DNA of 42,909 bases. Origin: Pseudomonadota bacterium (GTDB taxonomy: Bacteria > Desulfobacterota > Desulfarculia > Desulfarculales > Desulfarculaceae). Below the pieces are notes generated by a model. That model ran no database searches and had not been told where the DNA came from. It was given only the letters and a program-made list of their open reading frames with translations. Of this stretch, positions 1 through 42,909 are shown in pieces; position 1 is the stretch's first letter, and the number at the start of each line of letters is the position of its first letter. Location: contig JAHJPG010000038.1 in assembly GCA_018819925.1 (NCBI GenBank), forward strand, positions 1 to 42,909, in the 5' to 3' direction. The translations under genes were made by a program, and so were the position numbers.

Positions 1-1
1 G

Positions 2-172
2 GCCACGGTGGAGGCCATAAAGGCCAGCGACCTGGCCGGCAAGGTGAAGGTGGTCTGCGGCGGCGCGGCGGTCACCCGCAAGTTCGCGGTGGACCAGTGC
101 GGAGCCGACGGCCACGCCACCGACGCCGTGGACGCCGTGAATACCATAAAGCAATTGATGGGTTTGAACTAG
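2..172 (+). CDS. Corrinoid (B12-binding) methyltransferase protein, C-terminal fragment
   Basis: This is the last 56 residues of a protein cut by the window edge, reading in frame 2 to a TAG stop. The text includes KVKVVCGGAAVTRKFA and then a GADGHATDA segment, which matches the C-terminal part of the cobalamin-binding Rossmann domain in MtaC/MtbC/MttC-like corrinoid proteins (the 'vGGApvt..fa...GADgya.dA' pattern). These proteins carry the methyl group between a substrate methyltransferase and an acceptor methyltransferase. The next gene encodes a corrinoid reductive activator, which supports the assignment. The substrate cannot be told because the methyltransferase lies outside the window. 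Confidence 0.8.
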   Translation, partial: ATVEAIKASDLAGKVKVVCGGAAVTRKFAVDQCGADGHATDAVDAVNTIKQLMGLN

Positions 173-196
173 CTCTCCTCCCTACCTCCCAAGCAA

Positions 197-246
197 GGCG
201 CGCGGGGTGGTTCCCCCCCTCCTCTGCCCCGCGCGCCGTTTTTTTT
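197..246 (+). terminator. Strong intrinsic terminator between corrinoid protein and activator gene
   Basis: An 11-bp perfect GC stem (GGCGCGCGGGG at 197-207 with CCCCGCGCGCC at 227-237) is followed by G and eight T residues (239-246). It lies 24 nt after the corrinoid gene stop and ends only 14 nt before the ATG of the activator gene. The activator is therefore reached by read-through or from a promoter not recognised here. The arrangement would give much more corrinoid protein than activator. Confidence 0.85.
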
Positions 247-260
247 AACCGGGAGCAAGC

Positions 261-2120
261 ATGCCCCGACCGAGCAGCGGCCAAGTAATCTTCCAGCCCA
301 TGGGACGCCGGGCCGATGCCCAGCCCAAGCAGAACCTATTGCAACTAGCCCTGCACGCCGGGGTGGGCCTGGAGGCCCCCTGCGGCGGCAAGGGCCTGTG
401 CGGCAAGTGCCGGGTGCGTCCCGATGGGCCGGCCAGTCCTCCCACCCCAGCCGAAACGGCCCTTTTGGGCCAGGATACTCAGGCGGGCATGCGCCTGGCC
501 TGTCAGACGTCAATGCCCCAAGGCGGCCCGGTCTGGGTGCCTCCGGAGAGCCGCCAGCACCGCCAGGTAATTCTAACCAGCGGCCAAAGCGGCGAGTTGG
601 AACTGGACCAAACGGTGCGCTCCTACCAGGTCCATGTGCCACCGCCCCGCCTGGAGGAGCCGGAGGCGGGCAGGGAGCGCCTGTTCGCCGCCCTGGCCCA
701 GAGCGCCGGAGAGAGGCTTAACCCTCCGCCCCGGCTTCCCTTGGGGCTGCTGCGCCAACTCCCCCTGCACCTTGCCCGGGACAACGGACGTTTGAGCGTG
801 GCCCTGCGCAACGGCCATGAGATCGTGGCCCTGGGTCCGGCCCAAGACGGCCCCCCCCTGGGCCTGGCCGTGGACCTGGGCACCACCACGGTGGTGGCCT
901 ATCTGTGCGACCTGGACAGCGGGCAGCTTTTGGCGGTCAGTTCGGAGATGAACCCCCAGGTCCCATATGGCGACGACGTCATCAGCCGCATCTCCTGCTG
1001 CGCCGCTGATCCCGCGGATCTGGCCAAACTCAGCCGGGCGGCGGTGGAGTGCATCAACACCTTGGCCCAAGAGGCCTGCGCCCAGGCCGGGGTCGACCCC
1101 AGCCGCATCCTGGAGTGCGTCATAGTGGGCAACTCGGCCATGCACCATATTTTCCTGGCTCTGGACCCGGCCTCCCTGGCCGCGGCCCCCTACGCCCCGC
1201 TGGTGCGCGGCCCGGTGGAGGTAAAGGCCCGCCAGGCGGGCCTGGCCCTGGGGCCCGAGGCCTGGCTGTACTGGCTGCCGCTGAAGGCCGGCTTCGTGGG
1301 GGCGGACATCGTGGCCGCCGCCCTGGCCGTGGGAGCCGACCAAATCGAGGAGCCCACCCTGCTCCTTGACCTGGGCACCAATGGCGAGATGGTCTTGGCC
1401 GCCCATGGCCGCATGATGGCTTGCTCCACCGCCGCCGGCCCGGCCCTGGAAGGCGGGCACATCGGCCAGGGCATGCGGGGGGCCCCGGGAGCGGTGGAAA
1501 GGGTTTCCATGGAGCCGGGCGCGGCCCGGGCCAGCCTGCGGGTCATCGGCAACCAGCGGCCGGTGGGCTTTTGCGGCTCCGGATTGGTGTCCCTCATCAG
1601 CTGCCTGCTGGAAACCGGTCTGTTAAACTCCAACGGCGGCTTTGACCAGCACCGGGCCAAAGGCTTGGTGCGTCCCGGCGCCCAGGGCCCGGAGTTCGTG
1701 GCCGCCCCGGCGGCGGACACCGGCCATGGCCGCGACCTGGCGCTGACCAGCCAGGACGTGGCCGAGGTGCAACTGGCCAAGGCGGCCATCAGGGCCGGGG
1801 CCGAAGTGCTCATGGCCGAGATGGGCATCGAGCGCCTCTCCCGGGTGCTGTTGGCCGGGGCCTTCGGCAACTACCTGGACCCATGGGAGGCCAGCCGCCT
1901 GGGCCTGTTTCCGCCGGTGCCGGTGGAATGCATCCAGGGAGTGGGCAACGCCGCCGGGGTGGGCGCGGTCATGTCCCTGTTAAGCCGGCGCCAGCGGCTC
2001 CGCGCCGGGGACATGGCCCGGAGCATGGGCTACGTGGAGCTTTCGGGCCACCCGCTGTTCCAGGACCTGTTCGTGGACAGCATGGCCTTTCCCCCCGGAC
2101 AGCCAGGAGAAGAACTTTGA
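261..2120 (+). CDS. Corrinoid activation protein (RACE, 2Fe-2S ferredoxin + ASKHA/DUF4445)
   Basis: This 619-residue protein is a reductive activator of corrinoid enzymes: it uses ATP to reduce inactive Co(II) corrinoid back to Co(I). The N-terminal ferredoxin-like domain has the 2Fe-2S ligands C41, C47, C50 and C81 (CGGKGLCGKC, later ACQT). After a linker, the ASKHA-type nucleotide-binding domain shows AVDLGTTTVVAYL near residue 200, LLLDLGTNGEM near 370 and LLAGAFGNYLDP towards the C-terminus, as in RamA-like/DUF4445 proteins. The start is an ATG preceded by GGGAG at 250-254. The preceding gene is a corrinoid protein and the following GTPase gene overlaps by one base, so the three probably act together in corrinoid-dependent methyl transfer. 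Confidence 0.88.
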   Translation: MPRPSSGQVIFQPMGRRADAQPKQNLLQLALHAGVGLEAPCGGKGLCGKCRVRPDGPASPPTPAETALLGQDTQAGMRLACQTSMPQGGPVWVPPESRQHRQVILTSGQSGELELDQTVRSYQVHVPPPRLEEPEAGRERLFAALAQSAGERLNPPPRLPLGLLRQLPLHLARDNGRLSVALRNGHEIVALGPAQDGPPLGLAVDLGTTTVVAYLCDLDSGQLLAVSSEMNPQVPYGDDVISRISCCAADPADLAKLSRAAVECINTLAQEACAQAGVDPSRILECVIVGNSAMHHIFLALDPASLAAAPYAPLVRGPVEVKARQAGLALGPEAWLYWLPLKAGFVGADIVAAALAVGADQIEEPTLLLDLGTNGEMVLAAHGRMMACSTAAGPALEGGHIGQGMRGAPGAVERVSMEPGAARASLRVIGNQRPVGFCGSGLVSLISCLLETGLLNSNGGFDQHRAKGLVRPGAQGPEFVAAPAADTGHGRDLALTSQDVAEVQLAKAAIRAGAEVLMAEMGIERLSRVLLAGAFGNYLDPWEASRLGLFPPVPVECIQGVGNAAGVGAVMSLLSRRQRLRAGDMARSMGYVELSGHPLFQDLFVDSMAFPPGQPGEEL

Positions 2121-3148
2121 TGCGCCTGATTACGGTGGGCGGCTTTTTGGGAGCGGGCAAGACATCTCTCTTGCAAGGCCTGGCCCAATGGTGGGGCCTG
2201 CACGGCCGGCGAGTGCTGGTGCTGGAAAACGAGGCCGGGCAGGTGGGCCTGGACGACCGGCTGCTGCGGGAGTTCAAGCTGGAGGTGCGCACCCTGCCCG
2301 GCGGCTGCGCTTGTTGCGATCTGCAAAGCGTGCTCTTGGACAAGCTAAAACAGGCCCAAGACGAGGGCGTGTGGGACGTGGTGCTGTTGGAGCCCAGCGG
2401 GGTGGCCTCCCTGGGCAGCCTGCGCCAGTGCCTGGACCGCTATCTGCCGGAGTTGGGCTCGGGGGCAATGGTGGCGGTGGTGGACGCCAACCGCTATTCC
2501 ACCATGCGCAAGGCCCTTCCCAAGCTGGTGGCGGATCATTTGGCCGCCGCCAGCCAGGTGGTGCTATCCAAGGTGGACCTGGTTGAGCCCGGCGAGGCCC
2601 ACCGCCTGCGGCATGAGCTGGGGCTGGACGCCCCTCAGGCCCAGGTTTGGGCGGCCGACCTGCGGGGCCAGGGAGCCGGGGAACTGGCCCGGGAGGTGGC
2701 CCACCGCCTGCTGAAAACCGATACGCCGGCCCATGCTTCCCAGGCTCCGGCGGGCGACGGCGCGCACCAGGCCCAATCCTACGCCCTGTCTCTGCCCGGC
2801 GGGGGGCTGTCTTTGGAGCAGGCGCGAAACCTGGTGAGCGGGCTCATCGCCGCGCTCATGGCCCCGGAGCAAGGCATGCTGGGGCACATAAAGCTCTGGG
2901 GCGGAGACGCCCAGGGGCGCAACCTCCTGGTTAGCGGCGCCACTCCCCAGGACTTGTCCGCCCGGGGCGGCTCCCCCGGCCCCCTGGTGGGGCGGGCCTG
3001 GCTGGTGGTCATCAGCCACAGCCCCCTTCCGGCCAATGTGGACGGTTTGGTGCGCGACAAACTGCTCGGCCTCTTCCCCGGAGCCTCCGTGGAGCCGGTG
3101 CGGGCCACGCCATCGCCGCAGCCGGCCCAAAGCCTGACCAGGCTCTAG
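2120..3148 (+). CDS. CobW/HypB/UreG-family metal-chaperone GTPase
   Basis: This 342-residue P-loop GTPase belongs to the COG0523/CobW group. Walker A (GGFLGAGKTS) is at residues 7-16 and the metal-binding CxCC motif sits in GGCACCDL at 61-68. A guanine-recognition motif SKVD is present in the middle. The CobW C-terminal domain region is less clear. The ATG overlaps the stop of the activator gene (TGATG), which fixes the start and implies translational coupling; an in-frame ATG upstream at 1883 lies inside the preceding gene and is not used. Family members deliver Zn, Co or other metals. Next to a corrinoid activator, a role in cobalt or zinc supply to the methyltransferase system is plausible but inferred. 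Confidence 0.85.
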   Translation: MRLITVGGFLGAGKTSLLQGLAQWWGLHGRRVLVLENEAGQVGLDDRLLREFKLEVRTLPGGCACCDLQSVLLDKLKQAQDEGVWDVVLLEPSGVASLGSLRQCLDRYLPELGSGAMVAVVDANRYSTMRKALPKLVADHLAAASQVVLSKVDLVEPGEAHRLRHELGLDAPQAQVWAADLRGQGAGELAREVAHRLLKTDTPAHASQAPAGDGAHQAQSYALSLPGGGLSLEQARNLVSGLIAALMAPEQGMLGHIKLWGGDAQGRNLLVSGATPQDLSARGGSPGPLVGRAWLVVISHSPLPANVDGLVRDKLLGLFPGASVEPVRATPSPQPAQSLTRL

Positions 3149-3254
3149 GATTCACCCCGCTCGCCCACCCAGCCGAGCCGGTTATATCCCAACCTAGCGG
3201 CGCAAGTATTTTTCTGCGTCCAGCGATTGACCGCAAGCGTCAGGCGCCAAGCAG

Positions 3255-3304
3255 CAGGCGCCAAGAGCTGTTGCTCCTATCGCCTGGCCTTCCGGCTTTT
3301 TTTT
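3255..3304 (+). terminator. Probable terminator of the corrinoid-activator operon
   Basis: CAGGCG (3255-3260) pairs with CGCCTG (3281-3286) around an inner AGAGC/GCTCC-like stem, and a run of eight T follows at 3297-3304. The first arm belongs to a direct repeat of CAGGCGCCAAG (3241-3251 and 3255-3265). The 210-bp gap 3149-3358 holds nothing else I can recognise. Confidence 0.5.
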
Positions 3305-3358
3305 AAAGTCGATGTTTAAGGACGGCGATCCAGTCTCGGCCGCGTGACAGTGGCAACT

Positions 3359-4804
3359 TTAAACAGGAATTTTATATTTTTTCATCTTGCGGTAAAGCAC
3401 GGTGCGGTCTATTCCCAGCAGCTTGGCGGTCTGGGCCTTGTTATTGTTGGTAAAGGCCAGGGCCTCGGACAAAACTTTTTTTTCGGCCAGGCCGATTATC
3501 CCCTTTAGGTTCCAGTTGTTGTCCGTGGCGGGCAGGTTGGGCTGTTTGCGCAGATACAGGGGCAAGTTCTCGCCCTTGATCTCGTTGCCCTCCATGAGCG
3601 AGAGGGTCCTTTCCAACACGTTGAACAACTCCCTGACGTTGCCCAACCAGTCGCAGGCTTTGAGGATCGCGGCCGCCTCCTCGCTGAGGCTATAGCGCAC
3701 TTGCCCGAAGTCCTGGGATATTTGCTCCAGCAGGTGGCAGGAGATGGGCAGGATGTCCTCCCGGCGCTCGCGCAGGGGAGATATGTGAATGGGCACCACG
3801 TTTAGGCGGAAAAACAAGTCCTTGCGGAAGCCGCCCTCGGCCATCATAAGCTCAACGTTCTGATTGGTGGCCGCTATGATGCGGCAGCGGGCCTGAATCG
3901 GCTTCACCCCCCCCACCCGCTCGAATACCCTCTCCTCCAATACCTGCAGCAGCTTGGGTTGCATCTCCAGGGGCATCTCGCCGATCTCGTCTAAAAAAAT
4001 CGTACCTTGCCCGGCGAGTTCGAACTTTCCGGGCTTTCCCTGGCTCAAGGCCCCGGTGAACGCCCCCTTGGCATAGCCGAACAATTCCGACTCGAAAAGA
4101 TCATGAGGAATGGCTGCGCAATTGATCCGCACGAAGGAATGGTGACGCCGGGCGCTGGCATTGTGAATAGCCTGGGCGAAGACCTCCTTGCCGGTGCCCG
4201 ACTCGCCGGTGATAAAGACCGGCAGGCTGTGGGTGGCCGCCTGGCTCGCCTCGCCCCGCAGCCGGCTGATGGTGTCGCTGACTCCTTTTATACTTTCCAT
4301 GGTGTAGCGAGCCCTGCGCAGAGCGGTCAGCTCCTGCTCATACATGCGCACCCGCGACTCCATCATCTCCAGGGTCTTGGCCAGGGCCTGAATCTCTTTC
4401 AGGTTTTTGAACATGACCTGGCCGAACACCGCGGTGACCTTGCCGTTTTTCTTGATGGGTATGCGCTGCACCACCAGGTCTTTGCCCTTGATGCGCTGGA
4501 TAATCATGCTCTCGGGCTGACCGGTCTGGGCCACGACGTGCATGCGGGTATTGTCCACCATGTCCACCACATTACGGCCCACCAATTGGTTGGGCGTCAT
4601 ACCCAAAAACTCGGCGTAGGGGCGGTTGAAGCGAAGAATTATGCCGTCGGGATCGGTGACCAGGGCCCCGTTCTGGATATGGTCGAAGACCAGGTCGGAC
4701 ATTGCCAGGTCCTCCTCCAACTCGCTGATGCGCTGCCGGAGGCGCTGGTTCTCCTGGAATTGGTCCTCGTAGGCGGCAGGGGCAAGATTTGAATCGGAAG
4801 GCAT
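3359..4804 (-). CDS. Sigma-54-dependent transcriptional activator with PAS domain
   Basis: This 481-residue enhancer-binding protein has a short N-terminal coiled coil (about 14-35), a PAS sensor domain (about 37-140), a central AAA+ ATPase domain and a Fis-type HTH at the C-terminus. Walker A is GESGTGKE at 200-207. The sigma-54-contacting loop GAFTGA is at 247-252 and Walker B FLDEI at 270-274. The C-terminal helix pair (NNNKAQTAKLLGIDRTVLY) is the DNA-binding element. There is no receiver domain, so the PAS domain probably senses a small ligand or redox state. It is divergent from the CoA-transferase cluster, whose upstream DNA carries a -24/-12 promoter, so it is very likely that cluster's activator. 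Confidence 0.93.
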   Translation of the reverse strand: MPSDSNLAPAAYEDQFQENQRLRQRISELEEDLAMSDLVFDHIQNGALVTDPDGIILRFNRPYAEFLGMTPNQLVGRNVVDMVDNTRMHVVAQTGQPESMIIQRIKGKDLVVQRIPIKKNGKVTAVFGQVMFKNLKEIQALAKTLEMMESRVRMYEQELTALRRARYTMESIKGVSDTISRLRGEASQAATHSLPVFITGESGTGKEVFAQAIHNASARRHHSFVRINCAAIPHDLFESELFGYAKGAFTGALSQGKPGKFELAGQGTIFLDEIGEMPLEMQPKLLQVLEERVFERVGGVKPIQARCRIIAATNQNVELMMAEGGFRKDLFFRLNVVPIHISPLRERREDILPISCHLLEQISQDFGQVRYSLSEEAAAILKACDWLGNVRELFNVLERTLSLMEGNEIKGENLPLYLRKQPNLPATDNNWNLKGIIGLAEKKVLSEALAFTNNNKAQTAKLLGIDRTVLYRKMKKYKIPV

Positions 4805-4841
4805 ATTTATTTCCCTGAGTTAATGCTGCTCTTTTGCCACA

Positions 4842-4859
4842 TGTAGCCAAACAGCCACA
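4842..4859. promoter_or_regulatory. Imperfect TGTRGC/GCCACA dyad near the activator gene
   Basis: TGTAGC (4842-4847) and GCCACA (4854-4859) form an inverted repeat with one mismatch and a 6-nt spacer. It lies 38-55 bp upstream of the activator's ATG, with a further GCCACA half-site at 4836-4841. It resembles the perfect dyad at 5012-5028, so it may be an autoregulatory binding site. Confidence 0.4.
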
Positions 4860-5011
4860 CTAGCTTATTAGCCATGCCCGTCGTCTGGCAAGTCAAAATT
4901 GTATATTTCAGATTTGGTCCTCACATCGTAAATCATCCATAAATATGGCGGCAATCTTGTTTTTGGCTCGGGCCGCCTACCGCGCAGCGCCGGATTCGGT
5001 GCGCGAATAAG

Positions 5012-5028
5012 TGTGGCAAATAGCCACA
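5012..5028. promoter_or_regulatory. Perfect TGTGGC-N5-GCCACA dyad, candidate upstream activator site
   Basis: TGTGGC (5012-5017) and GCCACA (5023-5028) are perfect inverted repeats separated by AAATA. The dyad centre is about 150 bp upstream of the -24 element at 5170, the usual distance for an enhancer bound by a sigma-54 activator. It is probably the binding site of the divergently encoded regulator; this is inferred from placement and symmetry. Confidence 0.6.
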
Positions 5029-5169
5029 TACGGCTATGTCCTTGCCCGGGTTGCGCCCGTTTAGTGCTGGTTCCTCCCGGACCCCATCTTGGGTAACTCA
5101 GATTAACCTGCCACATTTAAGCAACTTGAGGCCACAAGCCCTTCGGGGGCCACGCCCTTGCGGCCAGGC

Positions 5170-5184
5170 TGGCACACGGCTTGC
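5170..5184 (+). promoter_or_regulatory. Sigma-54 (-24/-12) promoter of the CoA-transferase/TRAP cluster
   Basis: TGGCAC (5170-5175), five bases, then TTGC (5181-5184) match the RpoN consensus TGGCAC-N5-TTGC, with the invariant GG and GC exactly 10 nt apart. The predicted transcript starts near 5196, about 80 nt before the first CoA-transferase ATG. A sigma-54 activator gene stands immediately upstream on the other strand. Confidence 0.85.
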
Positions 5185-5274
5185 TTTGTTAGGCAATCAG
5201 ACGGCAACACCCCTCTTGCTGGCTTTCGCCCCGTTACAGCTACAACTTTTGGATCCTCAGCGAGGTAGTGCCCC

Positions 5275-6642
5275 ATGGTCAGTAACACCTGGAAAGACTA
5301 CGTAAAAAATAAGCCCAAAAAACCCAAGCCTCTCAGCGGGCTCCGGGTGCTGGAAATTTGCACCATCGTATTCGGGCCCTCGGGGCCCAGTTGGCTGGCC
5401 GAGATGGGGGCCGAGGCCATAAAGGTGGAGATTCCTCCCTTGGGCGACCTGGAGCGCGACCTGAGCTGCTCGGGCTTCCGCTTCAAGGAGCAAAGCCCCC
5501 TGTTCCTGCATGACAACATCAACAAATACTACCTGGGCCTGGACCTGCACAAGCCCGAGGGCCAAGAGGTGTTTCGCCAACTCGCCGCCAAGGCCGATAT
5601 CATAGAGAACAACCTGCGGCCCGGGGTGATGGAGCGCTTCAACGTAGACTACCGCAAGATAAAAGAGATCAACCCGGGCATCATCTACCTGGAGAAAAAC
5701 GGCTTCGGCCAGTGGGGGCCCTACGCCGAGGAAAACCGGCCCTCCAACGATGGGGCCTCCCAGGCCTTCTCCGGCATTGCCTGGATGAGCACCTTCCCCG
5801 GCCAGACCCCGGTCAAGCAGATGATCTATCTGTCGGACATGTACGGCGCCCTCATGGCCGAGGTGGCGGTGTTAAGCGCCCTGCATCACCGCGACCGCAC
5901 CGGCAAGGGCCAATACATCGAGATTTCCCAGACCGAAAGCATCATGCGCACCATGTCCTGGGTCTGGCCCTACCTGGACATCACCGGCCAGAATCCTCCC
6001 CCCGCGGGCAACCGCGACGTGTCCATCTGCCCGGCCGACACCTTCAGCTGCGCCGACGGCTCCATGGTGAGCCTGGCCGCCGCCGCCCCGGCCGAGTTCG
6101 CCGGGCTCTGCGCGGCAATGGGCCGCCCCGAACTGGCCCGGGATGAGCGCTTCGCCGAGCACCTCACCCGCCTCCAGGAAGAGAACGCCACCGAGCTGCT
6201 GGGCATCATCGCCGCCTGGGCCGCCCAGCGCACCGCCCAGGAGATCGAGGATCTGGCCCGGGAGCACGGCTTCGCGGCCAGCCGGGTGCGCGACGCCGGC
6301 CAGGTGATGGCCGATGAGCACATCCGCCAGCGGGGCTTCATGACCCAGATGGACGACGCCATGTACGGCCAGTACCGGGACCACGAGTTCCCGGTGATGA
6401 TGAGCGCCACTCCCCCCCAGAAAAAATGGGCCGCCCGGCCGGTGGGATTTGACAACGAATACGTCATGAAAAAACTGCTGAACACCAGCGACGAGGAACT
6501 CAAGACGCTCTATGACAACGGGGCCCTGGGCAAGTGGGCCGACCGGCCCGGGAGGCGGCCGCCGCCGGACTGGGACGGGCAAAGCGATATCATCCTGTCC
6601 CGGGACCAGGCATCGCCGTGGGCGGCGCGGGGGGAAAAGTAA
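5275..6642 (+). CDS. Class III CoA-transferase (CaiB/BaiF family), catalytic subunit
   Basis: This 455-residue protein transfers CoA between carboxylic acids. The N-terminal Rossmann part has the family signature LSGLRVLEIC (20-29) and GAEAIKVEIP (45-54). In the LSDMYGALMAE segment, Asp188 matches the catalytic aspartate of formyl-CoA transferase-type enzymes, and the segment RTGKGQYIEIS follows as usual. The ATG has a GAGG Shine-Dalgarno at 5262-5265. One base separates its stop from the ATG of a second, paralogous class III gene, so a heteromeric enzyme of the benzylsuccinate CoA-transferase (BbsEF) type is likely. It is the first gene after the sigma-54 promoter. The substrate is not determinable. 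Confidence 0.9.
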   Translation: MVSNTWKDYVKNKPKKPKPLSGLRVLEICTIVFGPSGPSWLAEMGAEAIKVEIPPLGDLERDLSCSGFRFKEQSPLFLHDNINKYYLGLDLHKPEGQEVFRQLAAKADIIENNLRPGVMERFNVDYRKIKEINPGIIYLEKNGFGQWGPYAEENRPSNDGASQAFSGIAWMSTFPGQTPVKQMIYLSDMYGALMAEVAVLSALHHRDRTGKGQYIEISQTESIMRTMSWVWPYLDITGQNPPPAGNRDVSICPADTFSCADGSMVSLAAAAPAEFAGLCAAMGRPELARDERFAEHLTRLQEENATELLGIIAAWAAQRTAQEIEDLAREHGFAASRVRDAGQVMADEHIRQRGFMTQMDDAMYGQYRDHEFPVMMSATPPQKKWAARPVGFDNEYVMKKLLNTSDEELKTLYDNGALGKWADRPGRRPPPDWDGQSDIILSRDQASPWAARGEK

Positions 6643-6643
6643 T

Positions 6644-7990
6644 ATGAGCGCGAACCGACCGAAATGGGCCGAGTGGGCCGACTGGGTGCGGGAAAAGGAT
6701 GACCCCCGGAAGGCCGGGCCCAAGCTGGAGGCCCTGGACGACTTGGTGGTTTTGGACCTGAGCAGCCAGAGCTACGCCGGGGCCTATTGCTCTTCCATGC
6801 TGGCCGAGTTCGGGGCCGAGGTGATAAAGGTGGAGCCGCCCCAGGGCGACTTCCTGCGCACCTGCACCCCCTACGGCCTGCTGCACCAGGGCGAAGGCCT
6901 CAACTACCTAACCGAGGGTCGCAACAAATATCACGTCACCCTGGACCTCAACCAGCAAGAGGGGCGGGAGATACTGCGAAGCCTGGCCGCCCAAGCCGAC
7001 GTGTTGCTGGAGACCTTCCCTCTTGGGACCATGGACGCCTGGGGCCTGGGTTACGAGGATTTGAAGGAGATCAACCCCGGCCTGATCTTCGCCTCCATCA
7101 CCGCCCACGGCCAGTTCGGCCCCCAGGCCGGCGACCCCATGCCCGACTACGACAACGTGGCCCAGGCCAAATCGGGCATCCAGTACGCCACCGGGGCCAT
7201 GCTGCCTCCGGGGCAAGACGCGGCCGCCTGCCCCTGGGCGGTTTCCACCAAGGCCAGCCCCTGGATCGCCTGGTGCAGCGCGGGCGCCTTCATGGCCACC
7301 GGCATCCTGGCGGCCCTGCACTGGCGTTACCGCACCGGACAGGGCCAGGCCCTGGACGTGGCCACCACCGAGGCCTACATGCGCCTGGACGACTACACCC
7401 ACATCTGGTTCCAGGGCGGCGGGCACATCACCGAGCGGGTGGGCGGCCTGGACAACGCCCTTTGGCTATATTGCTTCGCGCCCACCAGCGACGGAGGGGT
7501 GTTTCTGGGAGGGTTGCGCCTGGAGATGTGGCAGGCCTTCTGCGACATGATGGGCAAGTGGGATGAGTGGGGCGTGGGCCAGTGGGACTCCCTGTCGCCG
7601 TTTTTGGACCGGGAGGCCCAACTGAAATATTTCCCCGAGGTGGCCAAGTTCACCAGGCAACACACCAGCGCGGAGTTGGAGCGCATGGCCGTGGAGTACA
7701 GCCGGAGCGGCCGCTTGGCCCCCATAACCACGGTCATCGCCCCGATCCTCTCTCCCAAGGAGGCCATGGAAGACCCCAACTGGAACGAGCGGGGCGTCTT
7801 CGCGCCCACCCAGGACCCGGTTTATGGCCGGGTGGTGGCGGTCCAGGCCCAGCACAAAATGACCGAGACCCCCATTAGGACCAAGTGGGTCTGCCGCCCG
7901 GTGGGGTATGATAACGCCTTTGTTTACCGCAAGTACCTGGGTTACGGACCCGTCCGCCTGAGCCAACTGCAACGGCAGGGTTTGTTGTGA
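6644..7990 (+). CDS. Class III CoA-transferase paralogue lacking the catalytic Asp
   Basis: This 448-residue protein starts at an ATG one base after the preceding stop; an in-frame extension upstream to 6512 lies inside the previous gene. It has the family fold landmarks LDDLVVLDLS (31-40), GAEVIKVEPPQGDFLR (57-72) and RTGQGQALDVA. Aligned without gaps on ALHxRxRTGxGQ, the position equivalent to Asp188 of its neighbour is Trp210 (WIAWCSAG), so the acyl-anhydride-forming residue is missing. It is probably a structural or substrate-binding partner of the upstream subunit, as expected for a heteromeric class III enzyme. An alternative is a different, non-transferase function. Confidence 0.85.
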   Translation: MSANRPKWAEWADWVREKDDPRKAGPKLEALDDLVVLDLSSQSYAGAYCSSMLAEFGAEVIKVEPPQGDFLRTCTPYGLLHQGEGLNYLTEGRNKYHVTLDLNQQEGREILRSLAAQADVLLETFPLGTMDAWGLGYEDLKEINPGLIFASITAHGQFGPQAGDPMPDYDNVAQAKSGIQYATGAMLPPGQDAAACPWAVSTKASPWIAWCSAGAFMATGILAALHWRYRTGQGQALDVATTEAYMRLDDYTHIWFQGGGHITERVGGLDNALWLYCFAPTSDGGVFLGGLRLEMWQAFCDMMGKWDEWGVGQWDSLSPFLDREAQLKYFPEVAKFTRQHTSAELERMAVEYSRSGRLAPITTVIAPILSPKEAMEDPNWNERGVFAPTQDPVYGRVVAVQAQHKMTETPIRTKWVCRPVGYDNAFVYRKYLGYGPVRLSQLQRQGLL

Positions 7991-8137
7991 GGGAAACCGG
8001 CGGGGCAGCAAGGCCTGGATTTACGCCAGCGGAGGGGAAGAGCCCCGGGGGTGGGCCGCGCCGCTTGGCTGACCAATAGAGTCTTTGACGTGTTAGTTGA
8101 GGATAACTTCGATATGGGATTCAAAGGAGGGAAGACT

Positions 8138-9166
8138 ATGAGGTTGAAAAGGACCCTGACCATAAGCGCCCTGACGCTCATGTTGCTTTTGACCTGGGCC
8201 TGGGGGGCCATGGCGGCCACCCACAAGCTGACTCTGGCCTATTTGCCGGTCAAGGGCACTTTGTATGTGGAAATGACCGAAATCTTTGCCCAGAGGATCA
8301 AGGAGGCCACCGGCGGCCAAGTTGAGATCATTATCAACGACTCCCTGGTCAAGGGCACCCAGTTGGCCCAGTCGGTGCGCGACGACCGGGTGCAACTGGC
8401 CACCATCTTGACAGGCTATTATTCGGCCACCAACCCCCAATTCGGCCTGGCCCAGCTCCCCGGCCTGGTAAACGACCTCAAAGAGTTCAAGGCGGTCTTC
8501 TATGGTTTTTGGCGTGAGGACATGAACCGCATCTTAAACGACAGATATAAGAGCAAGGTGCTCATGTGGGGCCTGTTCGCTCCCCAGAACCTCATCTCCA
8601 CCAAGCCCATAAACACGGTGGCGGACTTCAAGGGCAAGAAGATCAGGGTCCACAACATTGAAACCGCCACCCTGCTGGCCACCATAGGGGCCAAGCCCAC
8701 TCCCATGCCCGCCTCCGAGGTTCTGCCCGCCCTGCAGCGCGGCATCATCGAAGGCGTGTTCACCTCCTCGGCCTGGGCCTACGGCCAAGCCTTCTACACC
8801 GTGGCCAAGTACGTGACCCTGTGGCCCCTGTCCACCATCCTGCCTTTCCCGATAGTCATCAACAACGAGGAATGGAACAAGCTGCCCAAGGACTTGCAGG
8901 ACAAGATGGCGGCCGTGGGCAAAAAGCTGGAGCAGATGGCCTTTGACGACTACCTGAGCAAGATGGAGACCCTCCCCAAGAAGTGGGCCACCAAGGGCGC
9001 CAAGTATTCCATCGCCCCCCAGGACCAAGTCAAGCTGCTGACTCAGCCCAAAAACATTGCTGCGGTTTACAAGGGCTTTTTTGACCGCGCCCAAAAAGCC
9101 GGCTTTGACGGCAAGGCCTACGTGAAGCAGGCCGAAAAGATACTGGGCAAGGATCTGAAATACTAA
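8138..9166 (+). CDS. dctP: TRAP transporter solute-binding protein (DctP family)
   Basis: This 342-residue periplasmic binding protein captures a carboxylate for the TRAP permease encoded next. A Sec signal peptide is evident: basic MRLKR, a hydrophobic core, and cleavage after AMA near residue 26. The mature start HKLTLAYLPVKG and the later DFKGKKIRVHN, then ALQRGIIEGVFTS, are typical of DctP proteins. The conserved Arg that salt-bridges the ligand carboxylate is probably the R in KKIRVHN. The start is the ATG with AAAGGAGG at 8123-8130, seven bases upstream, not the earlier in-frame codon at 8051. The ligand is probably the organic acid handled by the flanking CoA-transferases. Confidence 0.9.
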   Translation: MRLKRTLTISALTLMLLLTWAWGAMAATHKLTLAYLPVKGTLYVEMTEIFAQRIKEATGGQVEIIINDSLVKGTQLAQSVRDDRVQLATILTGYYSATNPQFGLAQLPGLVNDLKEFKAVFYGFWREDMNRILNDRYKSKVLMWGLFAPQNLISTKPINTVADFKGKKIRVHNIETATLLATIGAKPTPMPASEVLPALQRGIIEGVFTSSAWAYGQAFYTVAKYVTLWPLSTILPFPIVINNEEWNKLPKDLQDKMAAVGKKLEQMAFDDYLSKMETLPKKWATKGAKYSIAPQDQVKLLTQPKNIAAVYKGFFDRAQKAGFDGKAYVKQAEKILGKDLKY

Positions 9167-9192
9167 ACCGGCAAACCAAGCCACCCTGCCTT

Positions 9193-9228
9193 GGGCCGCC
9201 CGCCCAGCTTCGGCGCGGCGGGCGGCCC
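9193..9228 (+). other. GC-rich hairpin between dctP and dctQM
   Basis: GGGCCGCCCGCC (9193-9204) pairs perfectly with GGCGGGCGGCCC (9217-9228) around a 12-nt loop. No T run follows, so it is probably an mRNA-stabilising or partially terminating element that raises binding protein over permease, as seen after malE in enterobacteria. It is a hairpin by inspection; its role is inferred. Confidence 0.65.
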
Positions 9229-9256
9229 CGGCCCTCTCACGGAGATAAGTAACGGC

Positions 9257-11332
9257 ATGACCACGAACGCCACTCAAGCCGCATCGCCGACCGCTTCGTC
9301 CATTCCCATCGCGAGCAGCCGCCTTACCCGGGCCCTGGACAGGGTGTCGGGCGTGGTGGGGGCCTTCTGCGGTCTGGCCACCCTGGGTATGGTTTTGATA
9401 ATCAGCTATGAGGTGGTTTGCCGCTACTTGTTCAACAGCCCCACCACCTGGGTGACCGAATACTCCCTTTACATCTTCGTGGGCACCAGCTTTTTGGCCA
9501 CGGCCTACGCCCACCTGGAGGACAGCCACATCCGGGTGGAAATAGTGCTCAACAACCTATCCGAGCCCATGCGCCACAAGTTCTGGCAGGCTTCGGCCTG
9601 GGTGGGCCTCATGTTCGTGGTGGTGGCCGCTTGGCAGATGATCTTGTTCGTGGGCTCGGAATACGAGGGCGGGGCGCGGGCCTGGGGCTTGATGGCCACC
9701 CCCTTGTGGATTCCCGAGACCCCGGTGGCGGTGGGCCTGGCCCTGTTCGCCCTGGCGGTTCTCAGCGAGGCCCGCAAACTCAGCCCCGGAATCGACTCCC
9801 GCCGTGAGCTGACGGGCCTGATCATTATGGCGGCCATGGTGACCGCCCTGTTCATCATGGGCCTGAAGCCCCCCTCGGTGGCCGGCACCTCCCTGGATTG
9901 GGGCACCGTGTCGGTGACGGTGGCGATTTTGGCCGTGGCCTGGCTGTGGAATGGGTTCTCCATAGCAGCCGGGGTGGCGGCCATGGCCCTGGGAGGCGGC
10001 CTGCTTTTCGCCTGGGCCGCCGATTTCTCCCCTCTGGCCCAGGGCGCGGTGATGGCCTTTTACCTCTTGGCGCTCATGGCGGCGGGGGTGCGCATCGCGT
10101 TCTCCCTGGGCATGGTGGGCGCCTTGGGAGTCTTGTTTTTGCTGCCAACCCCCCAGCTTCAAGTAATCGCCGAGCGGGCCTGGACCAACGTGAACTCCTT
10201 TGCCTTCACCGCGATTCCCATGTTCATTCTCATGGGGGCCTTTTTGCTGCGTAGCGGGGTGACCAGCGACCTGTTCGGGGTAATGCTCAAATGGCTGGGC
10301 CGCTTCCCCGGAGGCATCGCCCATGCCACGGTGGGGGCCTGCGGCATTTTCGCGGCGGTGTCGGGCTCCAGCCTGGCCACCGCCGCCACCATGGGCATGA
10401 CCGCCTGTCCCGAGATGACCCAGCGGGGCTACAGCCCCCGCCTCACCTATGGGGTGGTGGCCGCCGGCGGCACCCTGGGCATCCTCATCCCCCCCAGCAT
10501 CGCCATGATCATCTACGGCTCCCTGGTGGGCGAGCCCATCAGCGCCCTGTTCATCGCGGGCATACTGCCCGGCGTGTTTCTGATGATTTCATTCATGTTG
10601 GTGGTCTTTGGCTGGTCTTTCATCTGGCCCTCTGCGGCTCCCCGCGGCGCTCACTACACCTGGGGCCAGAAGTTCCGCTCCCTCACCGGGGTGCTGCCGT
10701 TCGTTTTGCTCATCGTGGGGGTGTTGGGCTCGTTGTACCTGGGCGTGGCCACGCCCACCGAGGCGGGGGCCCTGGGGGCGCTCATCGCCGCCGGGTTGTG
10801 CTTCATCAAAAAGAAGATGACTTGGAAAGTGTTGATGGACTCGGTGATGGAGACGGCCAAGGTCACATCCTTTCTGATCTTCATCGTGGCCGCCGCCTCG
10901 GTGATGGGCTACGCCTTTGACTACATCCGCCTGCCCAAGGTGCTGGTGGAGGTGATTCAAGGCACTGACCTGACCCCCGGCCTGGTCATCACCGCCTTGG
11001 TCGTCATCTACATGATCCTGGGCATGTTCATCGACCCGGTGTCCATGATGCTCATGACCTTGTCGGTGTCCTTTCCCATCGTCACCGCCCTGGGTTTTCA
11101 TCCCATCTGGTTCGGGGTGGTGCTGGTGATGATGATCGAGATCGGCCTGATCACCCCGCCGGTGGGAGTGATTCTTTTCATCTTGAAAGGAATGAGCGGA
11201 GACATCCCCCTCAAGGAAATCGTCTACGGGGTGTTGCCCTTCGTGGGGGTGTTCTTGGCCAACATCGTCCTGTTCTATTTTTTCCCCAGCTTGGTCATGT
11301 GGCTGCCCAGCCAGATGGCCGGGGCGCAATAG
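9257..11332 (+). CDS. dctQM: TRAP transporter fused permease (DctQM)
   Basis: This 691-residue membrane protein fuses the small and large TRAP subunits. The N-terminal four-helix DctQ part (about 25-185) contains VVCRYLFNSPTTWVTEYS, a DctQ hallmark. Two or more linker helices follow, then the DctM part (about 285-685) with AFTAIPMFILMG, GVVAAGGTLGILIPPS and IDPVSMMLMTLS, the conserved large-subunit motifs. It drives sodium-coupled uptake of the ligand delivered by DctP. I chose the ATG at 9257 with GGAG at 9241 over the in-frame codon at 9191, which falls in the preceding hairpin region. It forms a transport unit with the gene upstream. Confidence 0.92.
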   Translation: MTTNATQAASPTASSIPIASSRLTRALDRVSGVVGAFCGLATLGMVLIISYEVVCRYLFNSPTTWVTEYSLYIFVGTSFLATAYAHLEDSHIRVEIVLNNLSEPMRHKFWQASAWVGLMFVVVAAWQMILFVGSEYEGGARAWGLMATPLWIPETPVAVGLALFALAVLSEARKLSPGIDSRRELTGLIIMAAMVTALFIMGLKPPSVAGTSLDWGTVSVTVAILAVAWLWNGFSIAAGVAAMALGGGLLFAWAADFSPLAQGAVMAFYLLALMAAGVRIAFSLGMVGALGVLFLLPTPQLQVIAERAWTNVNSFAFTAIPMFILMGAFLLRSGVTSDLFGVMLKWLGRFPGGIAHATVGACGIFAAVSGSSLATAATMGMTACPEMTQRGYSPRLTYGVVAAGGTLGILIPPSIAMIIYGSLVGEPISALFIAGILPGVFLMISFMLVVFGWSFIWPSAAPRGAHYTWGQKFRSLTGVLPFVLLIVGVLGSLYLGVATPTEAGALGALIAAGLCFIKKKMTWKVLMDSVMETAKVTSFLIFIVAAASVMGYAFDYIRLPKVLVEVIQGTDLTPGLVITALVVIYMILGMFIDPVSMMLMTLSVSFPIVTALGFHPIWFGVVLVMMIEIGLITPPVGVILFILKGMSGDIPLKEIVYGVLPFVGVFLANIVLFYFFPSLVMWLPSQMAGAQ

Positions 11333-11364
11333 GCCCCGGCGGCCCAATATAAGGAGCAACAGCA

Positions 11365-12168
11365 ATGCCTGAAGCAAACGTCGGCGATATCACCTTGTAT
11401 TACGAAATTCACGGCCAGGGCCGCCCTCTGGTGATGATCCGGGGACTGGGCAGCAACGCCGACCACTGGTACGGCCAGGTCCCCGCCCTGTCCGAGCGCT
11501 ACCAAGTAGTCGTATTCGACAACCGGGGCGTGGCCCGCTCCAGCGATCCCGGCGGACCCTTGAGCGTGCGCCAAATGGCCGGCGACACCCTGGGCCTGCT
11601 GGACGCCCTGGGCCTGGAGAGCCCCCTGGTATTCGGCCTGTCCATGGGGGGCATGATCGCCCAGGAGTTGGCCATCAACCACTCCCAGCGGCTCTCGGGC
11701 CTGGTTCTGGCCTGCACCCATCCCGGCGGGCCCCATCAGGTGCGGCCCACCGCCGAGGTGGAGGCCCTGTTCAAGGATATGGTTTACCTGGCCACCCCCG
11801 AGGCCAAGCGGGCCGCGGCCCCCACCCTGTTCGACCCCAAGACCCTGGAGCAACGCCCCCAGGTGGCGGCGGAATACGCCGAGGTGAGCCTGCGCCATCC
11901 CGCCGGGGCCGACATCCTCACCAGACAGTGGAACGCGGTGCTGGGCCACGACACCTATGACCGCCTGCCCCAGATACAGGCTCCCACTTTGGTGCTCACC
12001 GGCGACGCCGACGTGCTCATCCCCCCGGGCAACTCCGAGATCTTGGCCCAGCGCATTCCCGGCGCCAAGTTGGCGGTGATCCCCGGCGGGGGCCACCAAA
12101 TCCTCGTGGAGCAGCCCGCGCCCTGTAACCAGGCGGTTCTGGCTTTCCTGGGAGACCTGGATGACTGA
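11365..12168 (+). CDS. Alpha/beta hydrolase (3-oxoadipate enol-lactonase-like)
   Basis: This 267-residue protein has the alpha/beta hydrolase fold. The nucleophile elbow is GLSMGG with Ser93. The acid is probably the Asp in LTGDADVLIP and the base the His in GGGHQILVEQ. The N-terminal YYEIHGQGRPLVMIRGLG carries the oxyanion-hole region and FDNRGVARSS is typical of the PcaD/esterase subgroup. AAGGAG at 11351-11356 supports the ATG. It sits between the TRAP permease and a CoA-transferase, so it may hydrolyse an ester, lactone or ring-cleavage intermediate of the pathway; the exact substrate is unknown. Confidence 0.85.
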   Translation: MPEANVGDITLYYEIHGQGRPLVMIRGLGSNADHWYGQVPALSERYQVVVFDNRGVARSSDPGGPLSVRQMAGDTLGLLDALGLESPLVFGLSMGGMIAQELAINHSQRLSGLVLACTHPGGPHQVRPTAEVEALFKDMVYLATPEAKRAAAPTLFDPKTLEQRPQVAAEYAEVSLRHPAGADILTRQWNAVLGHDTYDRLPQIQAPTLVLTGDADVLIPPGNSEILAQRIPGAKLAVIPGGGHQILVEQPAPCNQAVLAFLGDLDD

Positions 12169-12223
12169 CCTGGGTCGGCCCGCCCCCCTAAACGCAACTC
12201 CGGCACGGGCGCGGTAACGGGTC

Positions 12224-13846
12224 ATGGGTCTAAACGCCGCCCCCCAGGCAATCCCGGGTGCCCTGGTCCCCTTCCTCAGGGGAGACCGCCGCCCATGCAA
12301 GGTGGTTCCCTTGGAACAGGCCTTGGCCGCCATTGGCGACGGGGTGACTCTGGCCACCGGCGGTTTTGTGGGCACCGGCTTCCCCGAGGGCCTGGCCGTG
12401 GGACTTGAGCGCTTGTTTCTGGAAACAGGCCGCCCCCGCGGCCTGACCCTGGTCTACGCCGCCGGCCAGGGCGATTCCGGCGACAAGGGGGTGAACCATT
12501 TTGGCCACCAAGGCATGGTTGAGCGGGTCATCGGGGGCCATTGGGCCCTGGCCCCCAAGCTGCAAAAGCTGGTCTTCGCCAACCTGATCCGGGCCTACAA
12601 TCTGCCGCAAGGGGTCATCTCCCACCTGTTCAGGGACATCGCGGCCCACAAGCCGCGCACCATCTCCAGCGTGGGGCTGGGCACCTTCGTGGACCCGCGT
12701 CAAGGCGGAGGCAAGGTCAACTCCATAACCACCGAAGACATGGTGGAGTTGGTCAATTTTGACGGACGCGAATACCTGGCCTATCGCACCTTTCCCATCA
12801 ACGTGGCCCTGCTCCGGGGCACCACCGCCGACACCGCCGGCAACATCACCGTGGAGAAGGAAGCCCTCACCCTGGAGTCCCAGGCCATAGCCATGGCCGC
12901 AAAAAACTCCGGCGGCCTGGTGATCGTGCAGGTTGAGCGCCTGGCCCAGGCGGGCACCTTGCACCCCAAGCACGTCAAAATTCCGGGCATACTGGTGGAC
13001 TACGTGGTCTTGGCCCAGCCGGAGCACCACTGGCAGACTTTTGGCGAGGTCTACAACCCCGCCCTGAGCGGCGAGCTGCGAATGCCCATGCAGCGGATGC
13101 CGGCCATGGCCATGAGCCCCCGCAAGATCATCGCCCGCCGGGCCGCCCTGGAGTTGGAGCCGGGGGCCATCGTCAACCTGGGCATCGGCATGCCCGAAGG
13201 CGTGGCTTCCGTGGCTTACGAAGAAGGCATCCTGGACGCATTGACTTTAACCGCCGAACCCGGTGTCATTGGGGGGCTTCCCCTGGGCGGCCTCAACTTC
13301 GGAGCGGCGATCAACACCGAAGCGATCATCGACCAGCCCAGCCAGTTCGATTTCTATGACGGGGGCGGGCTGGACCTGGCTTTTTTGGGCATGGCCCAGG
13401 TGGATGCTCAGGGCAATGTGAACGTGAGCAAGTTCGGCTCCCACCTGGCTGGAGCCGGAGGTTTCATCAACATCAGCCAGAACGCGAAAAAGGTCGTCTT
13501 CATGGGCACCTTCACCACCGGCGGTTCAGCCGTTCAGGCTGACGGAGGCAGGCTGATTATTGAGAGGGAGGGCGCCCACCCCAAGTTTGTGCGAGAAGTG
13601 GAGCACGTAACCTTTAGCGGCGCCCATGCCGCCGCCAGCGGACGCGAAGTAATTTTCATTACCGAACGTTGCGTATTCCGCCTGGTCCCTGGCGGGCTGG
13701 TTTTGACCGAAATAGCACCTGGCATCGATCTGGATCGGGATATCTTGGGGCATATGGCGTTTACCCCGGGCATCGATAAGTGCCTCAAACCCATGGACAG
13801 CAGGGTTTTTTCCCCGGAGAAAATGGGGATTATCCAAGCCCGTTAG
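12224..13846 (+). CDS. Class I acyl-CoA:carboxylate CoA-transferase (propionate CoA-transferase-like)
   Basis: This 540-residue protein is a fused alpha-beta family I CoA-transferase (Pct/YdiF type). The alpha half has [17 protein letters not shown] (41-57). The beta half begins with [13 protein letters not shown] and [13 protein letters not shown] (316-328). The catalytic Glu is E345 in TAEPGVIGG, matching the EXGXXGG signature. The length is normal. It is the last gene of the sigma-54 cluster and offers a second CoA-transfer chemistry, perhaps recovering CoA from a product acyl-CoA or activating acetate or propionate. The ATG at 12224 lies 55 nt after the hydrolase gene, with GGTAACGGG as a weak ribosome site. 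Confidence 0.9.
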
Positions 13847-14593
13847 CGCACCAGGGCAAATCCCGTTAAATACAGCCGCAGCCGCCATGGGTATTTATTC
13901 CATCTATGCGGCAATCCTGTAGAAAAGCGGCTCACGGCACCGCGCGATACACCGATATAATGCCTAATATCATGTGTAGGGCGGGGGTTTGGTGGTGCCG
14001 GTGAGGGGATAGCGATCCCTCTTGATTTTTCAGCGATAACTCGCGCTGACAGATACATCCTGAAGCATTGGGATGCCGCCCAACCAAAAAACGAAGCGCA
14101 CCGGCAGCACCGCAAGGCTTGAAATTTTGGGCCAACCGGCGGGTATTCGAGTTTATTCAACCTATCGAATAGAAAATAAAGGCTCATCCGTTTTTTGCGT
14201 ACCTGGTCGGGTAGTGTAATGACGCCGTGTGGTTACAATAAGTTATCCCTTGAGGCCGCAGCCAAGGAGGAACGCCGCAGGCATAGTGTCCTTGACGGCT
14301 GCCATAGACCAAACACAATGTGACAAGAGGTTTGGAAGGAAAAGCCCCTGGCGGCATCGCCAGCAGCGCCAGGATAGCGACCTGTAATCGGCCCGAAGTG
14401 CCACCTAACCTATTTTACTTTTTCTTTCAAACCCTTAAATACCATCGTCAAACTCAGGCACGCTTAACCCGGATGAACCAAAATAAATTCGCCATTACCT
14501 ACGTTGCGGGGCGGGTCGCACCAAGCGCTGCTTGGTTTCTGAGCATCTTGGCCCCACTTTTTCCCGGCGTAGGGAGATCCGGCGGTACGTGGC
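13847..14593. other. Gene-poor interval, probable decayed element
   Basis: About 750 bases hold no open frame that looks like a conserved protein. The base composition is visibly less GC-rich than the flanking genes, with AT stretches near 14150 and 14405. Together with the recombinase tail just downstream and the adjacent tRNA, it is best read as the remains of an integrated element. I see no insertion-sequence ends or CRISPR repeats in it. Confidence 0.4.
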
Positions 14594-14677
14594 TTCTCGC
14601 CGGGGCACGAGACGCTACGCCAGACCGAGGAGTATCTGGCCACTTTGGGGGTGGAATCAGCCGACCTCGATTTATAA
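14594..14677 (+). pseudogene. Tyrosine recombinase/integrase C-terminal remnant
   Basis: The frame ending at the TAA at 14675-14677 reads PGHETLRQTEEYLATLGVE followed by SADLDL. It fits the end of phage-type integrases, GHxx[IL]xxTxxYL: the catalytic His is in GH and the nucleophilic Tyr lies nine residues later. A stop lies in the same frame about 30 nt upstream and no matching box I (Arg) region is seen, so only the tail survives. It ends 68 bp from the 3' end of tRNA-Ala, the classic position for a tRNA-targeting integrase. Confidence 0.5.
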
Positions 14678-14707
14678 TTTACACCATATTACACCAGAAA
14701 ATAACAA

Positions 14708-14737
14708 AACGGGTTAGGCGCCTTCGCCTAACCCGTT
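14708..14737 (-). terminator. Terminator hairpin downstream of tRNA-Ala
   Basis: AACGGGTTAGGCG pairs perfectly over 13 bp with CGCCTAACCCGTT around a 4-nt loop. On the minus strand a T-rich stretch (TTGTTATTTT) follows, suited to ending the tRNA transcript. A T run also follows on the plus strand, so it may work in both directions. Confidence 0.8.
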
Positions 14738-14745
14738 GTTTTTAT

Positions 14746-14821
14746 TGGTGGAGCTGAACGGGATCGAACCGTCGGCCTCATGACTGCCAGTCATGCGCTC
14801 TCCCAGCTGAGCTACAGCCCC
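14746..14821 (-). tRNA. tRNA-Ala (GGC anticodon)
   Basis: The 76-nt minus-strand sequence folds as a cloverleaf. The acceptor stem is GGGGCTG with CAGCTCC (one G-T pair). The D arm is GCTC/GAGC. The anticodon stem CATGA/TCATG encloses CTGGCAG, giving anticodon GGC. The T arm has the TTCGATC loop. The 3' CCA is encoded. It reads alanine GCC codons. A promoter and a terminator flank it. Confidence 0.95.
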
Positions 14822-14833
14822 CGAGTGCGGTAT

Positions 14834-14862
14834 TTTCTATCAGAAGCCCGAGGGGTTGTCAA
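14834..14862 (-). promoter_or_regulatory. Sigma-70-type promoter of tRNA-Ala
   Basis: On the minus strand a perfect TTGACA (-35, 14857-14862) is separated by exactly 17 bp from TAGAAA (-10, 14834-14839). The predicted start lies about 6-7 nt before the mature 5' end of the tRNA. Confidence 0.7.
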
Positions 14863-14966
14863 CGGCAGGCCGGACAAAGATGCGGATATTGGCCACAGTC
14901 TTGTTGACCCGGGAAGCTGGTGCATGATACCAAGGGGCAACATATCACGGTGTTGGAGGAAATTCT

Positions 14967-16634
14967 TTGTCTCCCCGATGGTTTACAGATGCCAAGGTCG
15001 GCGATTTGTGTTTGTGGGACCTTTTGGAGCGCAAAAAGCCGGGAGGGACCTTGGCTCAGGTGGCCCAAGCCATGGACTACCTGCACGTGCATCAGGGATT
15101 GCTGGATCCCTACAGCGCCCAGTATCCCCTTGTGGAGCCCCGGGAGCTTATACCCCCCTTCGACGCCCCCTTCATCGAATATCGCGATCTGCCTGCCTTT
15201 TCCATGGTGACCCTTGACCGCGAACTGAGCTACCAAGACGAAGGCTTCCAGTACGACCAGCTATTTGCCGAGGGTGACCCGCCGGACCGCTCCTTGGCCG
15301 CGGCCAACCGGGCCATCTTGCGCCAGCGCATGCCCCGCAACCTGCGGCCCGAGATGGAGAAGGTGCTGGGCCACGAAGGCCCCACGCCGGTGAGGCAATA
15401 TGTACAGCTGCTGCCCCTGCTGATGTCCATGGACCGGGGGCACGTCTTGGCCAGGGACCAGGAGGGCCAGATACACCTGGCCGGAGTCTTCGCCTCTTTT
15501 CCCTCGGACCTGGACGGCGAAATCAAGCGCTTCGGCCGGCGGGTGGGCAAATTCGCCCCGGGCGACAACCAGGCCTACGCCGTCAATCGTCAGTTCGTCT
15601 ACAACTTCCTCATGGAGCAAACCGGCTTCCCCATCTGCGGCGAGCGCCACACCTCGGCGGCCCTGTTCGCCCGCCGCCTGCTGCGCCACCGGCAGAGCTT
15701 CATCGTAAAAGTGCTGGGCCACAGCGACCGGGCCATAACCACCCTCACCAGCCTGGGCGCCCGGGGCCGTCTGCCCCGGGTGGAAAAGGCCGCCTTGGTG
15801 CAAACCACCGCCTGCAACAAGGCGGGCCGGAGTCAAATCGCCCAAGGAGGCTATTTCGTAGACCCCCAGCGGGAAGTGGTGCTCCTGCGGGTGCACTACA
15901 CCCAGCACGCCTATCACCCGGCCAACGTGCTGGAGGACCGTGCCCTGAGCGTGGCCTCCCAGGAGATTATCCACCCCCTCAGCGGCCAGGTGCTTAGGGG
16001 CCTGGACGTGCTGGGCCTCAGCCTGGACCGGGTGCTGGTGTTGCAGGACATCGTGCGGGGCGAGCACCAGGGCAGCATCGTCTACAACGGCTTGGAGCGC
16101 CTTACCAGCACCGCCGACCCCCAGATGCGCCTGAAGTTCCTGAGCGCCTGGCTGAACAAGCACCGCCACATTTTGGCTGACTACAGCGCCGAGCAGTTCG
16201 ACCGCTGCCTAAAGGTGATCTACTCCTCTTATTTGGACGACCCGGAGCGGCGGGCGGATATGAAGCGCTATCCGGAGCTTTACGAGGAGGCTCGCCAGAC
16301 GGTGCGCGACGTAAAGTGGGCCCACCGCCTGCGGCTGTTGGAAAAGCTGGTCAGAAACAGGGCCGACGCCTTTGGCCGCCAGTTCAAGCACGTGCAGATA
16401 CTCATTATCCTCACCCATGTGCTCAGTCAGGAGGCCGAGGATCTGGCCCAAAAGCACCCCCAACAGTTGGAAAAGCTCTTGACCATCTGCGCCGGGTATC
16501 TGAAAAACTCCTACCTGCGGCGGCGCTATTTTTCCCTGGAGCCCCAAACCACGGTGGAGCGGGAGGTGGTGGGCCACCACCGCCTGCTTACCAGCCTAGT
16601 GACGCGTTATCGCCAGCAGTTGGCCCGCCGTTGA
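14967..16634 (+). CDS. Conserved-looking protein of unknown function, 555 residues
   Basis: I do not recognise this family. The protein appears soluble, with no signal peptide or membrane segments. The N-terminal half is rich in Pro, Tyr and charged residues. A central stretch around 225-300 holds the peptide GHSDRAITTLTSLGARG and a Cys/His-containing segment. The C-terminal third (about 400-550) is strongly helical with many Arg and Leu residues. The start is a TTG supported by GGAGGA at 14955-14960, six bases upstream; no earlier ATG fits. Codon use matches the neighbouring housekeeping genes, and moaA follows after 56 bp. Regulation is not evident. Confidence 0.75.
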   Translation: MSPRWFTDAKVGDLCLWDLLERKKPGGTLAQVAQAMDYLHVHQGLLDPYSAQYPLVEPRELIPPFDAPFIEYRDLPAFSMVTLDRELSYQDEGFQYDQLFAEGDPPDRSLAAANRAILRQRMPRNLRPEMEKVLGHEGPTPVRQYVQLLPLLMSMDRGHVLARDQEGQIHLAGVFASFPSDLDGEIKRFGRRVGKFAPGDNQAYAVNRQFVYNFLMEQTGFPICGERHTSAALFARRLLRHRQSFIVKVLGHSDRAITTLTSLGARGRLPRVEKAALVQTTACNKAGRSQIAQGGYFVDPQREVVLLRVHYTQHAYHPANVLEDRALSVASQEIIHPLSGQVLRGLDVLGLSLDRVLVLQDIVRGEHQGSIVYNGLERLTSTADPQMRLKFLSAWLNKHRHILADYSAEQFDRCLKVIYSSYLDDPERRADMKRYPELYEEARQTVRDVKWAHRLRLLEKLVRNRADAFGRQFKHVQILIILTHVLSQEAEDLAQKHPQQLEKLLTICAGYLKNSYLRRRYFSLEPQTTVEREVVGHHRLLTSLVTRYRQQLARR

Positions 16635-16690
16635 CGGGGCGGGACACTGGGACTAAACTTCATTGCCATTTACATCTCCAGGAAAGAGGC

Positions 16691-17728
16691 ATGACCCCCA
16701 TCACCCAGTCCATTCCAGCACTTGAGCAACTTGTGGACCGTTTCGGACGCCGGTTGCACTACTTGCGCCTGTCGATCACCGATCTGTGCAATCTGCGCTG
16801 CCGCTACTGCATGCCCCCCCAGGGCATTGAAAAGCTGCCCCAGGACATGGTGCTCACTCTGGAGGAGTTGGCCCGGGTTTCGCGCGTCGCGGTGGGCCTG
16901 GGGGTGGACAAGATACGCCTCACCGGCGGCGAGCCCCTCCTGCGCAAGGGCCTTCCCCGGCTGCTGGATGAGCTGAAATCCCTGACGCCCCGCCCGGACC
17001 TGCGCATCACCACCAACGGCATACTCCTGGCCCAAAAGCTGCCCGAGTTGGCGGCGGGTGGGGTGAGCACGGTGAACGTGAGCCTGGACAGCCTAAAACC
17101 AGAGATCTACGCGCGGATCACCGGCTTGGGGGACCCGGCCGGCCGCGAGGCACTGGCCAAGGTTTGGGGAGGCATACAAGCCGCCCTGGCCCAGCCGGGG
17201 CTTCAGGTCAAGCTCAACGTGGTGCTCTTGGGCGGGATCAACGAAGACGAGATCGTGGACTTCGCCCGCCTTACCCTGGAGCATCCGGTGGCGGTGCGTT
17301 TCATCGAATACATGCCCGTGGGGCGCAACACCCCCTTCCAGCCGGAGCACTTTTTGGCCGCCGAGCAGGTATTGCAGCGCATCCGAGCCCTGGGAGCCGT
17401 GGAGCCCCTGGCCCAGCGCCCCGGCGACGGCCCGGCCCAGCGCTTGCGCCTGGCCGGCGCGCCTGGCGAGTTGGGGATTATCAGCGCCCTGTCCAGCCAC
17501 TTCTGCGCCACCTGCAACCGCATCCGCCTTTCCTCCGAGGGTCAGGTGGTGCCCTGCCTGCTCTCGGACACGGCAGTGGAACTCAAGCCCCTGCTGCGCG
17601 GCGGGGCCGATGACGCCGCCCTTGCCCGGGCCCTGCTTGAGGCGGCCCGCCTCAAGCCCCAAAACCACCACCAAGGGGTGTTGAGTCCCCACGCCGCGGG
17701 TTGTCAGATGTCCCGCCTGGGAGGCTGA
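16691..17728 (+). CDS. moaA: GTP 3',8-cyclase MoaA (molybdenum cofactor biosynthesis)
   Basis: This 345-residue radical-SAM enzyme makes the first step from GTP towards cyclic pyranopterin monophosphate. The SAM-binding cluster ligands are C33, C37 and C40 in CNLRCRYC. LTGGEPLLRKG follows, with the GGEP SAM-binding motif. The second 4Fe-4S cluster is held by C272, C275 and C289 (FCATCNRIRLSSEGQVVPC). The protein ends in Gly-Gly, as functional MoaA proteins do. The ATG is preceded by AGGAAAGAGG; an in-frame extension upstream overlaps the previous gene and is not used. The other moa genes are not in the window. Confidence 0.96.
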   Translation: MTPITQSIPALEQLVDRFGRRLHYLRLSITDLCNLRCRYCMPPQGIEKLPQDMVLTLEELARVSRVAVGLGVDKIRLTGGEPLLRKGLPRLLDELKSLTPRPDLRITTNGILLAQKLPELAAGGVSTVNVSLDSLKPEIYARITGLGDPAGREALAKVWGGIQAALAQPGLQVKLNVVLLGGINEDEIVDFARLTLEHPVAVRFIEYMPVGRNTPFQPEHFLAAEQVLQRIRALGAVEPLAQRPGDGPAQRLRLAGAPGELGIISALSSHFCATCNRIRLSSEGQVVPCLLSDTAVELKPLLRGGADDAALARALLEAARLKPQNHHQGVLSPHAAGCQMSRLGG

Positions 17729-17898
17729 ACGCCACCCATGCGCCACGCTGAACACCATTCAGCGATTGAACGCTATTCAGGCGCTTGATTAACCTTGCGA
17801 AAGCCTACTGCTTTGGGCTAACATCGAAGTTCAAACCGCAAGGATTCCCTGCCACGGGCCCGGACCGAAACCGGAAGGGCCTGGAGGATAATCTAGCC

Positions 17899-18306
17899 TT
17901 GAGCATGTCCATTTTTGGGAAGCTGGCCGAGGAGCGCATCAAGGAAGCCGCCGAGCGTGGCGACTTTGACGACCTCCCCGGCCGGGGCCAGCCCCTCAAG
18001 TTGGAAGACGACTCCAACGTGCCCGAGGAGCTAAGGATGGCCTACAAAATCCTCAAAAACGCGGGCTACGCCCCGCCCGAGCTGCAAACCCAAAAAGAGC
18101 TCATGCAAGTAGAGGACCTGCTGGCCAACGCGCCGGACGAAAAGACGCGCTACCAGGCCCTCAAGCGGCTAAATTACCTGACCATGAAACTAAGCCATTT
18201 GCGGCCCAACTCCGGGATATTCAACGACAACGACTACAGCGACCGGGTGGTGGACCGCCTGAGCCCCCAACGCAAGGCCGCAGACTCCGACAAAAACAAG
18301 ACATAG
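17899..18306 (+). CDS. DUF1992 (DnaJ homologue subfamily C member 28-like) protein
   Basis: This protein of about 135 residues matches the DUF1992 pattern: MSIFGKLAEERIKEAAERGDF, then DDLPGRGQPLKLEDDSNVPEE and MAYKILKNAGYAPPE. The family is widespread in bacteria and eukaryotes and its function is unknown. I chose the TTG at 17899 because GGAGGA at 17883-17888 is 10 bases upstream; the ATG at 17905 is an alternative two codons later. A longer in-frame extension to 17785 is unlikely. The liv-type permease gene follows 22 bp downstream. Confidence 0.8.
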   Translation: MSMSIFGKLAEERIKEAAERGDFDDLPGRGQPLKLEDDSNVPEELRMAYKILKNAGYAPPELQTQKELMQVEDLLANAPDEKTRYQALKRLNYLTMKLSHLRPNSGIFNDNDYSDRVVDRLSPQRKAADSDKNKT

Positions 18307-18328
18307 CCTCCGGAGGAAGCCCGCGCCC

Positions 18329-19378
18329 ATGGACATGAAGCGCGACTATTACGAGGACATCCGCCTGCTGGACAGCGGGCCGCAGGTCTTTTGGCTGGTC
18401 GTGCTGCTGGGAGCCCTGGTCGCCTTCCCCCTGGTGGCCGATTCCTACCAGATCTACACCATCAACCTCATGGCCATCCACGTCATCGTGGCCCTGGGCC
18501 TCAACCTGCTGGTGGGCTACACCGGCCAAATCAGCCTGGGCCACGCCGGCTTTTTCGCCATCGGGGCCTATTCCACCCTGGCCCTGATGATCAACGCCCA
18601 CCTGCCCTTTATCCTGGCCCTGCCCCTGGCCGGCTTCATCACCGCAGCCTTCGGCTTCCTGCTGGGGCTGCCCGCCCTCAGGCTGGAGGGGCCCTACCTG
18701 GCCATCGCCACCCTGGGCTTCGGCCTGACCATCACCCAAATCCTGGGCCGCCTGGACGTATTCGGGGGGCACATGGGCTTGCAGGCCCCGCCCCTGGAGT
18801 TTTTCGGCCTCAAGGTGACTAGCGACGCCGGGCGCTACGCGGTGATCATGCCCATCTGCGTGGTGCTGGCCTGGGGGCTGCGCAACCTCACCAAGACCCG
18901 GGTGGGCCGGGCCTTCGTGGCGGTGCGCGACAGCGACATCGCCGCCGAGTGCATCGGGGTTAACCTCACCTATTACAAAACCCTGGCCTTCGCGGTGAGC
19001 GCCTTCTACACCGGCATCGGGGGAGGCCTCATGGCCTTCGTGCTGGGCTTCATCAGCCCCCACACCTTCAACGTCATGGTGAGCATCATGTTCCTGGCCA
19101 TGGTGGTGGTGGGCGGCCTGGGCTCCATCCTGGGCTCGGTGATGGGCGCGGTGCTCATCACCTGGCTGCAACTGGAGTTGGCCCGCATCGGCGAGTTGCC
19201 CCTGGTGGGGCCGGTGCTCACCGAACTGAGCAATCAGGTGTTCACCCTGAGCGGGCTGCCCAATGTACAATACGTGGTGTTCGGCCTGATAATGGTCCTT
19301 ATCATCATCTTCGAGCCCCTGGGGCTCTACGGCTTCTGGATTCGCACCAAGATTTACTGGCGCACTTGGCCCTTCTAG
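18329..19378 (+). CDS. livM: Branched-chain amino acid ABC transporter permease LivM
   Basis: This 349-residue inner-membrane permease has about nine hydrophobic helices and the LivM signature NLLVGYTGQISLGHAGFFAIG near residues 52-72. The coupling loop GRAFVAVRDSDIAAECIGVN contacts the ATPases. It pairs with LivH encoded next and is powered by LivG/LivF further on. GGAGGA upstream supports the ATG at 18329. The whole uptake system (permeases, binding protein, ATPases) runs collinearly to 23154. The ligand may be branched-chain amino acids, but such systems also import aromatic or aliphatic acids and urea. Confidence 0.93.
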   Translation: MDMKRDYYEDIRLLDSGPQVFWLVVLLGALVAFPLVADSYQIYTINLMAIHVIVALGLNLLVGYTGQISLGHAGFFAIGAYSTLALMINAHLPFILALPLAGFITAAFGFLLGLPALRLEGPYLAIATLGFGLTITQILGRLDVFGGHMGLQAPPLEFFGLKVTSDAGRYAVIMPICVVLAWGLRNLTKTRVGRAFVAVRDSDIAAECIGVNLTYYKTLAFAVSAFYTGIGGGLMAFVLGFISPHTFNVMVSIMFLAMVVVGGLGSILGSVMGAVLITWLQLELARIGELPLVGPVLTELSNQVFTLSGLPNVQYVVFGLIMVLIIIFEPLGLYGFWIRTKIYWRTWPF

Positions 19379-19412
19379 CGGGGCCCGTACACACAGGGAG
19401 CGAAAATACGGC

Positions 19413-20288
19413 ATGCTGGGCCAGCTAATCGCCAGTGGTATCGCCATCGGGGCCACCTACGCCCTCATGGCCTTGGCCATGGTCATAATTTACAAAACCA
19501 GCGAGGTCCTGAACTTCGCCCAGGGCGACATGGCCATGCTCAGCGCCTTCATAGCCTACATGTGCCTGAGCACCTACGGGCTGGGCTTCGCCGCATCCTT
19601 CACCCTGGCCCTGGCCTTTGCCTTCGCCCTGGGAGCCTTTTTGGAGTTCGCCTTCTTGCGGCGGGCCAAGGAGCCCAACGTCCTGGGCCTTATCATCATC
19701 ACCCTGGGCCTGGAGATGGTGCTCTATGGCCTGGCCTCCTGGCGCTGGGGCAGCGACCAGAAGGACTTCCCCTTCCCGGTGAGCGACTTCGAGGTGCATC
19801 AGCTGGGCGGAGGGGTGGTTATCAGCGAGTTGAACCTGGTCACCCTGGGGGTGGCCTTCTCCCTGATGATCCTGTTGTTTCTTTTCTTCCGCTACACCAA
19901 GGTGGGCGTGGCCATGAAGGCCACCCAGCAAAACCAGCAGGCCGCCAGGCTCATGGGCATCAGAGTGGGACGCATCATGATGCTCACTTGGGGAATGAGC
20001 GCGGTAGTGGGAGCCTGCGCCGCCTTTTTGATCGCCTCCACCGATACCCTGGACCCCAACCTCATGTGGACCCCCCAGCTCAAGGGCTTTTCGGCCGCGG
20101 TGCTGGGGGGCATGACCTCACTGGTGGGGGCGGTGCTGGGTGGCTTCATCCTGGGGGTGGTGGAAAACCTCTTCGGCGGCTACGTGTCCGTGGAGTTCAA
20201 GGCGGTGGTGGCCTTCGCGGTCATCGTCTTGATTTTGTGCGTCAAGCCCAGCGGGCTTTTTGCCAAGCATTACGTGCGCAAGGTTTAG
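19413..20288 (+). CDS. livH: Branched-chain amino acid ABC transporter permease LivH
   Basis: This 291-residue permease shows the LivH N-terminus QLIASGIAIGATYALMALA and the MVIIYKTSEVLNFAQGDMAM segment, then a coupling loop MKATQQNQQAARLMGI. About eight membrane helices are visible. It forms the translocation channel with LivM. The order livM before livH is the reverse of the E. coli order but common elsewhere. GGGAG about 12 nt upstream supports the start. The gene for the binding protein follows. Confidence 0.93.
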   Translation: MLGQLIASGIAIGATYALMALAMVIIYKTSEVLNFAQGDMAMLSAFIAYMCLSTYGLGFAASFTLALAFAFALGAFLEFAFLRRAKEPNVLGLIIITLGLEMVLYGLASWRWGSDQKDFPFPVSDFEVHQLGGGVVISELNLVTLGVAFSLMILLFLFFRYTKVGVAMKATQQNQQAARLMGIRVGRIMMLTWGMSAVVGACAAFLIASTDTLDPNLMWTPQLKGFSAAVLGGMTSLVGAVLGGFILGVVENLFGGYVSVEFKAVVAFAVIVLILCVKPSGLFAKHYVRKV

Positions 20289-20337
20289 GCGGCCTGGTCT
20301 GGCCGTCTTTTGTCAGTCTTTTTCGGAGGGAGGGATC

Positions 20338-21537
20338 ATGAAAAAATTTATGGTGCTGACGGTGTTGGTGTTGGCCTTGGCCCTGGCCGGCGTGGCTGGA
20401 GCGGCCGAGGTGCAAGGGGTCACCGACACCTCTATCAAGATCGGCCAGTGGGGGCCCCAGACCGGCCCGGCCGCCTTGTGGGGAGCGGTGGCCCGGGGCA
20501 CCGGCGTGTACTTTGACCTAATCAACTCGGAAGGCGGCATCAACGGCCGCAAGATCGATTACTTCCTGCGCGACGACGGCTACAACCCCAACCGCACCAA
20601 GGCCATCGCCAAGGAGCTTTGGGAGCAGGAGAAGATTTGGGGATTCGCCTGCGGCGTGGGCACCAGCCCGGGCATGGCGGTGATGCCCTATATCACCCAA
20701 AACAACATCCCCTGGGTGGGCATGGCCACCGGCTCGACCCACTGGGCCTATCCCCCCAAGAAAACCATCTTCGCGGTGTACCCCCTGTACCCCGACGAGG
20801 CCCAGATTCTCACCTCCTACGCCATCGACACCCTGGGCAAGAAGAAGATCGCCTTCTTCTACCAGAACGACGACTACGGCAAGGGCGGTCTTGAAGGCGC
20901 GGTGCGCGAGCTTAAAAAGCGGGGCATGACCCTGGCCGCCGACGTGCCGGTGGAAGTGGGCGAGACCGACCTGGCCAGCCACGTGCTGAAGATGAAGAAG
21001 GCCGGAGCCGACTGCGTGATAATGTGGGTCTATCCCAAGCACGCGGCCATCGTCCTGGGCACCGCGGCCAAGCTGGGCTACAAGCCCCAGTGGATGGCCT
21101 GCTCCACCCTGAGCGACGTGGCCCTGATGTTCAAGATCACCAAGGGCCTGTGGAACGGCATGATCTTCGGCAACTTCGCCGAGTTGGCCGACAGCAAGGC
21201 TCCCCTGATGGTCAAGTATCGCGCGGCGCAGAAGAAGTTCGCCCCCAAGGAGCGCTGGGGCGTGTTCTTCTACGCGGGCTTCGGCTTCGTGGAGCCCATG
21301 GTGGAGGGCATCAAGCGGGCCGGCAAGGACCTGAGCGTGGACAACTTCGTCAAGGCCATGCAGAGCCTCAAGGGCTTCCAGGGCATCATGGGCCCCATCA
21401 CTTACGGCCCGGAGCGCCGTCAGGGCCTCAAGAAGATCTTCCTGGCCAAGTGCGTGCCCGCCACTGCGGAGGTGCAGGGCAAGAAGATCACCTACGGCAA
21501 GGGCGTGCGCCTGAGCGACTGGTTGGGCGTGGACTAA
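20338..21537 (+). CDS. livK: ABC transporter substrate-binding protein (LivK family)
   Basis: This 399-residue periplasmic binding protein has a signal peptide (MKKF, a hydrophobic core, cleavage after GAA near residue 22). The mature N-terminus VTDTSIKIGQWGPQTGPAA is typical of Peripla_BP_6/LivK proteins, as is GGINGRKIDY. There is no lipobox Cys. The start has GGAGGGAGG just upstream; an in-frame codon at 20260 lies within livH and is rejected. It supplies ligand to LivM/LivH. A strong hairpin after its stop probably favours its expression over the ATPases. Confidence 0.93.
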   Translation: MKKFMVLTVLVLALALAGVAGAAEVQGVTDTSIKIGQWGPQTGPAALWGAVARGTGVYFDLINSEGGINGRKIDYFLRDDGYNPNRTKAIAKELWEQEKIWGFACGVGTSPGMAVMPYITQNNIPWVGMATGSTHWAYPPKKTIFAVYPLYPDEAQILTSYAIDTLGKKKIAFFYQNDDYGKGGLEGAVRELKKRGMTLAADVPVEVGETDLASHVLKMKKAGADCVIMWVYPKHAAIVLGTAAKLGYKPQWMACSTLSDVALMFKITKGLWNGMIFGNFAELADSKAPLMVKYRAAQKKFAPKERWGVFFYAGFGFVEPMVEGIKRAGKDLSVDNFVKAMQSLKGFQGIMGPITYGPERRQGLKKIFLAKCVPATAEVQGKKITYGKGVRLSDWLGVD

Positions 21538-21550
21538 AACCCGTGAACCC

Positions 21551-21578
21551 GGGGCGGGGGCCTTTGGGCCTCCGCCCC
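21551..21578 (+). other. GC-rich hairpin between livK and livG
   Basis: GGGGCGGGGGCC (21551-21562) pairs with GGCCTCCGCCCC (21567-21578) over 12 bp with one G-T pair and a TTTG loop; only three T follow. It lies 14 nt after the livK stop. It is probably an mRNA 3'-protecting or attenuating element giving excess binding protein. Confidence 0.65.
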
Positions 21579-21598
21579 TTTCGGCAGCCCGGAGCCAC

Positions 21599-22386
21599 AT
21601 GGCCATCCTGGAAATACAAGACATCTCCATGCTCTTCGGCGGAATAACCGCCTTGGACCACGTATCCCTCAGCCTGGAGCCGGGCAGCATCACCGCCGTC
21701 ATCGGCCCCAACGGCGCGGGCAAGACCACCCTGTTCAACTGCATCACCGGCCTGTACAAGCCCACCAGCGGCCAGGTGATCTTCAAGGGCCAGCGCATAG
21801 ACGGCATGAAGCCTTACAAGATCGCCGCCCTGGGCCTGGGCCGCACCTTCCAAAACATCGAGCTGTTCAACAAGATGACCACCATGGACAACCTGCTCCT
21901 GGGACGTCATCTGCACATGCACAGCGGAGTCTGGAGCGGCTCCACTTTTTTCCGCCGGGGCAGCAAGGCCGCGGTGCAGGAGATCGCCCACCGCCAAAAG
22001 GTGGAGGAGATCATCGACTTCTTGGACCTGCAACATGCCCGTAACCGTTTCGTGGGCGGCCTGCCCTATGGCACCCAAAAGGTGGTGGAACTAGGCCGGG
22101 CCCTGGCCATGGAGCCCGAAGTGCTGCTTTTGGACGAGCCGGTGGCGGGCATGAACATGGAGGAGAAGCAGGACCTGATGATCTGGCTGGGCGACATCAA
22201 GGAAGAGCTGGGCATCACCCTTCTGGTAATCGAGCACGACATGCGCCTGGTCATGGAGATCAGCGATGAAATAATGGTGCTCAATTACGGCAAGCCCATC
22301 GCCCAGGGCAAGCCCGAGGAGGTCCAGAACCACCCAGAGGTGCTCAAGGCCTACCTGGGCGAAGAGTCGGCCATGGGGGTGGCCTG

Positions 22387-22387
<1 letters not shown>
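21599..22387 (+). CDS. livG: Branched-chain amino acid ABC transporter ATPase LivG
   Basis: This 262-residue ABC ATPase has Walker A GPNGAGKTT near residue 38, a degenerate signature PYGTQKVVELGRAL and Walker B VLLLDEPVAGMN. The C-terminal IEHDMRLVMEISDEIMVLNYG is characteristic of LivG. It energises LivH/LivM with LivF. Its TGA overlaps the ATG of livF, which implies translational coupling. The signature lacks the usual LSGG and reads PYGTQ, which is common in LivG proteins. Confidence 0.95.
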
Positions 22388-23154
<767 letters not shown>

Positions 23155-23190
23155 GTAGGCGGCTGGGCCAGGCGAAGGAATCCAACCTCG

Positions 23191-23223
23191 TGTAGGTTGG
23201 GTAGAGCGAAGCGAAACCCAACA
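23191..23223. repeat. REP-like dispersed palindromic repeat, copy 1
   Basis: GTTGGGT ... ACCCAAC arms enclose the core AGAGCGAAGCGAA. The same core, GAGCGAAGCGAAACCCAACA, recurs at 40883-40902. It lies in the convergent gap between livF and an alpha/beta hydrolase gene. The interval 23155-23285 holds nothing else I can identify. Confidence 0.7.
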
Positions 23224-23285
23224 ATTCCTCTTTGTCGTTACGAACGCAACGGCAAAGATCAGAGCAGACCGATCACCCTACCCCT

Positions 23286-24089
23286 CTACCCCAGCCTTTC
23301 TAGGAACTCCAACAGCAGGCTCAACACCCGGCCTTGGCGGTCCTCCCGCCACAGCTCGTGGGGCAGTCCATCCAGCTCCACGTAGCGGGCCCCCAAGTTG
23401 TCGGCCAGCTTTTTCTGCCTGGCGGGCGGGAAGAAATAATCCTTCTCCGGGGCTACGAGCAGGCGGGGCTCCCGGCCCGGGAGAGGATGGGGCCGGCCAA
23501 AGCCCCAGGCCAGGAACAAGGCCATTTGCAGGCACACCAGGGCCGGCTCAGGGGCCAGGCGGGCCACATGCTCGGCCACGGCGGCGTCGTCCAGGTCGCG
23601 GAAAAACAGGCGGCGGGCCATGGCCGGATCGCTGACGGCCACGGGCAGGCCCAGCATGGGCCTGGACATCTGCAGCGGATAGCGCAGGGACAGGCCCATG
23701 AACGAGAGCGGGGGCAGCCCCGATCCCGGAAGGGGGGCCAAAAGAACCCCGGGCAGGTCCACCGCCTCCCAGATTTTTTGCACCTGCCATCCGCCCAGGG
23801 AGTGGCCCACCAGCACCGGCCGCCCCAGAGAAGCGGCCGCCCGGCGGCTCATGTCCGCGTAGTCGTTGACCGAGGTGAGCGCCGGCAACTCCCAGCGGTC
23901 TGCCCCGTGGCCCGGCTGCTCCAGCAGGTTCACTCCGTAGCCCGCCTCGGCCAAATCCTGGGCCAGCCCGTCCCACACCCAAGCCCCGCCCCAAGCGCCG
24001 TGGATGCACAGCACCTCGCGCCGGGCCACCTCCGGGGGCGGCCCCAGGCGGGTGAGGGCGGGAGTCAAGTTTTCCAGTGGGCGGGCCAT
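23286..24089 (-). CDS. Alpha/beta hydrolase
   Basis: This 267-residue hydrolase starts MARPLENLTPALT. VLCIHGAWGGAWVWDG supplies the oxyanion-hole HG motif, and GHSLGG holds the nucleophilic Ser near residue 97. The end contains LLVAPEKDYFFPPARQ (acid region) and LDGLPHELWRED, where the His is the probable catalytic base. It resembles small esterases and lipases; the substrate is unknown. It lies 29 bp downstream of rsmE on the same strand, so it may be the last gene of the prmA-rsmE transcript. Confidence 0.82.
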   Translation of the reverse strand: MARPLENLTPALTRLGPPPEVARREVLCIHGAWGGAWVWDGLAQDLAEAGYGVNLLEQPGHGADRWELPALTSVNDYADMSRRAAASLGRPVLVGHSLGGWQVQKIWEAVDLPGVLLAPLPGSGLPPLSFMGLSLRYPLQMSRPMLGLPVAVSDPAMARRLFFRDLDDAAVAEHVARLAPEPALVCLQMALFLAWGFGRPHPLPGREPRLLVAPEKDYFFPPARQKKLADNLGARYVELDGLPHELWREDRQGRVLSLLLEFLERLG

Positions 24090-24118
24090 GTCTTCACTTT
24101 ATCTCCAAAAGAACCCGT

Positions 24119-24856
24119 TTAACAAGGTGGTTGCAAGGCAAAGCGGATTACGCTGGCCAGGGCCAGGGCGGCGGTCTCGGCCCGCAGGATGGTGTGGGGC
24201 AGGCGGCAGGAGACAAAACCGGCGGCCACGGCCCGGGCCGCCTCTTGGGAAGTGAAGCCTCCCTCGGGGCCAACCAAGGCCCATATCTCCCCCGCCCCGG
24301 CCAGCCCAGGCAGGGCCTGGGCCAGGCTGGCGCGCTCCTCGTCCTCGTAGAGCAGCAAGCGGGCCACGCCCGGGGGAACGGCGGCCAGCACCTCCGGCAA
24401 GGGCGCCGGGTCCACAAACTCCGGAGCCCGGGCCGCTCCGCACTGCTTAAGGGCCTGGCCGGCCAGCCGTTGCCAGCGCTCCCGCTTGGAGCTGCCGCCG
24501 CCTTCCTTGGGCACCGCCCGCTGGGTGAGCATGGGGCGCACCTGGTCCACGGCCAGTTCGGTGAGCTTGGCGGCCAAAAGATCCATGGCCGGGGACTTGA
24601 GCAGGCCCGGACACAGCACCAGCCGGGGGGCGGGCGGCGCCGCATGTTCCACCGTCTCCACCCGGCAGGCCCCGCCGGACTTGTCCAGGCGGGTGAGCAC
24701 CCCCCGGGCCCTGCGGCCCTGGCCGTCGATAAGCTCCACCTCGGCTCCCGGCGTCAGGCGCAGCACTTTGCGGGCGTGAGCCGCCTCTTCGGGGGGCAGG
24801 GCCACCTCGCCCTCGCAAAGGGCGGCGGGCTCCACCAAAAAACGCCGCAAGCTCAC
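24119..24856 (-). CDS. rsmE: 16S rRNA (uracil1498-N3)-methyltransferase RsmE
   Basis: This 245-residue SPOUT methyltransferase methylates U1498 of 16S rRNA. The N-terminal PUA-like domain begins SLRRFLVEP and includes HARKVLRLTPG. The C-terminal knot contains LVGPEGGFTSQEA and LPHTILRAETAALAL, the SAM-binding trefoil motifs. I place the start at the GTG at 24856, which overlaps the prmA stop as GTGA and gives the usual family N-terminus. An ATG seven codons upstream (24877) is the alternative. Translational coupling to prmA is likely. Confidence 0.93.
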   Translation of the reverse strand: MSLRRFLVEPAALCEGEVALPPEEAAHARKVLRLTPGAEVELIDGQGRRARGVLTRLDKSGGACRVETVEHAAPPAPRLVLCPGLLKSPAMDLLAAKLTELAVDQVRPMLTQRAVPKEGGGSSKRERWQRLAGQALKQCGAARAPEFVDPAPLPEVLAAVPPGVARLLLYEDEERASLAQALPGLAGAGEIWALVGPEGGFTSQEAARAVAAGFVSCRLPHTILRAETAALALASVIRFALQPPC

Positions 24857-25755
24857 GCCAATACCAGGGCGGCCCATTCGGCCAGGGAGTCCTGCTCCAC
24901 CACCTTGAGGCCCTGGGCGGCGAACACCTCGCTCATCTGCCCGATTTGGTCGATCAGGATGCCGCTGATAACCAGTTCCCCGCCCGGGGACAGGCGTTGG
25001 GCCAGGGGCTGGGCCAGGGCAATAAGCTCCCGGGCGATGAGGTTGGCCAGCACCAGGGGATAGGTTTCGCTCAACTCATCCAGGGGAGTCATGCTGGCGG
25101 TGAGGCCCCGTTCCAAGCCGTTGCGCTTGGCGTTGGCCTGGGTGGCGGCCACCGCCTCGGGATCGATGTCGATGCCGGTCACCTGCTGAGCCCCGAACAA
25201 AAGGGTGGCCAGCCCCAGGATGCCCGAGCCGCAACCCACGTCCAGCACCCGCGCAGGCAAGCGCCCCCGTTCGGCCAGGCGCTCGATGCGCCGCAGCACC
25301 AGCTGGGTGCTCTGGTGCTGGCCGGTGCCAAAGGCCTGGCCCGGGTCGATGACGATGACCATCTGCCCCGGTTCGGGGGAGGCCTTCTCCCAGGGTGGGG
25401 CCACGATGAGCCGCCTGGACACCAGGCGGGGGTGGAAGTAGGCCTTCCAGGCCCCGGCCCAGTCCTCGGCCGCCAGGTCGCTGAAGGTCAACTCCACCGC
25501 CCCCTCGCCGGCCTCGGCGGCCAGGGAGCGGGCGTAACCCTCCAGCTGGGCCTTTTGGGCGGGCAGCTCGGCCCCGGCCTCGAAAAAAGCCACCACCGTC
25601 ACCGGGCCGGTAGGGGCCAACTCGTCCAATATCTGCACCCCGTGGCCGGTGAGGCTGGTGAGAAAGTCGGCCGCCGCTTCGGACTGGGGGGCCGGCGCGC
25701 TCAGGCGCGCCTCCAACCAACCGGGGGAGGTGGATGTCTTGCCTTGGTTTTCCAT
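24853..25755 (-). CDS. prmA: Ribosomal protein L11 methyltransferase PrmA
   Basis: This 300-residue enzyme trimethylates lysines of ribosomal protein L11. The class I SAM-binding motif is VLDVGCGSGILGLATL, followed by GIDIDPEAVAATQANA. The catalytic-side motif LVLANLIARELIALA corresponds to the PrmA N-L-I-A signature. The N-terminal substrate-recognition domain is less conserved. The ATG lies about 70 bp from the divergent larB gene. It is cotranscribed with rsmE (4-bp overlap), a common pairing of translation-modification genes. Confidence 0.95.
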   Translation of the reverse strand: MENQGKTSTSPGWLEARLSAPAPQSEAAADFLTSLTGHGVQILDELAPTGPVTVVAFFEAGAELPAQKAQLEGYARSLAAEAGEGAVELTFSDLAAEDWAGAWKAYFHPRLVSRRLIVAPPWEKASPEPGQMVIVIDPGQAFGTGQHQSTQLVLRRIERLAERGRLPARVLDVGCGSGILGLATLLFGAQQVTGIDIDPEAVAATQANAKRNGLERGLTASMTPLDELSETYPLVLANLIARELIALAQPLAQRLSPGGELVISGILIDQIGQMSEVFAAQGLKVVEQDSLAEWAALVLA

Positions 25756-25767
25756 GGGCCTCCGGGT

Positions 25768-25796
25768 TTGCGCACGCGGGCGGGGCGGGCTAAAAT
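25768..25796 (+). promoter_or_regulatory. Candidate promoter of larB-dtd
   Basis: TTGCGC (25768-25773), a 17-bp spacer, and TAAAAT (25791-25796, one mismatch to TATAAT) lie in the gap between divergent prmA and larB. The -35 element is weak, so the call rests mainly on the -10 box and spacing. Confidence 0.4.
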
Positions 25797-25823
25797 GATT
25801 CTTTCTAAATATTAGGTTAGGCA

Positions 25824-26597
25824 GTGGGAAAGGACAAGCCCTCCGTGAACAGCGACAAGCTCAAACAGCTTTTAGATCAGGTTGCCGCCGGGGCCATGGA
25901 CCCGGACCAGGCCATGCAGCGGCTCAAGAAATTGCCCTATGAGGATCTGGGTTTCGCCCGGGTGGACCACCACCGGGTGCTTCGGCGGGGCTTCCCGGAA
26001 GTGATCTTTGGCCAGGGCAAGACGCCCGAGCAGATCACCGCCATCTCCCGCTCCATTCACGCCCAGGGCGCGGCGGTGCTGGTGACCCGGGTGGACCGGG
26101 CCAAGGCCGAGGCGGTGCTGGCCGAGTATCCCCAGCTGACCTATCACGCCGACTGCGCCTGCCTGAGCCAGCTTGCCGACGACCCCCCCCGGCCGGGCAA
26201 GGGCGCGGTGGTGGTCATCGCCGCCGGCACCAGCGATCTGCCCGTGGCCCAGGAGGCGGTGCTCACCGCCAGGCTCATGGGCTCCAAGGTGGAAACCGTG
26301 TTCGACGTGGGGGTCAGCGGCCTGCACCGCCTGGCCGGCGCGGCGGAGTTGATCGCCCAGGCCAGCGCCTACGTGGTGGTGGCGGGCATGGAGGGCGCCC
26401 TGCCCAGCGTGGTGGCGGGCCTGGTGGACAAGCCGGTGGTGGCGGTGCCCACCAGCGTGGGCTACGGCACCAGCTTCGGCGGCCTGGCCGCCCTGCTGGG
26501 CATGCTCAACTCCTGCGCTCCGGGCCTGAGCGTGGTCAACATCGACAACGGCTTCGGCGGGGGCTACCTGGCCGGGCTCATCGACCATCTAGGATAG
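25824..26597 (+). CDS. larB: Nickel-pincer cofactor carboxylase/hydrolase LarB
   Basis: This 257-residue protein matches LarB, which carboxylates and hydrolyses nicotinic acid adenine dinucleotide at the start of nickel-pincer nucleotide synthesis. The N-terminal [20 protein letters not shown] is the LarB signature, and the C-terminal AIR-carboxylase-like (PurE) domain includes [13 protein letters not shown] and GVSGLHRL. LarC and LarE are not in the window. The annotated start is GTG 25824; GTG 25845, preceded by AAAGGA, gives the more usual N-terminus and is a good alternative. It overlaps the ribosome site of dtd and is probably cotranscribed with it. Confidence 0.92.
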
Positions 26598-26601
26598 CGC
26601 T

Positions 26602-27051
26602 TTGCGGGCGGTGGTGCAGCGGGTGTCCCAGGCCTCGGTGGAGGTGGACGGGAGCACGGTAGGAGCCATCGGCCCTGGGCTAATGGTGCTCCTGGGGATC
26701 AGCCAGGATGACGGCCCCAAGCAGGCCGCCTGGCTGGCGGGCAAGATCGCCGGGCTGCGCATCTTTCCCGACGCCCAGGACAAGCTCAACCTGTCGGTGT
26801 CCGACACCGGCGGCCAGGTGCTGGTGGTCAGCCAGTTCACCCTGTGGGGCGACTGCGCCAAGGGACGGCGCCCCTCGTTCGTGCGGGCCGCGGGTGGCGA
26901 AACCGCCGAACCGCTTTACCTGGCCTTTGTGGACGAACTGAAAAAACTGGGGCTCACCGTGGCCACCGGCGCGTTCGGGGCCATGATGGAGGTGAGCCTG
27001 GTAAACTCCGGACCGGTGACCCTGCTGGTGGACACGGAAAAAGCTTTTTAG
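26602..27051 (+). CDS. dtd: D-aminoacyl-tRNA deacylase
   Basis: This 149-residue enzyme removes D-amino acids mischarged on tRNA. Both family motifs are present: [11 protein letters not shown] (the SQxxL motif) and [11 protein letters not shown] (the NxGPVT motif with the Gly-cisPro pair). [17 protein letters not shown] is the standard N-terminus. The start is a TTG, with AGGA at 26591-26594 overlapping the larB stop. The spacing of four bases to larB supports one transcript. Confidence 0.95.
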
Positions 27052-27060
27052 GAGGCCACC

Positions 27061-27549
27061 ATGGACCAGGACAAGCCAGACCTCAGCGCCTTCATGCCCG
27101 AGGGCTGGACCGGAAAGTACCCCCCCTGCCAGATTCAGGTGAGCCAGGACGGCGAGATGTCCTCTCAGGGGCGGCCCATGGTGCATCCCACCATCATCAA
27201 ACTCATCTACGACTCGGTGCGCTTGGAGGACGGGCACTACGTTGTCACCATCGACGGCCAGACCTGCGAATTGGAGGTGGCCGACACCTTCTTCGTGGTG
27301 AGCCGGGTTGAGTTCAGCGGCGAGGACGCCGTGCTGACCCTCAACGACGGGGCCAAAGAGCCTCTGGACCCGGCCACCCTGCGCCTTGGCGACAACGGCA
27401 TCATCTATTGCCAGGTCAAAGGCGGGGCCTTCCCGGCCCGCTTCGGCCGGGCGGCCTATTATCAGTTGGCCGAGAAGATCGCCGAGCAGGGTGAGGGGTT
27501 CGCCCTGCAACTTGGCGGAAAGTTCTGGCCCCTGACCGCGGGCGGCTAA
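27061..27549 (+). CDS. DUF1285-like protein
   Basis: This 162-residue soluble protein shows the pattern YPPCQIQVSQDGEMSSQGRP, then HPTIIKLIYDSVRLEDGHYVV, which resembles DUF1285 proteins (an 'I..DG.w.h.G.pi.r..l..lf..iL..e.g.y' layout). The function of the family is unknown. It starts at an ATG with AGGAGG nine bases after the dtd stop, so it is the third gene of the larB operon. Assignment rests on the N-terminal half only. Confidence 0.65.
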   Translation: MDQDKPDLSAFMPEGWTGKYPPCQIQVSQDGEMSSQGRPMVHPTIIKLIYDSVRLEDGHYVVTIDGQTCELEVADTFFVVSRVEFSGEDAVLTLNDGAKEPLDPATLRLGDNGIIYCQVKGGAFPARFGRAAYYQLAEKIAEQGEGFALQLGGKFWPLTAGG

Positions 27550-27640
27550 AGCGTCCCCAGGATGTAATCAGTATTCTTTTGCGAGAAGTTAGGTACAATT
27601 AAAAAATAGACCCACACCCCGAAGCAGCGAGGGAGGCTTC

Positions 27641-28399
27641 ATGATGCGTCCATTTATGCTGGGCCTGGGAGGAATGCTTGTGGCCGGGTGGCTGGCGCTG
27701 GCCGGGCCCACGGGAGCCTGGGCGGACAACGTGGACATGATGGGCCAGATATTCCATCAGGACATACCCGCCGAGGAGTTGGCCGCCATACGCGCCGCCT
27801 TCCCCGAGGGCTCGGGCCTGAATCCTGACTTCATCGCCGCGGCCAACAACCCCAACCTGCACTTCTACCAGCAAGCCACGGCGACCTTCACCTTCCTGGG
27901 CGAGGGGGCCGGCTTCAAGAACACGGTGGGTTACTTCCTCTTCGACGACAACGGCAACATCCTGGACATGCGCACCATCTTTTCCAACGCCTCGGGCACG
28001 GGGCCGGGCCTGGCCGGTGGCGGCCAATTGAATGTGGGCGACTCGGTGGTGCTGGGGGTTTTCGATGCCGGCACCAACCTTGGTTTCTGGCTGCGGGCCG
28101 ACGGTTACAACAACTCCAAAGGCAAGGTGTACTACACCCTGGAGGGCCTGAACCCCGACCAAAAGCGCCATTACGCCCTGTGGATGGACAACGCCAACCA
28201 GCGCGCGGTCTACGGGGTGGAAGACCTGTGGAACCTGGGCGACAAGGATTACAACGACCTGCTCTACAGCGTGAGCGCCGACCCCTACTCGGCCATCAAC
28301 CCCGGGGCTGCCGCCCCGGAGCCAGCCAGCCTGCTGCTGGTGGTATCGGGCCTGGCCGGGTTGGCCGGGGCGGGCTGGCGGGTGCGCCGCCGCCGCTGA
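27641..28399 (+). CDS. Exported PEP-CTERM protein with DUF4114-like domain
   Basis: This 252-residue protein has a signal peptide (cleavage probably after GAWA near residue 28) and a C-terminal sorting tag: PEPASLLL from residue 226, a hydrophobic helix, and the terminal basic cluster RVRRRR. PEP-CTERM proteins are cleaved by exosortase and released to the surface or extracellular matrix. The central region (GVFDAGTNLGFWLRADG, then GVEDLWNLGDKDYNDLLYSV) is DUF4114-like and may bind calcium through its Asp-rich GDKDYND turn. No exosortase gene is in the window. GAGGGAGG supports the start. Confidence 0.88.
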   Translation: MMRPFMLGLGGMLVAGWLALAGPTGAWADNVDMMGQIFHQDIPAEELAAIRAAFPEGSGLNPDFIAAANNPNLHFYQQATATFTFLGEGAGFKNTVGYFLFDDNGNILDMRTIFSNASGTGPGLAGGGQLNVGDSVVLGVFDAGTNLGFWLRADGYNNSKGKVYYTLEGLNPDQKRHYALWMDNANQRAVYGVEDLWNLGDKDYNDLLYSVSADPYSAINPGAAAPEPASLLLVVSGLAGLAGAGWRVRRRR

Positions 28400-28417
28400 G
28401 TCGGGGGTGCGCCAAAC

Positions 28418-28447
28418 AAAAAGGGGCCCTGCGGGGGCTCCCTTTTT
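28418..28447. terminator. Bidirectional terminator between convergent genes
   Basis: An A-run, GGGGCCC, a short loop, GGGGCTCCC and a T7 run form a terminator-like stem between the PEP-CTERM gene and the convergent Na/Pi transporter gene. The A and T runs suit both directions. Confidence 0.75.
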
Positions 28448-28472
28448 TTATGCTCGGAATTTGGGAGAAAGA

Positions 28473-30155
28473 CTAGCGCAACCCCGCCACGGCCTGGGCG
28501 ATGTTGTAGCAGTAGTCGCCCACCTTCTCGAAGTTGGTGAGCATGTCCACGAAGACCAGGCCCGGGTCCACGGTGCATACCCCGGAGCGCAGGCGGGTGA
28601 GGTACTCGTCGCGCATCTCCTCGCGCATGAAGTCGATCTCATCCTCCATGGTCTGGGCTACTTCCATGATCTCGCGGTTGCGCTCGGCCGCGGCGGTGAC
28701 CACCATCTCCAAGAAACGGCCCACCTTGTTGCGCATGGTGCGGTAGTCCTCTATGCCGCGCTCGGCCAACTCCAGCTTGTTCTCCACCATCTCCTCGGTC
28801 AACTCGGCCAGGTTTTCGGTGGCGTCGCCCACCCGCTCGATGTTGTTGACCATGCGCAGCAGGGAGTTGATCTCGCGGCTCTCGGTGTCGGTGATGGAAC
28901 ACTGGCTCACTTGCACCAAAAAGTCGGTGATGGCCCTTTGCAGGTTATCCAGGGCCTCCTCCGACTGCTTCCAGCGGGCCAGGTGCTCCAGCTTGCGGTT
29001 GAACATCACCTCGGTGACGTCGCGGTACATCACCTGGGCCAGGCGGCCCATGCGCACCGTTTCCTCGCGGGCCTGGGCCAGGGCCACGCTGGGGTTGTCC
29101 ACGAACTTGTAATCCAGGTGGATGGGCCGGCCCATGTCCTGCAATGCCACGTCCGGTTCCTTGCCGAAGGTCAGCTTGATCGACGCCTTTACCAGCAAGG
29201 GCAGGAGGAACAAAAATACAATGCAGTTGATTACGTTGAACAAGGTATGCGCGTTGGCGATGTAGCGAGAGATGTTGGGCTTTTCGCCATTCACCATCGC
29301 TTCGGCCGCGCCCGTGCCCATCACTTGGCTGGTCAGCCAGGAGACTACCTCCACGAACGGGGCGAACAGCACCACAATGTATAACACGCCGAACATATTG
29401 AATATAGTGTGAGCCATCGCCACCCGGCGGGCATGGATGTTGCTGCCGATGCACGCCAATTGGGCGGTGATGGTGGTGCCGATGTTGTCACCCAGGATCA
29501 AGGCCACCGAACCAGGCAGATTCAACAAGCCCTGGCTGGCCAGGGCCATGGTTATGCCCACCGTGGCCGAGGAGGATTGCACCAATACGGTCAGCACCGT
29601 GCCGGTGAGCACGCACAAAAGAATGCCCCCCAGGCTGTCGGCGTCGAATTTGGTAAAAAAGGCTATGAATTCTGGGTGGGTCCTGAGGGGCTTGAAGCCG
29701 TTTTTCATCAGCTCCATGCCGTAGAACAACAGGCCGAAGCCCAGAATAATCTCCCCGACAAAACGCCATTTGCGGCGTTTGGCGAAAAAATTGATGCCAA
29801 CCCCGATGAAGATGGCCGGCAGGGCGATGTCGCTTATCTTGAAGGCGATCAACTGGGCGGTGATGGTGGTGCCCACGTTGGCCCCCAAGATCACCCCCAC
29901 GGCCTGGGTAAGGTTCATCAGCCCGGCGTTGACAAAGCCCACCATGGTCACGGTGGTGACCGAGGATGACTGGATGACCGCGGTGACCAGGGTCCCCACC
30001 AGGCAGCCCACCACCCGTTTGTTGCTCACCGCCTCCAAAAAGGCGCGCAAACGGTCGCCGGCCACCTTTTGCAACCCGTCGGACATGAGTTTCATGCCGA
30101 AAAGGAAAAGGCCGAGCCCACCTAGCGCCTGGATTATTATGCCGGTGAAATTCAC
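28473..30155 (-). CDS. Na/Pi-cotransporter family protein with PhoU-like C-terminal domain
   Basis: This 560-residue membrane protein matches the NptA/YjbB group. It starts with GGLGLFLFGMKLMSDGLQ. The two inverted halves each carry a QSSS motif (AVIQSSSVTTV and VLVQSSSATVG) and a GTTITAQL motif (GANVGTTITAQL and GDNIGTTITAQL), which form the sodium and phosphate sites. The C-terminal region (about 350-560) is helical and PhoU-like. It imports or exports phosphate with sodium. It is convergent with the PEP-CTERM gene. A candidate promoter with a palindrome over the start site lies upstream. Confidence 0.92.
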   Translation of the reverse strand: MNFTGIIIQALGGLGLFLFGMKLMSDGLQKVAGDRLRAFLEAVSNKRVVGCLVGTLVTAVIQSSSVTTVTMVGFVNAGLMNLTQAVGVILGANVGTTITAQLIAFKISDIALPAIFIGVGINFFAKRRKWRFVGEIILGFGLLFYGMELMKNGFKPLRTHPEFIAFFTKFDADSLGGILLCVLTGTVLTVLVQSSSATVGITMALASQGLLNLPGSVALILGDNIGTTITAQLACIGSNIHARRVAMAHTIFNMFGVLYIVVLFAPFVEVVSWLTSQVMGTGAAEAMVNGEKPNISRYIANAHTLFNVINCIVFLFLLPLLVKASIKLTFGKEPDVALQDMGRPIHLDYKFVDNPSVALAQAREETVRMGRLAQVMYRDVTEVMFNRKLEHLARWKQSEEALDNLQRAITDFLVQVSQCSITDTESREINSLLRMVNNIERVGDATENLAELTEEMVENKLELAERGIEDYRTMRNKVGRFLEMVVTAAAERNREIMEVAQTMEDEIDFMREEMRDEYLTRLRSGVCTVDPGLVFVDMLTNFEKVGDYCYNIAQAVAGLR

Positions 30156-30221
30156 TGTTCTGCGGGTAGCTTTGTGTGCAGCGGGAACGACATGTGTGTC
30201 TTCATGGTAACCATGCCCGAA

Positions 30222-30250
30222 TTCTTATCGTTCAAGCCCCCCAGCGTCAA
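30222..30250 (-). promoter_or_regulatory. Candidate promoter of the Na/Pi transporter
   Basis: On the minus strand TTGACG (30245-30250) is followed after 17 bp by TAAGAA (30222-30227). Just downstream, CATGGT-A-ACCATG (30203-30215) is a perfect inverted repeat at the predicted start site and could be an operator. A perfect TATAAT also occurs further upstream near 30277, without a good -35. Confidence 0.4.
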
Positions 30251-30334
30251 CCCCTAATGTGTTTTTAGGCGTGCTGTAATTATAGGCGTATTTTAAAGGG
30301 TATTAAGGGCATTAAACCCCTTCGCCGCACCTGG

Positions 30335-30784
30335 TCAGGGGGACAGGCTGCCCCGAACCTGCTCCTCCAGGTGGGCCAGGCGTTGGGCCAGCACCTCTTG
30401 CTCGTCGGGAGGCAAGAGGTCAAGCTCGCCTCCCAACTCGGGATTGCTGGCCAAAAAACGGGGCGCGCCCTGTAGGCCATTTTCCAAAAACAGGGTGCGG
30501 CCATACTCCAGGGACAGTCGGTCCAAGGCCAAGTCACGGGGATTGTCGATTTCAGGGACCAGATGGTGTCGGCGCTGGCCCAGGCTGGAAACGATGTCTC
30601 CGGTGATCTTGGCCATCACCTGCTGCCGCCTGGCCTCGATGCTCTGGGACACCGGGCTGGGCGATGGGCTCTCCTGGGAGGCAGGCCGGCGGCCGCGAAC
30701 CGACTCGCGGCTGATGCGGCGGGCGTGGGCGCTCAACACTTTTCGCAAATCATGATCGGCGATGCTCACCTGGGGCTCCGGCAT
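30335..30784 (-). CDS. Hypothetical protein, 149 residues
   Basis: I do not recognise this family. The protein is hydrophilic. An Arg/Ser/Pro-rich stretch (about 20-50) looks disordered and is followed by two helical segments: one near 50-70 (QSIEARRQQVMAKITGDIVS) and one acidic near the C-terminus (LPPDEQEVLAQRLAHLEEQV). There is no signal peptide or membrane segment. The ATG lies in a gap of about 300 bp shared with the divergent baeRF-type gene. Its codon use fits the genome, so it is probably real. Confidence 0.6.
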   Translation of the reverse strand: MPEPQVSIADHDLRKVLSAHARRISRESVRGRRPASQESPSPSPVSQSIEARRQQVMAKITGDIVSSLGQRRHHLVPEIDNPRDLALDRLSLEYGRTLFLENGLQGAPRFLASNPELGGELDLLPPDEQEVLAQRLAHLEEQVRGSLSP

Positions 30785-30956
30785 AGCAAAGTTTCACGAT
30801 CTAACCGTTCATCAATCTTAACCCTTTTCATGGCCATCGCACAACCTTCTCCCGCAGGGCGGGTCTGCTTGACCCTGGGCGGTAGGGAGGCTATCCTGAA
30901 TATATGGTTGGGTGACTCTCTCAAACTTTTAGCACCCAGATAGGAGGTGCGATGTT

Positions 30957-30974
30957 CTGTCCACGCGTGGACAG
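30957..30974. promoter_or_regulatory. 18-bp perfect palindrome in the leader of the baeRF gene
   Basis: CTGTCCACGCGTGGACAG is its own reverse complement. It lies about 115 nt upstream of the ATG at 31088 and directly after an AGGAGG. It could be a repressor operator or an RNA hairpin. The gap 30785-31087 contains no gene that I accept. Confidence 0.5.
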
Positions 30975-31054
30975 GCACATCTCCCGCCGGCCTCTCTCCG
31001 GGCTTTGCCCCCGGGAAACCCCCCCACGGCAAGCGCCACGGCGCAGTATGCATA

Positions 31055-31075
31055 GGGCCAGATTTCGCCTGGCCC
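31055..31075 (+). promoter_or_regulatory. Hairpin abutting the ribosome-binding site of the baeRF gene
   Basis: GGGCCAG (31055-31061) pairs with CTGGCCC (31069-31075) around a 7-nt loop, and the Shine-Dalgarno AAGGAGAG starts at the next base. A stem ending exactly at the ribosome site suggests translational control. Confidence 0.5.
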
Positions 31076-31087
31076 AAGGAGAGCTTT

Positions 31088-32215
31088 ATGCTACAAGACC
31101 GCCAATTGCACCAGCTCGCTTCCATTCGCACCACACCATACCCCACCCTAAGTTTGTACCTGGCTTTGGACCAGTCCAGAGAGCAGCGTCTGTTGGCCTT
31201 GGGGGACATGATCAAACGAAAGGAGCAGCAACTGAGCGGTAACGGAGCGGCCGCCTTGTGGTCGGCCATGAGTGATGACCTGCAAAAAGTAGGTCGGCTG
31301 GTGGAAGAGTTGCCGGCCAGCCCGGGGCGGGGTCTGGCCGTGTTCGCCTGCGCCCAGACCGGACTTTTCGAGAGCCTGAACTTGGAGGTGCCACTGGACA
31401 ACCTGTTGGAAACCGGTCCCGCCCCCTACATCCGGCCCTTGGCCGCCCTGGCCGGAGACCTGCGCCCCACCCTGGCCGTGCTTTTGGACGGAAAGCGGGC
31501 TCGCTTTTTCCGCTGCTTCTTGGGAACCGCCGAGGAGTTGTCCGAGGCTGAGATCATCAACGACGCCGCGCCCAGCCTGGAGGGAGGCGGACAGGGGCGC
31601 ACCGGCGACAGTCACCTGTCGCGCAAGTCAGGCCAGGCCCGCACTCGCTACCTGAAGGATGTGGCCGCCCAAGCCCGGGGACTCGTGGATCAATCGGGAT
31701 TCGAACATTTGGTCCTGGGCGGACTAAGGTCGGTGGTGGACGAGTTGGGCGAGCAACTGCATCCCTACCTGGAAGAACGCCTGGCCGGCGGTTTCAGCCT
31801 GGAGGTCACCGCCGGGCCTTCCCAGGTGGCCCAGGAGGTGGTCCAGGTGCTCCAGGAGTCGCGACGCCTGCGCCAAGAGACGCTCCTGGCCAACCTGGCC
31901 GACAACCTGGGGCCGGGCGGCCAGGCGGCCACCGGGCTCAACCAGGTGCTGGGGGCCTTGTTCGAGGAACGGGTTCACACCCTGTTCGTGCGCCGGGGGC
32001 TCACCGCATCGGGCGGGTGCTGCCCCTCCTGCGGCCGCCTTCGCCACGTGGCCGGTGTATGCCCCATTTGCAACCAGGCCATGACCCCGGTGGACGACGT
32101 GGTCAACCTGGCCGTGGCCGGGGCCCTGGTCGGCGGAGCCCGCCTGGAGCAGATCGACGGCGACTCGCCCCTGGACGAGCTGGGTGGCGTGGCCGCCTTG
32201 CTGCGCTATGCTTAG
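31088..32215 (+). CDS. Bacterial archaeo-eukaryotic release factor-like (baeRF) protein with zinc ribbon
   Basis: This 375-residue protein resembles the baeRF families, bacterial relatives of eRF1/Pelota that are thought to act on ribosomes. The N-terminus HQLASIRTTPYPTLSLYLAL and the middle GDLRPTLAVLLDGKRARFFRC match the family. LVLGGLRSVVDELGEQLHPYL corresponds to the central domain. A zinc ribbon with CCPSCG and CPIC pairs lies near residues 320-340, followed by the L7Ae-like tail ALVGGARLEQI. The ATG has AAGGAGAG five bases upstream; the in-frame GTG at 30947 has no spaced ribosome site. The exact subfamily is not certain. Confidence 0.8.
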   Translation: MLQDRQLHQLASIRTTPYPTLSLYLALDQSREQRLLALGDMIKRKEQQLSGNGAAALWSAMSDDLQKVGRLVEELPASPGRGLAVFACAQTGLFESLNLEVPLDNLLETGPAPYIRPLAALAGDLRPTLAVLLDGKRARFFRCFLGTAEELSEAEIINDAAPSLEGGGQGRTGDSHLSRKSGQARTRYLKDVAAQARGLVDQSGFEHLVLGGLRSVVDELGEQLHPYLEERLAGGFSLEVTAGPSQVAQEVVQVLQESRRLRQETLLANLADNLGPGGQAATGLNQVLGALFEERVHTLFVRRGLTASGGCCPSCGRLRHVAGVCPICNQAMTPVDDVVNLAVAGALVGGARLEQIDGDSPLDELGGVAALLRYA

Positions 32216-32251
32216 AAGCCTGGAGATTTCGTTAAGGTTGGTCCAGGCTGA

Positions 32252-32737
32252 ATGAGTAAAAAAGACAAGATACCGGCCACGCCGGCCCTGCACGCCTTGA
32301 AGGGGGCCGGCGTGGCCTTTATCACCCGCCTCTACGACTATGTGTCCCGCGGAGGCACCGGTGAGGCCGCCCGCCAGTTGGGAGTGGACGAGCACCAGGT
32401 GATCAAGACCCTGGTGATGCAGGACGAGGGGGGCGGCCCCCTGCTGGTGCTCATGCATGGCGACCGGGAGGTTTCCACCAAGACCCTGGCCCGCCAAATG
32501 GGCCGCAAAACCATCGCCCCCTGCCCCGAGCGCGACGCCCAGCGCTACACCGGCTACCAGGTGGGGGGCATCAGCCCCTTCGGCATCCGCCGGGCCCTGC
32601 CGGTGTACGTGGAAAAAAGCATCCTGGAATTGGAGCGCCTGTACATCAACGGCGGCAGGCGGGGCCTGTTGGTGGAGACTACCCCGGCGGTGCTGGTCAA
32701 GATGTTAAACCCCACCCCGGTGGAAGCAGCCCTCTAA
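32252..32737 (+). CDS. ybaK: YbaK/EbsC-type Cys-tRNA(Pro)/Cys-tRNA(Cys) deacylase
   Basis: This 161-residue enzyme hydrolyses cysteine misacylated on tRNA-Pro. The family motifs are QVIKTLVMQDEG (with the catalytic-site Lys), MHGDREVSTKTLARQMG and YQVGGISPFGIRRALPVYV, where the GGISPFG loop is diagnostic. The length is normal. It follows the baeRF gene by 36 bp on the same strand. Its stop overlaps the end of the convergent selenoprotein gene by four bases. Together the pair suggests a translation quality-control theme. Confidence 0.92.
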   Translation: MSKKDKIPATPALHALKGAGVAFITRLYDYVSRGGTGEAARQLGVDEHQVIKTLVMQDEGGGPLLVLMHGDREVSTKTLARQMGRKTIAPCPERDAQRYTGYQVGGISPFGIRRALPVYVEKSILELERLYINGGRRGLLVETTPAVLVKMLNPTPVEAAL

Positions 32738-33207
32738 GAGTCCTTTTCCGCCTTTTCCAATATCTCGCCCAAATAAGCGGCCAGGTCCCCGGTGAGCCTG
32801 GTGCAGATCTGGCGGCGGCTGTCCGGCTGTCCGTAAAAGCTCTTCACCTGGTCCCGGTCCCGCCAATCCACCCGGGCGATCTCCGCGCAGTTGGTGCCGC
32901 CATGGGGTTGGCACATCTTGTCAAAGGCCTTGCTCAACTTGAAACTCAGCCGCCACATGTTGGCGTTGTCCTGCTCGTCCGGACTAGACTTACTGTAGCG
33001 GGCCGACACCGCCGCGATGGCCCCCAAAAGGATGCCGCAGGTGCGGCCGGTGGAGGCGATGCCGCCGCCATAGGCCCCCACCGCCCGTATCATGTCGGGA
33101 TCGTCAATGCCCAGCTTCTCCTGGCCCACGGCCAGGATCGCCTGGCTTCAATGCATCCTCTGCTGAAACAAATCCATGGCCTTGGCTCGCATCTGCTCGG
33201 GGGTCAT
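32734..33207 (-). CDS. C-GCAxxG-C-C family selenoprotein, copy A (Sec20)
   Basis: This gene reads through an in-frame TGA at 33148-33150 as selenocysteine. The full product is 157 residues beginning MTPEQMRAKAMDLFQQRMH, then Sec20, then SQAILAVGQEKLG. In the family the residue before SQA[IV]L is the first conserved Cys, so Sec replaces a redox Cys. The other conserved residues are C57 (GRTCGILLGA), C107 (GGTNCAEI) and C135 (QICTRL). A bSECIS hairpin follows the TGA. The upstream ATG has GGGAG before it. Family members are putative redox proteins with unknown partners. A gene caller that treats TGA as stop would start at residue 27 or discard the N-terminus. Confidence 0.88.
33120..33136 (-). 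promoter_or_regulatory. bSECIS element of selenoprotein copy A
   Basis: CCTGGCC-GTG-GGCCAGG (minus strand) forms a 7-bp perfect stem with a GUG loop. Counting the U of UGA as 1, the loop is nucleotides 22-24, within the distance range known for bacterial SECIS elements and with a G at the first loop position, as SelB binding requires. Confidence 0.82.
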
Positions 33208-33258
33208 GTGGCTTCTCCCAAAATATGGCGTTTGAGTCCCCGGACCCGGGGCGGGGCC

Positions 33259-33738
33259 CTACCCCGCCGGCCAGGGCCGGTTCTCCTCCAAAAGCTCTTC
33301 CAGATAAACGGCCATGTCGCAAATCAAATGTTCGCAACGCCGCCGGGTGCTGTCCGGCGCGGTGCGGAACCACCGTAGTTTTTCCTGGTCGTTCAGGTCA
33401 AATTCCACGATGCGGACGCACTCCACCCCGCCGTATGGGGCGGTCATCTCCTCGAAACGATGCACCAGCTTACTGCCCAAGGGCCGCAGCTTGGGGTCTT
33501 CGCACTCAAGGGAGTCCGCAGTGCCGTAGAGGCTGGCCACCATGGCCAAGGCTCCGGTCAGGATTCCGCAGACCCGGCCGCTACGAGCCATCCCGCCCCC
33601 GAAGGCGCCCATGGCCTTGATCACCTCCGGATGCATCCGTCCGGTTTTTTCCTGGCCCACGGCCAGAATGGCCTGGCTTCAATGATAGTTTTGGTTGAAC
33701 AGCTCCAGGGTGCGCTGGCGAATCTGCTGGGGGGTCAT
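33259..33738 (-). CDS. C-GCAxxG-C-C family selenoprotein, copy B (Sec20)
   Basis: This paralogue of the downstream gene is 159 residues, MTPQQIRQRTLELFNQNYH, then Sec20 (TGA at 33679-33681), then SQAILAVGQEKTG. The conserved cysteines C57 (GRVCGILTGA), C107 (GGVECVRI) and C135 (RRCEHL) align exactly with copy A. The identical placement of TGA in both copies, at the family's conserved Cys and followed by matching hairpins, argues for selenocysteine and against mutation. It is 51 bp upstream of copy A and 36 bp downstream of the NYN gene on the same strand, so the three are probably one transcript. SelA, SelB and tRNA-Sec genes are not in the window. Confidence 0.88.
33650..33668 (-). promoter_or_regulatory. 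bSECIS element of selenoprotein copy B
   Basis: TTCTGGCC-GTG-GGCCAGGA (minus strand) forms an 8-bp stem (one G-U pair) with the same GUG loop at nucleotides 22-24 after the U of UGA. The element is almost identical to that of copy A. Confidence 0.82.
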
Positions 33739-33774
33739 GGGGTCTCCCAAGGGTTTCGTTGGCCTACAGCCGCC

Positions 33775-34533
33775 TCAGACCGCCGCGCCAAAGCTGGCCA
33801 CGGTGTAGGTCCCGCTACGGGCGTCCTTGTTCAGGGTGATGATCCCCTGGGCCTCAGCGTCTAAAAGCAGGTCCGAAAAGGAACGGTAGCCGTGGTAGGA
33901 CTCGTCAAAGGACGGCTGCTTGCGCTTCATGGTGTCCTTGACCATGGAGGCGTAGATAACCTCTTTGTTTTCTCGTTGCAGGGCCAGGAGTGACTGGACA
34001 AGTATCTGAAAAACCTCTTGCTTTTCCTTGGGCAACCCCCTGGGCAGGGCTTGGGGCTGGCTGCGTTGGCGCTCCAGGTCTTCGTAATAGACGAACTCGT
34101 CGCAGTTGTCGCGCAACAGGTCGCTGGTGGATGCCTTCATGCCCAGGCCGATGACCCGCTTGCCGTTTTCCTTGAGCTTACTCACCAGGGGGGAGAAGTC
34201 GCTGTCCCCGCTGACGATTACAAAGGTGTCCACGTGGCTTTTGGAATAGCACAGGTCGATGGCATCCACCACCAGGCGGATATCGGCGCTGTTCTTGCCG
34301 GTTTGGCTGCGCTTGGGTATCTCGATAAGCTCCACGGCCAACTCGTGCATCTGGTGCTTGTAATGGCTGTAGCGGCTCCAATCGGCATAGGCCTTTTTTA
34401 CAACCACCTTGCCCTTTTCCACCAAACGTTCGAATATCAGCTTGGCGTCAAAGGTTTCCTTGCGGTTGTTAAGGCCCAGGGCCAAGTTTTCAAAGTCAAT
34501 GAACACGGCCAAGGTGTGTTCGCTGTCGGTCAA
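33775..34533 (-). CDS. NYN domain (LabA/DUF88-like) protein with C-terminal winged-helix
   Basis: This 252-residue protein has a PIN-like NYN nuclease domain with the acidic and polar residues of the active site: VFIDFENLALG (D13, N16), SADIRLVVDAIDL and IVSGDSDFSPLV. The C-terminal part (about 165-250: EVFQILVQSLLALQRENKEVIYASMVKDTMKRK...) looks like an OST-HTH/LOTUS winged helix that may bind RNA. LabA-type proteins are predicted RNases. It is the first gene of the operon with the two selenoproteins. The ATG has GGAGG at 34541-34545 (minus strand). Confidence 0.9.
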   Translation of the reverse strand: MTDSEHTLAVFIDFENLALGLNNRKETFDAKLIFERLVEKGKVVVKKAYADWSRYSHYKHQMHELAVELIEIPKRSQTGKNSADIRLVVDAIDLCYSKSHVDTFVIVSGDSDFSPLVSKLKENGKRVIGLGMKASTSDLLRDNCDEFVYYEDLERQRSQPQALPRGLPKEKQEVFQILVQSLLALQRENKEVIYASMVKDTMKRKQPSFDESYHGYRSFSDLLLDAEAQGIITLNKDARSGTYTVASFGAAV

Positions 34534-34720
34534 AATTTCCTCCTGGCGCGAAGTGGGGCTAAAGATATGGGCTTACAAAGCCACCGGGTGTAAATTATCA
34601 TAACTTGTGCCTTGGGGTAAGAGGCAAGGGGCGGCCTTGCCATTTGACCCTTTCCGTGTTCACAATTGAGCTGCATGCTCTGAAAGCCGATTATCCTGAA
34701 AATCCACCAAGGGGGTTGTT

Positions 34721-37273
34721 GTGCGGCCAAGCCTTACCTTCCAAATAAAGCCGGACCTTCCCGAGCCTCTCGCTCCCCTGGCCGAGATCGCGGCCAACCT
34801 GTGGTTTTCCTGGCACGCCGAGGCGGTGGACCTGTTGCAGAGGGTGGATCATCATCTGTGGCGGCGGGTAAGCCACAACCCGGTGGCCCTGCTGAACCAG
34901 GCAAGCCAGGAGCGCCTGGAGGCCCTGGCCCAGGACAGCGGATTTCTGGCTCAGTTGGAGCGGGTGGCCGAACTCATGCGTTCCTACCTGGACGCCACCA
35001 AGTGCACTTTCTTGAACGGCCGAGCCCCGGAAGGGCTTAAGATCGCTTATTTCTCGGCTGAATACGGCCTGGCGGACTGCCTTTCGTTGTACTCGGGGGG
35101 CCTGGGGGTGCTCAGTGGCGACCACCTGAAGAGCGCCAGCGACCTCAACCTGCCCCTGGTGGCGGTGGGTTTGGCCTATGGCCAGGGATATTTCAACCAA
35201 TATCTGAACGCCGACGGATGGCAGCAGGAAGAGTACCACCCCAACGACTTCTACAACCTGCCCATGAGCCTGGTGACCAATGGCGACGGCAGCGAACTGC
35301 GCATCAGCGTGAATATCGAGGACAAGCCCCTGGCCGCCCGGGTGTGGCGGGTGTCGGTGGGCCGGGTTCCCCTGTACCTCATGGACACCAACCTGAAGGA
35401 CAACCCCCCGGAGCTGCGCTCGATCACCTACCAGCTCTACGGCGGCGACCGCGAAATGCGCATCCGCCAGGAGATTCTCCTGGGCATCGGCGGGGTGCGC
35501 CTGCTGGACGCCCTGGGCATCGAGGCCAATGTCTTTCACATGAACGAGGGCCACAGCGCCTTCGCCAGCCTGGAGCGCATCCGCCAGCTCAGGCAGGAGC
35601 GGGGGCTGAACTTCACCGAGGCCCGGGAGGTGGTGCGCGCCTCCAACTGCTTCACCACCCACACCCCGGTGCCGGCGGGCAACGACTACTTCGATCCCGA
35701 GTTGGTGCGGCGTCATTTCGCCGGCTACGTGCCCGACCTGGGCATCTCCCTGCCGGTGCTGCTGGGCTATGGCCGGGTGGACCCTCGCAACGACTCCGAA
35801 CAGTTCTGCATGACCGTGCTGGCCCTGAGACTCAGCAGCTTGGCCAACGGGGTGAGCCGCCTGCACGGCAGGGTGAGCCGCCAAATGTGGCAGGGGGTGT
35901 GGCCCCACTTCCCCGAGGAGGACCTGCCCATCGGCCACATCACCAACGGGGTGCATATCCCCTCTTGGATCAGCAGCGACATGGCCTACCTCTACTACCG
36001 CTACCTGGGACCGGGCTGGCACGAGGACCCGGACAGCCAGACGGTGTGGAAGGCCATGGAGGAGATGCCCGACGCCGAGCTCTGGCGGGTGCGCGAGCGC
36101 CGGCGGGGGCAGATGGTGGCCTTTATACGCAACACCCTGGTGGAGCAGCTTTCCCGGCGGGGAGCCAGCGCCGAAGAGCTGCGCCGGGCCAGCGAGGTCC
36201 TAAACCCCGAGGCCCTGACCATCGTCTTCGCCCGCCGTTTCGCCACCTACAAGCGGGCCGTGCTGATCGCCCAGGACCTGGAGCGCTTGGCCAAGATACT
36301 AAACGACCCAAAGCAGCCGGTGCAGATCATTTTCGCGGGCAAGGCCCACCCCAAGGACAACGAGGGCAAGGAGTTCATCCGGCGCATCGTGGCCCTGACC
36401 CACGACCCGCGCTTCGCCGACAGGCTGGTGTTCATCGAGGACTACGATATCAACACCGCACGCTACCTGGTGCAGGGGGCCGATGTGTGGCTCAACACCC
36501 CGCGGCGCCCCCTGGAGGCCTGCGGCACCAGCGGCATGAAGTCCGTGGCCAACGGCGGCCTGCACCTGAGCATATTGGACGGCTGGTGGGACGAGGGCTT
36601 CCAGCCCGGCCTGGGCTGGGCCATCGGCCGGGGCGAGGAGCACCCCGGCGATTACCCCCAGGACGAGGTGGAGTGGCGAGCCCTGTACCGCCTGCTGGAA
36701 AACGAGGTGGTTCCCCTGTTCTACCGCCGAGACGCCTACGGCCTGCCCCGGGGATGGATCGGCTACGTCAAGAACAGCCTGCGCAACCTGTGCCCGGCGT
36801 TCAACAGCCACCGCATGGTGGAGGACTACGCCGAGGAGGGCTATCTACCCGCCTCCCAGCGCTATCTGGGCCTGGTGGGCAACGACTTCGCCGGGGCCCG
36901 GGAGTTGGGGGCTTGGTCCCAGCGCATCATGGAGAACTGGAGCCAGGTGCAGGTGCTGGAGGTCACCAGCCCCGCGCCTCCTTGCATGATCTGGGGCCAA
37001 GAGCTGCCGATCAGCGCCACCTTGCGCCTGGGCGGGCTGCAACCGGCGGACGTGGCGGTGGACGCCTATTACGGCCGCCTGGGGCCGGACGGCAAGTTCG
37101 CCGAACGCCTGACCCACCTCCTGGAGCCGGTGGGCAACGACGATGGGGTGTGGCGCTTCGAGGGCCAGGTAAAGGCCCAGAGCACCGGACGCCTGGGCCT
37201 GGCGGTGAGGGTGGTGCCTTATCACCCCCTGACCGGCACCAAGCACGCCCTGGGGCTGGCCGCCTGGGGATAG
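34721..37273 (+). CDS. glgP: Alpha-glucan (glycogen/maltodextrin) phosphorylase
   Basis: This 850-residue enzyme releases glucose-1-phosphate from alpha-1,4-glucans. The N-terminal DUF3417 region ([20 protein letters not shown]) and [21 protein letters not shown] are typical of the archaeal/thermophile-type GlgP. The PLP-bearing lysine is in [15 protein letters not shown], and [11 protein letters not shown] and DWW-type motifs ([11 protein letters not shown]) are present. The C-terminal 120 residues are the variable beta domain. The start is a GTG with AAGGGGG six bases upstream. It stands alone, divergent from the NYN operon. No other glycogen gene is nearby. Confidence 0.93.
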
Positions 37274-37280
37274 ACCCGGG

Positions 37281-37796
37281 CTAGGTCCGGCTGGGGCCGG
37301 GCTTGGATTTGGCCGCGAAATGCAGGCGGCGCGGGGCGTGCAGGGAAGGCCGGTTGGCCGCCAAGTTGCGCTCCTGCCAACCGCGGCTGAGTATGAAGGT
37401 CGGCGAGCCGCCCCGCTCGGGAGCCGGCGAGAGGAACTCCTCGGCCACCCACTGCTCGACCAGGACCGCGCCGTCGGCGGGCAAGATGCCCAGCACCCGG
37501 CTTATCTCGGCCAGGGTGACGTTTTCGTTCTCGTCGAACATGGGCAGCACCCGCTTCTGGGGCTTGGTGAGCTTGCGGCGGGCCTCGGCCTCCAGGCGCT
37601 GGCGGCGGGACTGTTCATCTTCGGCGCCGGGCGGGCCGCCCTGCTTGAGGTAGTCGTTGACCTTGTTCATGAAGCCCTGAATCGCCCAGTCGCCCAGAAG
37701 CCCGGACTCCAACAAGCGCGCCCCCTGCTGGGAGCCCAAAAACTCCCGCCAGCGCACATACACCTCGTCGGAGAGGTTTATCTCTATGATCGGCAT
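37281..37796 (-). CDS. Hypothetical protein, 171 residues
   Basis: I do not recognise the family. It starts [21 protein letters not shown]. The middle is charged and helical ([23 protein letters not shown]). The stretch [30 protein letters not shown] looks like a winged-helix or MarR-like fold. The tail ([16 protein letters not shown]) is basic. No signal or membrane segment is seen. It is convergent with glgP and divergent from the CbiR-like gene. A DNA-binding role is a guess from the helix pattern. Confidence 0.6.
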
Positions 37797-37850
37797 GCTC
37801 GCCCTCCTTTGGCCAATGATTTACCAGCAACGCCGCCCGGAGTCCAGGCG

Positions 37851-39008
37851 ATGAGCCCCCCGGTGCTCTGGCTGGTGGGCGCGGCCCCGGCCCGAAAGCG
37901 GGCCGAGGCGCTTCGCGCCGCCTTGCCCGATGACTTGCAAGCCATCACCCTGGGCGCGGCCGGAGCCCCGGAGCCCGCGCTGGACCTGGGTCCCGGCCCG
38001 GATATGGCAATCGCCCTGGAGGCCTGCCCCTCCGAGTTGCGCCCGGCTGCGGTGCTGGTATTGGAGCCTGGACGGCCCCCCGCCGGGCTGGAGGGCCTGC
38101 CCTGCCCCACCCTGTCCTGGGGGGCCGCCTGCCCCGGCTGCGACGCCGTCGCCCCGGCCGGCCCCGCCGGCGCGGCCCAGGCCCTGGCCCAGGCCGCCAG
38201 CCAGGGCCGCCGGTGGCCCTGGCTGGGGCAAGTCCAGGTGAACCTGCCCCTGCGGGACCTGCTGGGCCGCTACGCCCCCCTGGCCGCCTCGGTGGCGGTC
38301 AACCCCGAGGTGGGCATCGACCACCAGGCCCTGGACAGCCTGGATCAGGCCCAGATAGCCCGGGCGGCTGGGATGCTGCAAGGCCGGCGGGTGAGCGCGC
38401 ACCTGCCCTTCATGGACCTGAGCCCCGGCAGTCCGGACCCGGCCATAGCCCGGGCCAGCCTGGAGCGCCTGAGCAAGGCGGCGGGCTGGGCCCTGGAGTT
38501 GGGGGCCGTGCGGGCGGTGGCCCATTTGGGTTACAGCGCGGACACCCACCGCCACCTGGGCGAATTTTGCCGCCGCCTGGCCCGAGGCCTGGCCCCCCTG
38601 GCCGCCCGCCTGCAAGAGGGCGGCTGCCCCATGGTTTTGGAAAACACCTTCGAGCCCGCCCCGGCAGTGCTCCTGGCCGCCCGGGAAGCCATCCTGCGGG
38701 CCGGCGGCCCGGCGGTGGGCTTCTGCCTGGACGTGGGCCACGCCTACTGCTTCTCGGCCACCTCCCTGCACGACTGGTGGCGAGCCCTGGCCCCTCACTT
38801 GGGCGAGCTGCACTTGCACGACAACGACGGCGCCTTTGATTACCACCGTCCTCCGGGTTGCGGGGTGGTGGACTGGGATTTTGTGAAGCGCTCCCTGGCC
38901 GCCTTGGAGAGCCCCCCCTTGCTCACCATGGAGCCCCACGCCGAGCCGGATCTGTGGGCCTTTTTGCGGGGTCTGGAAAAGGTGTGGGGGACGCCTCCCC
39001 CGACCTGA
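37851..39008 (+). CDS. Xylose isomerase-like TIM-barrel protein, possibly CbiR-type cobamide phosphodiesterase
   Basis: This 385-residue protein has a C-terminal AP-endonuclease-2/sugar-isomerase TIM barrel. Candidate metal ligands and active-site residues are H184 (AHLPFMDL), H225 (AHLGYSAD), E264 (LENTFE), D294 and H297 (CLDVGHAYCFS), H321/H323/D325 (LHLHDNDGAFD) and E361. The motifs resemble CbiR, which hydrolyses the phosphodiester of cobamides during remodelling; this is a motif-level resemblance only. A sugar-phosphate isomerase is the alternative. The first 120 residues, with CPTLSWGAACPGC, are not a known barrel part. The ATG 37851 was chosen because upstream in-frame codons overlap the divergent gene. 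Confidence 0.65.
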   Translation: MSPPVLWLVGAAPARKRAEALRAALPDDLQAITLGAAGAPEPALDLGPGPDMAIALEACPSELRPAAVLVLEPGRPPAGLEGLPCPTLSWGAACPGCDAVAPAGPAGAAQALAQAASQGRRWPWLGQVQVNLPLRDLLGRYAPLAASVAVNPEVGIDHQALDSLDQAQIARAAGMLQGRRVSAHLPFMDLSPGSPDPAIARASLERLSKAAGWALELGAVRAVAHLGYSADTHRHLGEFCRRLARGLAPLAARLQEGGCPMVLENTFEPAPAVLLAAREAILRAGGPAVGFCLDVGHAYCFSATSLHDWWRALAPHLGELHLHDNDGAFDYHRPPGCGVVDWDFVKRSLAALESPPLLTMEPHAEPDLWAFLRGLEKVWGTPPPT

Positions 39009-39087
39009 GCCTCCCTCACCCCATCGGGTGATGCGCTCTTGCCGGGGCTGGGTTTCTAATAGAGCCCAACCTGAAAGGAGGCCCTTG

Positions 39088-39531
39088 ATGGACTTCCTGC
39101 AAATGACCTCACCCTGCGGGCTGGACTGCTTCAACTGTCACTTCTACCTGGCCACCCAGGGCGACGAAGAATCCCTGCGCATAACCAAGGCCTATCACGA
39201 CACCATGGGCATTCCCGAGGAAGCCATGCGCTGCTCGGGCTGCCGGGCTCACCAGGGCAGCCCGCCCCTGCACGCGGTGTCCATGGACCGCCAGGGCCCC
39301 TGCCCGGCCTATGGTTGCAGCACCGAAAAGGGCCTGGATTTTTGCTGCGACTGCGGCGACTTCCCCTGCGACCATTTGCACCCCTACGCGGACCGGGCCG
39401 ACAAGGTGCCCCACAACACCAAGGTGTTCAACCTGTGCCTGATAAAAAAGATGGGCCTGGAAAAGTGGGCAGAAGAAAAGGCGGGCAAGGTGCGCCAAAC
39501 CTACTTCCACAAATGGTGGACCCTGACCTGA
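39088..39531 (+). CDS. DUF3795 cysteine-rich protein
   Basis: This 147-residue protein has SPCGLDCFNCHFY at residues 8-20, a later RCSGCR and DFCCDCGDFPCDHL. These match DUF3795, whose Cys pairs probably bind metal. The function is unknown. The ATG has AAAGGAGG seven bases upstream (39074-39081), which decides the start over an earlier in-frame codon at 39028. It follows the TIM-barrel gene by 79 bp, with a small TCACCC/GGGTGA hairpin between them. Confidence 0.82.
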   Translation: MDFLQMTSPCGLDCFNCHFYLATQGDEESLRITKAYHDTMGIPEEAMRCSGCRAHQGSPPLHAVSMDRQGPCPAYGCSTEKGLDFCCDCGDFPCDHLHPYADRADKVPHNTKVFNLCLIKKMGLEKWAEEKAGKVRQTYFHKWWTLT

Positions 39532-39543
39532 GCCCCGGCCCGG

Positions 39544-39867
39544 CTAACCCGCCGGGGTGGAGAGCTTGAGGCCCAGGATGCCGGCCAGGATCAGGGCCAG
39601 GAAAAACAGGCGCGGCAGGTTGGCCGGTTCGCCGAAGATGAGAATACCCATCACCGCCGTGCCCGCCGCGCCGATGCCGGTCCACACCGCGTAGCCGGTG
39701 CCCACGGGCAGGCTCCTGAGGGCCCAGGCCAACAGACCCACGCTCACCGCCATGGCCGCCAAGGACAGGGCGGCGAAGCCCATACGTGTGAAGCCGTCTG
39801 AGGCCTTCATGGCCAGGGCCCACACCACTTCAAAGATTCCAGCCACCGACAAGATCAACCAAGGCAC
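39544..39867 (-). CDS. gdx: SMR-family exporter of the Gdx/SugE type (guanidinium)
   Basis: This 107-residue four-helix membrane protein carries the essential Glu13 (IFEVVWA) and the segment GTGYAVWTGIGAAGTAVMG, which is the Gdx/SugE subtype signature rather than the EmrE subtype. Gdx proteins export guanidinium with protons as dual-topology dimers. I found no clear guanidine riboswitch in the 130 bases upstream, so control is uncertain. It is convergent with the DUF3795 gene. Confidence 0.88.
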   Translation of the reverse strand: MPWLILSVAGIFEVVWALAMKASDGFTRMGFAALSLAAMAVSVGLLAWALRSLPVGTGYAVWTGIGAAGTAVMGILIFGEPANLPRLFFLALILAGILGLKLSTPAG

Positions 39868-40014
39868 CGCGCCCTCCCCTTCTGCATGGGTTGCCCAGCG
39901 GCGCTAAGCCTACCGCATCCCCGGGCGATTAACGAATCCTCCCCGCCGTCAGATCCGGCAAGTAATTAATGATCTAGTTGATTTTATTTTTTATTGTTTT
40001 ACGATAATTTATAG

Positions 40015-40043
40015 TTGACATAGTTGATGTAGTGCGGCATTAT
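40015..40043 (+). promoter_or_regulatory. Promoter of the DUF2975-HTH pair with TAGTTGA repeats
   Basis: A perfect TTGACA (40015-40020), a 17-bp spacer and CATTAT (40038-40043) precede the gene pair. TAGTTGA occurs at 39975, 40012 and 40021, two copies overlapping the -35 and spacer. They could be sites for the small HTH protein encoded downstream (autoregulation, inferred). The gap 39868-40097 is AT-rich. Confidence 0.6.
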
Positions 40044-40097
40044 TCTCTCCATGATCCTGCCTCGGAAAAATAAAACGCAACCCCAAGGAGCCGAGAG

Positions 40098-40631
40098 ATG
40101 GACCAACAAGTTGAGCGCATAGCCAAGGTGAGCGCCCGCCTGCGCCTGGTTTCCACCCTGCTGATGTTCGCCATACCCGTGGCGCTGGCCCTGTGTTGGG
40201 CCTTCATGGAAAACCTGCCGCTGGTCAACGCCCGCCTGCCGGTCAAGGTGGACGCCAATCTGCCCCTGATCTCGCGCATCCTGGCTTTTATCGCCAGCAT
40301 GATCCCCGGCGGGGTGGCCATCTACGCCCTGTCGCGCTTGCGGCGGCTGTTTGACCTCTACGCCCACGGGGTCATCTTCCGCTCGGCCAACGTGGAGTGT
40401 TTCCGCCAGTTGGGCTGGTCGCTGTTCGCCTGGGCCGGGGCCGGCTTTTTGTTCAACACCCTGGCCGGGTTCATCCTGACCTTCCACTGGACGCCGGGCA
40501 CTCGCCTTTTGGTGCTCAGCCTGGACAGCCAGGACCTCATGGCCGTGTTCACGGGCCTGGTGGTCCTCACCGTGGCCTGGGTGATGGACCAGGGGCGCAA
40601 GCTATACGAAGAACAGGAACTTTTCGTCTAG
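40098..40631 (+). CDS. DUF2975 membrane protein
   Basis: This 177-residue protein has four hydrophobic segments (about 18-38, 60-78, 110-135 and 148-165) and the DUF2975 pattern RLRRLFDLYAHGVIFRSANVE. The function of the family is unknown, but it is regularly paired with a small HTH protein, as here (gap 12 bp). CCAAGGAG gives a ribosome site ahead of the ATG. The pair may be a membrane-linked regulatory unit. Confidence 0.85.
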   Translation: MDQQVERIAKVSARLRLVSTLLMFAIPVALALCWAFMENLPLVNARLPVKVDANLPLISRILAFIASMIPGGVAIYALSRLRRLFDLYAHGVIFRSANVECFRQLGWSLFAWAGAGFLFNTLAGFILTFHWTPGTRLLVLSLDSQDLMAVFTGLVVLTVAWVMDQGRKLYEEQELFV

Positions 40632-40643
40632 GAGGGCGTAGCG

Positions 40644-40850
40644 ATGATCGTAGTCAACCTAGACGTGATGCTGGCCAAGCGCAAGGTGAAGTCCAAGGAC
40701 CTGGCCCAGGCGGTGGGCATCACCGAGCAGAACATATCCCTGATCAAGACCGGCAAGATCAAGGGCCTGCGCCTGGCCACCCTGGACGCCATCTGCCGCT
40801 TTTTGGAGTGCCAGCCGGGGGATATTCTGGAGTACCGGGCGGAGGGATGA
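40644..40850 (+). CDS. Small Xre/Cro-type HTH regulator (YozG-like)
   Basis: This 68-residue single-domain DNA-binding protein (HTH_26-like) starts MIVVNLDVMLAKRKVKSKDLAQ. The helix-turn-helix is LAQAVGITEQNISLIKTGKIKG, and it ends FLECQPGDILEYRAEG, a common YozG-family ending. The ATG has GGAGGG nine bases upstream. It probably regulates its own operon and may be controlled by the DUF2975 partner. No effector domain is present. Confidence 0.9.
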   Translation: MIVVNLDVMLAKRKVKSKDLAQAVGITEQNISLIKTGKIKGLRLATLDAICRFLECQPGDILEYRAEG

Positions 40851-40869
40851 GGCCTGGCCCGGAACTTTG

Positions 40870-40902
40870 GTGGGTTGGATTGAGCGAAGCGAAACCCAAC
40901 AC
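40870..40902. repeat. REP-like dispersed palindromic repeat, copy 2
   Basis: TGGGTTGGAT and AAACCCAACA arms enclose the GAGCGAAGCGAA core shared with the copy at 23191-23223. It lies in the convergent gap between the HTH gene and the DUF4238 gene, at the left edge of the AT-richer accessory DNA. Confidence 0.7.
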
Positions 40903-40974
40903 GGAAGTCTCGTTGGACTTAGGGGCTGTGGTACATAATTAGAAAATGAAGTCTCTTTCGCTACAACCCAGTAA

Positions 40975-41922
40975 TTACCGTTTTAACTTATTCCTAACTA
41001 ATTCCCTTGCTTCCTTTTCGCTGAGCAATTCTGATTTCTGTCCAATTTGACGCACCAATTCAGCCATATTTTGACTCTTTGCTGACGCTACAAAATACTC
41101 CCTACTCATTCTCGCAACCTGTAAATTGATTGCTGTCACATTTACTCCTGGAGCCTGTGGTAGCGTTGTACCGACAAGCATCTTATTACTGGAAATGGGA
41201 AGGAATATATTATTTATAGTATCAGCTTTAAAAGTGATCGAAACAAATTTCCTATTGTCGGAGACTTCCCATATTATCCCAACATCACCCAATATCAAAT
41301 TTTGCTCAGTGTGGCACACGTACCAAAAAAATTTGCAATAACGCTGCACTCTCCATTCTGGGGCAACAGTCTTTGACAGTGACTGCACATGGCCTTGCTT
41401 AACCATTTGTGGAGTGGCCGCCTCTACAGTAGCAAAAAACTTCTTTGAGGCAGCTAAGATAGCTTTTTTTTGATAAGCCGGAAGCTTTTGGAATTTATTT
41501 TTCAGATGGGGGTCATCAGACAATGCAAGGTTTACACCTTCTAAATTAGATATTATCTGTCCGAATTCGTTAGCCATTATTTTTACTGGTTTCAGGAAAG
41601 AATCGCGAATATGCTTTGTTCTTATTTCCATATGACTAACAAATTCCGCAGCCTCTGACCGATCAACTTCTTCTCCATGCTTTAAATATCTCATTTGGTC
41701 AAGTAACGGGGCGAACTGACCTTCAAAATCTGTAATTTTACCGTCAGCCGTCCCTTCACCATCCTCTCCATAAAACTTTCTTCCCACTGCAATATTAATG
41801 ATGTTCGGTTCGTAGCATCTTCCATCTTTTTGATATACCCACGCATAAACTTTATTTTTATTGGTCCTGCTGGCGAATCCTTTAAGGAGAAACCGAGGTA
41901 GAATGTGCTGTCTGATTGCCAT
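40975..41922 (-). CDS. DUF4238 protein
   Basis: This 315-residue protein begins MAIRQHILPRFLLKGFAS, the typical DUF4238 opening (H-x-x-P-x-F-L-L-x-x-F). The family has no settled function and often occurs in mobile or defence-associated DNA. Base composition is much more AT-rich than in the rest of the window, and codon use differs, which suggests recent transfer. AAGGGGGG precedes the ATG. No partner gene is nearby. Confidence 0.8.
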   Translation of the reverse strand: MAIRQHILPRFLLKGFASRTNKNKVYAWVYQKDGRCYEPNIINIAVGRKFYGEDGEGTADGKITDFEGQFAPLLDQMRYLKHGEEVDRSEAAEFVSHMEIRTKHIRDSFLKPVKIMANEFGQIISNLEGVNLALSDDPHLKNKFQKLPAYQKKAILAASKKFFATVEAATPQMVKQGHVQSLSKTVAPEWRVQRYCKFFWYVCHTEQNLILGDVGIIWEVSDNRKFVSITFKADTINNIFLPISSNKMLVGTTLPQAPGVNVTAINLQVARMSREYFVASAKSQNMAELVRQIGQKSELLSEKEARELVRNKLKR

Positions 41923-42014
41923 TACGCCCCCCTTGTATAGCGGTAAATGCTAACAGCAAGTTACAGCATTACTAGCGCTATATTCAATAGTACCTAATTC
42001 ATATGGACCCAGTA

Positions 42015-42046
42015 AACAATGGCCTCCCTTCCGGGAGGCCATTGTT
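42015..42046 (-). terminator. Terminator hairpin after the molybdenum hydroxylase remnant
   Basis: AACAATGGCCTCCC and GGGAGGCCATTGTT pair perfectly over 14 bp with a 4-nt loop. It lies 18 bp beyond the stop of the remnant on the minus strand. The T run is short, so it may be a bidirectional stabiliser. Confidence 0.65.
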
Positions 42047-42064
42047 GCTTAAGCGAAACGCCCA

Positions 42065-42190
42065 CTACTTGATCTTGTCCAAGGCCCGCAGCACCTTCTC
42101 CGAGGTGATGGGGGTTTCCATGCAGCGGTAGCCGGTGGCCTGGTGCACCGCGTGGGTGATGGCCGGTGCCGTGGGGATAGCCAGGGGCCG
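42065..42190 (-). pseudogene. C-terminal remnant of a xanthine dehydrogenase-family molybdenum subunit
   Basis: The minus-strand frame ending at the TAG at 42065-42067 reads IPTAPAITHAVHQATG, then YRCMETPITSEKVLRALDKIK. This is the normal end of a molybdopterin-binding aldehyde/xanthine oxidoreductase large subunit (PAIxxAxxxATG, then PxxxxxVLxAL). The coding sequence breaks at about 42190, where a GTTGGGC...CCAACC palindromic repeat begins and unrelated small membrane genes follow. Only about 40 of some 750 residues remain. The high GC content contrasts with its AT-rich neighbours. Confidence 0.65.
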
Positions 42191-42191
42191 C

Positions 42192-42226
42192 GTTGGGCTT
42201 CGGGGCTAACGCCCCTCAATCCAACC
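42192..42226. repeat. Diverged palindromic repeat at a gene breakpoint
   Basis: GTTGGGCTTCGGGGC and GCCCCTCAATCCAACC form an imperfect inverted repeat whose outer arms (GTTGGG/CCAAC) match the other dispersed copies while the loop differs. It sits exactly where the molybdenum hydroxylase remnant ends. Confidence 0.6.
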
Positions 42227-42268
42227 GATCCTATCTGCTGGGGCCATCCGATGAGACGTGGCAGATGG

Positions 42269-42550
42269 TTAATGCCCACCGCCACCTCTGCTCATTCCAA
42301 TGAGGACGATTGCGAACGACACCCAAACTATAAAAGCCAGCGGCAAAGAGGGCCAAACCCAGCAAAGTTTCAAGGGCCTTCTGGTGCTGAAAACGAACAT
42401 GAGGATCACGCAGATGCTCCACAAAAGGGGAGCGGGCCAATAAGGCCATTCAACCCAAAAAGCCCCAAATAATGAGAACCCATCCGCCACGGTAAATATG
42501 CCTATAGCCCAGGCGGCCAAGCCAAAATAGATGTCAATGTTTTTACGCAT
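42269..42550 (-). CDS. Small membrane protein, tandem paralogue 1
   Basis: This 93-residue protein, starting MRKNIDIYFGLAAWAIGIF, has three hydrophobic segments (about 8-25, 38-55 and 65-85) and ends MSRGGGGH. It is a clear paralogue of the adjacent upstream gene with the same length and matching FGLxAWAIGIFTVA, LLWSxCVxLM and SRGGG landmarks. The ATG has AAGGGG upstream. I do not recognise the family; no function can be given. Confidence 0.65.
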   Translation of the reverse strand: MRKNIDIYFGLAAWAIGIFTVADGFSLFGAFWVEWPYWPAPLLWSICVILMFVFSTRRPLKLCWVWPSLPLAFIVWVSFAIVLIGMSRGGGGH

Positions 42551-42557
42551 GTGCCCC

Positions 42558-42839
42558 TTAGGGTGCGCCGCCACCACGGGACCAAGCGATGAAAATAACG
42601 GCAAAAATCAACCAGTTCAGGAACGCTAAGGGGAAAGAAAGCCAAACCCACCACAAATTCAGTGGTCTTCTATTTTTTAAAACAAGCATTAAAACCACGC
42701 ACAAGCTCCACAGGATGGGAGCAAACCAGTCTCGCCAAGCGAACTCATATTTCCAATAGAAAAAAAATTCAGTGGCAACAGTAAATATGCCTATAGCCCA
42801 GGCGACCAAGCCGAAACAGACGTCCAGATTCTTGCGCAT
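42558..42839 (-). CDS. Small membrane protein, tandem paralogue 2
   Basis: This 93-residue paralogue (MRKNLDVCFGLVAWAIGIF... ending AWSRGGGAP) has the same three hydrophobic segments as its neighbour seven bases downstream. The extension to 42899 has no ribosome site and no counterpart in the paralogue, so I use the ATG at 42839. The paralogues probably arose by tandem duplication and share a transcript. Base use is AT-richer than the chromosome average. The last 70 bases of the window contain nothing else I can name. Confidence 0.65.
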   Translation of the reverse strand: MRKNLDVCFGLVAWAIGIFTVATEFFFYWKYEFAWRDWFAPILWSLCVVLMLVLKNRRPLNLWWVWLSFPLAFLNWLIFAVIFIAWSRGGGAP

Positions 42840-42909
42840 TATCACCCCGGTCGGCGGCAGGCTAAGAGAGTCGCACCGCAATGACGAACAACGTAACAAG
42901 CCACAAAAA

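Follow-up and report, generated by a model that had tools for sequence, protein, structure and literature searches.

A probable tandem pair of selenoproteins of the C_GCAxxG_C_C family (PF09719) in Desulfarculaceae

Proteins of the C_GCAxxG_C_C family (PF09719 / TIGR01909) occur in selenocysteine- (Sec-) containing versions, and the available passages of two reviews describe these as form 1 and form 2 (PMC13188914, PMC9312934), in agreement with an earlier note on the DNA treated here, which took Sec members of the family to be known as a class. The family name used by NCBI itself includes the term “(seleno)protein”. Several selenoprotein operons are given in one of these reviews, and a tandem PF09719 selenoprotein pair is not met in the passages of the two; within the limits of these passages, this absence is a weak sign of novelty. 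Because the family is already known in Sec forms, the two genes described below add a further case to an established class of proteins and do not constitute a new kind of system. The pair contributes a genus-specific tandem duplication, the replacement of Sec by Cys in one copy only, and a predicted fold that resembles the part of split-Soret cytochrome c containing the iron centre.

Three described protein groups are close to the products of these genes. The first is the DVU_1555 family C-GCAxxG-C-C protein (NF045669), to which each of the two proteins has its best NCBIfam match, along almost the full length; with scores of 74.1 and 86.5 bits against a cut-off of 103 bits, they are not filed as members. 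The second is split-Soret cytochrome c (NF047622; PDB 1h21), itself a PF09719 protein, since the split-Soret cytochromes score as members of this family with an E-value of 2.9e-15. The PDB title of 1h21 refers to a novel iron centre. Its authors reportedly proposed an iron-sulfur cluster. The third is the HUGP/GUXX-star fusion selenoprotein (NF045501), a 236-position model listed with two Sec residues. Homology of the proteins to this model is limited to its first part (E 4e-9), their scores of 34-36 bits lie far from its cut-off of 325, and a HUGP motif resembling their own HUSQ is suggested by the name of the model alone. Membership in PF09719 is clear, with E-values of 1.3e-21 for gene B and 1.2e-20 for gene A and scores of 74.2 and 77.3 bits for the two proteins (Pfam gathering cut-off 27 bits), whereas the TIGR01909 scores of 44.0 and 44.4 bits lie just under the 47.4 cut-off of that model. 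The proteins share with the family the four conserved Cys positions and the length; they differ in that two paralogues stand in tandem.

The window, meaning the whole stretch of DNA analysed, comprises positions 1 to 42,909 of contig JAHJPG010000038.1 (assembly GCA_018819925.1, Desulfarculaceae). Gene B is followed by gene A after a gap of 51 nt (Table 1), and the encoded proteins are 44% identical. Each gene carries a single TGA, 57 nt from its ATG start, in the context xxH-U-SQAILAVGQEK. The earlier note had proposed two selenoproteins hidden by in-frame UGA codons, and its reading frames, ATG starts, ribosome sites (GGGAG), TGA at codon 20, and surrounding motif were found exactly as claimed; the strand, minus for both genes, was missing from it. 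Its expectation that standard gene callers would give two truncated genes is also borne out. Read with the standard code, neither frame opens before an internal GTG (V27), and the resulting ORFs have 131 and 133 aa. As these ORFs begin at V27, the products of an ordinary gene caller lack the conserved redox residue, and in a standard annotation the pair would be missed. On the strand of the two genes, a promoter scan returned no sigma-70-like site, and the Rfam search gave nothing relevant at the locus.

Table 1. Coordinates of the pair and its associated features within the window.
Feature	Positions	Strand	Remarks
Gene B, C_GCAxxG_C_C selenoprotein (predicted), 159 aa, Sec codon 20, TAG stop	33259..33738	-	TGA=U translation; PF09719
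Gene A, C_GCAxxG_C_C selenoprotein paralogue (predicted), 157 aa, Sec codon 20, TAG stop	32734..33207	-	TGA=U translation; PF09719
In-frame UGA of gene B, Sec codon 20	33679..33681	-	aligns with TGT/TGC Cys codons of homologues
In-frame UGA of gene A, Sec codon 20	33148..33150	-	read from sequence and translation
Ribosome-binding site of gene B, GGGAG	33744..33748	-	
Ribosome-binding site of gene A, GGGAG	33215..33219	-	
SECIS-like hairpin of gene B, 7-pair stem, GUG loop from 19 nt past UGA	33651..33667	-	
SECIS-like hairpin of gene A, 7-pair stem, GUG loop	33120..33136	-	
NYN-domain (PIN-like nuclease) gene, end 36 nt upstream of gene B	33775..34533	-	

The same two ORFs are what would be expected if the TGAs were true stops, with both genes decaying or with genuine starts at the downstream GTG and products devoid of the redox residue. 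Several features of the locus and of its relatives speak against this reading. A clear ribosome site precedes the upstream ATG in the window genes, and in all species the stretch ahead of the TGA encodes conserved protein sequence and has a start codon (ATG, or TTG in two B copies). Furthermore, the relatives carry a Cys codon exactly at the TGA position in an unbroken frame. This alignment was one of the checks proposed in the earlier note, and it places the TGA at the first conserved Cys of the family, as had been claimed. C57, C107, and C135, also named there as aligned, correspond between A and B and do not vary across 17 orthologues and paralogues, nor does position 20 when Sec and Cys are taken together. 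The note had regarded unrelated stops or frameshifts in close relatives as evidence to the contrary; the frame is otherwise open in all seven pairs found, and neither frameshifts nor scattered stops occur in them. The in-frame TGA recurs at the same codon both in sister species within the genus and in genomes farther away in the phylum, which is more than would be expected by chance.

The genome contains the machinery needed for Sec decoding. In the assembly (4.03 Mb, 145 contigs, 96% complete), a tRNA-Sec with anticodon TCA was detected at 73 bits, and SelA, SelB, and SelD scored 621, 389, and 369 bits, all above their cut-offs; the search for selA, selB, selD, and tRNA-Sec suggested beforehand thus found every component in the same genome as the pair. 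The selD gene (L018 1501-2424) shows an in-frame TGA at the active-site position, within a GUxxK motif. SelD of this genome is therefore probably a selenoprotein itself, and its TGA points independently to the decoding of UGA as Sec in this organism. The genome also encodes two further PF09719 paralogues, both without TGA. Elsewhere in the genus, tRNA-Sec was not found in two genomes that carry the pair (G006 and G010), both of which are fragmented drafts with selA present. In G005, which belongs to the same genus (L037 C64:8696-12034), selA is present, tRNA-Sec was not found, and the pair is apparently missing; the genome may have lost Sec decoding, or its assembly may have a gap.

A hairpin of the sequence CUGGCC-GUG-GGCCAG, extended by one outer pair, follows the UGA in both window genes, and in both its loop begins 19 nt past that codon. 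Its occurrence was assessed with a SECIS-like criterion of our own, distinct from bSECISearch and fixed after the sequences had been seen, which demands a stem of 5 or more pairs and a loop of 3-8 nt that begins 16-26 nt past the UGA and has a G in its first two bases. By this measure, which stands in for the bacterial SECIS prediction suggested in the earlier note, a hairpin lies at a suitable distance and accompanies the Sec copies: 23/24 Sec genes of the subfamily possess it against 1/18 Cys genes, with a Fisher p of 1.2e-9 that is only a guide, since the criterion was set post hoc and related genes are not independent. Redrawing synonymous codons gives an expectation of 12.9/24 for Sec and 2.0/18 for Cys genes. 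The stem is thus partly due to the conserved amino acids; an excess in Sec genes and a lack in Cys genes remain. Folding-energy (MFE) z-scores against synonymous randomisation are only moderate (mean -1.1 for Sec and -0.3 for Cys genes, p 0.003), since the codons of the conserved LAVGQEK segment by themselves promote the stem, and the positional loop criterion separates the two groups better than these z-scores. Within the GUG-loop group, no hairpin pair covaries significantly, the stems and sequences being too alike for a test. More distant Sec genes have a shifted hairpin with a GGUCGG or GGUU loop; for example, CUUGC-GGUCGG-GCAAG follows the UGA in five of the distant homologues (L099, L102, L103, L104, L106) in place of the GUG-loop form.

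The reading of the TGAs as true stops is opposed both by the hairpin that accompanies them and by the full Sec machinery of the genome, and it is considered extremely improbable. A frameshift or pseudogene origin was rejected because of the machinery, the pair kept at one locus in seven species with copy A either Sec or Cys, and the hairpin that goes with the Sec copies. The proposed checks that were run support the selenoprotein interpretation, and genes A and B are, as far as sequence comparison can tell, almost certainly a tandemly duplicated pair of C_GCAxxG_C_C (PF09719) selenoproteins. UGA at codon 20 would be decoded as Sec by SelB and tRNA-Sec, as the machinery, the conservation, and the hairpin suggest, and the hairpin, whose GUG loop begins 19 nt downstream, would direct the insertion.

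The pair was found by a family-level search in seven species of the genus, one genome each, so that 7/8 genomes of the genus keep it. The eighth, G005, gave only weak matches, which correspond to other members of the family. In all seven species, the pair is flanked by an alpha-glucan phosphorylase gene and a YbaK-type deacylase gene, and the loci therefore correspond. In 3/7 species only, the NYN-domain gene intervenes between the pair and the phosphorylase gene, and it is thus probably not part of a unit with the pair; in the window this gene also has a weak OST-HTH/LOTUS match. The genes flanking the pair offered no hint of function. Copy B is a Sec form in 7/7 species, whereas copy A is Sec in G000, G004, and G010 and Cys in G006, G007, G008, and G009. 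Single copies elsewhere show this exchange as well: those of G003, G020, and a dozen genomes at a greater distance are Sec, and others are Cys; a scan of contigs yielded a single relative, which is Cys-containing. At 26 further loci (L026 and 25 loci from genome searches, these with some 1.5 kb of flank as far as the contig ends permitted), no second adjacent copy was seen, and a crude comparison revealed no consistent neighbour of the single-copy relatives. The head-to-tail pair, which the earlier note had singled out as the notable point, is accordingly real and restricted to the window's genus among the genomes sampled. In the course of the survey, TAG codons inside distant matches (e.g., G381 and G075) were considered as candidate pyrrolysine codons; in the 25 loci read, they proved to be ordinary terminal stops.

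The history of the two copies was traced in a maximum-likelihood tree built from 42 sequences (24 Sec and 18 Cys genes) after masking of the redox column. All 14 tandem copies fall into a single clade with support 90/91. Within it, the B group is supported at 95/85 and the A group at 100/99 for six species; the first copy of G010 branches without resolution at the base of the tandem clade and was counted as A by similarity (59% to A vs 50% to B). The four Cys A copies group together (support 90/60), which fits one change from Sec to Cys once the duplication had occurred. Across the tree as a whole, the starred branches force five or more changes between Sec and Cys, and the best tree has seven, counts that do not tell the direction of the changes. 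A duplication in the genus would have been followed by retention of Sec in B in all carriers of the pair and by a shift of A to Cys in 4/7. With their differing Sec and Cys states, the seven species make the locus a natural experiment on the way in which a duplicated selenoprotein exchanges Sec for Cys and loses the SECIS-like signal.

Whether the tandem arrangement has a functional meaning is a separate matter. The duplication may have been retained by chance, with the copies acting singly, as could be suggested by the lack of the pair outside the genus among the sampled genomes and by the order of the paralogues, which varies among species (A leads in G007, G008, and G010, and B in the remaining ones). 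This seems rather unlikely, given that both copies persist in 7/8 genomes of the genus and keep the four redox positions invariant in spite of an identity of about 44%.

With regard to the protein, AlphaFold2 (17 homologues) gives an all-helical model with a pLDDT of 94, in which U20 is located at the start of a helix and C57 beside a helix start. Foldseek searches against the PDB and against viral structures returned no match at E < 0.001, and only a second look with VIA brought out 1h21. This was the sole standout among solved structures, with Z 12.0 over 144 residues and Z 4.4 for the next best, values to be read with the tool's warning that helical models can reach a high Z by chance. Despite this warning, the fold match agrees with the sequence profile comparison to split-Soret (E 0.003) and with the PF09719 match of the split-Soret cytochromes mentioned above. 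Across nearly its entire length, the model has the fold seen in the PF09719 domain of split-Soret cytochrome c; the haem-binding tail of the cytochrome is lacking. In contrast to the cytochrome, the window proteins carry Sec and lack both the C-terminal haem region and the CxxCH haem motif, which is absent from the translations of both genes.

Each product, of about 158 residues, is predicted to be a small four-Cys/Sec redox protein in which U20, C57, C107, and C135 would be the conserved redox positions, and it is most likely a cytoplasmic redox or electron-transfer protein. The selenol may be joined to one of the cysteines as a selenenylsulfide, or it may help to hold a metal centre. Indeed, the likeness to split-Soret leaves two mechanisms, namely, selenol/thiol redox chemistry and a metal centre tuned by Sec. 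The function of the pair, drawn from the fold and the cysteines only, is much less certain than its selenoprotein status.

The second mechanism, a sub-question inside the selenoprotein-pair explanation, supposes that Sec is inserted and that the protein, like split-Soret cytochrome c, serves to hold an iron or iron-sulfur centre, which Sec20 would bind or adjoin, and does not carry out thiol/selenol exchange. In the profile-profile alignment, C57, C107, and C135 pair with three invariant cysteines of the cytochrome. The fourth invariant cysteine precedes the aligned part, roughly where U20 is expected, and all four Cys/Sec positions are invariant in the 17 sequences compared. However, this first Cys falls outside the coverage of the alignment, the haem motif is missing from the window proteins, and a common fold is no proof of a common cofactor; an iron centre is accordingly held as a real possibility on the doubtful side of even. 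A bolder version, in which the pair would constitute a haem-free split-Soret iron-centre domain with Sec as an iron-sulfur ligand or direct partner and the paralogues assembled as a heterodimer, is regarded as a long shot. For the poorly characterised PF09719 family, the 1h21 match provides a concrete and testable hypothesis of a split-Soret-like iron centre.

Two other genes of the window may be mentioned. A relative of the MSMEG_1130/Rv2629-type ribosome hibernation factors is encoded at 30947-32215 (+), with an E-value of 4e-25 that remains under the family cut-off; this gene is conserved near the pair in 6/7 species and was not seen on the short contig of G010. The ORF at 37320-39008 (+) overlaps an ORF on the opposite strand at 37281-37796 (-). 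Its later part resembles CbiR, a phosphodiesterase of cobamide remodelling (E 8e-12, under the cut-off), and the true start of the ORF therefore probably lies well downstream of 37320.
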